From Erysipelotrichaceae bacterium (GTDB lineage: Bacteria > Bacillota_I > Bacilli_A > Erysipelotrichales > Erysipelotrichaceae): a stretch of DNA of 64,000 bases. The stretch covers positions 186,001 through 250,000 of the forward strand of contig JAFYHT010000071.1 of NCBI GenBank assembly GCA_017539025.1, given 5' to 3'. Under the pieces are notes generated by a model. It had not been told where the DNA came from, did not search any database, and saw only the letters and a program-made list of their open reading frames with translations. Both the position numbers and the translations under genes were made by a program. Shown in pieces: positions 1-64,000 of this stretch. The first letter of the stretch is position 1. The number at the start of each line of letters is the position of its first letter.

Positions 1-735
1 TTCAAAGAAGAGGAAAACACTTCTCTGAGAGATCTGTTTACAGTCTTGTTCAATAATGATCAGCTGATGTGGGTCACCTTATCCATGGCACTATTTATGG
101 TCGGATATTGTGCAACAACCAGCTTTGCGCTGTACTACATGCAATATATCTTTGGTGATGTGGATAAATATGCGATCCTGGCTGCTGCCTGTGGCGTTGC
201 CCAGCTTGTTGCGCTGGTCATCTTCCCGCTGGTTTCAAAACACTTCAACCGTAAGAAACTCTATGGTCTATCAACCCTGGTTGTTGTGATCGGCTATTGC
301 ATGTTTTTCTTTGCTGATCATTCGTTGGGTCTGCTGGCCGCTTCGGCTGTCGTCATCTTTATCGGCGAAGCATTCATTCAGTTATTGATGCTGATGTTTT
401 TAGCGGATACGATCGAATACGGTCAATGGAAGATGGGCAAGAGGAATGACTCCATTACTTTCTCGATCCAACCTCTCATCAACAAGATCGGCGGTGCACT
501 GGCTACCGGTATCGTTTCCATTACTTTAATGATCACCGGAATCAAACAGGGAGATGTCGCATCAGAATCGATCGATTCGATTGGAAAACTGATCTTCAAG
601 AACTCCATGCTGATCATCCCGCTGATCCTGATCGCATTAGGATATTATATCTATACCAGAAAATTTGAACTGGATGAGGAAAGATATGCAAAAATCGTCC
701 AGGATCTCAAGGATAGGGGAGATATCAGAGAATAA
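1..735 (+). CDS. Sugar:cation symporter, GPH family (5' end cut by window)
   Basis: The reading frame is open from base 1, so the gene starts outside the window; only about 244 residues of a family normally near 450 are present. The visible part is the C-terminal half of a 12-helix transporter: about six hydrophobic segments, with a polar loop (around RKKLYG) typical of the glycoside-pentoside-hexuronide (melibiose carrier) branch of the major facilitator superfamily. It would sit in the cytoplasmic membrane and co-import a glycoside with a cation. The substrate cannot be told. It points towards the origin, against the leading-strand bias of its neighbours, and ends at a strong hairpin shared with the convergent phosphatase gene. 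Confidence 0.8.
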   Translation, partial: FKEEENTSLRDLFTVLFNNDQLMWVTLSMALFMVGYCATTSFALYYMQYIFGDVDKYAILAAACGVAQLVALVIFPLVSKHFNRKKLYGLSTLVVVIGYCMFFFADHSLGLLAASAVVIFIGEAFIQLLMLMFLADTIEYGQWKMGKRNDSITFSIQPLINKIGGALATGIVSITLMITGIKQGDVASESIDSIGKLIFKNSMLIIPLILIALGYYIYTRKFELDEERYAKIVQDLKDRGDIRE

Positions 736-760
736 TCCTATTAAACATCCGATAACTAAA

Positions 761-786
761 AACAACGCTTTATTGCGTTGTTTTTT
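761..786 (+). terminator. Rho-independent terminator, shared by convergent genes
   Basis: An 8-bp stem AACAACGC/GCGTTGTT with a 6-nt loop is followed by a T run. On the minus strand it sits just past the phosphatase stop codon and is flanked by A residues on the plus strand, so it can serve both directions. Confidence 0.85.
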
Positions 787-1519
787 AAATGAGTACCTGA
801 TTTCTGAATCTTTCAATTTTATCTTTATCCAGCTGCAATACTCTGCTCAGATAATCTTCTCCCATGTGATCCAGTGCTGCATTGAGATATCTTTCGTCTG
901 CGATGAATGCTTTATATACAGAATCCGCAACCTCTTTATTTCCTAGTTTCATCAGTCTTTCATGTATTATTTCCGCTTTCGGAAGATTTGTTTTGTTTGT
1001 TTCCAGATAGTCTTCTCTGATCGTTGCTTCATCAACACCCAGGACCATCATCACCAGTACCGAGATCAGTCCGCAGCGGTCTTTTCCTTCGCTGCAGTGC
1101 CATAATACAGATCCTTTGCTGTAATCGTGATTCAGGATCGCATTCAATACATCTTTCAATCCTTCAATGTATTCTTCTTTGCAGACCATATCAATATAGG
1201 TATCCGCCAGATCAGGCATCTTCATGACATCTCTGTTCTCGTGGGTGATACCATCTTTGAAATCTCTGATGATCGGAATATGCAGATATTCAAATCCTGC
1301 GCTGCGATCCGGTAATTCTTCAAGTTCTGTAAAAGTACGAAGATCGATGATCGTAGAAAGATCATGATTTTCTTTCAGGTACCTGAGATCTTCGTCACTG
1401 GCTTCTGTCAGTTTGGCGGAACGGATCAGACAGTTTTTTCTGACTGTTTTTCCTTCTATATTTACAGTTCCATCAAAATCTCTGATATTGGAAATGGTAG
1501 ATAATTCAATATTCCTCAT
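785..1519 (-). CDS. Tyrosine-protein phosphatase (Y_phosphatase3-like)
   Basis: Cysteine-dependent protein tyrosine or dual-specificity phosphatase of about 244 residues. The P-loop HCSEGKDRCG (HCx5R signature, near residue 140) supplies the catalytic Cys and phosphate-binding Arg, and the N-terminal part (NIRDFDG..IRSAKL) resembles Firmicute secreted or cytoplasmic Tyr phosphatases. No signal peptide is seen. The start at 1519 is chosen because its ATG overlaps the stop of the upstream Nudix gene as ATGA, and GGAGGT lies 10 nt upstream; an in-frame ATG at 1537 overlaps that Shine-Dalgarno sequence and is probably not used. Substrate unknown. Confidence 0.8.
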   Translation of the reverse strand: MRNIELSTISNIRDFDGTVNIEGKTVRKNCLIRSAKLTEASDEDLRYLKENHDLSTIIDLRTFTELEELPDRSAGFEYLHIPIIRDFKDGITHENRDVMKMPDLADTYIDMVCKEEYIEGLKDVLNAILNHDYSKGSVLWHCSEGKDRCGLISVLVMMVLGVDEATIREDYLETNKTNLPKAEIIHERLMKLGNKEVADSVYKAFIADERYLNAALDHMGEDYLSRVLQLDKDKIERFRNQVLI

Positions 1520-1968
1520 ACAATCTTTGACCTCCATTTTCCATTTTTCTCATAATAGATGATCTCGCTGAGTTCATCTGACATCATCACTTTATAGATC
1601 CTCTTGAGATCAAGAGATAATTTATACTTATCCATATCGTTTTTATTGATCCAGAACACTTCTCCTTCTGCAGAAGATCTGATCTTTCCTGTAAACTTGT
1701 CTGTCTTGTAGTACAACATCAGGTACCTGTCTTCTTCTTTTGTCTTGAATTCTTCAATTCCACATAAAATCGGCTTTCGGATGCTTAAACCGGTCTCTTC
1801 TTTCACTTCTCTGATGACGGAAGCCTGAAAATCTTCATTTTCTTCTACATGACCGCCTGGAAACGTCAATCCCGGCCAGTCTTTCTTCTTACGATCTATC
1901 ACCAGGATCTGATCATCCTTATATACCAGACAGATATTCGTGAGGATACATTTATGGATCTTTTTCAT
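1516..1968 (-). CDS. Nudix hydrolase
   Basis: Small (about 150 aa) Nudix pyrophosphatase. The Nudix box fits Gx5Ex7REUxEExGU, running from G39 to L61 with REVKEETGL at its end; this loop binds the divalent metals needed to hydrolyse a nucleoside diphosphate linked to another moiety. The specific substrate (oxidised nucleotide, NDP-sugar or other) is not indicated. The open frame extends to 2106, but that extension is oriC-type sequence; the ATG at 1968 begins the conserved fold. There is no Shine-Dalgarno, and a perfect TATAAT lies 7 nt before the ATG, so the message may be leaderless. It is translationally coupled to the phosphatase gene. Confidence 0.8.
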   Translation of the reverse strand: MKKIHKCILTNICLVYKDDQILVIDRKKKDWPGLTFPGGHVEENEDFQASVIREVKEETGLSIRKPILCGIEEFKTKEEDRYLMLYYKTDKFTGKIRSSAEGEVFWINKNDMDKYKLSLDLKRIYKVMMSDELSEIIYYEKNGKWRSKIV

Positions 1969-1975
1969 ATTACTT

Positions 1976-1981
1976 ATTATA
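1976..1981 (-). promoter_or_regulatory. -10 box of Nudix-phosphatase operon
   Basis: On the minus strand TATAAT occupies 1981 to 1976, 7 nt upstream of the ATG at 1968. No convincing -35 hexamer is found at 16-18 nt. Transcription would begin at or next to the start codon. Confidence 0.45.
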
Positions 1982-2063
1982 TAGAAGAAAAGTGATATAT
2001 TTTGTTGAATTATTCTATATATTTCTGTACCAAAATGAAAAATCTTACATATATAATATAAGA

Positions 2064-2379
2064 TAATCCACAGTTTTCCACATCCACAATTTAGAGTTTT
2101 CAACATAATGTTGAAAAGTGGAAAATGTACGAAAACCTTTATTTTAAAGGGTTTTCAGTACTTCTGATATCAAAAATCATTATGTGGAATTCTCACATAA
2201 TACACATCTTTCAGCTGTTTAAAACTTTGTGGAAAAACTATCAACAAGTTTTCCACAAAATGAAAAATGTGGAAAAATGTGGAAAACTCAACAGAAAGCT
2301 ATATTTTCGGCGTGTTTTATATATTACTATTGTGGAATGTGGAAAACTCCTGATTTTTTGAACTTAAAATTGTGGAAAA
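2064..2379. other. oriC, DnaA-box cluster upstream of dnaA
   Basis: DnaA boxes of the form TGTGGAAAA or TTTTCCACA lie at 2074-2082, 2228-2236, 2249-2257, 2268-2276, 2278-2286, 2338-2346 and 2371-2379. Variants lie at 2064-2072 (TAATCCACA) and 2331-2339. The boxes are dense between 2228 and 2379 and AT-rich stretches (around 2310-2330) could serve as the unwinding element. Position just upstream of dnaA and divergence of flanking operons support an origin. The predominant box ends AAAA where the classic consensus ends ATAA. Confidence 0.9.
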
Positions 2380-2392
2380 ATGGTGCTATGAT
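2364..2392 (+). promoter_or_regulatory. Putative dnaA promoter with internal DnaA box
   Basis: -35 TTAAAA (2364-2369), 17-nt spacer, -10 TATGAT (2387-2392). Start of transcription would be near 2399, about 20 nt before the ATG at 2420. The DnaA box 2371-2379 lies between the two hexamers, as expected for autorepression by DnaA. Confidence 0.5.
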
Positions 2393-2419
2393 AATTTTAC
2401 CGCTATAGGTTTTACCGCT

Positions 2420-3778
2420 ATGACTACGATTGATTTTTACTTAAATGATAAATGGTCTCAGACCTTAAAATATATTGCTGATTCTAATCAGATCGCTGAT
2501 AGTGTGCTGCCATATTTTGATTCAAAACTGGTATCTCTGACTGATAACAGTGCGATCGTGACAGTACCGGCTTTTATCAACTTTGCGATCATGTCAGATC
2601 ATATCGAACTGATCGAAGCTTGTCTGGAAGAAGTATTTAATAAAAAGATCTCAGTAAAACTGATCCAGCAGGATGAATACAATAATATCAAAACCGATGA
2701 AGAACAGGTTGAAAGTGATTTTTTACCGAGAAAAATCGATCCGAATCAGACTTTTGCGGATTTTGTTGTCGGAAGATCCAATGCCCAAGCTCAGGTCGCA
2801 TCCATGACATGTGCATCTAATCTGGGGATTGTGTTCAATCCTTTATTTATTTATGGGAATCCGGGCTTAGGAAAGACTCATCTTTTAAATGCAATCGGCA
2901 ATCATGTTAAATCTCTATATCCTGATAAGAAGATCGGTTTTATGAGTGGTATGGAGTTTGTAGATAATGTCATCAAAGCATCAAAAGAGAACCGTTTTGA
3001 TGAATTAAAGAAGGTTTTTCAGGATCTTGATTTATTATTGATTGATGATATTCAGAATATTGCCGGAAAAGATAAGACAAATGAACTGTTTTTCACTATT
3101 TATAATGAACTGATCAACAATAAGAAACAGATCTGTATCACTTCCGACAGGACTCCGAGTGAGATCAGAGGTCTTTCCGATCGTATCATTTCCCGTTTTA
3201 ATCAGGGATTGAATGTAAATATCGAAGCACCGGAATATGAAACTTCCATCAATATTTTAAAAATGAAGATCGCAAATTATCCGGGATATAACAAATCTTC
3301 CATAAATGATATCGATGATGATGTTTTGAGCTATCTGGCAACCAATTTTTCTCAGGATGTCAGAAGTTTGGAAGGTGCTGTCAACAGATTGTTATTTTAT
3401 TCTGCTATGTTTCCTAATCCGGAAGAGGGTAATCGCATCACTTTAAAACTTGCGATCGATGCCTTTAAAGACCAGATCAAGGATAACAAGAATGAATTAG
3501 CTATTTCATCGGTACGAAAGGCGGTATGTGATTACTACAACCTCACCAAACAACAGATCACATCCGCCAATCGTACCAAGAATATTTCTACTGCCAGACA
3601 GATCGCAATGTATCTGTGCAGGAAGCTGCTGGATGCCACTTATGATGATATTGGCAGAGAATTTGGCGGAAGAGATCATTCTACAGTTATGAGTTCTATC
3701 TCCAGTGTGGAGAAAAAAATCAAGATCGACCCATTATATCTGAAAGCGATCAATGATATAGAGTCCAGGATCAAGTAG
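2420..3778 (+). CDS. dnaA: Chromosomal replication initiator DnaA
   Basis: AAA+ ATPase that binds DnaA boxes, melts the origin and loads the helicase. Of about 452 residues, the N-terminal domain I starts TTIDFYLNDKW; a short linker precedes the AAA+ core with Walker A GNPGLGKTH (about residues 146-154) and Walker B LLLIDDI (about 203); the C-terminal helix-turn-helix carries the DnaA signature FGGRDHSTV (about 414). An in-frame GTG at 2372 lies inside a DnaA box and upstream of the predicted transcription start, so the ATG at 2420 is preferred; its Shine-Dalgarno is weak. dnaN follows after 134 nt that hold more DnaA boxes. Confidence 0.97.
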   Translation: MTTIDFYLNDKWSQTLKYIADSNQIADSVLPYFDSKLVSLTDNSAIVTVPAFINFAIMSDHIELIEACLEEVFNKKISVKLIQQDEYNNIKTDEEQVESDFLPRKIDPNQTFADFVVGRSNAQAQVASMTCASNLGIVFNPLFIYGNPGLGKTHLLNAIGNHVKSLYPDKKIGFMSGMEFVDNVIKASKENRFDELKKVFQDLDLLLIDDIQNIAGKDKTNELFFTIYNELINNKKQICITSDRTPSEIRGLSDRIISRFNQGLNVNIEAPEYETSINILKMKIANYPGYNKSSINDIDDDVLSYLATNFSQDVRSLEGAVNRLLFYSAMFPNPEEGNRITLKLAIDAFKDQIKDNKNELAISSVRKAVCDYYNLTKQQITSANRTKNISTARQIAMYLCRKLLDATYDDIGREFGGRDHSTVMSSISSVEKKIKIDPLYLKAINDIESRIK

Positions 3779-3791
3779 TCTTCCAACTGTG

Positions 3792-3863
3792 ATATCCACA
3801 GTAAAAATGTTAAAATTATAGTATAAATAAAGGATTTTCAATACTTTTCCACAATTATCCACA
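3792..3863. other. DnaA boxes between dnaA and dnaN
   Basis: ATATCCACA (3792-3800), TTTTCCACA (3845-3853) and the exact consensus TTATCCACA (3855-3863). Together with the cluster upstream of dnaA this makes a bipartite origin layout like that of Bacillus subtilis. Confidence 0.75.
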
Positions 3864-3912
3864 AAATAATAGTAATGAAAAATTCTAATAATAAATATAA
3901 AAGGAGAATGAC

Positions 3913-5034
3913 ATGAATTTCAAAATTTCCAAAAAAGAATTTCTGGATGCACTCTCACTTTCTTCCAGAGCCATCTCTACAACAACACCGCTTCCTTCTC
4001 TTTCAGGAATCAAATTCACTGCAACAGAGAATTCTTTAACTCTGGTTTCTTCGGATTCGAATATATCGATCAGAACTTCTATCAATAATAATGACAGAAA
4101 TGCACTGATCATCAACGAACCGGGAGAGATCGTACTGGAAGCAAGATATATATTGGAAATTGCCAGAAAGATCGACAGTGATTTTATCAATGTGGAAACA
4201 ATAGATGGAACACTGGTTAAGATCTATGGTGGAAATTCTGAATTCAAAATCAATGGAATGGAGGCTTATGAATATCCAAATATCAGTTTTGATATTAGAG
4301 ACCAGCAGCCTTTCAAATTGGAAACAACTTTATTCAATCAGATCATAGATGAAACATCATTCGCATGTTCTGATAAGGAAACAAGACCTGTATTGACCGG
4401 TGTCAATCTTTCTGCTCATGATAAGAAACTTCGTGCCAATGCGACAGATTCCTACCGTCTTGCATCCAGAACGATCGATATTGATACAGATTTGAATTTC
4501 AATATCACGATCCCTTCAAAATATCTCAATGAGATCTGTCATTCCATCTCAGGAGAAAAAGAAGTTACGATCGCGATCGATAATCAGAAGATCTCATTCA
4601 TTTTTGGTAATTCCGTCATCGAAACAAGATTACTGGATGATGAATTCCCTGATACCAATAGACTGATCCCTTCTTCTTTTGCGCAGAAACTGGTCGTTTC
4701 CGGAAAAGAACTGATCAAAGCGATCGACAGAACTTTGTTTATTAAAGCTGATGGTAAGAACACGATCAAAATGAATATCGATTCCGAAAAACTGGAGCTC
4801 ACTTCTACCAATCAGACGATGATTTCTTCTTTTGAAAAGATCGATGTCATTTCTTATGAAGGATCACCTTTAGAGATCTCCTGTTCCGGTAAATATCTGC
4901 AGGATGCTTTAAAAGCAGTCGGCAGTGATGAAGTGACGATCAACTTCTCCGGAGAACTGAAACCGATGGTTGTAAAAAGAGAAGGTGATGATTCTCTGAT
5001 CCAGCTGATTTCTCCGGTCAGAACATACCGTTAA
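3913..5034 (+). CDS. dnaN: DNA polymerase III sliding clamp, beta subunit
   Basis: Ring-shaped processivity clamp of 373 residues, the usual length for the three-domain beta clamp. It begins MNFKISKKEFLDAL and ends QLISPVRTYR, matching the conserved C-terminus (PVRxY) that lines the protein-binding pocket for polymerase and other partners. AAAGGAG sits 9 nt upstream of the ATG. The gene lies between dnaA and the yaaA-recF-gyrBA operon, the standard Firmicute order, and is closed by its own hairpin terminator at 5061-5093. Confidence 0.97.
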   Translation: MNFKISKKEFLDALSLSSRAISTTTPLPSLSGIKFTATENSLTLVSSDSNISIRTSINNNDRNALIINEPGEIVLEARYILEIARKIDSDFINVETIDGTLVKIYGGNSEFKINGMEAYEYPNISFDIRDQQPFKLETTLFNQIIDETSFACSDKETRPVLTGVNLSAHDKKLRANATDSYRLASRTIDIDTDLNFNITIPSKYLNEICHSISGEKEVTIAIDNQKISFIFGNSVIETRLLDDEFPDTNRLIPSSFAQKLVVSGKELIKAIDRTLFIKADGKNTIKMNIDSEKLELTSTNQTMISSFEKIDVISYEGSPLEISCSGKYLQDALKAVGSDEVTINFSGELKPMVVKREGDDSLIQLISPVRTYR

Positions 5035-5060
5035 AACATTAAAATTCAAAATAAAGCCTA

Positions 5061-5093
5061 AAAAACTCGTTTACAGACGAGTTTTTATTTTTA
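5061..5093 (+). terminator. Terminator after dnaN
   Basis: AAACTCGT/ACGAGTTT stem with a 6-nt loop and a following T-rich run. It separates dnaN from the yaaA operon, which has its own promoter. Confidence 0.8.
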
Positions 5094-5130
5094 TTAGGTA
5101 GAGCACATGAATTTTATAAAGGCTCAGGAA

Positions 5131-5159
5131 TTCAAAAATAAGCCCAAAAATGTTATAAT
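5131..5159 (+). promoter_or_regulatory. Promoter of yaaA-recF-gyrB-gyrA operon
   Basis: TTCAAA (5131-5136), exactly 17 nt, then a perfect TATAAT (5154-5159). Start of transcription would be near 5166, only a few nt before the ATG at 5170, implying a nearly leaderless message. Confidence 0.6.
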
Positions 5160-5169
5160 ATTATCGTAT

Positions 5170-5388
5170 ATGGCCAAAATAAAACAGATTAAAATTCAAG
5201 ATGAATTTGTCACTCTAGGACAGTTCCTGAAACTGGCTGACCTGATCTCTTCCGGAGGAGAAGCAAAGTTTTTCTTAAGAGAAAATATTGTTGTGATCAA
5301 TGATGAAGAAGACAATCGCAGAGGCAGGAAACTGTATGAAAAAGACATCATCAGGATCAACGGTGAGGATTTTGAAATATGCCGGTAA
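5170..5388 (+). CDS. yaaA: S4-domain RNA-binding protein YaaA
   Basis: A 72-residue protein made almost entirely of one S4 RNA-binding domain (FVTLGQFLKLADLISSGGEAK, then ENIVVINDEEDNRRGRKL). The family is found between dnaN and recF in most Firmicutes and probably binds structured RNA; its exact role is unsettled. The frame is open from an ATG at 5107, but that extension spans the promoter, so 5170 is chosen. There is no Shine-Dalgarno. Its last 10 nt overlap recF, implying translational coupling. Confidence 0.85.
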   Translation: MAKIKQIKIQDEFVTLGQFLKLADLISSGGEAKFFLRENIVVINDEEDNRRGRKLYEKDIIRINGEDFEICR

Positions 5389-6422
5389 AAACTGTCAGAG
5401 TAAATGATTACCGCAACTATCGCCGGGGATTTTTTGAATTTGATCCGAATCTGAATATCATCGTCGGAAAAAATGGTGCAGGAAAGACAAATATCCTTGA
5501 AAGTATCATTGTGATTTCCAATACAAAATCTTATCGCAGTTCCAATGATGCGGATCTGATCAGAAAAGGCGCGGATTTCACCAGGATCATTCTGAACACA
5601 GAAGATAAAGAATATAAGGTAGTCATCAATAAAAAAAATAAATCCTTATATATCGATAATGATCTGATCAAAAAGACATCCGAATTTATCGGAAGAGTCA
5701 ATGCGATATTATTCAAACCAAGTGATCTGGAACTGTTTACCCAATCACCAAGTGAAAGAAGGAAACTGCTGGATATTGAGATCTCAAAAGTATCCAGGAT
5801 CTATATTCAATCTTTACTGAAATACAATTCTTTACTGAAAGATAAGAATAAACTATTAAAACAGTTGGAACCGGATGAACTCTTACTGGGTGTGATCAAC
5901 GAGTCAATGTCTCCGTTGATCAAAATCATCATCCAGGAAAGAGAGAATTTTTTTGCGGTCATCAATGAATATATTTCTCCGATCTATTCATTAATCTCCG
6001 GTAAAGAAGACAGTGAGATCTCTATCACATATAAAAAATGCAGTGAGATCGAGAATGTGAACGAAGAACTGGAAAGAGCGAAAGAAAAAGATTACTACTA
6101 TCACTACACCAGCTTCGGTCCTCACCATGATGATTACAGTTTCTACATGAATGGCTATGAACTTAATTCCATCGCTTCCCAGGGACAGAAAAGAATGGTG
6201 CTGATCGCATTCAAATTCGCATTGATGAAATATATCCAATATTCAACAGGATCTACACCGATCGTATTACTGGATGATATCCTGTCTGAACTGGATAAAG
6301 ACAATCAGGAAAGATTATTGAATATTATTCCTGACAATACTCAGGTGATCATCACCAACACTGATATCAACAACCTGAATATTAAAAAACCATATAAACT
6401 GATCGAATTAAAGGAGGAATGA
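5379..6422 (+). CDS. recF: DNA replication and repair protein RecF
   Basis: SMC-like ATPase that helps load RecA at single-strand gaps together with RecO and RecR (recR is at 19650). Of 347 residues, Walker A GKNGAGKTN is near residue 30, the ABC signature SQGQKR near 268 and Walker B LLDDILSELD near 290-300. Length is slightly below the usual 360-370, with no domain missing. It overlaps yaaA by 10 nt and is followed by gyrB after 1 nt. Confidence 0.96.
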   Translation: MPVKTVRVNDYRNYRRGFFEFDPNLNIIVGKNGAGKTNILESIIVISNTKSYRSSNDADLIRKGADFTRIILNTEDKEYKVVINKKNKSLYIDNDLIKKTSEFIGRVNAILFKPSDLELFTQSPSERRKLLDIEISKVSRIYIQSLLKYNSLLKDKNKLLKQLEPDELLLGVINESMSPLIKIIIQERENFFAVINEYISPIYSLISGKEDSEISITYKKCSEIENVNEELERAKEKDYYYHYTSFGPHHDDYSFYMNGYELNSIASQGQKRMVLIAFKFALMKYIQYSTGSTPIVLLDDILSELDKDNQERLLNIIPDNTQVIITNTDINNLNIKKPYKLIELKEE

Positions 6423-6423
6423 G

Positions 6424-8367
6424 ATGTCAGATACAAGTATTAAACACGACAACTATACTTCTGAAGATATACAGGTACTTGAAGGACTTGAAGCTGTCAG
6501 AAAAAGACCGGGTATGTACATCGGTACGACTTCTTCGACCGGTCTTCATCATCTGGTATGGGAGATCATCGACAATTCTGTTGATGAAGCTCTGGCAGGA
6601 TATGCGACTACGATCGAAGTGAGTGTAGATGACAATGATGTCGTTACAGTAAAAGATGACGGACGTGGTATGCCGGTAGAGATCCATCCGAAAACCGGTG
6701 TTTCTACAGTTGAAACGATCTTCACAGTTTTACACGCAGGTGGTAAATTTGGCGGCGGAGCCTACAAGGTATCCGGCGGTCTGCATGGTGTCGGTGCTTC
6801 TGTCGTAAACGCCTTGTCTGAATGGGTAGAAGTTACTGTACATAAAGATGGAAAAGAATATTTCATCCGTTTTAAAGACGGAGGCAAAGTTGATATTCCT
6901 TTAAAAGAGATCGGTACCTGTGATAAGGACGATACCGGTTCTATCGTTTCTTTCAAAGCAGATCCGGAGATCTTTAAAGAAGGAACAGTCTATGATTACA
7001 GGACACTCTTTGATCGTATCCGTCAGATGGCTTTCCTGAACAAAGGGATCAATCTGATCTTCAACTGGAATAAGGATGACGAACTGAAAGGGATACATTC
7101 ATTCTGTTATGAAGGTGGCATCAAGGAATATGTAGAATTCCTGGACCAGAGTGAAAACAGACTGTTTGAAGATGTTCTGTATTGTGATGGTATGGATGAT
7201 TCCACATCGATCGCAGTTGAAGTTTCTTTGAGATACAACACATCCTATACGGAAAAAGTCTATTCCTTCTGCAACAACATCTTTACACCGGACGGCGGTA
7301 TGCATATGGATGGATTCAGACAGACATTGTCAAGAGTCATCAACAGCTACGCCAGGGATAATAACTATATCAAGAAAGATGAACCGAATCTGACTAACGA
7401 TGATTTGAAGGAAGGATTGACAGCGATTATTTCCGTCAAACATCCTGACCCACAATACGAAGGACAGACCAAAGGAAAACTTGGTAACGCAGAAGTCAGA
7501 CCTGTCGTCAACAAGATCTTTGGTGATTTTTTAAAACGATACTTATTGGAAAATCCGGATGTTGCCAAAATCATCATCGAGAAAGCAAAATCCGCTTCTG
7601 AAGCAAGACTGGCAGCACAGAAAGCCAGAGAGAATGTCAGAAGAAAAGATGACTTCGGATCAGGTAACCTTCCGACCAAACTGAAAGACTGTGCATCCAG
7701 AGATGCATCGATCTGTGAGATCTATATCGTCGAGGGTAATTCCGCCGGCGGCTCTGCACAGCAGGGCAGAGACTCCAACTTCCAGGCAGTCTTGCCTTTA
7801 AGAGGAAAGATCCTGAATGTTGAAAAAGCAAGGATGCATAAGATCTTCGACAATGCCGAGATCAGGATGATGATACAAGCCTTTGGCTGTGGGTTTGGAG
7901 ATGAGATCGATATCTCAAAACTGCGTTACCACAAGATCGTCATCATGACCGATGCCGACGTCGATGGTCAGCACATTTCCACGCTGATGCTGACGTTCCT
8001 GTACAGATATTTCAAACCACTGATCGAAGGAGGATATGTCTATATCGCAATGCCTCCTCTCTATAAACTCTTCAAAGGACAGAAGACCTTAAGATACTGC
8101 TACTCCGATGAAGAACTGGAACTCGCCAAGAGAGACTATGGCGATGAGAAATATGATATTCAGCGTTACAAAGGTTTAGGTGAAATGGATGCCAGCCAGC
8201 TTTGGGAAACCACACTGGATCCGGAACACAGAACTTTAAAGAGAGTTACGATCGAAGATGCGATCGATGCCGACTCAGTATTTTCAATGCTGATGGGAGA
8301 TGAAGTGGAACCGAGAAAGAATTTCATCATCGAGAATGCCCATTTCGTCAAGAACCTTGATGTATAA
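6424..8367 (+). CDS. gyrB: DNA gyrase subunit B
   Basis: ATPase subunit of type IIA topoisomerase, working with GyrA to introduce negative supercoils. It has the GHKL ATPase motifs (DNSVDEAL with catalytic Glu, [20 protein letters not shown]), a transducer domain, and a TOPRIM domain with EGNSAGGSA (Glu near 437) and the metal triad in [11 protein letters not shown]. 647 residues is normal for Firmicutes. AAGGAGG precedes the ATG. The last codon is 11 nt from gyrA. EGN rather than the usual EGD in the TOPRIM loop is a small variation seen also in ParE-type proteins, but the position next to recF and gyrA favours GyrB. Confidence 0.96.
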
Positions 8368-8378
8368 GGAGGCCGAAA

Positions 8379-10853
8379 ATGGAAGAATTAGATAACAGAT
8401 TTTTCAATCACGGCAATATGAAAGAAGTTAATATTTCTTCGGAAATGAGAGAAGACTTCCTGAGCTATTCCATGTCAGTTATTATCGACCGTGCGCTTCC
8501 TGATGTCAGGGATGGTATGAAACCGGTACACAGAAGAGTACTCTGGGCGATGTATGATGCCGGATTCCTTCCGGATAAACCACATGTCAAATCCGCCAAT
8601 ATCGTCGGTGAAGTCATGGGTAAATACCATCCGCATGGCGATACGGCGATCTATGATACGATGGTCAGAATGGCTCAGCCATTCTCATATCGCTATCCAT
8701 TGGTAGATGGACACGGAAACTTCGGATCACTGGATGGTGATGGCGCAGCAGCAATGCGTTATACCGAAGCACGTATGTCTAAAATTTCCCTGGAATTATT
8801 ACAGGACATCAAAAAAGAAACAGTCGACTGGCGTGACAACTACGATGCCAGACACAAAGAACCGGTAGCTTTACCAAGCAGATTCCCGAACCTCTTGGTC
8901 AATGGTTCCATGGGTATCGCTGTCGGTATGGCAACGAATATGCCGACACACAATCTGGGAGAAACGATCGATGGCATCATTGCCGTTATGGATAACCCGG
9001 ATATCACAACGATCGAACTGATGGAAAAGATCCCGGGGCCGGACTTTCCGACCGGCGGCTATATCGTCGGCAGATCCGGCATCCGTCAGGCATATGAGAC
9101 AGGCAGAGGATCAGTCATCGTCAGATCAAAAGTTGAGATCGAAGATCTGCCGCAAGGCAAACACAAGATCATCATCAGAGAGATCCCATATCTGGTAAAC
9201 AAACTGATGATGTTTGAAAAGATCCACCAACTCGCAAAAGAAAAGATCATTGATGGCATTTCTGAACTGAAAGACCTGTCCAATGATCGTAACGGTATCC
9301 GTATCGAGATCGAATTAAAGAAAGACGTCCAGCCGGAAGTTGTTCTCAATCAGTTGTATAAACTGACACCAGTACAGTCATCCTTCGGTATCAACAACAA
9401 CGTTCTGGTCGACAACAGACCGATGCAGCTGTCTTTGAAAGAGATCATCAAGTGCTACATCGATCATCAGATCGAAGTCATCCGCAGAAGGACACAATAT
9501 GATCTGAATGAAGATGAAAAGCGAGCTCATCTCTTGGAAGGATTGAAGATCGCCTTAGACAACATTGACAGAGTTGTTGAGATCATCAGGAGTTCCAGAG
9601 ATGATGAAGAAGCATTGATGAAATTGAATGAAGAATTCGGAATCGATGACATTCAGGGAAAAGCGATCCTGGATATGCAGTTAAGAAGACTGACAGGATT
9701 ATCCAGAGAAAAGATCATCAATGAATTGAAAGAATTATATATTGAGATCGAAGATCTGAAAGACATCCTGGCAAACCATTCCAGAGTCGTACAGATCATC
9801 AAGGACGAACTCACTGCGATCAAAGACAGATATGGTGACAAGCGCCGTACCGAGATCATTGAAGGTGAGATCTCCATGGAAGATGAAGACCTCATTCCGG
9901 TAGAAGATATCATCATCTCCTTAAGCAATAACGGATATGTGAAACGTCTTCCGATCGATACCTACAGACTGCAGAACAGAGGCGGCAGAGGCGTCAAGGG
10001 TATGAGTCTGAATGAAGATGATGTTGTTGATCAGAACATCACGATGTCAACCCACGACTTCCTGCTGATCTTCACCAACAAGGGCAAGGTCTACAGGATC
10101 AAAGGTTTCAATATTCCGGAAGCATCCAGAAACGCCAAAGGCATCCCTGTCATCAATATCATCAACATTGATAAGGATGAAAAGGTAAGGGCATTGGTAC
10201 CGATCAACCGTGAGTGGGAAGTGAAGGGATATCTCTTCTTCGTCACAAAGAACGGCTTATGTAAGAGGGTACCGGCATCCGAATTTGAATCCATCAGACA
10301 GAACGGCAAGATCGCCATCTCCTTGAGAGAAGATGATGAACTCGTTGCAGTCAGACCGACATTAGGCGATTCTCAGATCATCATCGGTGCTGCCAACGGC
10401 AAAGCTGTCAGATTCGATGAGAGAGGTGTCAGACCGATGGGCAGAAACGCAACAGGTGTCAAAGGCATGAATGTCGATGGATCAGAAGTTATCGGTATGT
10501 GTACCGATGCGGAAGGTTCCAAGATCCTCGTCGTATCAAAACACGGCTATGGCAAGCAGACACCGGTCGAAGATTACCGTCTGACTTCAAGAGGAGCTAA
10601 AGGTGTCAAGACCATCAACATCAACGAGAAGAATGGCGACCTGGTAGCCCTGAAAGCAGTCAACGGTGACGAAGACTGTCTGATCATGACCAACGACGGA
10701 ATCATCATTAGGATCCATCTGGAGAAGGTATCTACAATGGGTCGTGCAACGCAGGGTGTCAGACTGATCAAACCGCAGGAAGGCACCTTCGTTTCCGCAG
10801 TCAGTGTGATGTCTCACGGTGAGGAAGAGGAAGAAGAAAACAAAGAAGAATAA
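8379..10853 (+). CDS. gyrA: DNA gyrase subunit A
   Basis: Breakage-reunion subunit of gyrase, 824 residues. The catalytic Tyr is Y128 in [10 protein letters not shown]; the quinolone-response region reads [10 protein letters not shown] with Thr at residue 89 (Ser in E. coli at the equivalent site, Thr in some other Firmicutes). The C-terminal beta-pinwheel carries the GyrA box QNRGGRG at about residue 532, which identifies gyrase rather than topoisomerase IV. An acidic tail ([10 protein letters not shown]) closes the protein. AAGGAGG lies before the ATG. Co-transcribed with gyrB and ended by a hairpin at 10884. Confidence 0.96.
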
Positions 10854-10883
10854 TCGTTCTTTGTTTACAGATGGTACAGTTCA

Positions 10884-10912
10884 AAAAGCGACAGAATCCT
10901 GTCGCTTTTTCT
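10884..10912 (+). terminator. Terminator after gyrA
   Basis: An 11-bp stem AAAAGCGACAG/CTGTCGCTTTT with a 4-nt loop and a T run. Confidence 0.85.
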
Positions 10913-10940
10913 ATCAACAGAATCCTATCGCTTTTTCTAT
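10891..10940 (+). repeat. Tandem duplication of terminator 3' half
   Basis: A 24-nt unit at 10891-10914 recurs at 10917-10940 with one substitution (CCTGTCG versus CCTATCG). The second copy lacks the left arm of the hairpin, so it looks like a small local duplication rather than a second terminator. Confidence 0.75.
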
Positions 10941-10949
10941 GAATTGTTA

Positions 10950-10986
10950 GATGATATAATTTTTATATCAGATAGTTTATATCATC
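10950..10986. promoter_or_regulatory. Inverted repeat upstream of zinc-ribbon gene
   Basis: GATGATATAA (10950-10959) and its exact complement TTATATCATC (10977-10986) are separated by 17 nt. The left arm contains a TATAAT (10954-10959 region), so this could be an operator over a promoter or a leader hairpin. No regulator is identifiable. Confidence 0.35.
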
Positions 10987-11042
10987 AAATCAAAAGAAAA
11001 TTGTTTTTATGTATTTTCTGATCCGGGGGAAAGGGGAAGTAT

Positions 11043-12617
11043 ATGGAAGAATTTGAAGAAGTCTCTTTTGATGACGAAGTAAAAGAAGAGACGGAACAAA
11101 CAAGAGAAAAAGAAGTTAAAGTCATTAGAAAGATCAGCAGAAAGAAAGAAACTTCGTCTGCTGAAGAAACCCAGGTGTATGAAGAAGTACCGGTAGAAGA
11201 AGCTGCAAAAGAAGAAACACCTGTTACGGAAAACGAAGCTCAGGAAGAAGAACCTGAAACTAAAGCTCAGGAAACAAAGGAGATTCCGGAAGGAAACACG
11301 GAAGAAGTAAACAAAGCTTCTGTTGAAGTAGAATCTGAGAAAGTAATAGAAGCAGAAGAAGAAAAAGATTGTCCATACTGTGGCAAGAAGATCCCTGTGA
11401 TCGCAAGACATTGTCCGTATTGCGGCAAGGCGTTATTTGAGAAAGACAAAGCCGAAGCCGGAAAGAAAAAGAAACTGATCCTTGCGGCAGCCGCTGCTGT
11501 TCTGGTACTTGCGTTCCTGTTGTTTGTCATGCCGGAAATCAAGAAGGCAAACAGCTACAAAGGTGCGATCAGCAAACTTCATGAAGGAAACTATCAGGAA
11601 GCTCGCGCAGACTTTGAAGCACTGGAAGACTACAAGGAAGCAAAGTCTTATGTCACATACTGTATGGCGTTAGACAGCTTCAACAAGGGTGACCTGGACA
11701 AGGCAAGGACCCGCTTTGACAATTCCGGTGAACTGGAAGATGCGAAGAGATATTACAACTATATCTGTGCGCTTCAGGAGATCAACGGAGACAAAGGCGA
11801 AAAAGACTACACCGAAGCAAAGAAATATTTTGATCAGACGGAAGGACTCCTCAACAGTGAAGACTTGTCAAAATACTGTGAAGGAATCAGTCTATACCTC
11901 TTAGGCAGGGGAGAAGAAGCTGTCCCGATCCTGAAAGAAGTAACAAACAGTACAGCGATCGACGAATCATTCCTTGAGAGCGCAAAAGGAGTTGTTACTT
12001 TCCTGAACGCAAGACAGCTCTTTGATAAAGAAGATTATTCCGGACTGGAAGACTTCAGATCACTTTCCAACATGGATAATGAACTGTTCTCTTTGGATGC
12101 GGCAGATTATGTAAACTACATCGAAGGAAAACAGTTCTATGATCAGGAACTCTTCTACAGCGCTTATCAGCGTTTCTCAAAATGTCGTTCTCTGAAAGAT
12201 GCGAGTGAGCTGGCGGATTCCTGTTTCCAGGAAAGACCATCATCGGGCGTGATCTATCGCGATACGACATCCAGGTCCGTCAGCGTTACGATCTATGATA
12301 CGAGCGACGGAGACGATATGTTCGTCAAGATCTACGACGAGAACGACAAACTTGTTGAAACGCTCTACATCAGAGACGGATCATCCGCAACAGCTTCCTT
12401 CCAGGGCGGCAAGTTCAGGATGGCGCTGGCGATGGGTGACAGCGAATGGTGGTTCGGTACAAACGAAGCGTTTGGCGGATATGGAGTCTACCAGAGACTC
12501 CTGCTCAACGGAAACAACGAATACTACAGCTTCCCGTCAGGCAATTCCTATACTTTAAAATTCAACGTTCGCGACGGAAACGTTGACCACAAATCAAGCA
12601 ATTACGGAGACTTCTGA
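11043..12617 (+). CDS. Membrane-anchored zinc-ribbon protein with TPR-like ectodomain
   Basis: A 524-residue protein of unknown function. Order of parts: a Glu/Lys-rich acidic, probably disordered segment (1-108); a double CPYCG zinc ribbon (CPYCGKK..HCPYCGK, about 110-130); one transmembrane helix (about 145-163, LAAAAAVLVLAFLLFV); then an outside domain with repeated Y-x-A/E-A-x-F/Y helices (NYQEARADFEALEDYKEAKSY and similar) resembling TPR or Sel1-like repeats; and a beta-rich C-terminal domain (about 400-524). Zinc-ribbon plus single-helix proteins are common in Firmicutes. GGGGAAG lies before the ATG. It is paired, 2 nt apart, with a second protein of like topology. Confidence 0.7.
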   Translation: MEEFEEVSFDDEVKEETEQTREKEVKVIRKISRKKETSSAEETQVYEEVPVEEAAKEETPVTENEAQEEEPETKAQETKEIPEGNTEEVNKASVEVESEKVIEAEEEKDCPYCGKKIPVIARHCPYCGKALFEKDKAEAGKKKKLILAAAAAVLVLAFLLFVMPEIKKANSYKGAISKLHEGNYQEARADFEALEDYKEAKSYVTYCMALDSFNKGDLDKARTRFDNSGELEDAKRYYNYICALQEINGDKGEKDYTEAKKYFDQTEGLLNSEDLSKYCEGISLYLLGRGEEAVPILKEVTNSTAIDESFLESAKGVVTFLNARQLFDKEDYSGLEDFRSLSNMDNELFSLDAADYVNYIEGKQFYDQELFYSAYQRFSKCRSLKDASELADSCFQERPSSGVIYRDTTSRSVSVTIYDTSDGDDMFVKIYDENDKLVETLYIRDGSSATASFQGGKFRMALAMGDSEWWFGTNEAFGGYGVYQRLLLNGNNEYYSFPSGNSYTLKFNVRDGNVDHKSSNYGDF

Positions 12618-12619
12618 TC

Positions 12620-14203
12620 ATGGAATGTAAATATTGTAAGACCCAAAACAAAGACGATTATATCTATTGTATGAACTGCGGAAGAAGGCTTCACCAGAAG
12701 GAGTCTTCTTTCGATCCAAAGAGTTTGTTGAAAAACAAATTCGTTTTGATCGGTGTGGCCCTGGCTGCAGTTTTGTTGTTGCTGCTGGCATTAAATCCAT
12801 TCGGCTCAGGAAAAACATCATCGGTTTCTGAAGAGATCTCCATTCCGCGCACAAAACCGCAGATCTACAGTGAAAATGAAAATGTCTATATCTATGATGG
12901 AATGACAAAGATAGAAACGTTTGAAGGATCTTCTTCCGGAAACAAACAATACAGTTTTGACAATCAGGCAGCAGCCTTCTCTGTTTCTAAAGAAGATGTG
13001 AACGAATTGTATGTCCTGTATAAAGGAAAGACATCAAAAGTAACGGATGACTTTACTGAATTCAAGATATCGGACAGCGGAGAAAATATCTTGTATCACA
13101 GCGAAAGCGACGGATCCATCCATCTCTATAACTGCAAAAACAAGAAAGACAAAACTGTTGTCTCGGCTGAAGAAGAACCAGAAGCAGTAGAGGCAGTGAC
13201 GCTGTCCTACACCGGTGATAAATTCGGATTTGTCAGACTGATCGAAGGCGACGACCATGTATATCTCTATTCTTCTTCCGGTGTAAAAGAGATGCCGGTA
13301 GAAGGCTTTATGAGTATTCAGGCAGTCTCGGAAAAAGGAGAGGTCTTCTATCTCAATTTTGAGGACGAAGCCCTCTATGTCTGTGATGGAACAAACAATA
13401 CCTTAATCTGTGAAGATTATGAAATCCTCACGTTCAACAGAGAATATTCACAGGTAGCTGTTGTCGAAAACGAAGAATTCGTCCTCTATAAAAACGGAAC
13501 CGTATTAAGAACAGAAGCAGAAGGAATCGACAGCGCTTACAGCATCATCGTTCCTCAAAGGATACTTGGTTCGATCTATGTCACCTATGATTCTTGTGGT
13601 GAACACAAACCGATCTATCATATCGGAGTCGGAGGATTTGAGAATCACTACTATCAGACCAAGGACAAGGATCTAGTCTATCTTGGAAAAGATCTGGAAA
13701 GAAAGACGATCTGTGAAAAAGCCGGTGCCTATCTGTTGAGCAACGACGGAAAGATCTTGTTCTATACGAATGAAGAAGGATTACTTCACAGATATGAAAA
13801 CAAAGATGAGATCGTATCTGAAGAGCCGCTGGATCTGAAACAGTTCTATGCCTGGGACAGCGTCAACAAAGGGCTTTACTTCCTGACTAACAGCAAGGAA
13901 CTGGCATACCTGGATGATGAAGGTCTGAAGATCGTCGGCAGCAACAAAGTCGAGCAGGGCATCTGCTGCAATGACGGGTACTTCTATTTCAAGGACGGCT
14001 CAAAGTTCTATGCTTCCAGAAAAGGAGAAGAAGCTGTAGAGGTCGGTGAATTAAAAGGCAGCAGCCTGAATTATACCGGATATGATTTTATCGGAATTGA
14101 TGGGATCTCATATCAGGGAAAAGACAAAGACGTCTATTTCATAAAAGACGGAGAAGCACATAAGCTGGATATCGGCGGAGAAAAGCAAGAAGGTGAAGCA
14201 TAG
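12620..14203 (+). CDS. Membrane-anchored zinc-ribbon protein, beta-propeller-like ectodomain
   Basis: A 527-residue protein of unknown function. It begins with a short zinc ribbon (CKYCKTQNKDDYIYCMNCG, residues 3-21), then one transmembrane helix (about 37-55, VLIGVALAAVLLLLLAL), then a large outside domain of repeated short beta-strand units (VYLYSSSG, LYVCDGTNN, FVLYKNGT, IYQ/ISYQGKDKDVYFI), suggesting a propeller-type fold; no catalytic motif is recognised. The ATG follows the stop of the preceding gene by 2 nt, so they form an operon. Its stop codon lies inside the terminator hairpin at 14188. Confidence 0.7.
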   Translation: MECKYCKTQNKDDYIYCMNCGRRLHQKESSFDPKSLLKNKFVLIGVALAAVLLLLLALNPFGSGKTSSVSEEISIPRTKPQIYSENENVYIYDGMTKIETFEGSSSGNKQYSFDNQAAAFSVSKEDVNELYVLYKGKTSKVTDDFTEFKISDSGENILYHSESDGSIHLYNCKNKKDKTVVSAEEEPEAVEAVTLSYTGDKFGFVRLIEGDDHVYLYSSSGVKEMPVEGFMSIQAVSEKGEVFYLNFEDEALYVCDGTNNTLICEDYEILTFNREYSQVAVVENEEFVLYKNGTVLRTEAEGIDSAYSIIVPQRILGSIYVTYDSCGEHKPIYHIGVGGFENHYYQTKDKDLVYLGKDLERKTICEKAGAYLLSNDGKILFYTNEEGLLHRYENKDEIVSEEPLDLKQFYAWDSVNKGLYFLTNSKELAYLDDEGLKIVGSNKVEQGICCNDGYFYFKDGSKFYASRKGEEAVEVGELKGSSLNYTGYDFIGIDGISYQGKDKDVYFIKDGEAHKLDIGGEKQEGEA

Positions 14204-14218
14204 CTCACCTTCTCTTTC
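14188..14218 (+). terminator. Terminator overlapping the 3' end of the zinc-ribbon gene
   Basis: AGAAGGTGA/TCACCTTCT, a 9-bp stem with an 8-nt loop, then CTTTC. The stem includes the last codons and stop at 14203. Confidence 0.7.
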
Positions 14219-14296
14219 ATACACAAGATATTACCCAGGGAATATTTTGAATTCTTGTGTCACTTCGATCGTTTTGTGTTAGTATTGATGTATAAA

Positions 14297-14480
14297 AGCT
14301 AAGGAGCAGTAACCGGATCAAAACTTTCAGAGAGGTAAGGGTGGGTGAGACTTACCAGTCAAGATCGGTGAATCCGCCTTGGATCAATGTCCCAACCAGA
14401 CACGTAATCCTGCGTTAAAGGAGAGAGTTATAAGTAAAGGTGGTACCGTGCACTTGCGCCCTTGTATATCACCTTTTTAT
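14297..14480 (+). promoter_or_regulatory. T-box leader of serS, Ser specifier
   Basis: tRNA-sensing leader RNA. It contains the AGAGAG bulge and GGTGGGTG distal loop features of stem I, and GGTGAA followed by TCC (14373-14375, a serine codon) then GCCTTGG, the usual specifier-loop setting. The T-box proper AAAGGTGGTACCGTG is at 14436-14450, and a terminator stem (AAAGGTG with CACCTTT and T run, to about 14480) follows. Uncharged tRNA-Ser should stabilise the antiterminator and switch on serS. Confidence 0.85.
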
Positions 14481-14497
14481 TTTTTCAGGAGGCAAAT

Positions 14498-15781
14498 ATG
14501 ATCGATATCAAATTAATCAGAGAAAATCCGGAACTGGTCAAAGAAAACATCAGGAAGAAATTCCAGGATGAAAAGCTGGTACTGGTAGACGAAGTCAAGG
14601 CACTGGATGAAGAGTACCGCGCACTTCGCACTAAGGCAGACGAACTCAGAGCACAGAGAAACAACGCATCCAAGCAGATCGGCGGACTGATGGCTCAAGG
14701 CAAGAGAGAAGAAGCTGAAGCAGTCAAAGCCAATGTCAAACTGATCGGTGAACAGATCGAAGAATGTGAAAAGAAAGAACCGGAACTGGAAGAACAGATC
14801 AGACAGAGAATGCTGGTGATCCCAAACATCATTGATGCATCTGTTCCGATCGGCAAGGATGATTCCGAAAACGTCGAGATCGAACAGTTCGGAACCAAGA
14901 GAACATTCAATTGCGAGATCCCATATCACACAGAGATCATGGAAAGCTTCGATGGCATCGACCTCGATTCTGCTCGCAAGACCTCAGGCAACGGTTTCTA
15001 CTATCTGACAGGTGATATCGCCAGACTTCATTCATCGATCCTGGCTTACGCAAGAGACTACATGGTAAACAAAGGATTTACCTATTGCATCCCTCCGTTC
15101 ATGATCAGATCGGAAGTCGTTACCGGTGTCATGTCTTTTAAGGAAATGGAAAATATGATGTACAAGATCGAAGGGGAAGACCTCTATCTGATCGGTACTT
15201 CTGAACACTCCATGATCGGCAGATTCATCGACACGATCAATGACGAATCAAAACTTCCGTTGACCCTGACATCTTATTCTCCTTGTTTCCGTAAGGAAGT
15301 AGGTGCACACGGCATCGAAGAAAGAGGAGTCTACAGGATCCACCAGTTTGAAAAACAGGAGATGATCGTCATCTGTAAGCCGGAAGAATCCATGGACTGG
15401 TACAACAAGATGTGGAGATACTCCGTTGACCTCTTCCTGTCTTTGAATATTCCGGTAAGAACATTGGAATGCTGCTCAGGCGACCTGGCAGATCTGAAAG
15501 TCAAATCCTGCGACGTTGAGGCTTGGTCTCCGCGTCAGCAGAAGTACTTTGAGGTATGTTCTTGTTCGAATCTGGGTGAAGCACAATCCAGAAGACTTAA
15601 GATCAGGGTCAAGGGCGAGAACGGCAACTATCTGCCTCATACCCTGAACAACACCGTTGTTGCACCACCGAGAATGCTGATCGCTTTCCTGGAAAACAAC
15701 TACAACGAAGATGGTTCTATCGATATTCCGGAAGTTCTGCAGCCATATATGGGCGGTCAGAAGAAGATCGTAAAGAAATAA
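14498..15781 (+). CDS. serS: Seryl-tRNA synthetase
   Basis: Class II synthetase that charges tRNA-Ser, 427 residues. The N-terminal long antiparallel coiled coil (about 30-105, rich in E, K, A) binds the long variable arm of the tRNA; motif 2 is FRKEVGAHG..RVYRIHQFEKQE (as ERGVYRIHQFEKQE) and motif 3 is NNTVVAPPRMLIAFLENN-like near the C-terminus. AGGAGG lies 5 nt before the ATG at 14498; an upstream in-frame start at 14462 would lie in the T-box terminator and is rejected. Regulated by the serine T-box directly upstream. Confidence 0.97.
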   Translation: MIDIKLIRENPELVKENIRKKFQDEKLVLVDEVKALDEEYRALRTKADELRAQRNNASKQIGGLMAQGKREEAEAVKANVKLIGEQIEECEKKEPELEEQIRQRMLVIPNIIDASVPIGKDDSENVEIEQFGTKRTFNCEIPYHTEIMESFDGIDLDSARKTSGNGFYYLTGDIARLHSSILAYARDYMVNKGFTYCIPPFMIRSEVVTGVMSFKEMENMMYKIEGEDLYLIGTSEHSMIGRFIDTINDESKLPLTLTSYSPCFRKEVGAHGIEERGVYRIHQFEKQEMIVICKPEESMDWYNKMWRYSVDLFLSLNIPVRTLECCSGDLADLKVKSCDVEAWSPRQQKYFEVCSCSNLGEAQSRRLKIRVKGENGNYLPHTLNNTVVAPPRMLIAFLENNYNEDGSIDIPEVLQPYMGGQKKIVKK

Positions 15782-15785
15782 GAGA

Positions 15786-15816
15786 AAGGAATGTTTCACG
15801 TGAAACATTCCTTTTT
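15786..15816 (+). terminator. serS terminator that contains a parS site
   Basis: A perfect 28-bp palindrome (15786-15813) followed by a T run. The central 16 bp (15792-15807) are an exact parS sequence, so one element appears to serve as transcription terminator and as ParB binding site. Confidence 0.75.
15792..15807. other. parS site 1 (ParB/Spo0J binding)
   Basis: TGTTTCACGTGAAACA, an exact match to the Bacillus-type parS consensus (TGTTNCACGTGAAACA). Origin-proximal location, about 13 kb from oriC, is as expected for chromosome segregation sites. Confidence 0.92.
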
Positions 15817-15830
15817 ACAATTAAACACAC

Positions 15831-15846
15831 CGTTTCACGTGAAACA
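15831..15846. other. parS site 2
   Basis: CGTTTCACGTGAAACA, 15 of 16 positions match the consensus. It lies just upstream of the HAD gene start, 24 nt from site 1. Confidence 0.88.
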
Positions 15847-15862
15847 TATATAATAAGGACAT

Positions 15863-16525
15863 ATGAAAGCTGTATTATTTGACTACAATGGAACTCTGTT
15901 CTTTGATGACGACATCAACAGGGAAGCCTGGGAAGCAACGATCGACGAGATCTCTCAGGGAAAGATCAACGCCAAAGAATTCTATGAAACGTGTATCGGG
16001 ACGATCAATTATACCCTGGTAACACAGTTATTTGAAAAACTCGGCCTTCCTCTAGATGAAGAAAAGATCATGTACTGGTCGATCAGAAAAGAAACAGAAT
16101 ACTATCACAAGATCTGCAGAAAACTGGGAAGAGATCAGTTCGTGCCCGGTGCAGAAGATCTTCTGAACTACCTGAAAGAGAAAAACATCCCATTCACCAT
16201 GTGTACGGCATCTCTGGATGTCAATGTCGACTTCTATTTTGAGTTGTTAAAACTAGATAGATGGTTTGACAGGAACACCGTCGTTTATGACGATGGCGTA
16301 TCTCACAACAAGAAAGATATGTATCTGGAAGGCGCAAGAAGGCTGGGAGTTGACATTAAAGACTGTCTGATCATTGATGATTCACCATCTTCCATCAGAA
16401 ACGCTGTAGAAGCGGGATGTGAAAATCTGGTCGTCATCAAGAAAGACAATAATCCCGATCTTCCGCAGATCAGACAGAGGATCAGAGATTTCAGAGAATT
16501 CGATTACTCTCTGTTGGAGAAATAA
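15863..16525 (+). CDS. HAD-superfamily hydrolase, beta-phosphoglucomutase-like, with DxN motif
   Basis: A 220-residue HAD-like protein. Motif I reads FDYNGTLF: the nucleophile Asp (D8) is kept but the second Asp, the general acid/base of HAD phosphatases, is Asn. An alpha-helical cap (about 15-90) follows; motif II is TAS (CTASLD), and motif IV is LIIDDSPSS with the metal-binding Asp pair. The substrate is unknown and the Asn could alter or slow turnover. The gene is preceded by parS site 2 and followed after 1 nt by a membrane protein gene, so the two are probably one operon. Confidence 0.8.
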   Translation: MKAVLFDYNGTLFFDDDINREAWEATIDEISQGKINAKEFYETCIGTINYTLVTQLFEKLGLPLDEEKIMYWSIRKETEYYHKICRKLGRDQFVPGAEDLLNYLKEKNIPFTMCTASLDVNVDFYFELLKLDRWFDRNTVVYDDGVSHNKKDMYLEGARRLGVDIKDCLIIDDSPSSIRNAVEAGCENLVVIKKDNNPDLPQIRQRIRDFREFDYSLLEK

Positions 16526-16526
16526 G

Positions 16527-16967
16527 ATGAAAAGATTCCTTCCATATCTCTATCCGGCAGCAGTTTACGGAATACTGATACTGATGGTGGTGTTTGAGAT
16601 CGATCCGGGACCGTTTATCCCGATACTTCTGATCGGCGGTGTTGGACTGGCTAATGTCCTTTATTCTTTTCAATTATATAAAGAGGAAGAAGACAGACAG
16701 CTGAAACTCAGCTGCATGGCGATCATCATCCTTTTGCTTCCGGCGATCCTGATGTTGTTCTGGTTTTTCTTCGTCATGGCATATTTTGCGACAAGGGAAA
16801 GCGAGACACGAAACCTGATCCTGATTGGGCTAGGAACTCTGTTCTTCCTGCTTCTGCCTGCTTCTTTCTATCTGTTTCAATGCATCAGGGTCAAGAAGCA
16901 TAATCTCTTTATGGAAATCCTGTCTTTCTTCCCGATCATTCATCTCTTCCTTCTGATGTTTGTATAA
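16527..16967 (+). CDS. Small integral membrane protein, unknown
   Basis: A 146-residue hydrophobic protein with four to five predicted transmembrane helices (LYPAAVYGILILMVVF; PFIPILLIGGVGLANVLYSF; MAIIILLLPAILMLFWFFFV; NLILIGLGTLFFLLLPASFY; FFPIIHLFLLMFV). The ATG at 16527 follows the HAD stop by 1 nt with GGAG 8 nt upstream; an open frame reaching back to 16419 lies within the HAD gene and is rejected. No family recognised. It is flanked downstream by parS site 3. Confidence 0.65.
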   Translation: MKRFLPYLYPAAVYGILILMVVFEIDPGPFIPILLIGGVGLANVLYSFQLYKEEEDRQLKLSCMAIIILLLPAILMLFWFFFVMAYFATRESETRNLILIGLGTLFFLLLPASFYLFQCIRVKKHNLFMEILSFFPIIHLFLLMFV

Positions 16968-16970
16968 AAA

Positions 16971-16986
16971 TGTTTCACGTGAAACA
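16971..16986. other. parS site 3
   Basis: TGTTTCACGTGAAACA, an exact consensus match, 2 nt upstream of the -35 box of the SRP RNA promoter. ParB loading here could touch transcription of the SRP RNA. Confidence 0.92.
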
Positions 16987-16987
16987 T

Positions 16988-17016
16988 TTGAAAGAAAGAG
17001 ACTTATAAGCTAAAAT
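16988..17016 (+). promoter_or_regulatory. Promoter of SRP RNA
   Basis: TTGAAA (16988-16993), 17-nt spacer, TAAAAT (17011-17016); each hexamer has five of six consensus bases. Predicted start near 17023 coincides with the 5' end of the SRP RNA helix. Confidence 0.7.
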
Positions 17017-17022
17017 AAAGAC

Positions 17023-17097
17023 GGTACAACAATCGTGTTACTAACTTGGTCAGGTGCGGAAGCAAGCAGCCATACGAACCTCCGTTTGTGTGTACCA
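17023..17097 (+). ncRNA. ffs: Signal recognition particle RNA, small bacterial type
   Basis: About 75 nt folding as one hairpin: GGTACA at the 5' end pairs with TGTACC at the 3' end, and the conserved SRP core GGTCAGGTGCGGAAGCAAGC with its GGAA tetraloop and AGCAGCC asymmetric bulge sits at 17048-17072. This short form lacks the Alu domain found in Bacillus. It binds Ffh for co-translational protein targeting. The T run after the helix (17098-17104) may end most transcripts just before tadA. Confidence 0.9.
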
Positions 17098-17105
17098 TTT
17101 TTATT

Positions 17106-17549
17106 ATGAAAAAAGAGTATATGATGCTGGCCTACAAAGAGGCACTCAAAGCATTCAAAGAAGATGAAGTTCCCATCGGCTGCGTGATCGTTAAAGACGA
17201 TGAAGTGATCGCCAGGGCACACAACAAGAAGGTACGCAAAGACTGCGCAGTCTTTCATGCGGAGATCGAGTGTATCATGAAGGCAACAAAGAAACTGAAC
17301 AACTGGAACCTGAAGGGCTGTGATCTCTATGTCACGTTGGAGCCGTGCATGATGTGCACAGGAGCGATCGTCAACTCCAGGATCGACAGGATCTATTATG
17401 GATGCAAGGATCCCAAGGGCGGAGCTCTGGTATCCAACATCAGATTCAAGCGCATCAGGAACCTGAATCACTACCCGGAGATCAAAGGCGGGATCATGAA
17501 AAACGAGTGCTCCCAGATCCTGAAGGATTTCTTTAAAAATAAGCGATAA
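17106..17549 (+). CDS. tadA: tRNA-specific adenosine deaminase TadA
   Basis: Zinc deaminase of 147 residues that converts A34 to inosine in tRNA-Arg(ACG). It has VFHAEIE with the zinc His and proton-shuttling Glu near residue 58-60, and EPCMMCTGA with the two zinc Cys near 87-90. The ATG at 17106 is chosen from homology (MKKEYMMLAYKEALKA); extending the frame to 17046 would run into the SRP RNA. No Shine-Dalgarno is seen before it, so expression may depend on read-through from ffs or an unseen start. Order ffs-tadA-dnaX-ebfC-recR is typical of Firmicutes. Confidence 0.92.
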   Translation: MKKEYMMLAYKEALKAFKEDEVPIGCVIVKDDEVIARAHNKKVRKDCAVFHAEIECIMKATKKLNNWNLKGCDLYVTLEPCMMCTGAIVNSRIDRIYYGCKDPKGGALVSNIRFKRIRNLNHYPEIKGGIMKNECSQILKDFFKNKR

Positions 17550-17594
17550 TCTATTTCCTGGGCAAATATAAAACACGATAAAATAAGGCTTTTT

Positions 17595-17632
17595 CAGATA
17601 TTTTGTAACAAAAACGAGATATCTGTTTTTTT
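17595..17632 (+). terminator. Terminator after tadA
   Basis: CAGATAT/ATATCTG outer stem with an inner TTTTGT/ACAAAA stem, then seven T residues. Confidence 0.75.
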
Positions 17633-17666
17633 ATTCTGCCAACACCAATTTGATGATCGTATGAGT

Positions 17667-17672
17667 TATAAT
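17667..17672 (+). promoter_or_regulatory. -10 box of dnaX
   Basis: Perfect TATAAT 6 nt before the dnaX ATG at 17679; the transcription start would be at or very close to the A of ATG. No good -35 hexamer is present at 16-18 nt. Confidence 0.45.
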
Positions 17673-17678
17673 AGAGGT

Positions 17679-19340
17679 ATGGCATACCAGGTATTATACA
17701 GAACATACAGACCGGCAAAGTTTTCGGAAGTCGTCGGACAGGACTATATCGTCAAGACACTGACCAACGCGATCAGAAACAACAAGATCGCTCATGCGTA
17801 TCTTTTTGCAGGACCTAGAGGTACCGGCAAGACTTCGATCGCGAAACTTTTTGCCAAGGCGATCAACTGTCAGGATTTCAAAGAAGAAGCGTGTGACAGC
17901 TGCGCAAACTGTAAGGCATACCTGGAAGGAAACCACCCGGACATCATTGAACTCGATGCCGCCAGCAACAACGGCGTTGACGACATCAGGCAGATCATTG
18001 AGCAGGTACCTTATGCTCCGATGCTGGGAAAATATAAAGTTTATATCATCGATGAAGTACACATGCTGACGACGCAGGCATTCAATGCGCTGTTAAAAAC
18101 ATTGGAAGAGCCACCGGCCCATGCCATTTTTATCCTGGCCACGACTGATCCGCAAAAGGTCATACCGACTGTCCTTTCAAGATGTCAGAGATACAACTTC
18201 TCCAAGATTAATCCTTATGAGATCAGAAAGAGAACGATGGAGATCCTGCAGAAAGAAGGGATCCCTTACGAAGAAAAGGCTGTTGAAGAGATCGCCAGGA
18301 TGGCAGAAGGCGGAATGAGAGATGCCTTGTCTTTACTGGAACAGTGTCTGTCATACAACCCGGATGCATTGAATCTGGAGGATGTCGAACATATCTTTGG
18401 CCTGACATCTACACCGGAAGAAGTCGACCTCTATCTCAGAGTCCACGACCAGAAGGTCAGTGATGTCATTGAAAAACTCAGAGCGATGTATATCAAAGGC
18501 AGCGATACCAAGCGTCTTGCCGTCGATCTGCTGGAGATCGTAAAAGATGCGCTGGTCTATTCCGATCAGGGCAAAGAAAGACTGTTGAATAAATTAACGG
18601 CGATGGAAGCTCAAAGTATTCTCAACCGCATCGATATCAATTCTTTGTTCAATGACGCAAAGAACCTGGAAGACTTAATTACCCGGGAAAAGCAGAATCA
18701 GAACTTCCTGACCTATCTCGAACTCTGTCTGATCAAGATGGCTGAGTATCAGAGCAAGCCGGATAAGAAGGTACCGGTAAAGCAGAAGGAAGAAAAGGTT
18801 GAAACAAAGGAAGAAGAAAAAGAAGAAGTCAAAGCCGAACCGGTCGTTGAAGAAGTGAAGGAGGTACCGGAGATCACGGTCGTTGATCCGGATATGGATT
18901 TCCTGCTGGCAATATTATTGAATGCCAACAAAGACCTCAAGATCTCAGACCAGATCATCTACAACAAGCTGGATCTCTATGCTTATGAACCGGAAAAGAG
19001 AAAGTTCTATCAGCTGCTGATCGGCACCGAACTGTTTGCTTCCAACAAAGACGCGATCATCATCTGCGGCAACAGGACCCAGGCTGATAATATCAACACC
19101 AGATCGATCAACGAAGAACTTTACTGTTTCATCAATAAAGAGTTTGGTATCGATAAGATGGTCTATGCCATCGATCAGGTCAGAAAGAACGAACTGATCA
19201 ACATGTACAAGAAGACACCTGTCGACAGGAGGAACAAACCTGTCTACGTGGAAAAATACAAGATAGAAGAAAAAAGAGAAGCGACACCGGAAGAGAAACT
19301 GAAAGATCTCTTTGGTGACGTATTGAAAGTAGAGGAATGA
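17679..19340 (+). CDS. dnaX: DNA polymerase III subunits gamma/tau
   Basis: Clamp-loader ATPase, 553 residues. Conserved start MAYQVLYRTYRPAKF, Walker A GPRGTGKTS (45-53), zinc-binding cysteines C64, C72, C75, C78, Walker B IIDEVHML (about 120), sensor LSRCQRYNF. A charged E/K/V-rich linker (about 365-400) leads to a tau-type C-terminal domain that would bind polymerase. The ATG at 17661 is six codons upstream but precedes the -10 box, so 17679 is chosen; AGAGG abuts the ATG too closely to act as a normal Shine-Dalgarno. First gene of the dnaX-ebfC-recR operon. Confidence 0.95.
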   Translation: MAYQVLYRTYRPAKFSEVVGQDYIVKTLTNAIRNNKIAHAYLFAGPRGTGKTSIAKLFAKAINCQDFKEEACDSCANCKAYLEGNHPDIIELDAASNNGVDDIRQIIEQVPYAPMLGKYKVYIIDEVHMLTTQAFNALLKTLEEPPAHAIFILATTDPQKVIPTVLSRCQRYNFSKINPYEIRKRTMEILQKEGIPYEEKAVEEIARMAEGGMRDALSLLEQCLSYNPDALNLEDVEHIFGLTSTPEEVDLYLRVHDQKVSDVIEKLRAMYIKGSDTKRLAVDLLEIVKDALVYSDQGKERLLNKLTAMEAQSILNRIDINSLFNDAKNLEDLITREKQNQNFLTYLELCLIKMAEYQSKPDKKVPVKQKEEKVETKEEEKEEVKAEPVVEEVKEVPEITVVDPDMDFLLAILLNANKDLKISDQIIYNKLDLYAYEPEKRKFYQLLIGTELFASNKDAIIICGNRTQADNINTRSINEELYCFINKEFGIDKMVYAIDQVRKNELINMYKKTPVDRRNKPVYVEKYKIEEKREATPEEKLKDLFGDVLKVEE

Positions 19341-19341
19341 A

Positions 19342-19644
19342 ATGGATATCAATAAACTGATGCAGCAGGCCCAGGCCATGCAGAAACAGCTGGAAAAAGC
19401 GACAGAACAGATCAATGCGATGGAGTTTGAAGGAAGCGCATCAAACGGTCTGGTGAAAGTGGTCGTTAACGGCGAAAACAAAGTCCTGTCGATCTCGATC
19501 GACCCCGAGATCCTCAATCCGGATGACAAAGAGATGATCGAAGATCTGGTCATGATCGCAGTCAATGATGCGATCGGAAAAGCAGAAGAGACGAAGAAAG
19601 AAAGATTTGGTTCTATGGCCGGTGCTATGGGACTTCCATTCTAA
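19342..19644 (+). CDS. ebfC: YbaB/EbfC nucleoid-associated protein
   Basis: A 100-residue DNA-binding protein of the YbaB/EbfC family. The N-terminal helix MDINKLMQQAQAMQKQLEKATE and the beta-strand segment GLVKVVVNGENKVLSISIDPEI are diagnostic. The family forms tweezer-like dimers that bind DNA in the nucleoid; its precise role is not fixed. It starts 1 nt after dnaX ends and is followed by recR after 5 nt. Confidence 0.93.
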   Translation: MDINKLMQQAQAMQKQLEKATEQINAMEFEGSASNGLVKVVVNGENKVLSISIDPEILNPDDKEMIEDLVMIAVNDAIGKAEETKKERFGSMAGAMGLPF

Positions 19645-19649
19645 TCAAA

Positions 19650-20246
19650 ATGTATCCTGAGAAATTTGAAGAACTGATCACACTTTTTGAAAAGCTGCCG
19701 GGTGTCGGAAACAAGACTGCTCAGCGCTATGCTTTTGTATTGCTGGAAAAAGAAAAGGAACAGCTTCAAAAAGCAGTCGACGTCATCAACGGGGTCTCTG
19801 AGATCAAAAAATGCCGCATCTGCGGTTTTCTGAGTGATGACGACGAATGTGTCTTCTGCAAGGAAGCAAGCAGAGATCGTTCTTCAATCATGGTCGTTGC
19901 CTATCCGCAGGATGTCGTAGCGATCGAAAAGACCGGTTCCTATCTGGGAATGTATCACGTGCTTGGCGGATTGATCTCCTCCTCAAAAGGGATCTATCCG
20001 GAAGATATCAATATTGAAAAACTTTTAAACAGGATCGATGAGAATGTTTCAGAAGTGATCATCGCATTATCGCCAACGATGGATGGCGAAATGACGGCAC
20101 TCTATCTGAACAAGATCCTGAAAGAAAAAGGCGTTCTGGTAACAAGACTTGCCCACGGTCTTCCGATGGGTTCTTCACTTGATTACGCAGACGACCTGAC
20201 CCTGATCAAGGCTTTGGATAATCGCAGAAAGATCGAAAGTGACTAG
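19650..20246 (+). CDS. recR: Recombination mediator RecR
   Basis: A 198-residue ring-forming repair protein that acts with RecF and RecO to load RecA. It has the N-terminal helix-hairpin-helix (KLPGVGNKTAQRYAF, 15-29), the zinc finger C55-x2-C58 ... C67-x2-C70 (CRICGF..CVFC), and a TOPRIM domain (VVAYPQDVVAIEKTGSY..MDGEMTALY). The last 8 nt overlap the GTG of the next gene, which couples their translation. Confidence 0.96.
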   Translation: MYPEKFEELITLFEKLPGVGNKTAQRYAFVLLEKEKEQLQKAVDVINGVSEIKKCRICGFLSDDDECVFCKEASRDRSSIMVVAYPQDVVAIEKTGSYLGMYHVLGGLISSSKGIYPEDINIEKLLNRIDENVSEVIIALSPTMDGEMTALYLNKILKEKGVLVTRLAHGLPMGSSLDYADDLTLIKALDNRRKIESD

Positions 20247-21384
20247 ATTATTAACCGTATATGACAGCGTAGATCCTTTAAACAACGTCATCAGCGCACT
20301 GACTATAAAAGCTGAGAAAGTTTTCTTTATCTATCATCATCACGTATCCGAATACATCTTTGAAAACATCAGAGCAGTATTAGGAAAATATTACGGGATC
20401 AAGGCAGAATTCATCAGGCTCGTTGATGACGATATTCAGATCAGCGAGATCCTTGATAAAAACAAGAAGATCGTCGTTGATGTCGGCGGCGCAACCTATC
20501 TGTCTTTGCTGCTGTTTGAAATGGTCAGGAACAGAGACAACCAGATCATCTACTACGACGACGATGAAAACTGCATCAAGGATTATCGAACACATACAGT
20601 CATCAACGCAGAAGTGTTCAAGCTTCAGATCGAAGACGTACTGACCTTAAGAGGCGGCGAGATCAAGGAACACATGCATCACGTCGTCACAGACAAGGAA
20701 ACAAAAAAGGCACTGGTTACCCTTGTTGAAAACAACATCGAAAACTACAGCTCCTTTATCCGCTATATCACCAAGATCAACTCGATCCTCAACAACAGAG
20801 AATATCTCGGTTCCAATACCTATCAGCTGAAAAGTTCAGACATTCAGAGTTTTGTAACTGATAACGAATTTGACAGGAGTAAAGAGCTCTTTGAGATCGA
20901 CGAAGAAAACAGACTGACATTTAAAACAGGGAAGCTGAGAGAGATGGTTTCCATCTCCGGTGCCTTCCTGGAAAACTATCTTTATATCAAGCTGAAAGAA
21001 TCCGGCTTGTTTGATGACATCAAGATGAGTACGGTGATCGATTTCTCTGATGACAAATACAGCTATCCGGTCAGATGTGAGATCGATTGTCTGATCATCA
21101 AAAACAACAGACTGCTGTTTGTTTCATGTAAATCAACAAAGGCAGATGCCACAACGCTTAACGAGATCTATGTTCACAACTCGCGTTTCGGCAACGCCCT
21201 GTCTTTACCGGTACTCTGTGTCTGTGAGGAACTGGACCGCAAGTACCCAAGTACTTATGCCAAGGGAGAAGAACTGGGGATCTATATCGTAGACCGTTCT
21301 TCGTTCTTAAAAGGAAATGTAGCTGAAGTGTTCGCGTCGATCTTGGACGGAACATATGAATATGATGATGTAACAAAGATATAG
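20239..21384 (+). CDS. CARF-like / PD-(D/E)XK nuclease-like protein (DUF1887 / Card1-like)
   Basis: A 381-residue two-part protein. The N-terminal half (1-125) looks like a Rossmann-type CARF sensor: strand-helix repeats with LLTVYDSVDPLNNV and a mid-domain VVDVGGATYLSLL loop, where Card1-type proteins have a conserved TGGTK-like nucleotide-binding loop. The C-terminal half carries GAFLENYLYIKL (conserved Glu of the first nuclease helix) and EIDCLIIKNNRLLFVSCKST: D283 and K298 fit the D...xK catalytic core, but the position usually Glu or Gln is Ser296. Family assignment is from recall of these motifs. Card1/Can2 nucleases answer cyclic oligoadenylate from type III CRISPR systems; no CRISPR gene is visible here. 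The GTG start overlaps recR. Confidence 0.55.
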   Translation: MTRLLTVYDSVDPLNNVISALTIKAEKVFFIYHHHVSEYIFENIRAVLGKYYGIKAEFIRLVDDDIQISEILDKNKKIVVDVGGATYLSLLLFEMVRNRDNQIIYYDDDENCIKDYRTHTVINAEVFKLQIEDVLTLRGGEIKEHMHHVVTDKETKKALVTLVENNIENYSSFIRYITKINSILNNREYLGSNTYQLKSSDIQSFVTDNEFDRSKELFEIDEENRLTFKTGKLREMVSISGAFLENYLYIKLKESGLFDDIKMSTVIDFSDDKYSYPVRCEIDCLIIKNNRLLFVSCKSTKADATTLNEIYVHNSRFGNALSLPVLCVCEELDRKYPSTYAKGEELGIYIVDRSSFLKGNVAEVFASILDGTYEYDDVTKI

Positions 21385-21396
21385 TGAGGTCACGAT

Positions 21397-22266
21397 ATGT
21401 CAGCCATAGCTTACATTACCGATTCCAAAATGTTGGAGCTGCATCGTCTGAACAACCATCGGACGATCAATTTCTGGCGTCCTTCCAGCAACATCAACTT
21501 TACCGAGTTTGGTGAAGGTGATCTTCTTTTCTTCCTGTCCAAAGACAAGGAACATCGCAAAGGAAGAGAAAAGGGAATCGTCGGTTTTGGCAGGATGGTT
21601 AGCTTTTCTGTGACCACGGTCAAAATGATGTGGGAAAGATTTGGTATCTACAACGGATACAGGGACCTCAGCGAATTCAAGGAAGCGATATTGAAAGTAT
21701 CAAAAGATAAAAAGCTTCCAAGCAGGATCTCCGGTTTCTATCTGGAAGATGTGACCTTCTTCCAGCCGGTATATCTGAGTGAGTGTGGAATGAAGATCTC
21801 ATCCAATGTGGAATCCTATATCTATCTCAAACCGGAAGAAGTTGTCATCAAACTTTTAGATCTGGCGAAGGAATCCAAAGATCTCTGGACCGACCTCAAC
21901 AACAACGAGATCATCGACAGAGAAAAACTTCTCTATGTGCTTGATGCATCACACAAGAAGATCGGCGATATCCCAAGTAACGAAAAGGGATACAAACGCG
22001 CAACAAGGAATCTCAAGAAATACAAAGAAGAACATGAAGGTTATGAGTTCATCAGAGAATCCAGAAACGAGCTATATAAACTTGGAAGAAACAGTCTGGA
22101 CATCGTGTTCTATCACGATAAGGAGATCGACGAAAGGATCCTGATCGGGCAGGCCCAGCTGTACCGCTATCAGCTGTCTTCATACTATGGAAAAGATGTT
22201 GCGGTACGCTTCTTGAGCAGCGACGAAGACGAACAGTTAAACTACTACATGAACGCTCTGTTATAA
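21397..22266 (+). CDS. EVE/PUA-like domain protein, unknown C-terminal domain
   Basis: A 289-residue protein. The first half has the pattern INFWRPS...FTEFGEGDLLFFLSKDK...GIVGFGRMV, resembling the EVE/PUA-like domain found at the N-terminus of HNH and other restriction-type proteins, where it is thought to read modified bases. The second half (about 190-289: ESRNELYKLGRNSLDIVFYHDKEIDERILIGQAQLYRYQL) is not recognised; no HNH motif is seen. GAGGT lies just upstream. It follows the CARF-like gene by 12 nt, so the two are probably co-expressed. Family call is by motif only. Confidence 0.5.
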   Translation: MSAIAYITDSKMLELHRLNNHRTINFWRPSSNINFTEFGEGDLLFFLSKDKEHRKGREKGIVGFGRMVSFSVTTVKMMWERFGIYNGYRDLSEFKEAILKVSKDKKLPSRISGFYLEDVTFFQPVYLSECGMKISSNVESYIYLKPEEVVIKLLDLAKESKDLWTDLNNNEIIDREKLLYVLDASHKKIGDIPSNEKGYKRATRNLKKYKEEHEGYEFIRESRNELYKLGRNSLDIVFYHDKEIDERILIGQAQLYRYQLSSYYGKDVAVRFLSSDEDEQLNYYMNALL

Positions 22267-22286
22267 ATATTACCAAGGAAATAATT

Positions 22287-22511
22287 ATGGCAACATTTTC
22301 ATCAATCATCGGAATCATCACGATGACCTTCTCGATCCTGATCTATGAACTGGCGCCTTTGTGGCTGGTGCTTGATCTGATCGGAGTCATCGTCGCATAT
22401 ATCGGCCTAAGAAAAGGAGATCCCAACTGTAAGTCGGGTATGATCCTTTGCGGGGTTGCCGCCTTCTTTTCTTTTGTTTCCGTTGTGATCGTATTCCTGG
22501 GTAGCAGATAA
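22287..22511 (+). CDS. Small membrane protein, two to three helices
   Basis: A 74-residue hydrophobic protein. Helices near 6-19 (SIIGIITMTFSILI), 23-41 (PLWLVLDLIGVIVAYIGL) and 50-71 (GMILCGVAAFFSFVSVVIVF) with a polar RKGDPNCKSG loop, the shape of short DUF4190-like membrane proteins. An AAGGA Shine-Dalgarno precedes the ATG. Last gene before the T-box promoter. Function unknown. Confidence 0.6.
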   Translation: MATFSSIIGIITMTFSILIYELAPLWLVLDLIGVIVAYIGLRKGDPNCKSGMILCGVAAFFSFVSVVIVFLGSR

Positions 22512-22518
22512 AAAAGTC

Positions 22519-22547
22519 TTGTATCAGTAAATAAATCCTCATATAAT
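22519..22547 (+). promoter_or_regulatory. Promoter of T-box leader and amino-acid permease
   Basis: TTGTAT (22519-22524), 17-nt spacer, perfect TATAAT (22542-22547). Start of transcription near 22554. Confidence 0.7.
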
Positions 22548-22553
22548 AGTTTT

Positions 22554-22786
22554 AAATACTAAGAAACGGAACATAGCTGAAGAAAAGTATCATAGAAAGA
22601 ACGGGATGATGGAAACCGATTATATGGACTTCAGTGAAATTCACCGTCAAGTAGAACTTTGAATCACAGTAGGAGTTTCCGGTTATCACCGTTAAAAGAT
22701 GAGGTCATGATAGTGACTGAAGAGGCTATGTATATAGCGAATTAAGGTGGTAACACGGCAAAGTCGTCCTTAGGGAGGACTTTTTT
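22554..22786 (+). promoter_or_regulatory. T-box leader, apparent Ile specifier
   Basis: A leader of about 230 nt. The T-box AAGGTGGTAACACGG is at 22744-22758 and a terminator (stem around AAGTC..TCC/GGAGGACTT with T run, about 22760-22786) follows. The specifier setting CAGTGAA-ATT-CACCG at 22632-22646 aligns with the serS leader's GGTGAA-TCC-GCC, giving ATT (isoleucine) at 22639-22641. Uncharged tRNA-Ile would then raise expression of the permease. Confidence 0.75.
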
Positions 22787-22802
22787 GTTTAAGGGGGTAT
22801 TT

Positions 22803-24188
22803 ATGGAAAAAGAAAACAGAATGGAAAAACGTTATGGACTTCCAACAGCTCTGTCGATGGTCGTCGGCATCGTCATCGGATCAGGTATCTTTTTCAAGGC
22901 AGTCAAGCTGTTGAAGCTGACGAACGGTTCCATGAAAAATGCGCTGCTGGTCATTGGAATGGTCGGTGCGATCTGTATCGTCTGTTCGCTGTTCTTTGCC
23001 AATATGGGCAGAGAATACGTTCGTTGCAACGGCTTAGTCGACTACGCTGAAGCACTGATCGGAGAAAAATATGCGTATTTCATCGGCTGGTTCATGGCGA
23101 TCTTCTACAATCCGATCATCGGTTCAACGCTCTGTTATATCAGCGCTTCCTATGTATCTCTTCTCTTAGGTAAAGAGATGTACGGATCAACGACTCTCGG
23201 ATTTTCTATCCTCTTCCTATCGGGATTAACTGTGTTGAATATGTTGTCACCGAAACTGGCGGGAAAATTCCAAGTATCCACAGCGGTCATCAAATGTATT
23301 CCGCTGGTACTGATGTCGATCGTCGGCATCATTATCGGTGTATCAAACGGAAACTGTGCAGCAGCACTGGATCACATGATCGATTCTTCCAACGGAAGCG
23401 GGATCTTGGAAGGCGTGTGTGCCTTTGCCTTCTCCTATGAAGGATGGATCGCTTCTGCTGCGATCAACTCAGAACTGAAAAACGCCAAAAGAGATCTGCC
23501 TCTGGCACTGGTCTTCGGCTGTATCTTCTGTACGCTTTTATATATGGCGTATGTACTATCGATGTCTGCAACTCTGACAACAGAACAGATCGTGGCTGCA
23601 GGAGACAGTCTGCCGGCACTTGCGTTTGGGAATGTGTTTGGAAATCTCTTCTCCAGCATCATCCTGGTCTTTATCATCATCTCCTGTCTTGGTACTGCCA
23701 ACGGAATGATCCTGTGCACGATGAGAAGCTTATATTCTTTAGGTATCAGAGGACTCGGCCCAGCACCTAAGGCAATGGCTGATATCGATAAGGATACCGG
23801 TATGCCTTTAAAGAGCTGTATCGCAGGACTGGGACTGATGGGCTTCTGGCTCTTCCAGACATCCACACTCTTCTTCCAGGGACCGCTGGTATTCAACGGT
23901 ACCGGCAATCCGGAATGGCTGCTTGCATGGGAAGCAGACGAGATCTGCATCATCACTTTATATGCCTTATATGTTCCGATGTTCATCCTGGTCATGTTGA
24001 AGAAGAAGGAGTACAACTTCATACAGAGATACGTCATCCCTTGTCTGGCGCTGATCTCATCGCTGTTCATGTGTTACTGCTGCTATGTCAGCTATGGCTT
24101 CAATCAGGTCGTGTACTATCTGATCTTCTTTGCGATCGTTATGGCCATCGGCATGTATCTGATGAACTCAGAAAAAAGAAAAAGCTAG
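22803..24188 (+). CDS. APC-family amino-acid permease (SteT-like), predicted Ile uptake
   Basis: A 461-residue transporter with about 12 hydrophobic segments in the cytoplasmic membrane. The first helix carries MVVGIVIGSGIFFK, the APC-superfamily substrate-binding break motif (GxGIF), and helix 6 has CAFAFSYEGW. Closest in shape to Ser/Thr exchanger SteT and related LAT-type permeases. AAGGGGG precedes the ATG at 22803; an ATG six codons upstream is rejected because it overlaps that site. The upstream T-box suggests induction on isoleucine starvation, hence branched-chain amino-acid uptake; this is an inference. Confidence 0.8.
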   Translation: MEKENRMEKRYGLPTALSMVVGIVIGSGIFFKAVKLLKLTNGSMKNALLVIGMVGAICIVCSLFFANMGREYVRCNGLVDYAEALIGEKYAYFIGWFMAIFYNPIIGSTLCYISASYVSLLLGKEMYGSTTLGFSILFLSGLTVLNMLSPKLAGKFQVSTAVIKCIPLVLMSIVGIIIGVSNGNCAAALDHMIDSSNGSGILEGVCAFAFSYEGWIASAAINSELKNAKRDLPLALVFGCIFCTLLYMAYVLSMSATLTTEQIVAAGDSLPALAFGNVFGNLFSSIILVFIIISCLGTANGMILCTMRSLYSLGIRGLGPAPKAMADIDKDTGMPLKSCIAGLGLMGFWLFQTSTLFFQGPLVFNGTGNPEWLLAWEADEICIITLYALYVPMFILVMLKKKEYNFIQRYVIPCLALISSLFMCYCCYVSYGFNQVVYYLIFFAIVMAIGMYLMNSEKRKS

Positions 24189-24213
24189 ATAATATTGAAT
24201 ATCCCATACCTAC

Positions 24214-24244
24214 AAAGATCGGTCATGTGAACCGGTCTTTTTCT
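24214..24244 (+). terminator. Terminator after permease
   Basis: 10-bp stem AAAGATCGGT/ACCGGTCTTT (one G-U pair), 7-nt loop, T run. Confidence 0.85.
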
Positions 24245-24381
24245 TTGCTTTCTGAAATAATATTTCCTGTAGAAGAAACAAAAGAAATGGAGATTTAAAA
24301 TATTTTTACAACATTTTAAAAGCGTGTTTTCTTTAATTTAAGGAAAGATTATATTCAAATCAGAAGAACGGAGGAATCGTT

Positions 24382-24855
24382 ATGGCAAATACACCTGAAT
24401 GGATGTGTATCTATCCCTACAAAAAAGAAGAAAAAAGGTCATGCGTCATGAAGCAATCTGAGCTGAAGAAGTTCCTTTATACAGAAGAAACAATTGAAAC
24501 AAGCGATCTCAACTGGCTTGTAGCCAGTACAGATTCCATGACGGTCGGTGAATACCAGCTTGCGCCGGGAACACATTTTGCACCGGCAGACGTTCATGCG
24601 GGTGACGAGATCTATTATGTCCTAAAAGGACAGGTAACGATGTTTCAGCCGGCTATGGGACAGGTCGTTGTCGTTAATGAAAAAGAAGGCATCCTGATGC
24701 CAAAAGGATGTCCGCACATCGGATATAACTTCGGAGAAACAGAAGCACGCATGCTGTATGTGATCGCACCGAAAGCCTGGGACGAAAACAACGAGATCCC
24801 TCTGGAATATACCGGAGATATGAAAGTCTATAAATATGAAGAAAGGGGAAACTGA
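24382..24855 (+). CDS. Cupin-domain protein A
   Basis: A 157-residue single-cupin protein. Cupin motif 1 is partly kept (FAPADVHAGDEIYYVLKGQVTMFQP), and motif 2 is PKGCPHIGYNFGE with a His. The metal set of a standard cupin (two His and a Glu in motif 1) shows His and Glu at HAGDE. GGAGGA lies 6 nt before the ATG. It is the first gene of a four-gene run: two cupins, an Fe-type alcohol dehydrogenase and a heme-binding-like protein. Could be a sugar isomerase-like or small-molecule-binding protein; substrate unknown. Confidence 0.7.
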   Translation: MANTPEWMCIYPYKKEEKRSCVMKQSELKKFLYTEETIETSDLNWLVASTDSMTVGEYQLAPGTHFAPADVHAGDEIYYVLKGQVTMFQPAMGQVVVVNEKEGILMPKGCPHIGYNFGETEARMLYVIAPKAWDENNEIPLEYTGDMKVYKYEERGN

Positions 24856-24856
24856 G

Positions 24857-25267
24857 ATGGCATTAACGATCGACAGACTCGGAGCTTTCCCGGAAGAAGG
24901 CAGGAAAGCCAGAGAAGACAAGATATTCTATAAACTCGGTGACGAAAACAGCATCCACATGATCAGTGGCGAAAAGACACCGGCCTTACTTTCCGTGTGG
25001 TGTTCCAATGATGTCATCCAGTTTGGAACGATCAAACTGTTAAGCGGAGGCCCTTGCCCTCAGCAGACAGAATTTGATTCTCATAAAGGTGATGCGGTCT
25101 TCTATGTCTTAAAAGGACCAATGACGTTTTTCATCAGAGACAGAAAAGAAACTTATGATGTTGAATCGGGCGACTTCATGTTTGTCCCAGAAGGAGAAAC
25201 ATATAAGATCGTAAACTACTATGGATCAACTGCTGAAGCGGTATTCATGGTGGCGCCGGAGTTTTGA
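24857..25267 (+). CDS. Cupin-domain protein B
   Basis: A 136-residue single-cupin protein, distinct from but similar in plan to the preceding one: motif 1 CPQQTEFDSHKGDAVFYVLKGPMTFFI and motif 2 FVPEGETYKIVNY. Motif 2 lacks His, so metal binding may be incomplete. AAGGGGAA lies upstream and the start is 1 nt past the previous stop. Tandem cupin pairs often form one functional unit. Function unknown. Confidence 0.7.
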   Translation: MALTIDRLGAFPEEGRKAREDKIFYKLGDENSIHMISGEKTPALLSVWCSNDVIQFGTIKLLSGGPCPQQTEFDSHKGDAVFYVLKGPMTFFIRDRKETYDVESGDFMFVPEGETYKIVNYYGSTAEAVFMVAPEF

Positions 25268-25285
25268 TAAACATAAAAAAACGAT

Positions 25286-25347
25286 CAAAAAGATCCGTCG
25301 TCTTTATTCCTGTTCCTATCGCGGGAAAGGACGGCGGACTTTGTTTT
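25286..25347 (+). terminator. Long hairpin after the cupin pair
   Basis: Left arm around AAAGATCCGTCGTCTTT and right arm around AAAGGACGGCGGACTTT pair over about 16 positions with small bulges, loop about 20 nt, then TTGTTTT. Likely a terminator or attenuator between cupins and the dehydrogenase. Confidence 0.5.
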
Positions 25348-25366
25348 CAATAAGAAAGGAAGAAAT

Positions 25367-26539
25367 ATGGAAAACTATACTTTTTTCAATCCGACAAAGA
25401 TCGTCTTCGGAAAAGGAAGCACAAACAAGTTAAAAGAACTGATCACCGACTATAACAACATTATGTTCATGTATGGCGGAAAGAGCCTGAAAGCAAGCGG
25501 TCTTTATGACAGGATAATTAAGCAGCTGGATGGTAAAAGAGTACTGGAATATCCAGGAATCAAACCAAACCCGCTGATTGATGACGTCAGAAAAGCTGTT
25601 GATTTCTGTAAAGAAAACAATGTTGAATTCATTCTTGGCGTCGGTGGCGGCAGTGTCATGGATTCCGCAAAACTGGTGGCAAGCGGCGCTCTTTATGATG
25701 GTGATGTCTGGGATTTTCTCGAATACAGAGAAAAAAGACCGGAAAAAGCATTACCGGTCGGCACGATAGTTACTCTTGCAGGAACAGGTTCAGAAACAAA
25801 CAACAGTTTTGTTGCTACAGAACCGGAAACGCTTCGCAAGATCGGAAAGAGCGGCAGTGAGATCAATTATCCGAAGTTTGCGATCTGTGATCCAGAAAAC
25901 ACATACACAGTATCAGCATATCAGACGGCATCCGGCTCTTTTGATACGATCAGTCATGTATTTGAACACTATTTCTGGTTGCCGGAAGATTATACCCCGA
26001 TCCAGGACGGCTTTGAAGAAGGGGTCATGAGAGCCGTGATTCATGATCTTCCAATCGCTTTGAAAGAACCTGATAACTATGAGGCCAGAGCAAATCTTCT
26101 GATGGCTTCTGAACAGGCGTTATTTGGTCTGGCGGATGTCGGAAAAGGTTATGGTGAACACGTCGAACACAAAATGGAACATATCCTGAGTGCAAAATAC
26201 AACTGTGCGCATGGAGCCGGACTGGCAGTTGTGGTACCTGCATACAGGCGTTTCATGTGCGCTCATGATCCGAAAAAATATCGTCAGTTTGCGAAGAATG
26301 TGTTTGATATCGACACAACAGGTATGAGCGATTATGAAGCGGGAATCAAAGGGATAGAAAAACTGGAAGAATTCATCAGACAGATCGGTTTGCCTTCAAC
26401 TTTGAAAGAACTCGGTGCCCAAAGCAAAGACGACGTTGATCTTTTAACAGAAGCTCTTTGTGAAAACGGATGGATCTTTAAGAATACCATAGTGACCAAG
26501 GAAGACATCAGAGCAATGTATGCTTCCGTATATGAATAA
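25367..26539 (+). CDS. Iron-containing alcohol dehydrogenase (butanol dehydrogenase-like)
   Basis: Group III (Fe-type) NAD(P)-dependent alcohol dehydrogenase, 390 residues, reducing aldehydes or oxidising alcohols in the cytoplasm. The dinucleotide loop is GGGSVMDSAK (93-102); metal ligands are D193 and H197 (FDTISHVFEH) plus His residues in GYGEHVEHKMEH and CAHGAGLA (about 265-290). It resembles YqdH/BDH type enzymes. AAGGAAG lies before the ATG. Physiological substrate not evident; neighbours suggest sugar-derived aldehydes. Confidence 0.88.
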   Translation: MENYTFFNPTKIVFGKGSTNKLKELITDYNNIMFMYGGKSLKASGLYDRIIKQLDGKRVLEYPGIKPNPLIDDVRKAVDFCKENNVEFILGVGGGSVMDSAKLVASGALYDGDVWDFLEYREKRPEKALPVGTIVTLAGTGSETNNSFVATEPETLRKIGKSGSEINYPKFAICDPENTYTVSAYQTASGSFDTISHVFEHYFWLPEDYTPIQDGFEEGVMRAVIHDLPIALKEPDNYEARANLLMASEQALFGLADVGKGYGEHVEHKMEHILSAKYNCAHGAGLAVVVPAYRRFMCAHDPKKYRQFAKNVFDIDTTGMSDYEAGIKGIEKLEEFIRQIGLPSTLKELGAQSKDDVDLLTEALCENGWIFKNTIVTKEDIRAMYASVYE

Positions 26540-26545
26540 AAAACG

Positions 26546-27031
26546 ATGAAAAATTATTTATATTACAAAAAACAGAAAGAAGGCTACGTATTGAAAAAGT
26601 TTGATCACATTGACGCATTCCGTTTGGGTGAATATATATGTAAGAAAATGATCAAAGAAACAAAGCGCGCTATCGTGCATATTGAAATCAACAAAGAAAC
26701 GGTTTTTGAATTTCTCAACAGTGCTGCAAATCCAAACGATAGAGACTGGCTCATGAAAAAGATCAGATGTGTTGAATATTTCCATGAAGCTTCCGCTGCA
26801 CAACACGTAAAATGCATTGAAAAAGGACTTGATCCAAAAAGAGAATATGCCGACAAAGACATCGCGGCATTAGGTGGGGCATTTCCGATCCTTGTTGATG
26901 GCGTTGGTGCAATCGGAGTGATTGGGATCAGCGGTTATGAAGATTCCTTTGATGATCACGAGGCGGCAATTTTTGGATTAAAGCATCTGAAGAAGATGCA
27001 GGATAAAGGAAGGTTGGAAAGAATTTTCTAA
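26546..27031 (+). CDS. GlcG/HbpS-like heme-binding family protein (UPF0303)
   Basis: A 161-residue protein fitting the UPF0303/GlcG-like fold: KKFDHIDAFRLGEYICKK at the start, NPNDRDWLMKKIRCVEYFHEASAA in the middle, and GGAFPILVDGVGAIGVIGISG at the end. Members are annotated heme-binding or heme-degrading-like, but many have no proven activity and often lie next to diol or glycol dehydrogenases. Starts 6 nt after the dehydrogenase; no clear Shine-Dalgarno. A TTG at 26591 with AAGAAGG upstream is a possible alternative start. Confidence 0.75.
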   Translation: MKNYLYYKKQKEGYVLKKFDHIDAFRLGEYICKKMIKETKRAIVHIEINKETVFEFLNSAANPNDRDWLMKKIRCVEYFHEASAAQHVKCIEKGLDPKREYADKDIAALGGAFPILVDGVGAIGVIGISGYEDSFDDHEAAIFGLKHLKKMQDKGRLERIF

Positions 27032-27058
27032 AAAACACACAGCACAGAACACAAAACA

Positions 27059-27074
27059 GAAACATAATTCCAAG
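27059..27074. promoter_or_regulatory. Candidate operator, GAAACATAATTYCAAG motif copy 1
   Basis: Sixteen bases that differ at one position from 47590-47605 and resemble 38911-38925. Shape is GAAA-5 nt-TTYC, a small imperfect inverted repeat. Upstream of the alpha/beta hydrolase operon; may bind an RpiR-family regulator (inference). Confidence 0.35.
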
Positions 27075-27136
27075 TTGAATTTGAACGGTTGTTCGGAAGG
27101 AATTCAATTCCTAAAATAAGATCAGGAGGATCGCTT

Positions 27137-28033
27137 GTGGAATACATTCATTATCAGGAACTGGATAAAGACTCATATATCAAATCATACGATCTGAGTG
27201 GCGTAGCCACGTCAATTAAGGAAATCACTTATTCAAATCGCTCCTCAGCCAATTGTCTGGACATTCATCTGCCGTTGATGGGAGAAAAACCATATCCGGT
27301 AATTGTCTATATTCATGGCGGAGGATTGATGAAAGGAGATAAGACTAGATACGATAACGTTGTCTTTCAGGGGCTGCGATTTGGATATGCTGTTGTCTGT
27401 ATTAACTACCGCTTATGTAAGGAAGCACCATATCCCGCAATGCTGCACGACGTTTCAGAAGCGATCCGTTTTCTTAAAACAGAAGCAGAAACTTATCATC
27501 TTGACAGAGAAAGATTGATCGTCTGGGGAGAAACGCATGGTGCGTATCTAGCGTGTATGCTTGGGGTATATGGAGGAACCGGAAAGATCGATGATCCCGA
27601 AAGCAGATATCCAAATATTTCTTCAAGTGTTGCGGGAGTGATCGACTACTGGTCTTTCAGAAGCTTTCCAAGCAGTTATCAAAGAGCGTTGAAAGAAAAA
27701 GAAACAGATCCGGACCACGTGATCCAGGAAGAACTGATATTCCACAAGACAGGAAAGCAGCTGGAGGAAGAAATGGTAAAATACCCTTCGCCTGTTGAGG
27801 GAGTCAATGGCAAACAGCCGCCATTCTATATCTTGCACAGCGAGATCGATCTGTTTATCCCGCGTGAAGATTCCATTGAACTATATAATGCACTTACAAG
27901 CGCAGGTTCTGAGGCTTATCTGGAAATCGTTCCGGATACAGAACACAGTCTCGCTAACTACAATTATGCATGGCAGATAGAAGGCACATATCGATTCATA
28001 CACAAAATATTCAGACAGGAGGAAACAAAATGA
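27137..28033 (+). CDS. Alpha/beta hydrolase with Thr at the nucleophile position (paralog 1)
   Basis: A 298-residue alpha/beta-hydrolase-fold protein of the HSL/BD-FAE-like group. Oxyanion motif HGGG (60-63) and acid/base D238 and H270 (HSEID, TEHSLANY) are present. The nucleophile elbow reads GETHG, so the expected Ser is Thr133 (codon ACG). A paralog at 59932 has the same change with codon ACA and aligns without gaps. The GTG start has AGGAGG 7 nt upstream; the frame's earlier ATG at 27089 is rejected. It overlaps the next gene by 4 nt. Could be an esterase or lactonase with slow Thr catalysis, or a non-catalytic protein. Confidence 0.75.
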   Translation: MEYIHYQELDKDSYIKSYDLSGVATSIKEITYSNRSSANCLDIHLPLMGEKPYPVIVYIHGGGLMKGDKTRYDNVVFQGLRFGYAVVCINYRLCKEAPYPAMLHDVSEAIRFLKTEAETYHLDRERLIVWGETHGAYLACMLGVYGGTGKIDDPESRYPNISSSVAGVIDYWSFRSFPSSYQRALKEKETDPDHVIQEELIFHKTGKQLEEEMVKYPSPVEGVNGKQPPFYILHSEIDLFIPREDSIELYNALTSAGSEAYLEIVPDTEHSLANYNYAWQIEGTYRFIHKIFRQEETK

Positions 28034-29022
28034 AGATAGGCATGCTCGGATCAGGAATGATCGCAAATGTATTTCTTGAGACTTTTCAGGACAAAGGTCC
28101 GATCTCAGTAAAAGGGATCTGGTGCCTGGAGTCAAATCTTGAACAGGCAAATCAAATGGCAGAAAAATTCAAAGTCGAATATGTTGATACAGACATGGAC
28201 AGGTTCCTAAACAGCGACAGCTTCGATACAGCATATCTCGCAGTTATCAACTCTTTGCATTATGAATATGCTAAGAAGGCTTTAGAAGCAGGAAAGAACG
28301 TCATATGTGAAAAGCCGTTCACAACGACCCTCTGGCAGGCAAAAGAGCTTATTGACCTGGCAAAAGAGAAAGGGGTTTTCCTCTTCGATTGCGCACCTTG
28401 CCGATACAACGAGAACGAAACCGCATTAAAAGAGGCGATCGTAAAGATCGGAGATGTTAAAATCGTTTCCTTCGCCTATTCTCAGTACTCAAGAAGATAC
28501 GACAAGTACATGGAAGGAGTCGTTCTTCCGGTCTTTTCTCTTGAACTGGCAGGCGGTGCTTTATACGACCTCAACATCTACTGCATGAATTTGATCGAAG
28601 ATCTCTTTGGTGAACCGAAAGAATACAAATACTATGCCAACAAAGGATATAACGGCGTTGATGTCTCGGGCATCATGGTAATGGATTACGACTCTTATAA
28701 GGTAACATCTTTCACAGCAAAGGATTGTTCCGGTCAGTGCGACGGATATATTCAGGGCACCAAGGGATTCATCAGGATCGATGGTATGCCCGGAAACACC
28801 CAGAATATGTACCTGAAGATGAACGGGGAAGAAGAAGTGAAGATCGACGTCGTTGAATACAACGATTCCAGAGAATACATGTTCAACAAGATGGAAGAAA
28901 TGTATGAAAACAAGGAATATGAAAGATCATACGAGATGCTGGAACACACGCTCAACACGATGAGGATCATGGAAAACGCAAGAAAAGAAGCGGGAATCTA
29001 TTTCGGAGGAAACAACGACTGA
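28030..29022 (+). CDS. Gfo/Idh/MocA-type oxidoreductase (paralog 1)
   Basis: A 330-residue NAD(P)-dependent oxidoreductase. Rossmann loop GMLGSGMIA (4-12) and the family's EKPFTTT segment (about 97) bind the cofactor; the C-terminal domain has GGALYDLNIYCMNLIED, where the usual catalytic His of the GxH pattern is Tyr-Cys, as in the dihydrodiol-dehydrogenase-like branch. AGGAGG precedes the ATG, which overlaps the hydrolase stop. Its nearest partner in this window is the gene at 60825, also 330 residues. Likely acts on a sugar or inositol-like polyol; substrate unknown. Confidence 0.85.
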   Translation: MKIGMLGSGMIANVFLETFQDKGPISVKGIWCLESNLEQANQMAEKFKVEYVDTDMDRFLNSDSFDTAYLAVINSLHYEYAKKALEAGKNVICEKPFTTTLWQAKELIDLAKEKGVFLFDCAPCRYNENETALKEAIVKIGDVKIVSFAYSQYSRRYDKYMEGVVLPVFSLELAGGALYDLNIYCMNLIEDLFGEPKEYKYYANKGYNGVDVSGIMVMDYDSYKVTSFTAKDCSGQCDGYIQGTKGFIRIDGMPGNTQNMYLKMNGEEEVKIDVVEYNDSREYMFNKMEEMYENKEYERSYEMLEHTLNTMRIMENARKEAGIYFGGNND

Positions 29023-29052
29023 TTCTATCTGAATAAAAACCAAAAAAACAAA

Positions 29053-29083
29053 AAAAACGAAGCATAATTACAGCTTCGTTTTC
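29053..29083 (+). terminator. Terminator after hydrolase/oxidoreductase pair
   Basis: AACGAAGC/GCTTCGTT stem, 9-nt loop, T run. Confidence 0.8.
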
Positions 29084-29119
29084 CTGCGTTAATCATTTCA
29101 AACAGGAAAGGAGAACGAT

Positions 29120-29938
29120 ATGGAATTGAGAGTATTTCACGAAGAAAACGGAAGATATGATATCGATGATGTCGGTAAAGGATATTACGATATTTCCTAT
29201 GCGGAAAGATCAGAGAAAAACAGGTATGACCTCTATCTGCCAAACAAAGAAAAAGAAAGTTATCCTTTGCTGGTGTTCTTGCACAGCGGAGGATTCTTCA
29301 AATCCGACAAATCAAGACACCTCTCAAACATTCTAAATGGCCTCTTGTTTGATTATGCAGTTGCATCGATCAACTTCAGGTTGAATGACGAAACAAGATA
29401 TCAGGGAAGCAGGAGAGACGCGATCGACGCGTTGAATCACCTTGCAGCCAGAGAAGAGATCGATAAAAACAAGGCCATTCTCTGGGGAGAATCCTATGGT
29501 TCCTATCTAGCTTTGGACATCGTTGTCAATCATCCGCAGGAACTGGATTTTTCTCCGGCAGGAGTGATCGATATGTATTGTGCAACTGATCTCCTAGATT
29601 TTCATGAGCACAAGATTAGAAACCATCAGGAATTGATGGTTGAAGGAAAAGAAAACGATTACCGCACTTTTGGAGACAACCTGGAAGAAGGGATCGGAGA
29701 ATCGCGTTTTCTTGATCACATCACAGGAAATGAGCCGCCGATATTTATCATTCACGGAATGAAAGATGAAATCATCCCGATCCGCTATTCATATCAATTA
29801 GAAGAAGTTCTTAAAGAAAAGAGAAGCCGTCATGAAGTTCACTATATTGAAGAACTGGGGCACGGAATAGATTCTTATGCCTTGCCGCAATATAATAAAC
29901 TTGTATTTGATTTCATTAGAAAACAATTAGGGGAATAA
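29120..29938 (+). CDS. Alpha/beta hydrolase (acylaminoacyl peptidase/esterase-like)
   Basis: A 272-residue alpha/beta hydrolase of the same broad group as those at 27137 and 59932 but with an intact elbow: GESYG with Ser125, oxyanion segment HSGG (55-58), Asp in HGMKDEIIP (about 218) and His in LGHGID (about 250). Probably a carboxylesterase or deacetylase. AAAGGAG lies 7 nt before the ATG. A lactose-class PTS IIB gene follows after 1 nt, suggesting that the substrate enters through the PTS. Confidence 0.8.
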   Translation: MELRVFHEENGRYDIDDVGKGYYDISYAERSEKNRYDLYLPNKEKESYPLLVFLHSGGFFKSDKSRHLSNILNGLLFDYAVASINFRLNDETRYQGSRRDAIDALNHLAAREEIDKNKAILWGESYGSYLALDIVVNHPQELDFSPAGVIDMYCATDLLDFHEHKIRNHQELMVEGKENDYRTFGDNLEEGIGESRFLDHITGNEPPIFIIHGMKDEIIPIRYSYQLEEVLKEKRSRHEVHYIEELGHGIDSYALPQYNKLVFDFIRKQLGE

Positions 29939-29939
29939 A

Positions 29940-30254
29940 ATGAAAATAGTGATTTGCTGCTCACAAGGCATGTCTTCAAGCGCTCTTGTGATTAAGATGA
30001 AAAAATACATAAAAGAAAATCAGCTGGATATTGAAGTGATCGCAACCACCACAGAGAAGGCAATCAATACCGAAAACGATTTTGATGTTCTCCTTCTTGG
30101 GCCTCATATCCGCACAGAAAAAAAGAGGATCGAAAAGGTCCTTCCAGGCAAGACGATAGAAGTGATCGATATGAAATCATTTGGCCGTTTTGATGGGGAA
30201 GCAGTTGTCAGGCAGGCTATAGAGGCACTTCAGGATCGATCAGACCAAGCCTGA
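29940..30254 (+). CDS. PTS EIIB, lactose/cellobiose class (orphan)
   Basis: A 104-residue cytoplasmic phosphocarrier. The phosphocysteine motif is CCSQGMSSS, active Cys7, and the segment LLLGPHIRTEKKRIEK fits lactose/cellobiose-class EIIB. No IIA or IIC gene is adjacent; the closest complete set of this class lies at 35181-37051, whose IIB is similar (CCSQGMSSSAL), so it may share that IIC or have lost its own. Its last 38 nt overlap the convergent HAD gene. Confidence 0.85.
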   Translation: MKIVICCSQGMSSSALVIKMKKYIKENQLDIEVIATTTEKAINTENDFDVLLLGPHIRTEKKRIEKVLPGKTIEVIDMKSFGRFDGEAVVRQAIEALQDRSDQA

Positions 30255-31056
30255 TCAACTCCTGATAGACACCGTCGTCTTCAACACTCTCGCAGACAAT
30301 ATCTGCGTATTTTTTTGTTTTTTCGTCACCGTTGCCCATTACAACAGCAATCTCGCAGGTTTTCAACATTTCCGCATCATTCATGGAATCACCAAAGGCA
30401 ATCGTATCCTCCATGCTTAAATTCAGATACGAGATCAGCTGTTTAATTGCTTCACCTTTGTTTACCCCTTCATAAAGAAGGTCACCGGCAATTTTAGAAA
30501 AAGCCGGATTAACCATAATGGAAACGTCATCTTTCAGCTCTTCAGCTGCCTGCCTGATCTGTTTGTGATCATCGCAGGTATAGCTGATCTTATAGACCGG
30601 CTGACCATTGTACTCTTTCATAGGGAGAGTGCTGTTTTCTTTTAAATACCGCGCGATCTTTTCTTTCTGTATGTCGGGGTCGTCATCCCGAAACAGATCA
30701 GAGATCATTTTTTCTTTTATATAGTCATAATCATCGCATTCGTGATCATAAGCGATCCCACATCTATCAAAAACATCTTCGATTTTTCTTATCAGTAACG
30801 GATTCAGATACCTGGAATAAATCGTCTTTCCCCGAAGGACTACACAGGCTCCTGCATTGGAGATGTATCCGTCAAACGGCAGACTCAGAAGATGAGTTAT
30901 ATAGTTTTTGGAACGACCGGTACACAAAAAGCTCAAATGACCGTTTTTCCTTAATTCGTTCAGCGCATACTTTGTTAAAGGGGAAAGTATTTTGTCTTTT
31001 CCGACAAGCGTACCATCAACATCAAAAAACAATATTTTCTTTTTCATCGTTTTCAT
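30217..31056 (-). CDS. Cof-type HAD phosphatase
   Basis: A 279-residue HAD IIB (Cof/YidA-type) hydrolase. Motif I FFDVDGTL with both Asp; motif II LCTGRS; motif III Lys; motif IV AFGDSMNDAEML. Such enzymes dephosphorylate sugar phosphates or related metabolites, and this one lies against a PTS gene. The 3' end overlaps the IIB gene on the other strand by 38 nt. An ATG three codons downstream of the chosen one (MKTMKKK) is equally possible; neither has a strong Shine-Dalgarno. Confidence 0.88.
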   Translation of the reverse strand: MKTMKKKILFFDVDGTLVGKDKILSPLTKYALNELRKNGHLSFLCTGRSKNYITHLLSLPFDGYISNAGACVVLRGKTIYSRYLNPLLIRKIEDVFDRCGIAYDHECDDYDYIKEKMISDLFRDDDPDIQKEKIARYLKENSTLPMKEYNGQPVYKISYTCDDHKQIRQAAEELKDDVSIMVNPAFSKIAGDLLYEGVNKGEAIKQLISYLNLSMEDTIAFGDSMNDAEMLKTCEIAVVMGNGDEKTKKYADIVCESVEDDGVYQELIRLGLIDPEVPL

Positions 31057-31177
31057 TATCTGCCCACATAAAAAAGATTTGAATTTCCAAAATTACCACG
31101 ATCATGGCGGAACTTTTTAGGATGGAATATAAAAACAGACAAATTATGATAAAAGAGTATAGATAAGGGGGGAAAAG

Positions 31178-31990
31178 ATGCTAAGTTTTCAGACAAAGAT
31201 CAAGCTGAATGATGGATATGAAATACCGATAGTTGGTTTTGGAACGATCAGAGTTCCTGATGAGGCGATCATCATGGCGATTGAAGCGGGTTATCGTCTT
31301 TTAGATACAGCTTCCATGTATAAGTACAACGAAAGCGGAACAGGCGATGCGGTTGCTTCAGGTATTGTTAAAAGAGAGGATCTCTTTGTTTGTACGAAAT
31401 TATGGACTACTGACATCAGAGAAAGAAGGACAAGAGAGGCTTTTTTTGAAAGTCTGAAAAAACTGAAAACAGATTATGTCGATCTGTATCTGATCCATTG
31501 GCCGGCAGAAGGATTTATTGAAGCTTATCAGGAAATGGAGAAGCTACAGAAAGAAGGGTATATCAGATCGCTTGGTGTTTCTAATTTCCGCAAACACCAC
31601 TTCGAAGAACTGTTTGAAAAGACAAGTGTTATACCGGTCGTCAACGAGATGGAAACAAATCCGGGTTTTCAGGATCTGGAAACCATGGAGTTTTGCAGAA
31701 AGCACAACATTGTTCTGGAGGCTTCTGCCCCGCTTGGAGAAGGCCGTTATGTCAATATGGAAGAGCTACAGTCTTATGCAAGGAAGTATAACAAGAGCGT
31801 TCCGCAGATCATCTTACGCTGGCTGCTTCAGAAAGACATCATCGTCGTTCCGAAGTCCACAAAGAAAGAAAGGATCATAGCAAACGCAGACCTCTTTGAT
31901 TTCGAGCTGAGCGAAGAAGAAATGAATTATATTGACAGCCTTAATAGAATGGAAAGATCCTATGCGGATCCGGATAATTTTAATTTCTGA
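31178..31990 (+). CDS. Aldo/keto reductase (AKR5-like) 1
   Basis: A 270-residue NAD(P)H-dependent aldo/keto reductase with TIM-barrel fold. Catalytic tetrad: Asp (LLDTASMY), Tyr in MYKYNE, Lys in CTKLW, His in LIHWP; the cofactor-binding end has VPKSTKKERIIAN. It reduces aldehydes, ketones or keto sugars in the cytoplasm. AAGGGGGG precedes the ATG. First gene of an operon with a histidine phosphatase (2 nt gap). Confidence 0.9.
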   Translation: MLSFQTKIKLNDGYEIPIVGFGTIRVPDEAIIMAIEAGYRLLDTASMYKYNESGTGDAVASGIVKREDLFVCTKLWTTDIRERRTREAFFESLKKLKTDYVDLYLIHWPAEGFIEAYQEMEKLQKEGYIRSLGVSNFRKHHFEELFEKTSVIPVVNEMETNPGFQDLETMEFCRKHNIVLEASAPLGEGRYVNMEELQSYARKYNKSVPQIILRWLLQKDIIVVPKSTKKERIIANADLFDFELSEEEMNYIDSLNRMERSYADPDNFNF

Positions 31991-31992
31991 TC

Positions 31993-32601
31993 ATGGAAGA
32001 CAAACAGTTTACAGTTTATTTTGTCAGACACGGTCAGACCCTCTTCAATACAACACACCAGACTCAAGGGTGGTCAGATTCCCCATTAACTGAGGAAGGG
32101 ATCGCACAGGCACACAAACTGAAGGAACTCTTTGAAAATAAGATCGACAAAGCCTATAGTTCAAGCAGCGAAAGAGCCATGGACACCTGTGAGATCATCG
32201 TGGGCGGAAGGAATTTCTATTATACAAAGCTGTTCAAAGAAATGAATTTCGGTCTTCTGGAAGGTTTTGTTGAAAGAAGAGCCGGAACACTGAGAAAACA
32301 TATAGAATTATCTCAAGGATACGAAGATGTCAAAGGAGAAAGCGCAGAAAGCCTTAACAAACGCATCCAGGAGGGACTGGAACTGATTGCCGGGGAAGCA
32401 GAAGATAACGACAGGATACTTGTTGTAACACACGGCATCTATATCATGTATCTGATTGCGATGTTTAATGATTTTTCTTTCCTGGATTTTATCCAAAAAA
32501 AGAAAGGACCGATCTCTAACGGTTCTCTTACAATCCTTCAATATAAAAACGGAAAATACAAGATGCAGGCATATGATACGACAGATTATAATCTGATATG
32601 A
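31993..32601 (+). CDS. Histidine-phosphatase (phosphoglycerate mutase-like) protein
   Basis: A 202-residue histidine phosphatase superfamily member. RHGQTLFN (phosphohistidine at about residue 12) and a second catalytic His in VVTHGIYIMYL are in place, with a variable cap (SSSSERAMDTCEI). Small size favours a phosphatase of sugar or nucleotide phosphates rather than glycolytic mutase. It follows the aldo/keto reductase within 2 nt. Physiological substrate unknown. Confidence 0.85.
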   Translation: MEDKQFTVYFVRHGQTLFNTTHQTQGWSDSPLTEEGIAQAHKLKELFENKIDKAYSSSSERAMDTCEIIVGGRNFYYTKLFKEMNFGLLEGFVERRAGTLRKHIELSQGYEDVKGESAESLNKRIQEGLELIAGEAEDNDRILVVTHGIYIMYLIAMFNDFSFLDFIQKKKGPISNGSLTILQYKNGKYKMQAYDTTDYNLI

Positions 32602-32615
32602 GGAGATTAGGAACG

Positions 32616-33053
32616 ATGGAAAAGAGAATGTTGTTTTATCATTTCATTACAAAGATACAGATGATCATCATGATGATCAGCTTTGTTTGGTCCGGGCTGG
32701 TTTATTTCAGAGGGACAGTATATGGCCTTGTCGGCAACACAGACACCCAGGCTCTATATAATCAACATCCATTTCTTTCGGTGTTGGATAAAGCACACGG
32801 GATCGCACTTATTGCTATGGCGATAAGTGCATATGTCATCAGAAAACAGTTGATCGAGAAAAAGAAAACAGGGCCTAAAAACTACCTGACTCTTCTGTTG
32901 TTGGCGGCTGCTGAAACAGGGATCTACAGCCTGGCTTCCGGTGTAATAACAAAAACTACAGAGATGTCGTCCATGTCATATCTCCTGTTTGTGTTATTAT
33001 ATTTTTTCTTGTGCCTATATTATTTCAAAAGCATCAGTTCGTTTTTTTACTGA
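32616..33053 (+). CDS. Membrane protein, unknown
   Basis: A 145-residue membrane protein with four helices (IIMMISFVWSGLVYFRG; IALIAMAISAYVI; YLTLLLLAAAETGIYSL; MSYLLFVLLYFFLCLYYF). The ATG at 32598 overlaps the previous stop (ATGA) but AGGAG lies 10 nt before 32616, so the internal start is preferred; either is possible. No known family recognised. Confidence 0.55.
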   Translation: MEKRMLFYHFITKIQMIIMMISFVWSGLVYFRGTVYGLVGNTDTQALYNQHPFLSVLDKAHGIALIAMAISAYVIRKQLIEKKKTGPKNYLTLLLLAAAETGIYSLASGVITKTTEMSSMSYLLFVLLYFFLCLYYFKSISSFFY

Positions 33054-33175
33054 ATAACCGAATGAAAGCTTATTAAAAACCGGACATTCAGGTTTACCTG
33101 ACGAAACGATTGAAGCGTTTGGGTATAGAAAAGGGAACAGATTTACCACAATAATAATGGTAAGAACGGAAATGG

Positions 33176-33198
33176 AACCGCCTGCAGGCGGTTTTTAT
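33176..33198 (+). terminator. Terminator upstream of PRD regulator
   Basis: Palindrome AACCGCCTGCAGGCGGTT followed by T-rich sequence. The remainder of 33054-33294 holds short hairpins (e.g. GAAACG/CGTTTGG) but no gene or recognised riboswitch. Confidence 0.8.
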
Positions 33199-33294
33199 AA
33201 TAAAAGTGTATACAAAAGAAATTGGCCAATAAAACGTTTAAAGATTCTGCCGGATTTACATTAGAATAAAGATGTAATAAAGAAAAGAAATCAT

Positions 33295-35166
33295 ATGTTG
33301 TCAAAAAAAGAGATCAAGATCCTTGAAAGGTTGAAGGACAGCGATTTTGTTACCAGCAAAGAGATCGATGAGATCCTCGGCGTTTCCAACAAAACCGCAA
33401 GAAAAATGATTGCATCGCTCAGCGATACGCTTTCTTCCTGCGGCGCAGAAATTCTTTCAAAATCTTCAAAAGGATACTATCTTCAGATCAACGATCATGA
33501 AGCATTTGATCAGCTTATGAAAAACAGAGAAATCGGTTTCAATGATTCCGATTCGCGCTGGGAATATATGGTAAAGCTGTTCATTGAAGAAGATTCATAT
33601 CTGAAGATCGATGATCTTTCAGAAAGACTCTATACTTCACAGAAAGTCATTAGCAATTCGATCAAGAAAGCTGAAGAGTTTCTGAATCATTATCATCTTT
33701 ATTTAGAAAGAAAGCCTCATCACGGGATACGCCTTGAAGGAGAAGAAGAAGACAAACGCAGATGTATGTCTGCAATTGCCAAAGCAAACCACTTTGTAGA
33801 AATAGATAGCAGATTAGAAACAATCGTTAACTACATCTTTATCAACTACAACGTTACCATGTCAAAGGCTGCCCGCGAATCATTCCTGATCCATCTGCAG
33901 TACTCTCTGTCCCGAATCCAGAAGGGAAAGCAGATCTGTTATGGAGATGAGGCGGCGGAGTATATCAACGAAGATTTTTTCAAAGACTCACTGATTGTGG
34001 CAAACGAAATCGCCAACATGATGGAAGACGAGTTTGCTGTAGAAATATCGAAAGACGAAAGGTATTCCGTCGCTCTTCATGTATCTGATAAAAAATACTA
34101 TGAAAAAGAGACAGGAAACATCGTCATAGATAAAGAGGTTGCGGCACTGACAGACAATCTGCTTAGAAGCATCAAAGAAACATACGGATTGGATTTCGAA
34201 AACGATCTGGATATTTATGCGATGCTGATCAAGCACCTGATTCCCTTAAGGATGAGGATTGAGAACGGAAGTGATTTGAGAAATCCGATTCTGGACGACA
34301 TCAAAAACCAGTACCCGTTTGCAATGACAATCGCCAAAGGGATCAATCCGATTATAGAAGAACACTTTCATTCAAAGATCAGCGAGGACGAACTATCGTA
34401 TATCGCAATCGCCTTGCAGCTGGCAATTGAGAGAAACAAAACTTCAGATAAAAGAAAAAAGAATGTCGTGATTATCTGCCCTTCAGGAAGCGTCAGTTCC
34501 CGATTGTTTGAACACCGCTTCAAAGAAATGTTCAAAGACAGTGTCGGCAGCACAAAGATCTGTTCGTACAACGAAGTGATCGACTATGATTTTTCAGATG
34601 TCGACTATGTGTTTGCAACTGTTCCGATTGACATTCAATTACCTATTCCGATGTATCAGATGTCAGATCAGGTACTGACACAAAGAGAGACAAGAGAAAT
34701 TCAACAAGCACTTGATCTCAGCAGCAATCAACTCATTAGCAAGTTTGCGAAAGAGTTGTTCATGCCTCACGTGATCGCATCAGATAAAAACGAACTTCTG
34801 AAGCTGATGTGCGACAAGGCTCGCAGCGAACGCGAATTACCTGATGATTTCTGCGATCTGGTAATGAAAAGGGAAAGGATGCTGAACACATCATATGGAA
34901 ACGGGGTTGCGTTACCTCATCCCTATCGGACTGTTGCTAAAACTCCGTTTGTTGTAACGGCTCTTCTGGATAAGCCCATCTATTGGAACGAAGAAGACAA
35001 AGTAAATGCTGTTTTCCTGGTAGCGATATCAGAGTCAATGAAAGATGATCTCACAGATTTTTATGAAGATTTCTTTGAGTTTGTGTTAGATAAAGAAATC
35101 GTAACTCGTTTATTGGAAAACCAGACTTTTGAAACATTGATTGATCTGTTGAAAAAACAGAAATAA
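33295..35166 (+). CDS. PTS-regulated transcriptional regulator, LicR/MtlR type
   Basis: A 623-residue activator. N-terminal HTH (EIDEILGVSNKTARKMI, about 20-40) and a second HTH-like region; two PRD domains (conserved His in HLQYSLSRI and HLIPLRM.., about 200-370); an EIIB-like domain with phospho-Cys in IICPSGSVSSR (about 385); and an EIIA domain with NGVALPHPYRT (phospho-His, about 540). PTS proteins would phosphorylate these to tune activity. It lies immediately upstream of the lactose/cellobiose-class PTS genes, which it most likely controls. Confidence 0.9.
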   Translation: MLSKKEIKILERLKDSDFVTSKEIDEILGVSNKTARKMIASLSDTLSSCGAEILSKSSKGYYLQINDHEAFDQLMKNREIGFNDSDSRWEYMVKLFIEEDSYLKIDDLSERLYTSQKVISNSIKKAEEFLNHYHLYLERKPHHGIRLEGEEEDKRRCMSAIAKANHFVEIDSRLETIVNYIFINYNVTMSKAARESFLIHLQYSLSRIQKGKQICYGDEAAEYINEDFFKDSLIVANEIANMMEDEFAVEISKDERYSVALHVSDKKYYEKETGNIVIDKEVAALTDNLLRSIKETYGLDFENDLDIYAMLIKHLIPLRMRIENGSDLRNPILDDIKNQYPFAMTIAKGINPIIEEHFHSKISEDELSYIAIALQLAIERNKTSDKRKKNVVIICPSGSVSSRLFEHRFKEMFKDSVGSTKICSYNEVIDYDFSDVDYVFATVPIDIQLPIPMYQMSDQVLTQRETREIQQALDLSSNQLISKFAKELFMPHVIASDKNELLKLMCDKARSERELPDDFCDLVMKRERMLNTSYGNGVALPHPYRTVAKTPFVVTALLDKPIYWNEEDKVNAVFLVAISESMKDDLTDFYEDFFEFVLDKEIVTRLLENQTFETLIDLLKKQK

Positions 35167-35180
35167 TTTAAGGAGAAAAT

Positions 35181-36395
35181 ATGAGAGAAAAATTAGATAA
35201 CTTCCTAGGCTGGATTGCCAGTGAAGTTCATTTGCTTGCGATCAGAGATGCTCTGATGTCACTGATTCCCTTCCTTTCCATTTCCGGTGTAGCAACCTTC
35301 TTTGCATGGGTCTTGCTGGAATCTGCTTTCGTTAAAAACGCTTTAGATCCAAATACAATCGCTGTCTGTCAGCAGTTCTTCATTCGTATCGGCAACGGCT
35401 GCTTAGGTTTGATGTCTGTCTTGCTGGTTGCGATGATTCCTTACTTCCTCGGACGTCAGAAAGGTTTCCACAACCCGATTTTATTGAGCGTTACCGGTCT
35501 GTGTCTGTTCTTTGTCTTCAACCCATTAGATGGTGGATGGAGCTATTTCGGAACACAAGGCGTCTTGCTAGCTATGATCATCGGCTTGACTTCAGCAGAG
35601 CTGTTTATGAAGCTGGCCGCAAATGAGAAATTAAGAATTGATGTAGGTGAAAACGTTCCGCAGGCTGTCAAAGATTCATTCAATTCCCTGATCACGATCC
35701 TGATCATGATTCTCTTATACGCTTTGATCGCAACCGTTCTGTCTGCTGCTACAGGAAAAGAAGCAATCGCTCTGCTTTCTGATATTTTACAGAAGCCGTT
35801 ATTAAACGTAGGTGGTTCTTTGCCTGGCGCAATCGTTTATACGCTGGTTCAGACCCTGCTGTTCTCTGTTGGTATCCATCCAGGTGCAGTTTCTGCTCCG
35901 CTTGAAGCCGTCTTTATTGCTGCTGGTGCAGAAGGAAAGATCGTTAACTATACATTCCTATGTGCGTTTGGTATGATGGGAGGTACAGGATCATGTCTTG
36001 GTCTGTGTGTTGCTCTGGTACTCTTCTCAAAGAGAAAAGAACTCAAGCAGGTTGGCAGATTGGCTGTCATTTCTGAGATCTTTAACATCAACGAACCGCT
36101 TTCATTCGGCGTTCCTATCGTATTCAACCCGATTCTGATGGTGGCTTATGTTCTGATTCCGTTGTCCAATGTTATTATTGGTTATTTCATCACCAAAATT
36201 GGTCTGATTTCTGTTTATTCCAACACAATCCCGTGGTCAACACCGTTTATCTTTAAGAGCATTATCGGTGCAAATGGCGACATCAGAAACATCATTGCTG
36301 AACTTGTTGTTCTTGTTTGGGATACGTTCCTCTGGCTAACGTTCCTGAGAATATATGAAAAGCAGCTGGACAGAGAAGAAGCTGAAGATGCATAG
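35181..36395 (+). CDS. PTS EIIC, lactose/cellobiose class
   Basis: A 404-residue membrane permease of a phosphotransferase system, about ten helices. The conserved substrate-binding region is FNINEPLSFGVPIVFNPILM, typical of the Lac/Cel EIIC family. It imports and phosphorylates a beta-glycoside, with IIB and IIA encoded directly downstream. AAGGAGA precedes the ATG. A GH1 6-phospho-beta-glucosidase at 49855 could act on its product. Confidence 0.93.
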   Translation: MREKLDNFLGWIASEVHLLAIRDALMSLIPFLSISGVATFFAWVLLESAFVKNALDPNTIAVCQQFFIRIGNGCLGLMSVLLVAMIPYFLGRQKGFHNPILLSVTGLCLFFVFNPLDGGWSYFGTQGVLLAMIIGLTSAELFMKLAANEKLRIDVGENVPQAVKDSFNSLITILIMILLYALIATVLSAATGKEAIALLSDILQKPLLNVGGSLPGAIVYTLVQTLLFSVGIHPGAVSAPLEAVFIAAGAEGKIVNYTFLCAFGMMGGTGSCLGLCVALVLFSKRKELKQVGRLAVISEIFNINEPLSFGVPIVFNPILMVAYVLIPLSNVIIGYFITKIGLISVYSNTIPWSTPFIFKSIIGANGDIRNIIAELVVLVWDTFLWLTFLRIYEKQLDREEAEDA

Positions 36396-36426
36396 CAACT
36401 AATAAAAACAAGAAAGGATTACAAAA

Positions 36427-36738
36427 ATGATTAACTTTATAATTTGTTGCTCACAAGGTATGTCATCAAGCGCCTTGATGAAAAGAATGCAGGATTATGT
36501 AAAAAGTGCTGAACTGGATGTTGATGTTAAAGCAGTTACAACTGACAGGATCATGTCCGGAGAAGTACCGTTTGATGTATTGATGCTAGGTCCGCAGATC
36601 CGTTTCGAGAAAAACAAGCTTAAAGCCAAATTTCCGGAAAAAGCGATTGATATCATCCCGATGAAAGAATACGGAAGACTTGACGGCGAAGGAGTCGTCA
36701 AGGCCGGACTGAAACTTCTGGAAGAAAACGGAAAGTAA
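36427..36738 (+). CDS. PTS EIIB, lactose/cellobiose class
   Basis: A 103-residue phosphocarrier; active Cys8 in CCSQGMSSS. It is near-identical in plan to the orphan IIB at 29940. It accepts phosphate from IIA (36743) and passes it to sugar bound by IIC (35181). AAAGGA lies upstream and IIA follows after 4 nt. Confidence 0.93.
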   Translation: MINFIICCSQGMSSSALMKRMQDYVKSAELDVDVKAVTTDRIMSGEVPFDVLMLGPQIRFEKNKLKAKFPEKAIDIIPMKEYGRLDGEGVVKAGLKLLEENGK

Positions 36739-36742
36739 TCTT

Positions 36743-37051
36743 ATGGATTTTGAAGAAGCAGTAATGAGTCTGATCACCAATGGTGGATGTGCAAAATCCG
36801 CCTATATTGAAGCGATCAGAGCAGCTAAAGAAGGCCGTTTTGAAGAGGTCGAGGAACTATGGAACGAAGCAAACGAAGCGTTTCAAGAAGCTCACAAGAC
36901 GCACTTTGAAATGCTTGGAGAAGGCGTTGAAGCAAATACTCCAATGGAAAAGATGCTTCTGATCCATGCAGAAGATCAGATGAACAGCGCTGAGATCTTT
37001 AAAGTCGTCTCAGAAGAAATGGTTGATTTATATAAAACTGTTAACAAATAG
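36743..37051 (+). CDS. PTS EIIA, lactose/cellobiose class
   Basis: A 102-residue helical bundle phosphocarrier; active His75 in LLIHAEDQMN, the family signature, plus the N-terminal ALxxLITNGGCAKSAYIEAI region. It completes the set regulator-IIC-IIB-IIA. Ends before a terminator at 37092. Confidence 0.93.
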   Translation: MDFEEAVMSLITNGGCAKSAYIEAIRAAKEGRFEEVEELWNEANEAFQEAHKTHFEMLGEGVEANTPMEKMLLIHAEDQMNSAEIFKVVSEEMVDLYKTVNK

Positions 37052-37091
37052 TATCAATAAATAAGTTAATCATTAGAAGTATTATCAGCAC

Positions 37092-37134
37092 AAAGGCAGG
37101 AACAATATTTCTGATATGGTTTTCTGCCTTTTTT
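37092..37134 (+). terminator. Terminator after PTS operon
   Basis: AAAGGCAG (37092-37099) pairs with CTGCCTTT (37124-37131), then T residues. Confidence 0.7.
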
Positions 37135-37149
37135 AAAGGAGGAGCAAGA

Positions 37150-37923
37150 ATGAAAAGTTATTTTGATTTATCAGGCAGGGTTGCGGTCGTTACAGGCTGC
37201 TCAACAGGCTTAGGCGTTCAGATGGCAAAAGCTTTAGCTAATCAGGGCTGCAAGATCGTGGCTGTAGCCAGAAGACAGAACATGATCGATGAAGTCGCAA
37301 AAGAGATCTCAGAGACTTATGGTATTGAAACGTTGGCTGTGAGATGTGACATCACTGATACGGAAAGCGTTGAATTAATGGTGGATGAAGTATTGAACAG
37401 GTTTGGAAGGATCGATGTCCTGATCAACAACGCAGGTACCGGTGCCGTTGCTCCGGCAGAAGACATCACCGATGATCAGTTCTCTCACGAAATGAACGTA
37501 GACCTGTTTGGAACGTTCAAAGTTGCCAGAGCGGTTGCAAAGAAAGCAATGATCCCTGCAAAATATGGACGGATCATCAATATCGCATCTATGTATGGTC
37601 TGGTTGGAAACAAGATCGCCGGCTCTGCACCATATCACGCGGCAAAAGGCGGTGTCGTCAATCTGACCAGAGCTTTGGCTGCAGAATGGGGAAAATACGG
37701 TATCACAGTCAATGCGATCTGTCCGGGTTATTTCTACACCCCGTTGACCACAGAGACATTGAATTCTGATTTCTTCCAGCAGAACGCAAAAACCATGATT
37801 CCGGAAGAAAGATATGGAAACGAAGGAGAGCTTGATACTGCAGCGATCTTCCTGGCATCCCCGGCATCTTCTTATGTAACTGGTGTCAATCTGCCTGTAG
37901 ATGGCGGTTATACAGCGATGTAA
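37150..37923 (+). CDS. Short-chain dehydrogenase (gluconate 5-dehydrogenase-like)
   Basis: A 257-residue classical SDR. Cofactor loop TGCSTGLG (15-22), NNAGTGAV, catalytic Ser in NIASMYGL and YHAAKGG (Tyr and Lys), and DGGYTAM at the end. Resembles enzymes such as gluconate 5-dehydrogenase and other sugar-acid or polyol dehydrogenases. AAGGAGGAGC precedes the ATG. It lies alone between two terminators; a distinctive hairpin follows at 37950. Confidence 0.87.
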   Translation: MKSYFDLSGRVAVVTGCSTGLGVQMAKALANQGCKIVAVARRQNMIDEVAKEISETYGIETLAVRCDITDTESVELMVDEVLNRFGRIDVLINNAGTGAVAPAEDITDDQFSHEMNVDLFGTFKVARAVAKKAMIPAKYGRIINIASMYGLVGNKIAGSAPYHAAKGGVVNLTRALAAEWGKYGITVNAICPGYFYTPLTTETLNSDFFQQNAKTMIPEERYGNEGELDTAAIFLASPASSYVTGVNLPVDGGYTAM

Positions 37924-37949
37924 AAGATTTATATTCAAAACAAATAAAG

Positions 37950-37976
37950 ATACACCGGCTTTTATGGCCGGTGTAT
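37950..37976. terminator. Hairpin after SDR gene
   Basis: 10-bp stem ATACACCGGC/GCCGGTGTAT with a 7-nt loop and no T run on the plus strand; T-rich sequence follows on the minus strand. May stop transcription weakly or protect the 3' end. Confidence 0.45.
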
Positions 37977-38030
37977 ACATCTGTGTAGCTTGGACAACAG
38001 AATGTATAATAGAATCAAGAGGAATTATTC

Positions 38031-38903
38031 ATGAACATCATCGAAGCACTGGAAAAGAAAGAGAAATTTTCAAATTCCGAAGAAGCACTGGCAGATTATA
38101 TCCTTGCGAACAAAGACGACGTTATCAATATGTCGATTCAGGAACTGGCTGCCGAAGCTTTTGTTTCCACATCCTGCATCATCCGTTTATGCAAGAAACT
38201 GGAAATGGACGGTTTCCCGGAATTCAAACTGACGCTTGCAACGCAATTAAGCAACAAATCAGAAGAGATCGCTGTCGATCCTAATTTTCCTTTTCTGGAA
38301 AACGACTCTTTCTATGAGGTTGCAAGAAAAGTCCACACATTGACCATGTCGGCGATCGATGATACCTACAGCAAGTTCTCTGCAAGGAATTTTGATAAGG
38401 CGGTGAGGATGATCAAAAGGGCTCAGAAAGTATCAATTTTTGCAAGAGGCGACAATTACATGCGTGCACTTTCTTTCTGCAACATGATGATGAAGATAGG
38501 GTATGTGATCAACATCAATACGATTCCGATGGAAGACGATCATGTTGCCTTGGGCTTACACGAAAACGATCTGGCGATCATCATCTCCTACAGCGGTAGC
38601 ACCTTTGATATCATCCGTACTTGTAAGATCCTTGAAAGAAACAACGTACCTCTGATATCAATCACCGCAAAACCGAAATCAAAAGTGGCTGAGCAGGCAG
38701 ATCTCCTGTTTCTGATTTCCGATAAGGAAAGTCAGTCAATCAAATTCTCAAATTTTGCATCACAAGAAGCAATTGCGTTTGTGCTTAACACGATTTATTC
38801 GCTTATCTTCGTTTCAGATTATGACAGGAATTCAAACAGGAGAATTGAAGACGAGAAGATTCTGATCAACGGAAGAAATCCGAAATCCAAAGGGAATTTA
38901 TAA
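38031..38903 (+). CDS. RpiR-family transcriptional regulator 1 (HTH + SIS)
   Basis: A 290-residue regulator. N-terminal HTH_6 (about 20-75: SIQELAAEAFVSTSCIIRLCKKL) and a SIS sugar-phosphate-binding domain (about 115-245: VSIFARGDNYM, IISYSGSTFDIIRTC, ISITAKPKSKV). RpiR regulators usually repress or activate sugar-phosphate genes in answer to a phosphosugar. It directly precedes a fructose-class PTS (39068-40949), and its paralog at 55904 (minus) precedes another. AGAGGA lies upstream. Confidence 0.92.
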   Translation: MNIIEALEKKEKFSNSEEALADYILANKDDVINMSIQELAAEAFVSTSCIIRLCKKLEMDGFPEFKLTLATQLSNKSEEIAVDPNFPFLENDSFYEVARKVHTLTMSAIDDTYSKFSARNFDKAVRMIKRAQKVSIFARGDNYMRALSFCNMMMKIGYVININTIPMEDDHVALGLHENDLAIIISYSGSTFDIIRTCKILERNNVPLISITAKPKSKVAEQADLLFLISDKESQSIKFSNFASQEAIAFVLNTIYSLIFVSDYDRNSNRRIEDEKILINGRNPKSKGNL

Positions 38904-38910
38904 GTCGATC

Positions 38911-38925
38911 TGAAACAAAATTTCA
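38911..38925. promoter_or_regulatory. Candidate operator, TGAAACAAAATTTCA
   Basis: Perfect inverted repeat TGAAA-5 nt-TTTCA, just past the RpiR stop; resembles the motif copies at 27059 and 47590 (13 of 16 bases shared in the aligned core). May be an RpiR site for the PTS operon that follows. Confidence 0.4.
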
Positions 38926-38968
38926 TCCTAAAAAATCTGAATTCTGATATTTCTGTAATTAATTTTCA

Positions 38969-39000
38969 AGATGTAAAAGTGATATTTACATCTTTTTTTC
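38969..39000 (+). terminator. Terminator after rpiR gene
   Basis: AGATGTAAA/TTTACATCT stem, 7-nt loop, then a long T run. It separates the regulator from the PTS genes. Confidence 0.85.
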
Positions 39001-39023
39001 TGTGTTTTACCTTGTAATCGTAA

Positions 39024-39037
39024 AGCAAACGTTTACT
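39024..39037 (+). promoter_or_regulatory. Putative cre site, fructose-class PTS 1
   Basis: AGCAAACGTTTACT fits the CcpA catabolite-responsive element core (GNAANCG...C) and deviates only at the two outer bases. It lies 31 nt upstream of the PTS IIC ATG, suggesting repression by CcpA when preferred sugars are present. Confidence 0.4.
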
Positions 39038-39067
39038 TACGATCCAAAGAAAAATAAGGAGAAAAAA

Positions 39068-40183
39068 ATGCAAGACGTTATTCAAATCTTTAAGGACATG
39101 AAAAAGCACCTGACAGCCGGTATCGGTTATCTGATTCCTGTCATTTGTGTTGGTGGTATCTGTTGCGGTCTTGGTGTCGCATTCGGCGGTACCGCTCCGT
39201 GGGAAGCACCCGGTACTCCCGGATTCTTCTTCTTTATGCTTGGTAAGTATGGTCTGAATCTGATGCCTGCAGTTATCGCTGCGTTCGTCGCGTATTCGAT
39301 TGGTGACAAGGTCGCAATCGGCCCGGGCCTCATTATTGGCCAGGTTTCGCAGGATTATGGTGCAGGATTCATCGGCGGTGTTCTGGCTGGTATCTATGTT
39401 GGTATACTGGTTGTTCTGCTTAAGAAGATCAAGATTTCCAAGAACATCCGTCCAATGTTTGACATCATTGTCATTCCGTTCGTTGTAACTGTTACCGGCG
39501 CTTTCCTTATGGAAACCGTTGTAGCCGGAGCCGTCAGCGCTTTGACAACATGGCTCGAAGGCTTCATGAACAACATGGGAACAGCCAACCTCGCACTGGT
39601 TGCTGCGGCAATGGGATTCTTCTCAACTCTTGATCTTGGCTTGTTCTTATCAAAGGCACTCAGCCCGTTATATCTCTCTATTCTTGGTTCGGTTGATCCT
39701 GCTACCGGCATGGCTCCGATGATTGCTCAGAGACTGAATATGATGCAGGTTTCTTCGGTCTGTATCCCTCCGCTGGTATGTGCTTTCGCAACATTCCTGA
39801 TGCCAAAACTCTGGACTCCAAGCGAGAAACAGTCAGGTCTGTCGGCTCTGTTCCTTGGCTTGTGCGGCATAACTGAAGGCGCTATTCCAATGTGCCTGAC
39901 TCACATCAATGTCTATGTCGGGTGTGTTCTGGGCGGTACAGTTGCTGCAGTTGCTACCTGTCTGACTGGATTGGGAACGATCGTTAACTGGGGTGGTATT
40001 CCTAACATCTTCGGATGTACAAGCATTGTGAAGTGGCTTATCGTTCATGCTTGCGGCATTGCAGCAGGTGTCCTCTATATCGCGATTTCCATGAAATTCA
40101 AAAAAGAAGAACCTGTAGTTGAGAAAGAAGAAAAAGAGGTTACCGTTAAAAAAGAAGGCAGCGAAATCACGCTGGATCTGTAA
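39068..40183 (+). CDS. PTS EIIC, fructose class (paralog 1)
   Basis: A 371-residue membrane permease with about nine helices, not fused to IIA or IIB. The signature GGICCGLGVAFGGTAPWEAPGTPG..FF near the N-terminus is shared with the paralog at 57023. C-terminal tail is a charged cytoplasmic segment (KKEEPVVEKEEKE). AAGGAG lies before the ATG at 39068; an in-frame start at 39002 would be upstream of the cre and lacks a Shine-Dalgarno. The order IIC-IIA-IIB follows. Fructose/mannitol superfamily; actual sugar unknown. Confidence 0.88.
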   Translation: MQDVIQIFKDMKKHLTAGIGYLIPVICVGGICCGLGVAFGGTAPWEAPGTPGFFFFMLGKYGLNLMPAVIAAFVAYSIGDKVAIGPGLIIGQVSQDYGAGFIGGVLAGIYVGILVVLLKKIKISKNIRPMFDIIVIPFVVTVTGAFLMETVVAGAVSALTTWLEGFMNNMGTANLALVAAAMGFFSTLDLGLFLSKALSPLYLSILGSVDPATGMAPMIAQRLNMMQVSSVCIPPLVCAFATFLMPKLWTPSEKQSGLSALFLGLCGITEGAIPMCLTHINVYVGCVLGGTVAAVATCLTGLGTIVNWGGIPNIFGCTSIVKWLIVHACGIAAGVLYIAISMKFKKEEPVVEKEEKEVTVKKEGSEITLDL

Positions 40184-40188
40184 GAAAC

Positions 40189-40647
40189 ATGCTGATCGAT
40201 GAGAACCTCATCGTTCTGAATGCTGAATGTAAAGATAAGGCAGAGGTGATCGAACTGATCGCTTCTGCCTTCGAAAAAGCAGGCAAACTGAACGACAGGA
40301 AGGATTATATCAAAGCCGTATATGACAGAGAGGCACAGATCTCTACCAACATGGGAGACGGGATCGGAATGCCTCATGCCTTAGACAAATCTGTAAAAGA
40401 AGTCGGATTGTCTTTTGTCAGATTGAATCAGCCTATTGTCTGGGACGAAGAAACAAAAGAAAATCCGGTCCGTATCGTTTTCGGTATTGCGGTACCTGAA
40501 AGCGGCGGTGACACGCATTTACGCATCATTGCCAAACTGGCAAGAAAACTAATCTACGACGAATTCAAAGAAAAATTGTTTAATGTGAAAGAAAAAGAAG
40601 AGCTCCTGAGTCTGATTCAGGAAGCTACAGAAGGAGCAATATTATGA
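40189..40647 (+). CDS. PTS EIIA, fructose/mannitol class (paralog 1)
   Basis: A 152-residue phosphocarrier; active His63 in GDGIGMPHA. The segment ESGGDTHLRIIAKLARKL is typical. It takes phosphate from HPr and passes it to IIB. Starts 5 nt after IIC and overlaps IIB by 4 nt. Confidence 0.93.
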   Translation: MLIDENLIVLNAECKDKAEVIELIASAFEKAGKLNDRKDYIKAVYDREAQISTNMGDGIGMPHALDKSVKEVGLSFVRLNQPIVWDEETKENPVRIVFGIAVPESGGDTHLRIIAKLARKLIYDEFKEKLFNVKEKEELLSLIQEATEGAIL

Positions 40648-40949
40648 AAATAGTTGGTGCATGTGCATGTATCATGGGTGTAGCTCATACTTATATGGCT
40701 GCAGAAGCATTGGAAAATGAATGCAAAAAAAGAGGATATGAAGTTAAGATCGAAACACAAGGAACCGTCGGTTTCGAAAACAAGCTGACAGCAGAAGACA
40801 TCGCTTCAGCTGATGCCGTCATTTTAACTAATGACATCCCAATCAGGGAAAGAGAAAGATTTGAAGGATGCAAGATATTCAATGTATCAAGCACCGGCTG
40901 TATCAAGTCAGCAGATAAGGTGCTTGATGCAGTAGAAAAGAATTTATAG
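40644..40949 (+). CDS. PTS EIIB, fructose class, with altered CPTG motif (paralog 1)
   Basis: A 101-residue phosphocarrier. The usual fructose-IIB motif CPTGIAHT is here C9-IMGVAHT, so the active Cys and the GxAHT end are kept but Pro-Thr is lost; the paralog at 58594 reads CAAGVAHT. The rest (YMAAEALENECKKRGYEVKIETQG, NDIPIRERERF) is typical. The same change in both paralogs suggests a real subfamily. It overlaps the IIA gene by 4 nt. Confidence 0.88.
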   Translation: MKIVGACACIMGVAHTYMAAEALENECKKRGYEVKIETQGTVGFENKLTAEDIASADAVILTNDIPIRERERFEGCKIFNVSSTGCIKSADKVLDAVEKNL

Positions 40950-40998
40950 AAGAAAACAATCAATGCAGAAACAGTCTGCTTGAAGAAAGTGAGCAGTT

Positions 40999-42000
40999 AT
41001 GAAATTAGGAATCGTTGGATCTGGAGCGATCGTCAGTTACACTGTTCCATTTCTGAAAAGAAACGGGATCGAAGTCAATGCGCTATGGTGTAGAAGCATT
41101 GAGCTTGACAGAGGCCAGCAATATGCGAAAGAGTACGATATCAAGGGCCTGTATACAGATTATGATGAGTTTTTACAGGATGATTCGTTTGAGGTAACTT
41201 ACATTGGTCTGATCAACTCCTTGCATTACGAATATGCCAGAAAAGCACTGGAAGCAGGCAAACATGTGATCTGTGAAAAGCCGTTTACATCCACAGGGTG
41301 TGAAGCTAAAAAACTGGCAGAAATCGCAAAAGAAAAGAACCTGATGATCTTTGAATGTGTCATGCCTCGATTCAATCTGAATCTCAACGCAATCAGAGAA
41401 AACCTGGATAAGATCGGTGAGATCAAGCTTGTGCAGAGCGCATATTCTCAATACTCAAGCCGTTATGGCAAGTATCTTGAAAAGATCGTTCTTCCTGCCT
41501 TTGATCCTGAATTGTCTGGTGGTGCAATGTATGACATCGGAGTTTACTGTATCTCGTTTGTAACAGAACTCTTCGGTATCCCTCAGGATTATCACTATTG
41601 TGCCAATATTGGTTACAACGGTATCGATACATCAGGACAGCTGAGTATGGACTATGGCTCATTCAAAGCGAACTGTACTGCAGCTAAAGATTCCAATGGA
41701 TTCTCCGGTTTCTGTATCCAGGGAGAAAACGGCTATATCTATTCTGATAATCAGCCGGGAGATCTCAGAGACATTTATTTGGTAATAAATAAAGAAAAAC
41801 CGATCAGGCTGGATAGAGTTGAATTTGATGACTGTAGAGAGAACATGTTTCAGGCATTGAATCACATCATAGAAGAAAAAGATTACGAAAAGTGTTATGC
41901 GCTTTTAGATAACAGTGTAAAGACGATGAAACTGATGGAAAAGGCAAGAAAATCAGTTGGTATCATCTTTGCAGCAGATCAGAGAAAGGAAGAAGAATAA
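40999..42000 (+). CDS. Gfo/Idh/MocA-type oxidoreductase 2
   Basis: A 333-residue NAD(P)-dependent oxidoreductase. GIVGSGAIVS (4-13) is the cofactor loop; EKPFTSTG (about 94) follows, and GGAMYDIGVYCISFVTELFG marks the C-terminal domain with Tyr-Cys in place of the usual catalytic His. It is a homolog of, but clearly more distant than, the pair at 28030 and 60825. Its stop overlaps the next start by one base, so the two are one operon. AGTGAGC before ATG is a weak ribosome site. Confidence 0.85.
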   Translation: MKLGIVGSGAIVSYTVPFLKRNGIEVNALWCRSIELDRGQQYAKEYDIKGLYTDYDEFLQDDSFEVTYIGLINSLHYEYARKALEAGKHVICEKPFTSTGCEAKKLAEIAKEKNLMIFECVMPRFNLNLNAIRENLDKIGEIKLVQSAYSQYSSRYGKYLEKIVLPAFDPELSGGAMYDIGVYCISFVTELFGIPQDYHYCANIGYNGIDTSGQLSMDYGSFKANCTAAKDSNGFSGFCIQGENGYIYSDNQPGDLRDIYLVINKEKPIRLDRVEFDDCRENMFQALNHIIEEKDYEKCYALLDNSVKTMKLMEKARKSVGIIFAADQRKEEE

Positions 42001-43022
42001 TGAAAAAAGTATTGGTAGTTGGCGGTACAGGCACAATCTCTACGCCTGTCACGATGGGCTTGGCAAACGACCCGAATGTTGAACTTTACGTATTGAACAG
42101 AGGCAAGAGGAACGATCCGTTCCCTGAACATGTCAACAGGCTGGTAGGAGACATCAAGAACGATGTTGAAGGCGTGAAGGAATTGCTGAAAGACAAAGAG
42201 TTCGATTCCGTCATCAACTTTATCATCATGAATGAAGAAGACGCAAAGACGAACGTTGAACTTTTCAAGGGAAAGACAAAACAGTTCATCTTCATTTCGA
42301 CTGTATGTGTTCTTGATCACTCAACCTCATGCAATGTTGATGAGACGATGGCTTATGGCAACGCTTATTACAAGTATGGCCAGAACAAGGAAGCTTGCGA
42401 AAGATATTTCCTGAAAGAAGCAGAAAACGGATTCCCATTAACGATCGTCAGACCGACTCAGACTTATTCTGATTCCAGATATCCTCTTTCCATCAAAGGA
42501 AAGACATACTGGACGGTTGCTTCAAGAATGTTAAGAGGCAAGGAAGTCATCATGCATGGCGATGGTCAGAACCTTTGGGCTTGCACACACGCATCTGATT
42601 TTGCAAAGCTCTTCAATCCGCTGGTAGCCAATCCGGAAACAGTTGGTGAGATCTATCAGGTCATGAATCCGGAGCCTGTCACCTGGGATATGGTTTATGA
42701 AGCTCTGGCTGATGCCTTAGGAGTTGAATATAAGCCGGTATATATTTCCGAATATCTGCTGGACGAGTCAAAGAAATACGACTTCAGATCTACTATGCAT
42801 GGCGATAAGCACTTCTCCTGTATCTTCGATATTTCCAAGGCAAAGAAATTCAATCCTGATGTGAAGTTTGATGTCGATATCAGAAAAGGTGCGGAAATGT
42901 ATGTGGAATACATGAATGCTCATCCGGAAGAGAAGAAAGAAGATGAAGACTTCGATAAGTGGTGTGACGATACGATTGCTGCTTACAAGGAGTTTGCCGC
43001 AAAGTTCACAGAGAATATCTAA
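42000..43022 (+). CDS. NAD-dependent epimerase/dehydratase-like extended SDR
   Basis: A 340-residue extended SDR. Cofactor loop GGTGTISTPV (8-17), a NRGKRN segment that may set NADP preference, and YYKYGQNKEAC with Tyr and Lys of YxxxK. Members of this group act as nucleotide-sugar epimerases or as plant-like RNA-binding CSP41-type proteins; the first is more likely here. It uses the last base of the preceding stop for its ATG (TAATG), so translation is coupled to the Gfo/Idh gene. Confidence 0.8.
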   Translation: MKKVLVVGGTGTISTPVTMGLANDPNVELYVLNRGKRNDPFPEHVNRLVGDIKNDVEGVKELLKDKEFDSVINFIIMNEEDAKTNVELFKGKTKQFIFISTVCVLDHSTSCNVDETMAYGNAYYKYGQNKEACERYFLKEAENGFPLTIVRPTQTYSDSRYPLSIKGKTYWTVASRMLRGKEVIMHGDGQNLWACTHASDFAKLFNPLVANPETVGEIYQVMNPEPVTWDMVYEALADALGVEYKPVYISEYLLDESKKYDFRSTMHGDKHFSCIFDISKAKKFNPDVKFDVDIRKGAEMYVEYMNAHPEEKKEDEDFDKWCDDTIAAYKEFAAKFTENI

Positions 43023-43027
43023 AGAAA

Positions 43028-43053
43028 AAAGGTGATGTTGCTACATCGCCTTT
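43028..43053 (+). terminator. Hairpin after epimerase-like gene
   Basis: AAAGGTGATGT/ACATCGCCTTT, 11-bp stem with one U-G pair, 4-nt loop, short T run. Confidence 0.7.
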
Positions 43054-43072
43054 CAATAATATGGAGGACGAT

Positions 43073-44209
43073 ATGATCATTAACGATTTAAATACAATAC
43101 CTCATTTCGGTTTCGGATTGATGCGCCTGCCTTTGAAAGATCCAAAGGATCCAAAAAGCATCGATATGGAACAGTTGAAGAAAATGGTAGATGCTTATAT
43201 GGAAAAAGGATTCACTTATTTCGATACAGCTTATCCATATCATAAGGGTTTGTCGGAAGTTGCGATCAGAGAAGCTCTTGTTAAAAGATATGACAGAGAG
43301 TCTTTCCTTCTTGCAGATAAGCTTCCTGCCTGGTCACTCAATTGTGAAGAAGATCGCGACAGGATATTCAACGAGCAACTGGAAAGAACCGGTGCCGGAT
43401 TCTTTGACTTCTATCTCATGCACAGCGTTGAAACAAAGTGGCTTGGAGTATATGAAAAATTCGATTGTTTTAACTGGGCACTCAAGAAGAAAGAAGAAGG
43501 GCTGATCAGACACTTCGGGATTTCTTATCATGATTCTCCTGAACTCCTGGAAGAGATCCTGAAGAAGTATCCTGAAATTGAATTTGTGCAGATTCAGATG
43601 AATTATCTGGATTGGAAAAACCCAATCGTTCAATCAGAAAAAAACTATGAAATCTGCCGTAAGTATGGGAAATATGTCAACGTCATGGAACCGGTCAAGG
43701 GCGGAACGCTGGCAAATCTTCCGAAAGAAGAAGCTGAACTTCTGAAAGCAAAAGATCCGGAAGCATCTCAAGCTTCCTGGGCGATCCGTTTTGCCCTGTC
43801 TCACGAAGGGATGATGGTCGTCTTATCCGGAATGTCTTCTTTTGAACAGATGGAAGATAATCTGAATACGACAAAAGATTTCAAACCGTTAAATGAAGAA
43901 GAATTCAAATTACTGGAGCAGGTCGCTGAAAGCTTCCGTAATAAGCCAACGATCGGATGTACCGGTTGCCGATACTGTGTAGATGGCTGTCCTATGCAGA
44001 TAACGATCCCTGACTTGTTTAAAGTCATGAATAAAGCGATCGTCAACGGATGTGACGAAAGGACAAGAGGCGATTATAAGGGAGCTACAGTCAAAGTAAA
44101 CAAAGGGATCGCATCCGATTGTATCAAATGCGGTCAATGTGAGGAGGCTTGTCCACAGCACCTACCGATCAGAAGCCTCTTAGAAAAAGTAGCAGAAACA
44201 TTTGATTGA
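43073..44209 (+). CDS. Aldo/keto reductase with C-terminal 4Fe-4S domain
   Basis: A 378-residue protein. The first 300 residues are an aldo/keto-reductase barrel (catalytic Asp in YFDTAYPY, Tyr in that stretch, Lys in LADKLP, His in YLMHSV). The C-terminal part has two clusters of cysteines (CTGCRYCVDGCPMQ and CIKCGQCEEACPQH), a bacterial-ferredoxin-like 2x[4Fe-4S] domain. This type probably passes electrons between the barrel and ferredoxin. The ATG at 43073 has GGAGG 5 nt upstream; an ATG at 43061 overlaps that ribosome site. Confidence 0.9.
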   Translation: MIINDLNTIPHFGFGLMRLPLKDPKDPKSIDMEQLKKMVDAYMEKGFTYFDTAYPYHKGLSEVAIREALVKRYDRESFLLADKLPAWSLNCEEDRDRIFNEQLERTGAGFFDFYLMHSVETKWLGVYEKFDCFNWALKKKEEGLIRHFGISYHDSPELLEEILKKYPEIEFVQIQMNYLDWKNPIVQSEKNYEICRKYGKYVNVMEPVKGGTLANLPKEEAELLKAKDPEASQASWAIRFALSHEGMMVVLSGMSSFEQMEDNLNTTKDFKPLNEEEFKLLEQVAESFRNKPTIGCTGCRYCVDGCPMQITIPDLFKVMNKAIVNGCDERTRGDYKGATVKVNKGIASDCIKCGQCEEACPQHLPIRSLLEKVAETFD

Positions 44210-44256
44210 GATGAGCGTACCGTATCAGATGCGGCACGGTTTCTGAAGGAGGGTTT

Positions 44257-45021
44257 ATGAAGTATACCTTGATCACCGGCGCTTCTACAGGCATCGGAAA
44301 AGCAACGGCTGAAGAATTTGCTAGGCAAGGACATGATTTGATCGTCGTTGCCAGAAGGATCGAAAAACTGAAAGAATTATCAGAAAAGATCTGGGAGAAA
44401 TATCACAGAGAAGTCATATGCATCCAGTGTGACCTGAGCAATCAGAAACAGGTTTATGATCTTTATGATAAATGTAAAGATTATGATATCGATATCTGGA
44501 TCAACAATGCCGGTGCCGGTCTGCAGCAGAAGATCAGTGAACACGACATTGAAAGAGCGATGAACGTGATTGCTTTAAACATTGAGGCTACGACGATCCT
44601 TTCATCGCTTTATGCAAGAGACAACAAAGACAAGCCTTATACGCTGATCAACATCTCTTCCTTAGCCGGATATCGCATCGCAAAAAGGCTTCCGGTCTAT
44701 AGCGCAACGAAGATGTATATTTCAGCAATCACAGAGGCACTTTATTATGAGATGGGTGAAGAAAATCTGCCCCTTAGAGTCAAGGTGTTTGCTGCCGGAA
44801 GTACCGCAACGGATTTTGAAATGGTCGCAAACGGAAAAGTACCTGATCCAGATACTTTTAAAGGAAACTCATCAGAAGAAGTTGCTTCATTTATCTATCA
44901 AGCATATTTAAATGATAAATGTGTGGCATATGTTGGTTATGATTTTGATTTGTACTTTACCGATCCATGCATACCACATTCATTGAACAAAAGCATACAC
45001 CCGAGTATGTTAGAAAGGTAA
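44257..45021 (+). CDS. Short-chain dehydrogenase 2
   Basis: A 254-residue classical SDR. TGASTGIGKATAEE (7-20), NNAGAG, and YSATKMYISAI with Tyr and Lys are intact. No substrate-specific clues. AGGAGGG precedes the ATG. A Gfo/Idh gene follows after 6 nt, so the two probably share a transcript. Confidence 0.88.
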   Translation: MKYTLITGASTGIGKATAEEFARQGHDLIVVARRIEKLKELSEKIWEKYHREVICIQCDLSNQKQVYDLYDKCKDYDIDIWINNAGAGLQQKISEHDIERAMNVIALNIEATTILSSLYARDNKDKPYTLINISSLAGYRIAKRLPVYSATKMYISAITEALYYEMGEENLPLRVKVFAAGSTATDFEMVANGKVPDPDTFKGNSSEEVASFIYQAYLNDKCVAYVGYDFDLYFTDPCIPHSLNKSIHPSMLER

Positions 45022-45027
45022 AAGAGA

Positions 45028-45978
45028 ATGGTCAGATGGGGATTATTAGGAGCGGGAATGATTGCTCACAGATTTTGTGCATCTTTAAGAAACGAAAAGG
45101 ATTCTGTCCTTTATGCGATTTCAGGAAGAAACAGAGAAAAACTGGAAACCTTTGCGCAAAAGAATCCGTGTGAAAAGATCTATACGAATTATGATGAAAT
45201 GTTGGCAGACCCTGAGATAGACGCGGTATATCTTGCTTTGCCAAACTCCTTGCATTGTGAATATGCGATCAAGGCTTTAAAAGCAAAAAAAGCGGTCTTA
45301 TGTGAAAAGCCGGCTGTCTTATCAAAAAAAGAAATGGAAGAAGTCGCAAATGCAGCAAGAGAAAACAAGACTCTGTTCATGGAGGCATTGAAACCGAGAT
45401 TTACCCCTTTATACAGAGAATTGAAAGAAAAACTGGATAACGGCCTGATCGGTACGATCAGGAATATCGATACTCACATTTTCTTCCCACGTCCGGATAA
45501 GCCATCACATCTGGATCCGATCCAGGGCGGAATCATCAGAGACAGCGGTATTTATTGTGCAAGCTGGTATGAAGATTTTCTGAAAAACGCCAAAGTAAGA
45601 CGTTCTTTTGTAACAATGTATTACAAAACCAACGTCTATATCCGTTCGGAGTTGGATTGTGGAAACGAAATCAGCTCGGTGCTCGAGGCTGGTTTTGATG
45701 CAAGAAGGACTTCTCAGGCGACGATCTATGGAGATAAGGGATATGTGATTGTAGATAATTTCCATCGTCCGGAAAAAGCAATCGTTTGTCTGAATGACGA
45801 AACTGTATATACGATCGAGAAACCATATGAGTATGATGATTTCTATGGAGAGATCCATCATGCCGTTGAGTGTGTGAAAAACGGAATCTATGACAGCGGA
45901 ATCATGTCTTTAGATTCCTCGGTTAATTGCCATGACCTGCTTGATCAGATCGAAAGGAGTATTTCGAAAAATGGATAA
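45028..45978 (+). CDS. Gfo/Idh/MocA-type oxidoreductase 3
   Basis: A 316-residue oxidoreductase: GLLGAGMIA loop, EKPAVLSKKEM, and the C-terminal IIRDSGIYCASWYEDFLK. It resembles dimeric dihydrodiol-dehydrogenase-like enzymes (PRFTPLYRELKEKL motif). Overlaps the next gene by 8 nt (ATG at 45971). Substrate unknown; part of a run SDR-Gfo/Idh-AKR-HAD. Confidence 0.85.
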   Translation: MVRWGLLGAGMIAHRFCASLRNEKDSVLYAISGRNREKLETFAQKNPCEKIYTNYDEMLADPEIDAVYLALPNSLHCEYAIKALKAKKAVLCEKPAVLSKKEMEEVANAARENKTLFMEALKPRFTPLYRELKEKLDNGLIGTIRNIDTHIFFPRPDKPSHLDPIQGGIIRDSGIYCASWYEDFLKNAKVRRSFVTMYYKTNVYIRSELDCGNEISSVLEAGFDARRTSQATIYGDKGYVIVDNFHRPEKAIVCLNDETVYTIEKPYEYDDFYGEIHHAVECVKNGIYDSGIMSLDSSVNCHDLLDQIERSISKNG

Positions 45979-46810
45979 ATATTTTATATTAAGCAACGGT
46001 TTGAAAGTAGCTAACATCGGACTGGGAACCTATCAGCTTCCTGACGACGAGAGTACAAGCGAACTGATCAGACAGGCGATTCAAGCCGGATACAGACACA
46101 TCGACTGTTCTCCGAGCTACTACAACGCAAAAGCGATCTCTGAAGGAATATTCACATCCGGAATCGACCGTAAAGAGATCTGCATCTCTACCAAGGCTAG
46201 AAACAGAGAAAGAGGCAGAGAAAAGACTTATCAGGGAGCTTTAGACAGGATGAAAGATCTGAACATCGATTATATCGATATGTATCTTTTGCATTGGCCG
46301 GCTTCCGTGAAAGACTATGATAACTGGAAAGAAGTCAACAGAGATACCTGGCAGGGAATGATCGATCTGTATAAAGACGGTATCGCAAGGTCGATTGGAG
46401 TCTGCAACTTCCTTCCTCATCATCTGGATTGTATCATGGATATGGAGATACAGCCGATGGTCAACCAGATCGAATTCCATCCGGGTTTCATGCAGAAAGA
46501 AGCATATGAATACTGCTTAAAAAACAACATCGTTGTAGAGGCACATACGCCATTAGGCGGAAGCAGGAACACGGGAAACGAAGAACTCAAGAAGATGGCG
46601 GAAAAATATGGAAAGAACGAAGGCCAGCTTTATCTGAGATGGGAATTACAGAAAGGTACGATACCTCTTCCGAAATCCACAAAGATCGAAAGAGTTATTT
46701 CCAATTTTGATGTATATGATTTCGAGATCTCGGATGAGGATGTGAAGTACCTCGATGAGATGGAGTGCTTTGTCACCAACAACCAGCACCCGGATTCCGT
46801 GGAGTTCTAA
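45971..46810 (+). CDS. Aldo/keto reductase (AKR5-like) 2
   Basis: A 279-residue reductase similar in plan to that at 31178: Asp in HIDCSPSYY, Tyr in SPSYYNA, Lys in STKARN, His in LLHWP, and the cofactor end LPKSTKIERVI. The start codon at 45971 overlaps the previous gene; the frame is open upstream to 45932 but AAGGAG lies 10 nt before 45971. The HAD gene starts immediately after its stop. Confidence 0.88.
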   Translation: MDKYFILSNGLKVANIGLGTYQLPDDESTSELIRQAIQAGYRHIDCSPSYYNAKAISEGIFTSGIDRKEICISTKARNRERGREKTYQGALDRMKDLNIDYIDMYLLHWPASVKDYDNWKEVNRDTWQGMIDLYKDGIARSIGVCNFLPHHLDCIMDMEIQPMVNQIEFHPGFMQKEAYEYCLKNNIVVEAHTPLGGSRNTGNEELKKMAEKYGKNEGQLYLRWELQKGTIPLPKSTKIERVISNFDVYDFEISDEDVKYLDEMECFVTNNQHPDSVEF

Positions 46811-47578
46811 ATGAAGGATATTAAAGCCTTCTTTTTCGATATTGACGGAACCTTATGTGATCGTTCCAACCGGATCAGCTTTTCAACTCAAAAAGCCTTG
46901 AAAAGTCTGAAACAGAAGGAATATCTTCTGTTTCTTTCGTCAGGACGGCCAATGCGTTCCATGAAACTGTTTTTTGATGAGAACGATCTGGATTTTGACG
47001 GATACATTTATCTCAATGGCCAATGCGGTTCCTATCAGGGAAAAGATGTGCGCAATGTTTATCTTCCGGAAGATGAAGTCAGAAACGCATTGGGTTTTAT
47101 CCTTGAACATAGGATTCAGACAAACATCCATGTTGACAAGGAAACCGTTACAGCATTGGATGGTGATGAGCACAGAGTCTATCAGATCCCGCTTTGCGAT
47201 TTTTCAAAACTGAATTATTCACACATTCATCAGATCTCCGTTATGCTTCCGGAAGGAGAGATGTTGGAAGAAGTAAAAAAGATCATGAAAAGCTGTGAAG
47301 TGACCAGGTGGTCTCGGGATGGTGTTGATATCATTCTTGCGGGAAGCGGAAAGATCGAAGGAATGAAGGCGATACTCGATTCGTGCGGACTGTCTTTTCA
47401 ACAAGTTATATCTTTCGGAGACAGCGAAAACGACGTTGAGATGTTGAAGCTTTCAAAGGTCGGTATTGCTATGGGGAACGCCATGGAAGTATGTAAAATA
47501 GCGTCGGATTATGTCACTGATGATATGTATCATGACGGGATCTTTAACGCATTGAAACACTTTGGTTTCTTGGAATAA
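46811..47578 (+). CDS. Cof-type HAD phosphatase 2
   Basis: A 255-residue Cof-type HAD hydrolase. FFDIDGTLCD (motif I, both Asp), LSSGRP (motif II), GDSENDVEML (motif IV). Homolog of the minus-strand gene at 30217. Joined to the aldo/keto reductase gene with no gap, so likely a sugar-phosphate phosphatase of the same pathway. Ends before a terminator at 47608. Confidence 0.88.
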   Translation: MKDIKAFFFDIDGTLCDRSNRISFSTQKALKSLKQKEYLLFLSSGRPMRSMKLFFDENDLDFDGYIYLNGQCGSYQGKDVRNVYLPEDEVRNALGFILEHRIQTNIHVDKETVTALDGDEHRVYQIPLCDFSKLNYSHIHQISVMLPEGEMLEEVKKIMKSCEVTRWSRDGVDIILAGSGKIEGMKAILDSCGLSFQQVISFGDSENDVEMLKLSKVGIAMGNAMEVCKIASDYVTDDMYHDGIFNALKHFGFLE

Positions 47579-47589
47579 AAGAAAGAAAC

Positions 47590-47605
47590 GAAACATAATT
47601 TCAAG
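47590..47605. promoter_or_regulatory. Candidate operator, GAAACATAATTYCAAG motif copy 2
   Basis: One base different from 27059-27074. It lies just past the HAD gene stop and upstream of the aldo/keto reductase at 47715; may be an RpiR-type site (inference). Confidence 0.35.
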
Positions 47606-47607
47606 AT

Positions 47608-47682
47608 AAAAAACAGAAACAACAATCATTTCTGAAACTATTTTCCAAAGTACTTCAGAGTCGTTGATTCTGTTTTTATTTT
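47608..47682 (+). terminator. Large imperfect hairpin before aldo/keto reductase
   Basis: AAAACAGAA..CAAC..TCTGAA pairs with TTCAGA..GTTG..TTCTGTTTT, then T-rich sequence. An imperfect stem of about 20 positions. Confidence 0.6.
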
Positions 47683-47714
47683 AGGGATAATGAGTTTGTG
47701 GGGAGGAAAAAAAC

Positions 47715-48680
47715 ATGAAATACATCACTTTAGCAAATAATGAAAAAGTTTCTCAGGAAATCCTTGGTTTGATGCGCATCCAGTGGAAAGGCGTTGATGA
47801 AAACGGCAACAAAACATATCTTGGTCTTCCTGTCGAGGATGTGGAAGCTTTGATTTTTAAGGCTTTGGATCTGGGAATCAACTTTATTGATACAGCAGAT
47901 ATTTATGGTCACGGCCTTTCAGAAGAACTGATCGGCAAGGTTTTTGAGAGAAATCCGGGACTGAGAGAAAAGCTCTTTGTTCAGACAAAATGCGGTGTCG
48001 TATCGACAAGCGAAGGAAGAAGGAATTCTACTGAAGGGTCCTACATCATTGAATGCGTCAATAGATCTTTAGAAAGATTAAAAACAGACCACATCGATTC
48101 ACTGTTATTACATATGCCTGATGCATTATTTGATCCTCAAGATGTGGCTGAAGCATTCGATCAGCTTTATAACGAAGGCAAGGTCAGATATTTTGGTGTC
48201 TCAAACTGGACCAGCAGCAACATCGCTTTACTGATGAAGTATTCAAAACAGCCGATCACTTTCGATCAGGAACAGCTTTCCATCGTTCATTCATTCATGG
48301 TAGATGGAGAAATGTCTGTCAACCAAGATTGGGAAAACTCCATTGAAAGAGATACTCAGAAGCTTGCTTTCTGCAGACTCAACGGTATTCAGCTGCAGGC
48401 TTATTCAACAGTTGTTGCCAAGATCAACGAAAGAACATTCATCGACAATCCAAATTATGAAAAGATGAATCAGATCATGGACAGACTCTGCGAAAAATAC
48501 AATACGAATAAGAACGCAATTGCATTAGCTTGGATACAGAGACTTCCGGAAAACGTCATGACCGTCATCGGCACGACGAAAGTATCCCGTCTTGAAGAAA
48601 GCACACAAGCCTGTGATGTCAGACTGACAGCTCAGGAATGGTACGATCTGTATTATTCAACAGGAAAGAAGATGTTATAA
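47715..48680 (+). CDS. Aldo/keto reductase (YdhF-like) 3
   Basis: A 321-residue barrel of the oxidoreductase YdhF or predicted-oxidoreductase branch: NFIDTADIYGHGLSE, VQTKCGVV, LLLHMPDAL, and the C-terminal NPKALALAWIQ-like KNAIALAWIQRLPENVMTVIGTTKVSRL. Uses NAD(P)H to reduce an aldehyde or ketone. GGGGAGGA lies before the ATG. A distinct aldo/keto reductase follows 50 nt later. Confidence 0.88.
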   Translation: MKYITLANNEKVSQEILGLMRIQWKGVDENGNKTYLGLPVEDVEALIFKALDLGINFIDTADIYGHGLSEELIGKVFERNPGLREKLFVQTKCGVVSTSEGRRNSTEGSYIIECVNRSLERLKTDHIDSLLLHMPDALFDPQDVAEAFDQLYNEGKVRYFGVSNWTSSNIALLMKYSKQPITFDQEQLSIVHSFMVDGEMSVNQDWENSIERDTQKLAFCRLNGIQLQAYSTVVAKINERTFIDNPNYEKMNQIMDRLCEKYNTNKNAIALAWIQRLPENVMTVIGTTKVSRLEESTQACDVRLTAQEWYDLYYSTGKKML

Positions 48681-48730
48681 AATACCTGCAACAATAAAAC
48701 CGGAACAGACAAAGAAAAGGAGAACAACGG

Positions 48731-49726
48731 ATGAAGTATTCATATTTAGGAAGAACCGGACTGACAGTAAGCAAGCTCGTTTTGGGTACGATGAACTTCG
48801 GTACCAGAACAGAGGAAGAAACAGCACACAAGATCATGGACAAGGCTCTGGAAGCCGGTATCAATGTCATCGATACTGCCAACGTATATGGTGAAGATGG
48901 AGTTCTTGATAATCTATACAGAGGAAAGAGCGAGGATATCGTAGGAAGATGGTTCGCAAAAGATCCAAGCAGAAGAGAAAAGATGGTATTAACTACAAAG
49001 GTCTTTATGCGTATGAACGACCCAAGAGATAACGCCAATAACAAAAAGGATCTCTCTTTATACAAGATCAGAAGACATCTTAAAGATTCTTTAAGACGTC
49101 TACAGACAGATCATCTGGAATTATATTTCATGCATCACGTAGATGAGCATGCAACATGGCAGGAGCTCTGGGGAGCTTTTCAGCCAATCGTTGATTCCGG
49201 CACGGTTGATTATATCGGTTCCAGCAATTTTGGTGCACGTCACATCTGTTACGCGCAGGCTGCAGCTGAGAAAAGAAATTTCATGGGTCTTTGTGTTGAA
49301 CAATGCCAGTACAACCTTTTCCATCGTCTGCCGGAAATCGAACTGCTTCCCACAGCTAAAGATCTGGGATTAGGCATCTTCTGCTGGAGTCCGCTGGCTG
49401 AAGGCTTATTAAGCGGACATGTACTGGATGCCAAACCGGGAACCAGAGGAGCCGTCATTAAAGACAAACTGACAGAAACTCAGCGCAAGCAACTGGAAGA
49501 CTACTCCGCTTTATGCAAGAGCATCGGCGAATCAGAAGCAACGGTTGCTCTGGCATGGCTCTTGCACAATCCGGTCGTCACATCCGTGATCGTTGGCCCA
49601 AGAACCGTTGAACAGCTCGAATCATCTTTGAAGGCTGTTGATCTGGAGCTCAGCGAAGAAACATTGAAAAAACTCGATGAGATCTTCCCGGGCTATGAAG
49701 CAGCTCCGAAATCTTATTCTTGGTAA
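48731..49726 (+). CDS. Aldo/keto reductase (potassium-channel beta-subunit-like) 4
   Basis: A 331-residue AKR of the YghZ/AKR13-like type. NVIDTANVYG (Asp, Tyr), TTKVFMRM (Lys), MHHVDEHATW (His) and the C-terminal VGPRTVEQLESSL cofactor site are present. AAAGGAG precedes the ATG. Different subfamily from the other AKRs here, which speaks against tandem duplication. Followed by a terminator at 49807. Confidence 0.88.
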   Translation: MKYSYLGRTGLTVSKLVLGTMNFGTRTEEETAHKIMDKALEAGINVIDTANVYGEDGVLDNLYRGKSEDIVGRWFAKDPSRREKMVLTTKVFMRMNDPRDNANNKKDLSLYKIRRHLKDSLRRLQTDHLELYFMHHVDEHATWQELWGAFQPIVDSGTVDYIGSSNFGARHICYAQAAAEKRNFMGLCVEQCQYNLFHRLPEIELLPTAKDLGLGIFCWSPLAEGLLSGHVLDAKPGTRGAVIKDKLTETQRKQLEDYSALCKSIGESEATVALAWLLHNPVVTSVIVGPRTVEQLESSLKAVDLELSEETLKKLDEIFPGYEAAPKSYSW

Positions 49727-49806
49727 AATCACATTCCCGGATCCGATATGATTTCCCCTTGTCATTTTAACCTCCTTAACAGGATACCGGGATTTATCAA
49801 AAACAA

Positions 49807-51285
<1,479 letters not shown>

Positions 51286-51287
51286 AT

Positions 51288-52217
51288 ATGAAACTGTTAC
51301 TGACGGCATATGGCAGCAAGGAAGGAAAAGACAAAGGTATCTTAGAGATCGATTATAACGAAACGGAAAACAAGATCAGCGCAAAACGCGTGATCGCTTT
51401 GGGTGGTAAATGTAATGCGGTATCACAAACAGATACGGAGATCATTCTTGCAGAAGAACTTGACGGAAAGAATTATCTGAAGTTTTATGATCCGAATACA
51501 TTTGAGTTAAAAGAATCGATTGAAACTGCATATATCTACAACTATATGCAGGTATTTGATGATTACATCCTGCTTGCTTCTTTCAAGAGCGGCGTTGATG
51601 CTGTCTATGACAGAAACAAGAAAAAGATCATAAAAGAAGTGGTTCATGAAAGAGACGGAAAACAAGGTGGAAGATCCCATTATATACGTCAGCTGAAAGA
51701 CGGCAGAGTTGTCAGTGTAGAAAACGGATTGAATCAGATCTATCTCTACAGAAACAAGGATCTGGAAATCGAAAAAGTACTGGATTTCGATGCGAAAAAC
51801 ATCCGCCTGATGACATTTACAGAAGATGAAAAAACTATCTTCCTCAACACCGAAGTCAGTAATGAACTGCTGGTCCTGGATGGAAGAGATTTCCACGCCA
51901 AGCAGGCATTAAGACTCACAGAAGATGAACATAGTTTCTCCGGTGGTCATGCGATATCTGATGATGGCAGATATGATTATGTCGGGGTCAGAGGAGAGGA
52001 TACTCTGCTGGCTTTTGAAAACAGAGAAGATGAGGTCTCAATGATCGAAAAGGTTTCCTGTGGAAAGATGCCAAGAGATATATTCTGTCTGGATTCTTAT
52101 ATCTTTGTCAGCTGTACGAACGAGAATGCAGTCGAAGTCTATCAACTGAGAGACAAGCATCTGATAAAGATCAACGCAGTGAATGTTGAAAATCCGATCA
52201 CATTTGAAATGAGGTAG
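51288..52217 (+). CDS. Beta-propeller lactonase-like protein (paralog 1)
   Basis: A 309-residue protein with seven-blade propeller repeats typical of the 6-phosphogluconolactonase/YbhE-like family; recognisable in MKLLLTAYGSKEG, GGRSHYIRQLKDGR, FSGGHAISDDGRY and MPRDIFCLDSYIFVSCTNENAVEVY. It may open a sugar lactone made by one of the dehydrogenases. A paralog of similar length lies at 58960. ATG is 2 nt past the GH1 stop. True enzymatic activity not proven by sequence. Confidence 0.75.
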   Translation: MKLLLTAYGSKEGKDKGILEIDYNETENKISAKRVIALGGKCNAVSQTDTEIILAEELDGKNYLKFYDPNTFELKESIETAYIYNYMQVFDDYILLASFKSGVDAVYDRNKKKIIKEVVHERDGKQGGRSHYIRQLKDGRVVSVENGLNQIYLYRNKDLEIEKVLDFDAKNIRLMTFTEDEKTIFLNTEVSNELLVLDGRDFHAKQALRLTEDEHSFSGGHAISDDGRYDYVGVRGEDTLLAFENREDEVSMIEKVSCGKMPRDIFCLDSYIFVSCTNENAVEVYQLRDKHLIKINAVNVENPITFEMR

Positions 52218-52220
52218 CAG

Positions 52221-53141
52221 ATGAGAGATTTTATCACCACCGTGTTTCCAATCGTGTTCCTGCTTTTGCTGGGAGTCTTTTTCAAAAAGAAAAAGATCCT
52301 CAACAGTGAACAGATCGAAGGTCTGAAGTATATTTCGATGAACGTTTTTCTTCCTGTTGTTCTGTTCAGGACTTTTCTTAACAGCGAATACGATCTATCG
52401 ATCCTGAACTATCTCTTTGTCATATATCCCGTCTGTCTGGCAATGCTGGGGATCGGCTATCTGATCAGAAAAAGGATGAACGGCGATCAGTCTGTACCGT
52501 TCATGATGACCGGTTTTGAAGTCGGTATGCTTGGATATGCATTATATGGATTCTTGAACAAAGGAAACGATCTGGCTGCTTTAGCGATGATTGATTTCGG
52601 TCATAGCATCTTCATGTTTTCAACTTATTTTGTCTTACTGAATATGAGTTATGGAAAAGGAACGATTAAAGATTCTCTCCTTTCCACATTCAGATCCCCG
52701 TTTTTTATCGCTTTCATCTCAGGTCTTCTTTTAGGGGCGAGCGGGATTGGATCGTTAATGAAGGATACAGTCATAATGGGCTGCATCGATTCGCTGTTCG
52801 ACATCTTTGGCAAAGCCTTGTCGGCAACAATATTGATTTCCTTGGGATATGGGATCGAGATCAGCAGAGATGTTTTGAAACAATCTCTCATCCTGACAAT
52901 ATCCAGAGCCGTGCTGGCGCTTGTATTTGGAACAATAGCGGTCAAGGGCTTTGATATGCTGATTGGGCTTGATCAGAAACTGTTATCTGCGGCATTGATC
53001 TTCTTTGTCCTTCCGCCGACTTTTACCGTTGCAGCATATATCAAAGATGAAGAAAATATGAAACTGGTGTCGACGATGTCATCAATCTATACTATATTGA
53101 CGATCCTTTCTTTCTTTGTGATTGTGTTATCCTTTCAATAG
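52221..53141 (+). CDS. AEC-family transporter
   Basis: A 306-residue membrane protein with about ten helices, of the auxin efflux carrier (AEC)/malate-permease-like group: LGVFFKKKKILN at the start, MNVFLPVVLFRTFLNSEYD, and FFVLPPTFTVAAYIKDEE near the end. Transports small organic anions or unknown metabolites. GAGGTAGCAG overlaps the end of the lactonase-like gene. Its presence suggests export or import of an acid produced by the pathway. Confidence 0.85.
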   Translation: MRDFITTVFPIVFLLLLGVFFKKKKILNSEQIEGLKYISMNVFLPVVLFRTFLNSEYDLSILNYLFVIYPVCLAMLGIGYLIRKRMNGDQSVPFMMTGFEVGMLGYALYGFLNKGNDLAALAMIDFGHSIFMFSTYFVLLNMSYGKGTIKDSLLSTFRSPFFIAFISGLLLGASGIGSLMKDTVIMGCIDSLFDIFGKALSATILISLGYGIEISRDVLKQSLILTISRAVLALVFGTIAVKGFDMLIGLDQKLLSAALIFFVLPPTFTVAAYIKDEENMKLVSTMSSIYTILTILSFFVIVLSFQ

Positions 53142-53150
53142 AGGTGTACA

Positions 53151-53864
53151 ATGAAAGAATTTGAAAATAAGGTTGTGGTGATCACCGGAGCAGACCGCGG
53201 GATCGGGCTGGCGATCAGAAGAAGTTTTGAATCAGAAGGAGCCAGAGTCTATTCCATTGACCTCAAGGGAGATGGTTCTTATAAAGGAGACATATCGAAG
53301 AAAGATGTACTCGAAGATTTTGTGTCTTATGTACTATCAAAAGAAGACCACATCGATTATCTGATCAACAACGCTCCGCCAAGAAAGAAAGGAATCAGCA
53401 ATTGTTCCTACGAAGAATTTGAAGAAGCTTTACGAGTTGGAGTGACTGCTCCGTTTTATCTCAGCAAGCTGTTCAAAGATCGTTTCAATATAGACGGATG
53501 TATCATCAACATCTCTTCCACAAGAGACAGTCAATCTCAAATCGAGAGCGAAAGTTATGCAGCTGCCAAAGGCGGGATCAGAGCCTTGACCCATGCCTTA
53601 GCGGTTTCTTTACAGGGAAAGGTCAGAGTCAATTCCATCTCTCCGGGCTGGATCGATACGGAATACAGAGAATACGAAGGAAGTGACGCTGATCAGCACC
53701 TTGTGAAAAGGGTCGGAAATCCCGACGACATCGCTGAAGCTGTTTTATTCCTGTGCTCTGAGAAAGCATCGTTCATCGATGGTGAAAACATCGTGATCGA
53801 CGGAGGAATGAGTAAACTGATGATCTATCACGATGATTATAATTGGGAGCTGAAAGGAGACTGA
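53151..53864 (+). CDS. Short-chain dehydrogenase 3
   Basis: A 237-residue classical SDR. TGADRGIGLAI (13-23), NNAPP in place of NNAG, NISSTRDSQS and YAAAKGG with Tyr and Lys, FIDGENIVIDGGMS. The NNAPP variant and the unusual 'TRDSQ' suggest a divergent group. AGAGGTG lies before the ATG. It precedes the GltD-like gene by 1 nt. Confidence 0.85.
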   Translation: MKEFENKVVVITGADRGIGLAIRRSFESEGARVYSIDLKGDGSYKGDISKKDVLEDFVSYVLSKEDHIDYLINNAPPRKKGISNCSYEEFEEALRVGVTAPFYLSKLFKDRFNIDGCIINISSTRDSQSQIESESYAAAKGGIRALTHALAVSLQGKVRVNSISPGWIDTEYREYEGSDADQHLVKRVGNPDDIAEAVLFLCSEKASFIDGENIVIDGGMSKLMIYHDDYNWELKGD

Positions 53865-53865
53865 T

Positions 53866-55095
53866 ATGCCCTACATTACCGATGAAGCCAACAGGTGTTA
53901 TACCTGTAAGAATCCGATGTGCCAGAAGGCATGTCCGATTCACACTAATATTCCGGAAATGATCAGACTCTTCAGGTCCAATAGGATCATGGAAGCAGCT
54001 GAGATGCTTTTTGAAAACAATCCCTTATCCATCGTCTGTTCCTTGGTATGCAACCACGAGAATCAGTGTGAGGGCCATTGCATACAGGGGATCAAGGGAG
54101 TATCAGTCAATACTTCAGCCATAGAAAACTACATCTCCGATTCCTGTTTTGAAAGGATCAAACCCAAGATCAAACCATATAATGGGATGAAAGTAGCCGT
54201 CATAGGTGCAGGACCTGCCGGAATCACGATCGCAGTCATCCTTGCCCAAAGAGGATATAAGGTGACTGTCTTTGAAAACAGAGATAAGATCGGGGGTATC
54301 ATGAGATATGGTATTCCTGAATACAGGCTTCCAAAATCGATATTGGACAGATACTATCTCAAGATGAAAGAAATGGGCATCTTATTTCGACCAAACTTCA
54401 CAGTCGGCGGATATATCGGCATACAGGATCTCTTAGACGATGGCTATAAATCAGTCTTTATCGGCACAGGAGCCTGGAGACCAAAGAGACTGAATATCCC
54501 GGGAGAAACTTTTGGCAATGTCCAATATGCAGTCAACTACCTCAATAATCCTGATGTCTATGACTTAGGCGATCATGTGGCAGTCATTGGTGCAGGGAAT
54601 GCAGCCATGGATGCCGCCAGGACCGCGATCAGAAAAGGCTCAAGGGATGTGACCTGCTATGTCAGAAGAGACAAAGTTGCTTCTTCAACAGAAGAATTCG
54701 AATATGCCAAACTGGATGGTGTAAAGTTTGAATTCATGAAAGCTCCTTTAAGGATCGCGGATGATGGCTTATATATCGCCAATACCAGATTCAATAATGA
54801 AGGAAAGCTGGAGATCGATGAATCTTCATCACAGTTTATTCCTGCTTCAACGATCATCATATCTGTTTCGCAAGAGCCTCAGGACAGACTCGTCACAAGA
54901 GACAAGGCGCTAAAGCTCAACGACAGAGGAACACTTAAGACTGACGAAAGCGGAGAGACCACGATGCCTGGAGTCTTTGCCTCAGGAGATGTTGTCACAG
55001 GAGCCAAGACAGTCGTTCATGCTGTCGAGACATCAAAAAGGATCGCTGATGAGATGGATGAGTATATGAAGAAGAATTTTGCAAACAAAAAATAA
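53866..55095 (+). CDS. GltD-like FAD/NAD(P) oxidoreductase with N-terminal Fe-S region
   Basis: A 409-residue flavoprotein like glutamate-synthase small subunit or NADH-dependent ferredoxin/NADP oxidoreductase. N-terminal Cys-rich segment CYTCKNPMCQKACP and CSLVCNHENQCEGHC (4Fe-4S binding), FAD loop VIGAGPAGI (about 112), NAD(P) loop VIGAGNAAMDAAR (about 238) and FASGDVVTGAKTVVHA at the end. No GltB is present, so it is more likely a pathway-specific electron transfer protein. Ends the GH1 operon. Confidence 0.87.
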   Translation: MPYITDEANRCYTCKNPMCQKACPIHTNIPEMIRLFRSNRIMEAAEMLFENNPLSIVCSLVCNHENQCEGHCIQGIKGVSVNTSAIENYISDSCFERIKPKIKPYNGMKVAVIGAGPAGITIAVILAQRGYKVTVFENRDKIGGIMRYGIPEYRLPKSILDRYYLKMKEMGILFRPNFTVGGYIGIQDLLDDGYKSVFIGTGAWRPKRLNIPGETFGNVQYAVNYLNNPDVYDLGDHVAVIGAGNAAMDAARTAIRKGSRDVTCYVRRDKVASSTEEFEYAKLDGVKFEFMKAPLRIADDGLYIANTRFNNEGKLEIDESSSQFIPASTIIISVSQEPQDRLVTRDKALKLNDRGTLKTDESGETTMPGVFASGDVVTGAKTVVHAVETSKRIADEMDEYMKKNFANKK

Positions 55096-55100
55096 TATAA

Positions 55101-55150
55101 AAACAGCGAGATATTCAGATTTAGCATCAGAAGAACTCGCCGTTTTTCTT
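55101..55150. terminator. Bidirectional terminator, convergent genes
   Basis: AAAC.GCGAG pairs with CTCGC.GTTT across a 24-nt loop; T runs follow in both directions. Confidence 0.65.
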
Positions 55151-55158
55151 TTATGAAA

Positions 55159-55920
55159 TTATTGAATTGCGTATTTTACTTGGAAAGAATCTTCCGAGTA
55201 GCACATAACTTCGATCTCGTTGTCATCCGGATCTTGCATATAGAAATTATAAGTGTTTTCTGAGTGTTTTACCGGAATGTAAGGATCTTCTTCTGTGTAT
55301 GATTTGGACATGAGTTTCGGACCATGCCAGATGGTGATTCCTTTTTCTGTCATGTCTTTTGCGAAAGCAGAAATATCATTTACGATCAAAGCATAGTGGC
55401 ACTGGCCTTTGTTGTTGGTACAATTGTCCTTTGAATAATCGTACTGTATGAGTTCAACGGTTTGGTAATCGTTGATTGTGACAAGCGCTGTATCTTCGTT
55501 GGTCTTTTGAACATCAAGTTCATAGATCTTTGAATAGAAATCGATCGACTTCTGAAGATCCTTCACATGGTAAGTGATCTTAGAAATATACTGTTCTCCT
55601 TCATTGATATACCAGAGATTGTTTTCTGCATCGCGAACAGGTCTTCCTTCCCCTTGTCCCAAAGTGGCGTACTGATATGAATAATATTCTTCGTGATTAT
55701 TCCCGTCATATTCAGGCCAGCTCAAAACGCTGCTTTCTGGAAATATCTCGATGAACTGACTACGTCGCAGCTGATAATAAACAATGTAGTCTTCTCCTGG
55801 TTTTTTCTGTAAGATAAAACCAATTTTTAGACCTAAGGTATTCTCATACCAGTCTCTAAATTTTACAGTGTTTTTTAGTTTGAAACTGACGTGTCCAATC
55901 TCTTTAATGCTTGGGTTCAT
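55159..55920 (-). CDS. VOC-family (glyoxalase-like) two-domain protein
   Basis: A 253-residue protein with two vicinal-oxygen-chelate modules: IGHVSFKLKNTVKFRDWYENTLG at the start, a second at ITYHVKDLQKSIDFYSKIYEL, and NTYNFYMQDPDDNEIEVMCYS near the end with the typical Glu. It could be a lyase, epimerase or dioxygenase; none is assigned. The start 55920 is chosen for GGAGG 6 nt upstream; the frame reaches to 55959. It overlaps the rpiR gene by 17 nt, so it is co-transcribed and possibly induced with it. Confidence 0.75.
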   Translation of the reverse strand: MNPSIKEIGHVSFKLKNTVKFRDWYENTLGLKIGFILQKKPGEDYIVYYQLRRSQFIEIFPESSVLSWPEYDGNNHEEYYSYQYATLGQGEGRPVRDAENNLWYINEGEQYISKITYHVKDLQKSIDFYSKIYELDVQKTNEDTALVTINDYQTVELIQYDYSKDNCTNNKGQCHYALIVNDISAFAKDMTEKGITIWHGPKLMSKSYTEEDPYIPVKHSENTYNFYMQDPDDNEIEVMCYSEDSFQVKYAIQ

Positions 55921-56794
55921 GTGTTTCCTCCTTTTTGATTCTTGTATCTCCGTATTCACTTATGTTGTGTTTTCTTTGTTTGTTATTGGCATCGTAATCC
56001 ATGACATAAATGTAAGAGTATAAAACATTCAGGAAATATTCGGTAGCTGCTTGTGAGGCGAAGGTTGCCTGTTTATCCCATGCCTGTTCCTTTTTTGGCA
56101 TTTGTAAGATGATCGATGCAGCTTTTCCGATCATGGAATCCGGATCTGATGTTATAGCAACCATTGGGACCCCTCTTTTGCGTAACACTTCCACGATCTC
56201 GTATACTGCTCTGGTGTTTCCGGAATAGGAAACAACGATCGCACAATCAACAGGAGTCATGATATCAGCCAATGAGCTTTGATCCCCCGATATATTGCAC
56301 AAAAGAACGATCCGGTCGATCTTGATCATGTTTGACTGGAAGACTTGTGCTTTCAGATAGGAGTCACCCATACCCGTGATCAGGACGCGTCTGGCTCTGG
56401 TAATAAGTTTTGCTGCTTTCTGTAATTCTTTTGCTTGTTTTGTCATCATGTCATAAGAAGCGTTGATATTATTGACCATCAGCACATCCATTTTCTGGGC
56501 GATATCCAAAGCAGTATCGTTTTTTTCAAATGGGAAATCCGGATCGATATCATCCATATGATCAACTCTTCTTTCCAGTTCTGCAGCATATTTGATCTTG
56601 AATTCTTTAAAACCATCCAGGCCGATCTTCCGGCAGAGCCTGACGATCGATGATGTAGAGGTATAAGTCTCATCACAGATATCGTGTGCTGACATTTCAA
56701 GCACCTTTTCTCTTTCTTTGAGGATAAAGTCAGCGATCTCTTTTTCTGAATCAGAGAAATTTTCTTGTGTTTCTAACGCTTCCGTGATTGTCAT
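55904..56794 (-). CDS. RpiR-family transcriptional regulator 2 (HTH + SIS)
   Basis: A 296-residue regulator, homologous to the one at 38031. HTH about 20-75 (MSAHDICDETYTSTSSIVRLCRKIG), SIS domain about 120-245 (VLITGMGDSYLKAQVF, IVVSYSGNTRAVYEIVE, VAITSDPDSMIG). Divergent from the second fructose-class PTS (57023), which it most likely regulates. GGAGGAG is upstream of the ATG. C-terminal region ends in a charged stretch that overlaps the VOC gene. Confidence 0.92.
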   Translation of the reverse strand: MTITEALETQENFSDSEKEIADFILKEREKVLEMSAHDICDETYTSTSSIVRLCRKIGLDGFKEFKIKYAAELERRVDHMDDIDPDFPFEKNDTALDIAQKMDVLMVNNINASYDMMTKQAKELQKAAKLITRARRVLITGMGDSYLKAQVFQSNMIKIDRIVLLCNISGDQSSLADIMTPVDCAIVVSYSGNTRAVYEIVEVLRKRGVPMVAITSDPDSMIGKAASIILQMPKKEQAWDKQATFASQAATEYFLNVLYSYIYVMDYDANNKQRKHNISEYGDTRIKKEETHEPKH

Positions 56795-56885
56795 GTGATC
56801 TCCTCCGATTTTATTATCTATATATTAATATTTTATCGAAATAAGAAGGCAGGCTTTTGTATTTTTGTTCCAAAAAACAAAGCAA

Positions 56886-56899
56886 TGAAAACGGTTTCT
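56886..56899 (+). promoter_or_regulatory. Putative cre site, fructose-class PTS 2
   Basis: TGAAAACGGTTTCT matches the CcpA consensus TGNAANCGNNNNCA at every position but the last. It lies 124 nt upstream of the PTS start and 92 nt upstream of the divergent rpiR start, within the shared regulatory region. Catabolite repression is the likely result. Confidence 0.55.
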
Positions 56900-57022
56900 T
56901 TGAACAAAAAAACGAGGATCAGAAAACACATTGAAGCAAAAACATGCATCATTTATTGTGTAGTTGTAGCAAGCAAAAGCCTTGCATGACATGAATTTCA
57001 AAATTGAGAAAGGGGAAAAATT

Positions 57023-58135
57023 ATGTCAGAAGTATTAAGTATCCTGAAAGATGCGAAAAAGCATATTCTTGCTGGTGTCTCTTACCTGATCCCGGTCGTT
57101 GTCGTCGGTGGTATCTGTTGCGGACTGGGTGTTGCCTTTGGCGGTACTGCTCCATGGGAAGCTCCGGGAACTCCTGGTTACTTCTTCTTTATTTTAGGTA
57201 AATATGGTCTGAATCTGATGCCGGCTGTCATCTCAGCGTTCATCGCTTATTCTATCGCTGACAAGGTCGGTATTGGTCCCGGTCTGATCATCGGTCAGGT
57301 CGCTCAGGATTCCGGTGCCGGATTCATCGGCGGTGTCCTGGCTGGTTTCTTTGTCGGTATCGTTGCTTATCTGATGAAAAAAGTCAGGATCCCAAAGAAC
57401 TTCAATGCTTTGTGGTCGATCATCGTCATTCCGCTTTGTGTTACAGTAGTCGGTGCATGGCTGATGCAGAATCTTGTTGCCGGTGTTATCGTTGCTTTCA
57501 CTGACTGGCTGACTGTATTCTTCGCAAGTCTGCCGACATCTGCTATGGCTTTACTGGGCGTCGTCGTCGGTTTCTTCGGTTCCCTTGACCTGGGCTTATT
57601 CGGAAACAAAGCTTTAGGTGCTGTCCCAGATGCCATGTGGTCAACCCTGGATCCGAATACCGGTTTACCGACCATGATCGCGCAGCATCTCAGACTGATC
57701 GTCGCCACGACATGTTCTATCCCGCCGCTTGTATGCGCATTCTCTACTTTCGTCCGTCCGAAGCTCTTCAATGCAGAAGAAAGAGAAGCCGGTAAAGCTG
57801 CACTGTTCCTGGGTATCTTCGCTATTACTGAAGGTGCGATCCCTCTGGCTCTTGCCGATAAGATCGTATATGCCGGATGTATCTTCGGTACGATCGTAGG
57901 TTGTGTCCTGGTAGCGATCTTCCCGAATCTGGGAACACTGGTCAACTGGGGCGGCTTACCTAATCTCGCAGGACAGACTAACGTTCCATTGACTCTTCTT
58001 TGCTGGGCGATCGGTATCGCAGCCGGTGTTGCATTCGTCTGTCTCTTAAAGAAGCCAAGTGCTGAAAACGCTGTATCAAGTAATGCAGAAGTAAAAGTTA
58101 CAGAAAAAGGTGATGAAGTCGATCTCAACTTCTAA
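57023..58135 (+). CDS. PTS EIIC, fructose class (paralog 2)
   Basis: A 370-residue membrane permease, very similar to that at 39068 (same length class, identical plan; GGICCGLGVAFGGTAPWEAPGTPG in both). About nine helices and a charged C-terminal tail. AAGGGGA lies before the ATG. It is followed by IIA and IIB and is divergent from an rpiR gene. Sugar unknown. Confidence 0.9.
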   Translation: MSEVLSILKDAKKHILAGVSYLIPVVVVGGICCGLGVAFGGTAPWEAPGTPGYFFFILGKYGLNLMPAVISAFIAYSIADKVGIGPGLIIGQVAQDSGAGFIGGVLAGFFVGIVAYLMKKVRIPKNFNALWSIIVIPLCVTVVGAWLMQNLVAGVIVAFTDWLTVFFASLPTSAMALLGVVVGFFGSLDLGLFGNKALGAVPDAMWSTLDPNTGLPTMIAQHLRLIVATTCSIPPLVCAFSTFVRPKLFNAEEREAGKAALFLGIFAITEGAIPLALADKIVYAGCIFGTIVGCVLVAIFPNLGTLVNWGGLPNLAGQTNVPLTLLCWAIGIAAGVAFVCLLKKPSAENAVSSNAEVKVTEKGDEVDLNF

Positions 58136-58147
58136 TAAAATAAAATC

Positions 58148-58597
58148 ATGCTGATAAATAGAGAAATGATATCCATCAATGCGGATCTGAAAAACAAGGA
58201 TGAGGTCATCGCACATTCAACAGCTTTAATGGATAAGGCTGGAAAACTCAATGATGCACTAGGCTATAAGAAAGCCGTCTATGACCGTGAAGCTGAGATC
58301 ACTACCAATCTGGGTGATGGGATCGCTATGCCGCATGCCCGCAGTTCTTCCGTAAAAGAAGCAGGTCTGACATTTATGAGGCTCAAGGAAGCAATCCCTT
58401 GGGAAGGAGGAGATCAGCCGATCTCTCTGGTCTTCGGTATCGCTGCTCCGGAAACAGGAGGAGATATCCATCTGAAGATCCTGGCAAAGCTTGCCCGCAA
58501 ACTGATTTATCCGGAATTTAAGGAAAAGCTGTTTGCGATCGATAACGAAGATGAATTATTAGCACTCATTGAAGAGGCTACAGGAGGTTTGGAATGA
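58148..58597 (+). CDS. PTS EIIA, fructose/mannitol class (paralog 2)
   Basis: A 149-residue phosphocarrier; active His63 in GDGIAMPHA. Equivalent to the IIA at 40189, including the identical ETGGDIHLKILAKLARKL segment in form. Overlaps the IIB gene by 4 nt. Confidence 0.93.
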   Translation: MLINREMISINADLKNKDEVIAHSTALMDKAGKLNDALGYKKAVYDREAEITTNLGDGIAMPHARSSSVKEAGLTFMRLKEAIPWEGGDQPISLVFGIAAPETGGDIHLKILAKLARKLIYPEFKEKLFAIDNEDELLALIEEATGGLE

Positions 58598-58902
58598 AAT
58601 TATTAGCTGTTACTGCTTGTGCTGCCGGTGTCGCTCATACATTCATGGCTGCTGAAGGGATCGAAAAGGCCGCAAAAGAAAGAGGCCATGAGATCAAGGT
58701 CGAAACACAGGGCGCTCTGGGTATTGAAAACAGGATCACAGCCGAAGAAGTTGCTGCTGCTGATGCAGTCATCCTGACCAAAGATATCCCGATCAGGGAG
58801 AGAGAGCGTTTTGATGGCAAGAAGATCTTCAATGTCACTTCTAACGCCTGCATTGCAAACGGGCCGCAGATCATTGAAGCGATCGAAGAACGCTGCAAGT
58901 AA
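58594..58902 (+). CDS. PTS EIIB, fructose class, with altered CPTG motif (paralog 2)
   Basis: A 102-residue phosphocarrier. Active Cys9 lies in CAAGVAHTFMAAE; Pro-Thr of the usual CPTG is replaced by Ala-Ala, and the paralog at 40644 has Ile-Met. KDIPIRERERF is shared. Ends before a hairpin at 58911. Confidence 0.88.
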   Translation: MKLLAVTACAAGVAHTFMAAEGIEKAAKERGHEIKVETQGALGIENRITAEEVAAADAVILTKDIPIRERERFDGKKIFNVTSNACIANGPQIIEAIEERCK

Positions 58903-58910
58903 ATAATCGA

Positions 58911-58938
58911 AAGAGGCAGCAGAAAGCTGCCTCTTATT
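58911..58938 (+). terminator. Terminator after PTS 2
   Basis: Perfect 10-bp stem AAGAGGCAGC/GCTGCCTCTT with a 5-nt loop, followed by ATTTA only, so termination may be partial. Confidence 0.65.
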
Positions 58939-58959
58939 TAGAAATAAAGGACAGATATT

Positions 58960-59889
58960 ATGGATAAGATCATATGCACCGCCTATGGCAACAGCAAAGA
59001 AAACAAAGGGATAGCGATCATAGAGAAAGAAGTAAGCTACCTTCCTCAGGAGGGGAAATGCAACTTCTGTATCGAAAAAGACGACGTCCTATATGTTCCG
59101 GTAGCTGAGAAAGAAAACGTCATCAAAGAGTATCGTCTGCATGAAGGCAAATATGTTCTGTCCGGTTCTTATCCGGTATCACACTTTTATTCTCATGGAG
59201 TTTTCTATGATGGTCTTCTGATCCTGGCAAGCTTTTCGGATGGCGTGGATGCGATCTACGATATTGAGAAACATTGTGAAACAGATGTGTATATTCACAG
59301 CCGAAGAAGTTCTCAGGAAAGCGGACGTTCCCACTATGTCGGGGTGACACCGGACGATAAGTATGTCTATGCAGTCGACAATGGACTGCAGCAGATCTAT
59401 CTGTATAGCGTGGAAGATAAGAGATTCAAGCTCATCAGTCTCAGAGAATTCTCGCATGAAAATATCCGATTAATGCCCTATTCTTCTTATTCCGGATGCG
59501 CATACCTGAATACCGAAAAGACGAACAGGATCTATGCTCTGAAATATGAAGACGGCAGATTCCATATCCGTTCGATTGAAAAGATGGAAGCCAGCGAGAA
59601 TTGTTTTTCCGGAGGCAACGGCATCTCTGAAAACGGAGAAAGATTATGCGTTTCTTTAAGAGGGGACGATTATCTGAATTATTATCGCATCAACAAAGAC
59701 GGCACGCTCGATCTCTTATCACGGATCAGATGCAAAGTCATGCCCAGAGATGTCCTTTTCAAGAAAAACAAGGTTTACGTCACCTGTACGAATTCCGATG
59801 TGATCGAAGTCTATGATACAAAAAACGATCTGCTGAACAAGATAAATGAGATCAGTATCGTTCAGCCGGTCACTTTTGCGGCTGCATAA
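58960..59889 (+). CDS. Beta-propeller lactonase-like protein (paralog 2)
   Basis: A 309-residue protein of the same family and length as the one at 51288. Shared segments: TAYGNSKENKG, GRSHYVGVTPDDKYVYAVDNG, CFSGGNGISENGER, MPRDVLFKKNKVYVTCTNSD. Predicted periphery or cytoplasm; no signal peptide. It precedes the hydrolase and Gfo/Idh pair, repeating the plan in which a lactonase-like protein accompanies redox enzymes. Confidence 0.72.
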   Translation: MDKIICTAYGNSKENKGIAIIEKEVSYLPQEGKCNFCIEKDDVLYVPVAEKENVIKEYRLHEGKYVLSGSYPVSHFYSHGVFYDGLLILASFSDGVDAIYDIEKHCETDVYIHSRRSSQESGRSHYVGVTPDDKYVYAVDNGLQQIYLYSVEDKRFKLISLREFSHENIRLMPYSSYSGCAYLNTEKTNRIYALKYEDGRFHIRSIEKMEASENCFSGGNGISENGERLCVSLRGDDYLNYYRINKDGTLDLLSRIRCKVMPRDVLFKKNKVYVTCTNSDVIEVYDTKNDLLNKINEISIVQPVTFAAA

Positions 59890-59931
59890 AAACCTTTATC
59901 TGTCAACCAGAAATGAAAGTGAGAATGAAAT

Positions 59932-60828
59932 ATGGAATTCAAAGTATATAAAGATCTGGATCCTGCCTCCTATGTGAAACGATATGATCTGACAGGTGAT
60001 GCGCTTACTTATATGGACATCCCATATCAGGAATATTCGGAAAAAAACAGGCTGGACATTCATCTTCCTTTAAAAGGAGAAAGACCATATCCGGCTATCA
60101 TCTATATTCATGGCGGCGGATTGATGAGGGGCGATAAGACACGCTACAACAACGTCCTGTATCAGGCTTTCCAATACGGTTATGCAGTAATTTGTGTTAA
60201 TTATCGTCTGAGTGATGAGGCGGCCTTTCCTTCCATGGCTTATGATGTTTCAGATGCCATCAGATATATCAAGGTCCACGCGGACGAATATGGGATCGAT
60301 CCAGAAAAGCTGATCCTGTGGGGAGAGACACATGGCGCCTACCTGGCTTGTCTGATGGGTGTCTATGGCGGGAAAGGGATATACGACAATCCAGAAAGCC
60401 CGTATCAGGAAGTTAATTCCGGTGTTGCCGGAGTCATTGACTACTGGTCATTCAGGGATTTTGAAAGCTCATATTTGAGGTCACTGAAGCAGAAAGAAGA
60501 AGATCCGGACGCAGCAATACTGGAAGAAATGATATTTCATAAACAAGGAAAACAGCTGGAAGAAGAAATCAGAAAATATCCCTGTCCAGTTGAAGGGATA
60601 AACGGTAGCGAGCCTCCATTTTATGTCCTGCACAGCGAATTTGATGAGAATGTTCCGCGGGAAGATTCGATCGAATTGTATGAAGCTTTGAAAGAAGCAG
60701 GAGATGAAGCATATTTCGAAGTCGTCCCAAACACCCAGCACTCACTTGCCAACTATAAAGAAAAATGGCAGATCGAAGGTACTTATCAGTTTATCAATCA
60801 CATATTCAAGAAGGGAGAAAATAGATGA
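59932..60828 (+). CDS. Alpha/beta hydrolase with Thr at the nucleophile position (paralog 2)
   Basis: A 298-residue hydrolase aligning end to end with that at 27137. HGGG (60-63) and Asp/His are kept (HSEFDENVP, TQHSLANY), but the elbow reads GETHG, Thr133 with codon ACA (ACG in the other paralog). The same amino acid by a different codon in a copy diverged elsewhere suggests selection rather than a recent copy. A 4-nt overlap leads into the Gfo/Idh gene. Function unknown; may be an esterase or a non-catalytic partner. Confidence 0.75.
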   Translation: MEFKVYKDLDPASYVKRYDLTGDALTYMDIPYQEYSEKNRLDIHLPLKGERPYPAIIYIHGGGLMRGDKTRYNNVLYQAFQYGYAVICVNYRLSDEAAFPSMAYDVSDAIRYIKVHADEYGIDPEKLILWGETHGAYLACLMGVYGGKGIYDNPESPYQEVNSGVAGVIDYWSFRDFESSYLRSLKQKEEDPDAAILEEMIFHKQGKQLEEEIRKYPCPVEGINGSEPPFYVLHSEFDENVPREDSIELYEALKEAGDEAYFEVVPNTQHSLANYKEKWQIEGTYQFINHIFKKGENR

Positions 60829-61817
60829 ACGTCGGTATGATCGGATCAGGAATGATCGCAAATGTATTTCTTAACACGTTTCAAGATAAAAGTCCGATCT
60901 TAGTAAAAGGGATATGGTGTCTTGAAAAATATTATGATTCTACAAAAGAGATGGGCAGACAGTTCAATGTAGATTATGTCGACTGTGATATGGATGCGTT
61001 TTTTCAAAGCGACAGATTCGATACAGTTTATCTGGCAGTCATCAATTCTTTACATTATGAGTATGCTTTGAAGGCTTTAAAAGCAGGAAAGAACGTCATC
61101 TGCGAAAAGCCTTTCACGACGACCTATGCACAGGCAAAAGAACTTGTCGATCTGGCAAAAGAAAAAGGGTTGTTCCTGTTTGATTGTGCGCCGGAGCGTT
61201 ATACGGAGAATCTTGATGCATTAAAGGAAGCGATCGTAAAGATCGGTGATGTAAAGATCGTCAACTTCGCTTATTGTCAGTATTCCAGAAGATACGATAG
61301 ATATCTGGAAGGCGAGATCCTGCCGGTCTTTTCACTGGAACTTGCAGGAGGAGCCTTGTATGATCTCAACATCTACTGTATGTCTCTGATCGAGGATATT
61401 TTGGGAGAACCTGAGAGCTATAAGTATTATCCGAATAAAGGATATAACGGCATCGATGTATCCGGAGTGATGATGCTGGATTACGGAGATACAAAAGCGA
61501 TCAGCTATACTGCCAAAGACTGTGCAGGCCAGCAGCAGGGTTTCATACAGGGAACAAAAGGATTTATCCGCATAGATGGCATGCCGGGTAATATGCAGAA
61601 CATGTATCTGCATCTTAATGGCGAAGAAGAGGCAAAGATCGATACAGTAGAACACGAAGACACTAGAGCATACATGTTCCTAAAAATGAATGAGATCAAA
61701 GAAGCCGGTGACTATGAAAAGGCATATGCGATGCTGGAACACACGCTGGTAACAATGAGGGTCATGGAAAACGCCAGAAAGCAGGCAGGGATCTTCTTTG
61801 GCGGAAATAACGATTAA
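60825..61817 (+). CDS. Gfo/Idh/MocA-type oxidoreductase 4 (paralog of 28030)
   Basis: A 330-residue oxidoreductase, the counterpart of the gene at 28030 with the same length and motifs: GMIGSGMIA, EKPFTTTYAQAKEL, GGALYDLNIYCMSLIED. ATG overlaps the hydrolase stop (ATGA). The pair (hydrolase plus Gfo/Idh) is therefore present twice in this window in the same order and spacing. Confidence 0.87.
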   Translation: MNVGMIGSGMIANVFLNTFQDKSPILVKGIWCLEKYYDSTKEMGRQFNVDYVDCDMDAFFQSDRFDTVYLAVINSLHYEYALKALKAGKNVICEKPFTTTYAQAKELVDLAKEKGLFLFDCAPERYTENLDALKEAIVKIGDVKIVNFAYCQYSRRYDRYLEGEILPVFSLELAGGALYDLNIYCMSLIEDILGEPESYKYYPNKGYNGIDVSGVMMLDYGDTKAISYTAKDCAGQQQGFIQGTKGFIRIDGMPGNMQNMYLHLNGEEEAKIDTVEHEDTRAYMFLKMNEIKEAGDYEKAYAMLEHTLVTMRVMENARKQAGIFFGGNND

Positions 61818-61823
61818 ACACAC

Positions 61824-61848
61824 AAAGCGGAGCTTCCGCTTTTTCTTT
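61824..61848 (+). terminator. Terminator after Gfo/Idh 4
   Basis: AAAGCGG/CCGCTTT stem, 5-nt loop, T run. Confidence 0.8.
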
Positions 61849-61890
61849 TAAGAGACTTCTGTTGTTATAATGAAGGCAGAGGACAGAAAA

Positions 61891-62358
61891 ATGAAATATC
61901 AGTTTGAATTGAAAGGGAAACCGGAAGATGTTTTTGACTACAACTTCTATGATGTCGACAGCAAGTACTTCGAAACCAAAAACAAGCATATAAAAGATCT
62001 CAGTAACAAGAAGATCACCTTCCAGATCGAGAAGCCTTCTAACAAGAAAAAGATCGACAACGTTTCTTATGCGACCATCAAGGTGATGAAATATGATTTT
62101 CCGAAATCTTTTGCGTTTGACTATAAGTCGAATACCTATCAGAAGTATACCGAATATGAGCTGATTGATTACGATCAGGATAAAGATACCACGACCTTTA
62201 CAGTATATTTCTATGACAGCATCAGAAAAAACGGAGTCACAAAGGTCAGAAATTCTGACAGTAAAGATCTGAAAAAAGCCCCTCTAACACTGAAGCTGCA
62301 GTTCAGACGTTCATTCAAAGATTATATGAATAAGAAAAGACTGATCGAAGACGAGTAA
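61891..62358 (+). CDS. Small acidic-basic protein, unknown
   Basis: A 155-residue, highly charged protein (rich in K, D, Y), no signal or membrane segment. Beta-rich (KYQFELKGKPEDVFDYNFYDVDSKY, ITFQIEKPSNKKK, TTTFTVYFYDSIRKNG), with a basic C-terminus (RRSFKDYMNKKRL). No family recognised. The ATG at 61891 has GAGGAC 7 nt upstream; an in-frame ATG at 61870 lies inside a TATAAT (61866-61871) that is the likely -10 box. Monocistronic. Confidence 0.5.
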   Translation: MKYQFELKGKPEDVFDYNFYDVDSKYFETKNKHIKDLSNKKITFQIEKPSNKKKIDNVSYATIKVMKYDFPKSFAFDYKSNTYQKYTEYELIDYDQDKDTTTFTVYFYDSIRKNGVTKVRNSDSKDLKKAPLTLKLQFRRSFKDYMNKKRLIEDE

Positions 62359-62446
62359 AAGATCGCCTGGAACAGATTCGTTGCGATCTTCATATGCAAC
62401 AACCTTATCTTTTACAGTACTTCGTAAATTTCACTGTAAGAAAGTT

Positions 62447-62473
62447 TCAAAAAGCCTCATTCAGAGGCTTTTA
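62447..62473. terminator. Bidirectional terminator
   Basis: AAAAGCCTC/GAGGCTTTT stem with 5-nt loop and T/A runs on both sides. It overlaps the 3' end of the convergent glycosidase. Confidence 0.8.
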
Positions 62474-64000
62474 CTTCGCAAACAAGAAACTGATACCCTT
62501 TCAACAAGATACCATCGCTATTAAACTCAGCTTCTTCATAATTGTTCAGCAGGACCTGATATTCGCCATCCGGTATTTCAACATTTCGCTCTTCTTTCTG
62601 AGCGTTTGCCAGGATCAGAAGTGTTTTGTCGTCATGTCTTCGATAATATGCGATCAGGTTTTTCTGTTCAGACAGATATGGTTCAAAAGAACCGATCGCA
62701 AATGTTTCGTTGTATTCCGGGTCTTTTCTGAGCGCAGTCATACTGCGATAGAAATTCAACAGAGAATCTTTTCTTGTTTCCTGTTCCTCGACATTGATAT
62801 TAATATAGTTCGGATTGACTCTTTGCCAAGGAGCGACATTGCTGAAGCCGGCGTTTGGTTTATCGTTCCATTGGACCGGTGTACGGGCATTGTCTCTGGA
62901 TAAGGCACTGACGGTATCCAAAGCTTCCTTAATGCTGTATCCATTTCGAATGATCGTGTCGTACATGTTTTTAGCATCGATATCGAGCAGTTCATCTCTG
63001 CTTTCAAATATCAGGTTTTCCATTCCGATCTCTTGTCCCTGATAGATGAAAGGGATTCCCTTGGCAAAGAAGTAGATTCCTGCAAGAAGTTTCTTTGATG
63101 TTTCGCAGATGTCTTCTTTTCTGATGAAATGAGATGCAGCTCTTGGCTGATCGTGGTTTTCAATGACAAGAGACAGGGTACCAATGTCTTTGGCGTCTTC
63201 CATCGCTTGAAACTCTGCGTTCTTGTAATCTTCGCCGGATAGCACCTTAAGAGTCTTTGTCTGATCTTCGTAATTACGTCCGTAATGGCTGGCAGAGAAA
63301 TCGAAAATCGTAGAGAAATAACCGTTCTTGCCGATATTCTTTTCCATCTTTTCCTTGGTGATGCCAAAGACTTCACCAACTGTAAAGGCATCGTATGGAA
63401 CAAAACATTCATCTCTTAATTCATAAAGCAGTTCATCAAGACCCCTTGCGTGATCCAACATCGTAGAGATAGCAACCAGACCATCGCTTTGATCAGGCTC
63501 ATAATCTCTGAACGGAAGATCTTTTTTGATATGGTTGATCGCATCGACTCGGAAACCCGCAAGACCTTTGTCCAGCCACCATTTGATCATGGTGAAGATC
63601 TCTTGTCTGACTTCTTGATTTTCCCAGTTGAGATCCGGCTGTTTCTTATGGAAGGTGTGAAGATATACCTTGTCAGGATGACCAGGCAAGACTTCCCAGG
63701 CTCTGCCGCCGAAGACCGATCTCAGATTGTTTGGATAGTGAACCCCGTCAAAATCTTCGATGTAGAAGTACTTGCCGTATTTTCCATCGGGATCTTCGAT
63801 CGCTTTCTTAAACCAGAAGTGTTCATCGGAACAGTGATTGACCACAAGATCCATCAGGATGCCGATGTCTCTCTTCTTTGCTTCAAAGAGCAGTTCATCA
63901 AAATCATCCATGTTTCCAAACAGAGGATTGATCTGATAGTAATCGGAAATATCATATCCCTCATCAGCCATCGGTGATGCATAACAAGGAGAGATCCACA
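62457..64000 (-). CDS. Alpha-glucosidase, GH13 (oligo-1,6-glucosidase or trehalose-6-P hydrolase like; 5' end cut)
   Basis: The frame is open to the window edge (residues WISPCYASP precede Met at 63971, the usual GH13 conserved stretch), so the N-terminus is missing. Counting from that Met: DLVVNHCSDE (region I), GFRVDAINH with nucleophile D143, VGEVFG with acid/base E200, and ENHDQPR (N272-D274). The C-terminal beta domain is complete. It hydrolyses alpha-glucosidic bonds, likely of isomalto-oligosaccharides, sucrose or a phosphorylated disaccharide; the exact type cannot be told. Confidence 0.9.
   Translation of the reverse strand, partial: WISPCYASPMADEGYDISDYYQINPLFGNMDDFDELLFEAKKRDIGILMDLVVNHCSDEHFWFKKAIEDPDGKYGKYFYIEDFDGVHYPNNLRSVFGGRAWEVLPGHPDKVYLHTFHKKQPDLNWENQEVRQEIFTMIKWWLDKGLAGFRVDAINHIKKDLPFRDYEPDQSDGLVAISTMLDHARGLDELLYELRDECFVPYDAFTVGEVFGITKEKMEKNIGKNGYFSTIFDFSASHYGRNYEDQTKTLKVLSGEDYKNAEFQAMEDAKDIGTLSLVIENHDQPRAASHFIRKEDICETSKKLLAGIYFFAKGIPFIYQGQEIGMENLIFESRDELLDIDAKNMYDTIIRNGYSIKEALDTVSALSRDNARTPVQWNDKPNAGFSNVAPWQRVNPNYININVEEQETRKDSLLNFYRSMTALRKDPEYNETFAIGSFEPYLSEQKNLIAYYRRHDDKTLLILANAQKEERNVEIPDGEYQVLLNNYEEAEFNSDGILLKGYQFLVCEVKASE

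What the first reader, a model, noticed from the sequence alone, without database searches (positions are those of the whole stretch)
20239..22266. CARF-like/nuclease-like gene and EVE-like gene coupled to recR with no CRISPR locus
The GTG of the first gene overlaps recR by 8 nt and the second gene follows 12 nt later. Gene 1 shows a Rossmann-type N-terminal half with a GGAT loop and a C-terminal PD-(D/E)XK-like core (GAFLENY, EID..SCK), recalling Card1/Can2 and the DUF1887 family, whose known members are switched on by cyclic oligoadenylate. Gene 2 starts with an EVE/PUA-like domain (INFWRPS..GDLLFF), a module often used to sense modified bases. Coupling to a DNA-repair mediator rather than a defence island could mean a repair- or DNA-stress-linked nucleotide-signalling unit, or an orphan defence pair. 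The nuclease's catalytic Glu position is Ser, so activity is not certain.
Basis: partly seen in the sequence, partly recalled or inferred. Interest (0 to 1): 0.78.

Follow-up and report, generated by a model that had tools for sequence, protein, structure and literature searches.

The report
CRISPR-free CARF nuclease beside EVE-like gene
A family of gut bacteria carries, as an inherited part of its DNA-replication/repair gene block, a nuclease built like the signal-activated enzymes of CRISPR immunity but with a rearranged active site and no CRISPR system to switch it on, next to an unnamed protein shaped like readers of modified bases.

Summary
Gene 1 (20239-21384) is a full-length CARF + PD-(D/E)XK protein: AlphaFold pLDDT 90.9; best structural matches VC1899 Z 30.3, Can2 Z 27.6, Card1 Z 24.6. 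Gene 2 (21397-22266) starts with a PUA-superfamily ASCH/EVE/YTH-like barrel (ZmASCH Z 13.7) and matches no curated family. The pair is not a strain oddity: gene 1 is in 30 of 36 genomes of the genus, evolves with recR, and is under strong purifying selection (dN/dS 0.06-0.13). No Cas10 above cut-off and no RAMP protein occurs in any of the 36 genomes. The 'missing' catalytic Glu is replaced by Ser in all 39 orthologues, together with an invariant Glu on the next helix. Across 65 relatives 64 are Ser+Glu and the one ExK protein lacks that Glu. This is the relocated-Glu layout (PD-XXK-E) known from Cfr10I/NgoMIV, so the nuclease is probably active. recR is not the functional partner: gene 1 tracks gene 2. 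Gene 2 is family-wide, survives loss of gene 1, and fhs can separate the pair from recR. The activating ligand and the role (endogenous stress or fixed anti-phage arrest) remain inferred.

The parts
17661..19340 (+). dnaX, first gene of the putative transcription unit
   Evidence: order kept in relatives
19342..19644 (+). ybaB/ebfC family gene
19650..20246 (+). recR (198 aa), overlaps gene 1 by 8 nt
20239..21384 (+). gene 1: CARF + PD-(D/E)XK nuclease, 381 aa, GTG start
   Evidence: PADLOC E=1.8e-25; AF2 pLDDT 90.9; VC1899 1xmx Z 30.3, Can2 7bdv Z 27.6, Card1 6xl1 Z 24.6
20239..20613 (+). CARF domain, about residues 1-125
   Evidence: mean pairwise identity 39%
20494..20496 (+). Thr86 codon: Can2 Lys99-equivalent position, Lys/Arg in 31 of 32 rows, Thr only in this genome
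20950..21354 (+). nuclease domain, about residues 238-372; most conserved part (52% mean identity)
21079..21087 (+). E281-x-D283 (Can2 Glu276/Asp278 equivalents), invariant
   Evidence: PMC7969007
21124..21132 (+). S296-C-K298 in place of E-x-K; Ser and Lys invariant
21163..21165 (+). E309, invariant Glu at K+11 on the following helix; proposed relocated catalytic carboxylate
   Evidence: (helix 304-317)
21397..22266 (+). gene 2: two-domain protein, 289 aa, no curated family
   Evidence: AF2 pLDDT 89.3
21397..21885 (+). gene 2 N-terminal ASCH/EVE/YTH (PUA-superfamily) domain, residues 1-163, 62% mean identity
   Evidence: ZmASCH 5guq Z 13.7, McrB-N 6n0s Z 9.8, EVE 2eve Z 9.0
21886..22263 (+). 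gene 2 C-terminal alpha/beta domain, residues 164-289, 32% mean identity, unidentified
22766..22780 (+). terminator-like hairpin with T run: possible end of the unit
   Evidence: consensus match; total count not above chance
17595..17625 (+). terminator-like hairpin just upstream of dnaX: possible start boundary
   Evidence: consensus match

Best explanation
Gene 1 is a chromosomally fixed, CRISPR-independent CARF-regulated nuclease. Its dimeric CARF domain most likely binds a phosphate-bearing nucleotide signal, and this opens a PD-(D/E)XK domain that cuts DNA and/or RNA using Glu281, Asp283, Lys298 and a Glu relocated to the next helix (Glu309), i.e. a PD-XXK-E active site. Gene 2 is an older, family-wide nucleic-acid-binding protein (ASCH/EVE-like barrel plus an unidentified alpha/beta domain) next to which the nuclease was installed once and then inherited with the dnaX-recR block. 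I infer that gene 2 supplies or gates nucleic-acid recognition. I infer that the trigger is a nucleotide the cell itself makes or releases under nucleic-acid stress, phage infection included, rather than Cas10-made cA4, and that the outcome is temporary growth arrest. Shown here: fold, gene order, absence of type III machinery, selection, and the Ser/Glu swap. Inferred: catalysis, ligand, partnership of the two proteins, outcome.
For: Fold. Catalytic set E245, E281, D283, K298 invariant in 65 of 65 relatives; S296+E309 in 64, and the single ExK relative lacks the Glu. Other ExK proteins (VC1899, 8bao, two class relatives) also lack it, while a Clostridia DUF1887 protein has Ser plus a helix Glu. 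Relocated-Glu PD-XXK-E sites are established in Cfr10I, NgoMIV and others (PMC551604, PMC6344858). Nuclease domain more conserved than CARF domain (52% vs 39%); dN/dS 0.06-0.13. Pair in 37 of 38 named loci; gene 1 distances follow recR and dnaX (Mantel 0.80 and 0.84); one origin of the operon position on the tree. No RAMP and no Cas10 palm over cut-off in 36 genomes; SMODS CD-NTase in 2 of 36, Cas1 in 2 of 36. Gene 2 fold. CARF pocket: Tyr105 invariant, Lys/Arg86 in 31 of 32, Asp/Glu9 in 31 of 32 against Can2 contacts (PMC7969007).
Against: No biochemistry. Two of the four conserved cA4-contact positions are changed; VC1899, which also lacks them, showed only weak activity not regulated by cA4 (PMC7969007). 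The window's own protein has Thr86 where relatives have Lys/Arg. Gene 1 is absent from several genomes of the genus in which gene 2 stayed, and distant relatives occur without an adjacent gene 2, so a physical partnership is unproven.
Confidence: 0.5

Rival explanations
1. Dedicated anti-phage abortive-infection effector: a phage-triggered cyclic nucleotide from an unidentified synthase activates gene 1, and gene 2 recognises modified phage nucleic acid.
For: All characterised Can2/Card1 effectors are defence enzymes (PMC7969007); EVE-like domains are common in restriction systems (PMC11090510); gene 1 can be lost.
Against: Near-universal in the genus, inherited with housekeeping genes with no sign of transfer; none in viral contigs, gene 2 not in phages, one distant plasmid relative; no synthase found.
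Confidence: 0.3
2. RecR-linked repair nuclease: gene 1 acts with RecFOR or replication-fork repair.
For: 8-nt overlap with recR and usual position in dnaX-recR.
Against: fhs lies between recR and gene 1 in several lineages while gene 2 stays adjacent; relatives in the same family sit near other genes such as glmS or ribosomal protein genes; recR exists without gene 1.
Confidence: 0.1
3. Catalytically dead CARF protein: Ser296 marks loss of nuclease activity and the protein is only a ligand-binding regulator.
For: ExK Glu missing in all 39 orthologues; VC1899 itself is nearly inactive in vitro (PMC7969007).
Against: Glu281, Asp283, Lys298, Glu245 and Glu309 invariant across 64 highly divergent proteins, and the nuclease domain is the best conserved part.
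Confidence: 0.15
4. Gene 1 and gene 2 are functionally unrelated neighbours kept together by slow genome rearrangement.
For: Gene 2 occurs without gene 1 in most other genera and in genomes of the genus that lack gene 1; distant gene 1 relatives lack an adjacent gene 2.
Against: Adjacency kept in 37 of 38 loci although fhs lies between recR and gene 1 in some; spacing of about 1-27 nt in nearly all.
Confidence: 0.3

Closest known systems
VC1899 (Vibrio cholerae, DUF1887 founder, PDB 1XMX)
   Same: Best structural match over 348 residues (Z 30.3); orphan CARF-nuclease with no type III system (PMC7969007); acidic residue at the Ser19-equivalent position.
   Different: VC1899 keeps ExK with no Glu at the K+11-equivalent position; lacks the Tyr (Val115) that is invariant here; no EVE-like partner reported in the papers read.
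Can2 / Card1 (type III CRISPR ancillary nucleases)
   Same: Same two-domain fold (Z 27.6 and 24.6); E-x-D pair and catalytic Lys conserved; Lys99- and Tyr118-equivalents kept in relatives.
   Different: No Cas10/RAMP in the genus; ExK changed to SxK plus helix Glu; Ser19 and Thr42 positions changed (Asp/Glu, His).
Cfr10I/NgoMIV-type restriction enzymes (PD-XXK-E active site)
   Same: Carboxylate moved from the ExK position to a later position in the sequence, with Lys retained (PMC551604, PMC6344858).
   Different: Different domain architecture, no CARF domain; spacing K+11 here; catalysis shown there, only predicted here.
ZmASCH, EVE and YTH domain proteins
   Same: Gene 2 residues 1-163 share the fold (Z 13.7 for ZmASCH, 9.0 for 2eve); ZmASCH binds and weakly cleaves ssRNA (PMC5615036).
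   Different: No sequence-profile match to Pfam or NCBIfam; extra C-terminal domain; base or RNA binding untested.
CoCoNuT type IV restriction systems
   Same: CARF-nuclease proteins can be encoded with EVE/YTH-like domain proteins (PMC11090510).
   Different: No McrB-type GTPase or McrC gene noticed beside the pair; here only two genes inside a housekeeping block.

Membership tests
CARF + PD-(D/E)XK proteins (DUF1887/VC1899 fold family) | N-terminal CARF Rossmann domain | tested here: met
   residues 1-118 match many CARF structures; full-length matches to VC1899, Can2, Cdn1, Card1
CARF + PD-(D/E)XK proteins (DUF1887/VC1899 fold family) | C-terminal PD-(D/E)XK fold with acidic pair and Lys | tested here: met
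   PADLOC CARF4--CARF_PDDEXK 1.8e-25; Pfam PF09002 25.1 bits against a 26.4 cut-off, 26.6
Can2/Card1 type III ancillary nucleases | ExK half-motif | tested here: not met
   Ser in 39 of 39 orthologues
Can2/Card1 type III ancillary nucleases | Association with Cas10/type III CRISPR | tested here: not met
   RAMP 0 of 36; Cas10 palm over cut-off 0 of 36
Can2/Card1 type III ancillary nucleases | cA4-contact residues Ser19, Thr42, Lys99, Tyr118 | tested here: inconclusive
   Asp/Glu9, mostly His33, Lys/Arg86 (Thr in the window), Tyr105: two of four kept in relatives
Can2/Card1 type III ancillary nucleases | Nuclease activity switched on by cA4 | not testable with these tools
   needs purified protein
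PD-XXK-E (relocated Glu) nucleases | Non-acidic residue in the ExK position with a conserved acidic residue on a following element | tested here: met
   64 of 65 relatives Ser296 + Glu309
PD-XXK-E (relocated Glu) nucleases | Relocated carboxylate occupies the metal site | not tested
EVE/ASCH/YTH (PUA-superfamily) domains, gene 2 | Characteristic beta-barrel fold | tested here: met
   ZmASCH Z 13.7 over 138 residues, rmsd 2.6
EVE/ASCH/YTH (PUA-superfamily) domains, gene 2 | Match to a curated sequence profile | tested here: inconclusive
   no EVE, ASCH or YTH Pfam match for gene 2 or 14 relatives and no NCBIfam match for gene 2; profile searches miss remote members
EVE/ASCH/YTH (PUA-superfamily) domains, gene 2 | Binding of modified base or RNA | not testable with these tools
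   needs assay
CBASS | CD-NTase in the system | tested here: not met
   no SMODS in the own genome, 2 of 36 in the genus; other CD-NTase models not searched

The most novel reading that the evidence does not exclude
Erysipelotrichaceae run an endogenous, CRISPR-free nucleotide-signalling pathway in which a relocated-Glu CARF nuclease answers a host-made second messenger and an EVE/ASCH-type protein senses or directs it to modified or damaged nucleic acid: a core cellular stress circuit rather than a mobile defence system.
Probability: 0.25. Interest if true: 0.85.

Novelty: new variant of a known kind. Interest (0 to 1): 0.6.

Why it matters
CARF nucleases are studied almost only as CRISPR effectors. 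Orphan members such as VC1899 have no known ligand or role. Here is a large, vertically inherited orphan lineage with intact selection on its active site, a consistent active-site variant, and a constant partner gene, present in genomes in which no source of cyclic oligoadenylate was found. It makes two open questions directly testable: what orphan CARF domains sense, and whether CARF nucleases also serve ordinary cell physiology. Gene 2 also defines a family-wide protein family without a curated name.

Tried and rejected
Type III CRISPR-linked effector: rejected by absence of Cas10 and RAMP. Dead nuclease from E-to-S: weakened by the Ser/Glu pairing. Specific RecR partner: weakened by fhs insertion, gene 2 tracking and solo relatives. 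Mobile or phage origin: no relative in viral contigs, gene 2 absent from phages, one distant plasmid relative only. Gene 2 C-terminal domain as a copy of the gene 1 nuclease: no profile similarity; the structural search covered only residues 1-180 well, so its fold is open. PF09002 hits in other families of the class proved to be AAA+/DUF4143-like ATPases with an ExK domain, not CARF proteins (identified by eye). PHROGs, Pfam and NCBIfam gave nothing useful for gene 2.

Full report
Observation. The two ORFs, the 8-nt overlap with recR, the 12-nt spacer and all quoted motifs are exactly as described. The order is dnaX-ybaB-recR-gene1-gene2. Terminator-like hairpins stand before dnaX (17595-17625) and after the small gene that follows gene 2 (22766-22780), so the genes may form one unit, although the number of such matches in the region is no higher than in shuffles.

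Gene 1. Sequence profiles put it with CARF4--CARF_PDDEXK proteins (PADLOC 1.8e-25) and just under the Pfam Card1_endonuc cut-off (25.1 vs 26.4 bits). AlphaFold2 on 32 rows gave pLDDT 90.9. VIA-align matched the whole chain to VC1899 (Z 30.3, 348 residues, rmsd 3.2), Can2 (Z 27.6), Cdn1 (27.2) and Card1 (24.6). The fold assignment is therefore secure.

Active site. In Can2, Glu276/Asp278 are the tested catalytic residues and the other half-motif is ExK (PMC7969007). In gene 1 the equivalents Glu281 and Asp283 and the Lys (298) are invariant, but the ExK Glu is Ser296 in every orthologue. Instead an invariant Glu309 lies at K+11, on helix 304-317 that follows the strand. Tallying 65 relatives outside the window (38 recR/fhs-linked loci and 27 hits in further loci, a few of which repeat one gene), 64 have Ser+Glu; the single ExK protein (L116) has no Glu there. 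VC1899 and 8bao (ExK) have Lys there in the profile alignment; two further ExK relatives in the class also lack Glu; a Peptoclostridium DUF1887 protein has Ser plus a helix Glu one residue further on. Exchange of the carboxylate to a later position with the Lys retained is an established active-site variant, PD-XXK-E, in Cfr10I, NgoMIV and others (PMC551604; PMC6344858). That gene 1 is catalytic this way is an inference; the side-chain geometry was not measured.

Selection. The nuclease domain is the most conserved part (mean pairwise identity 52%, CARF 39%, middle 32%). dN/dS between close pairs is 0.06-0.13 for gene 1, close to recR (dS is often above 1, so these values are rough). This argues for a working enzyme.

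CARF pocket. Aligning to Can2 and using the cA4 contacts in PMC7969007, the Tyr118-equivalent Tyr105 is invariant and the Lys99-equivalent is Lys/Arg in 31 of 32 rows (Thr86 in the window's own protein only), whereas Ser19 is Asp/Glu and Thr42 is mostly His. VC1899, an orphan that is not regulated by cA4, also has Asp at the Ser19 position. A phosphate-bearing ligand is plausible; classical cA4 binding is uncertain.

No signalling source. In the 36 genomes of the genus no RAMP protein and no Cas10 palm over the curated cut-off was found (seven genomes have sub-threshold matches, probably GGDEF domains, not inspected). SMODS CD-NTases occur in 2 and Cas1 in 2, neither in the window's genome. 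Genomes are mostly MAGs, so absence in one is weak; absence in all is strong.

Distribution. Gene 1 is in 30 of 36 genomes of the genus, and 38 named loci are Erysipelotrichaceae/Solobacterium or unclassified Firmicutes records, many from rumen or gut. Gene 2 is next door in 37 of 38; in the exception gene 2 is on another contig. Pairwise distances of gene 1 track recR (Mantel Spearman 0.80) and dnaX (0.84), gene 2 likewise (0.87, 0.86). The operon position needs one change on the gene 1 tree and 38 of the linked rows form a clade with 99% SH-aLRT (quick tree, some deep branches unsure).

recR is not the partner. In seven named loci about 1.6 kb separates recR from gene 1; in the four I read it holds fhs (formate-tetrahydrofolate ligase, identified by eye), while gene 2 stays adjacent. 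Gene 2 is present in 31 of 41 sampled genomes of the family; in the phylum sample only one weak hit, to its C-terminal part, lies outside the family. Where gene 1 is absent, gene 2 follows recR or fhs, often before mnmG. Within the genus, three genomes lacking gene 1 still have recR-gene 2 (L137, L138, L140) and one has neither beside recR (L139). More distant Ser/Glu CARF nucleases in other genera of the family stand alone among housekeeping genes, for example near glmS or near nusG-rplK-rplA (neighbours named by eye). Thus a CARF nuclease was most likely placed beside an older family gene once, and has been kept by descent with some losses.

Gene 2. No curated family matches it. AlphaFold2 pLDDT 89.3. 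Residues 1-163 are an ASCH/EVE/YTH-type barrel (ZmASCH Z 13.7; McrB N-domain 9.8; 2eve 9.0). ZmASCH binds nucleic acids and weakly cleaves single-stranded RNA (PMC5615036). The C-terminal 125 residues form an alpha/beta domain of unknown kin, with no similarity to the gene 1 nuclease.

Mechanism. I commit to a CRISPR-independent, ligand-gated nuclease using a PD-XXK-E site, with gene 2 as a nucleic-acid-binding partner (about 0.5). A dedicated anti-phage role (0.3) is the main rival; core inheritance, lack of mobility and lack of a known synthase speak against it but do not exclude it. The rivals overlap, so their confidences need not sum to one.

Filing. It belongs to the CARF + PD-(D/E)XK fold family (VC1899/DUF1887-like). 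It is not filed as a Can2/Card1 type III effector, because ExK and type III association were tested and not met. I found no paper describing this operon or this active-site variant in CARF nucleases, but the main CARF classification paper was not held.

Noticed in passing
L116:1548-5768 (G497): 1407-aa protein with a Ser/Thr-kinase-like N-terminal part and a C-terminal Card1-type ExK nuclease; the only ExK protein among the 65 relatives tallied.
   Followed up: no
window 20494-20496: Thr86 in gene 1 replaces a Lys/Arg kept in all other recR-linked orthologues at the CARF phosphate-contact position; may alter ligand binding in this one species.
   Followed up: partly
L118:3899-5065 (G031): A genome of the same genus carries a second, distant Ser/Glu CARF nuclease away from recR.
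   Followed up: no
L154:2749-3906 (Peptoclostridium acidaminophilum, 809-kb replicon): DUF1887 protein of a Clostridia member also has SxK with a helix Glu and no CRISPR gene adjacent, so the variant extends beyond Erysipelotrichaceae.
   Followed up: partly
L104, L106, L111, L112, L122: Solo Ser/Glu CARF nucleases in another genus of the family lie among core genes (cysS-rlmB, nusG-rplK-rplA, glmS neighbourhoods).
   Followed up: partly
L040, L045, L053: Gene 2 directly precedes mnmG (tRNA modification) in several genera, a context that might hint at a tRNA-related role of its EVE/ASCH-like domain.
   Followed up: no
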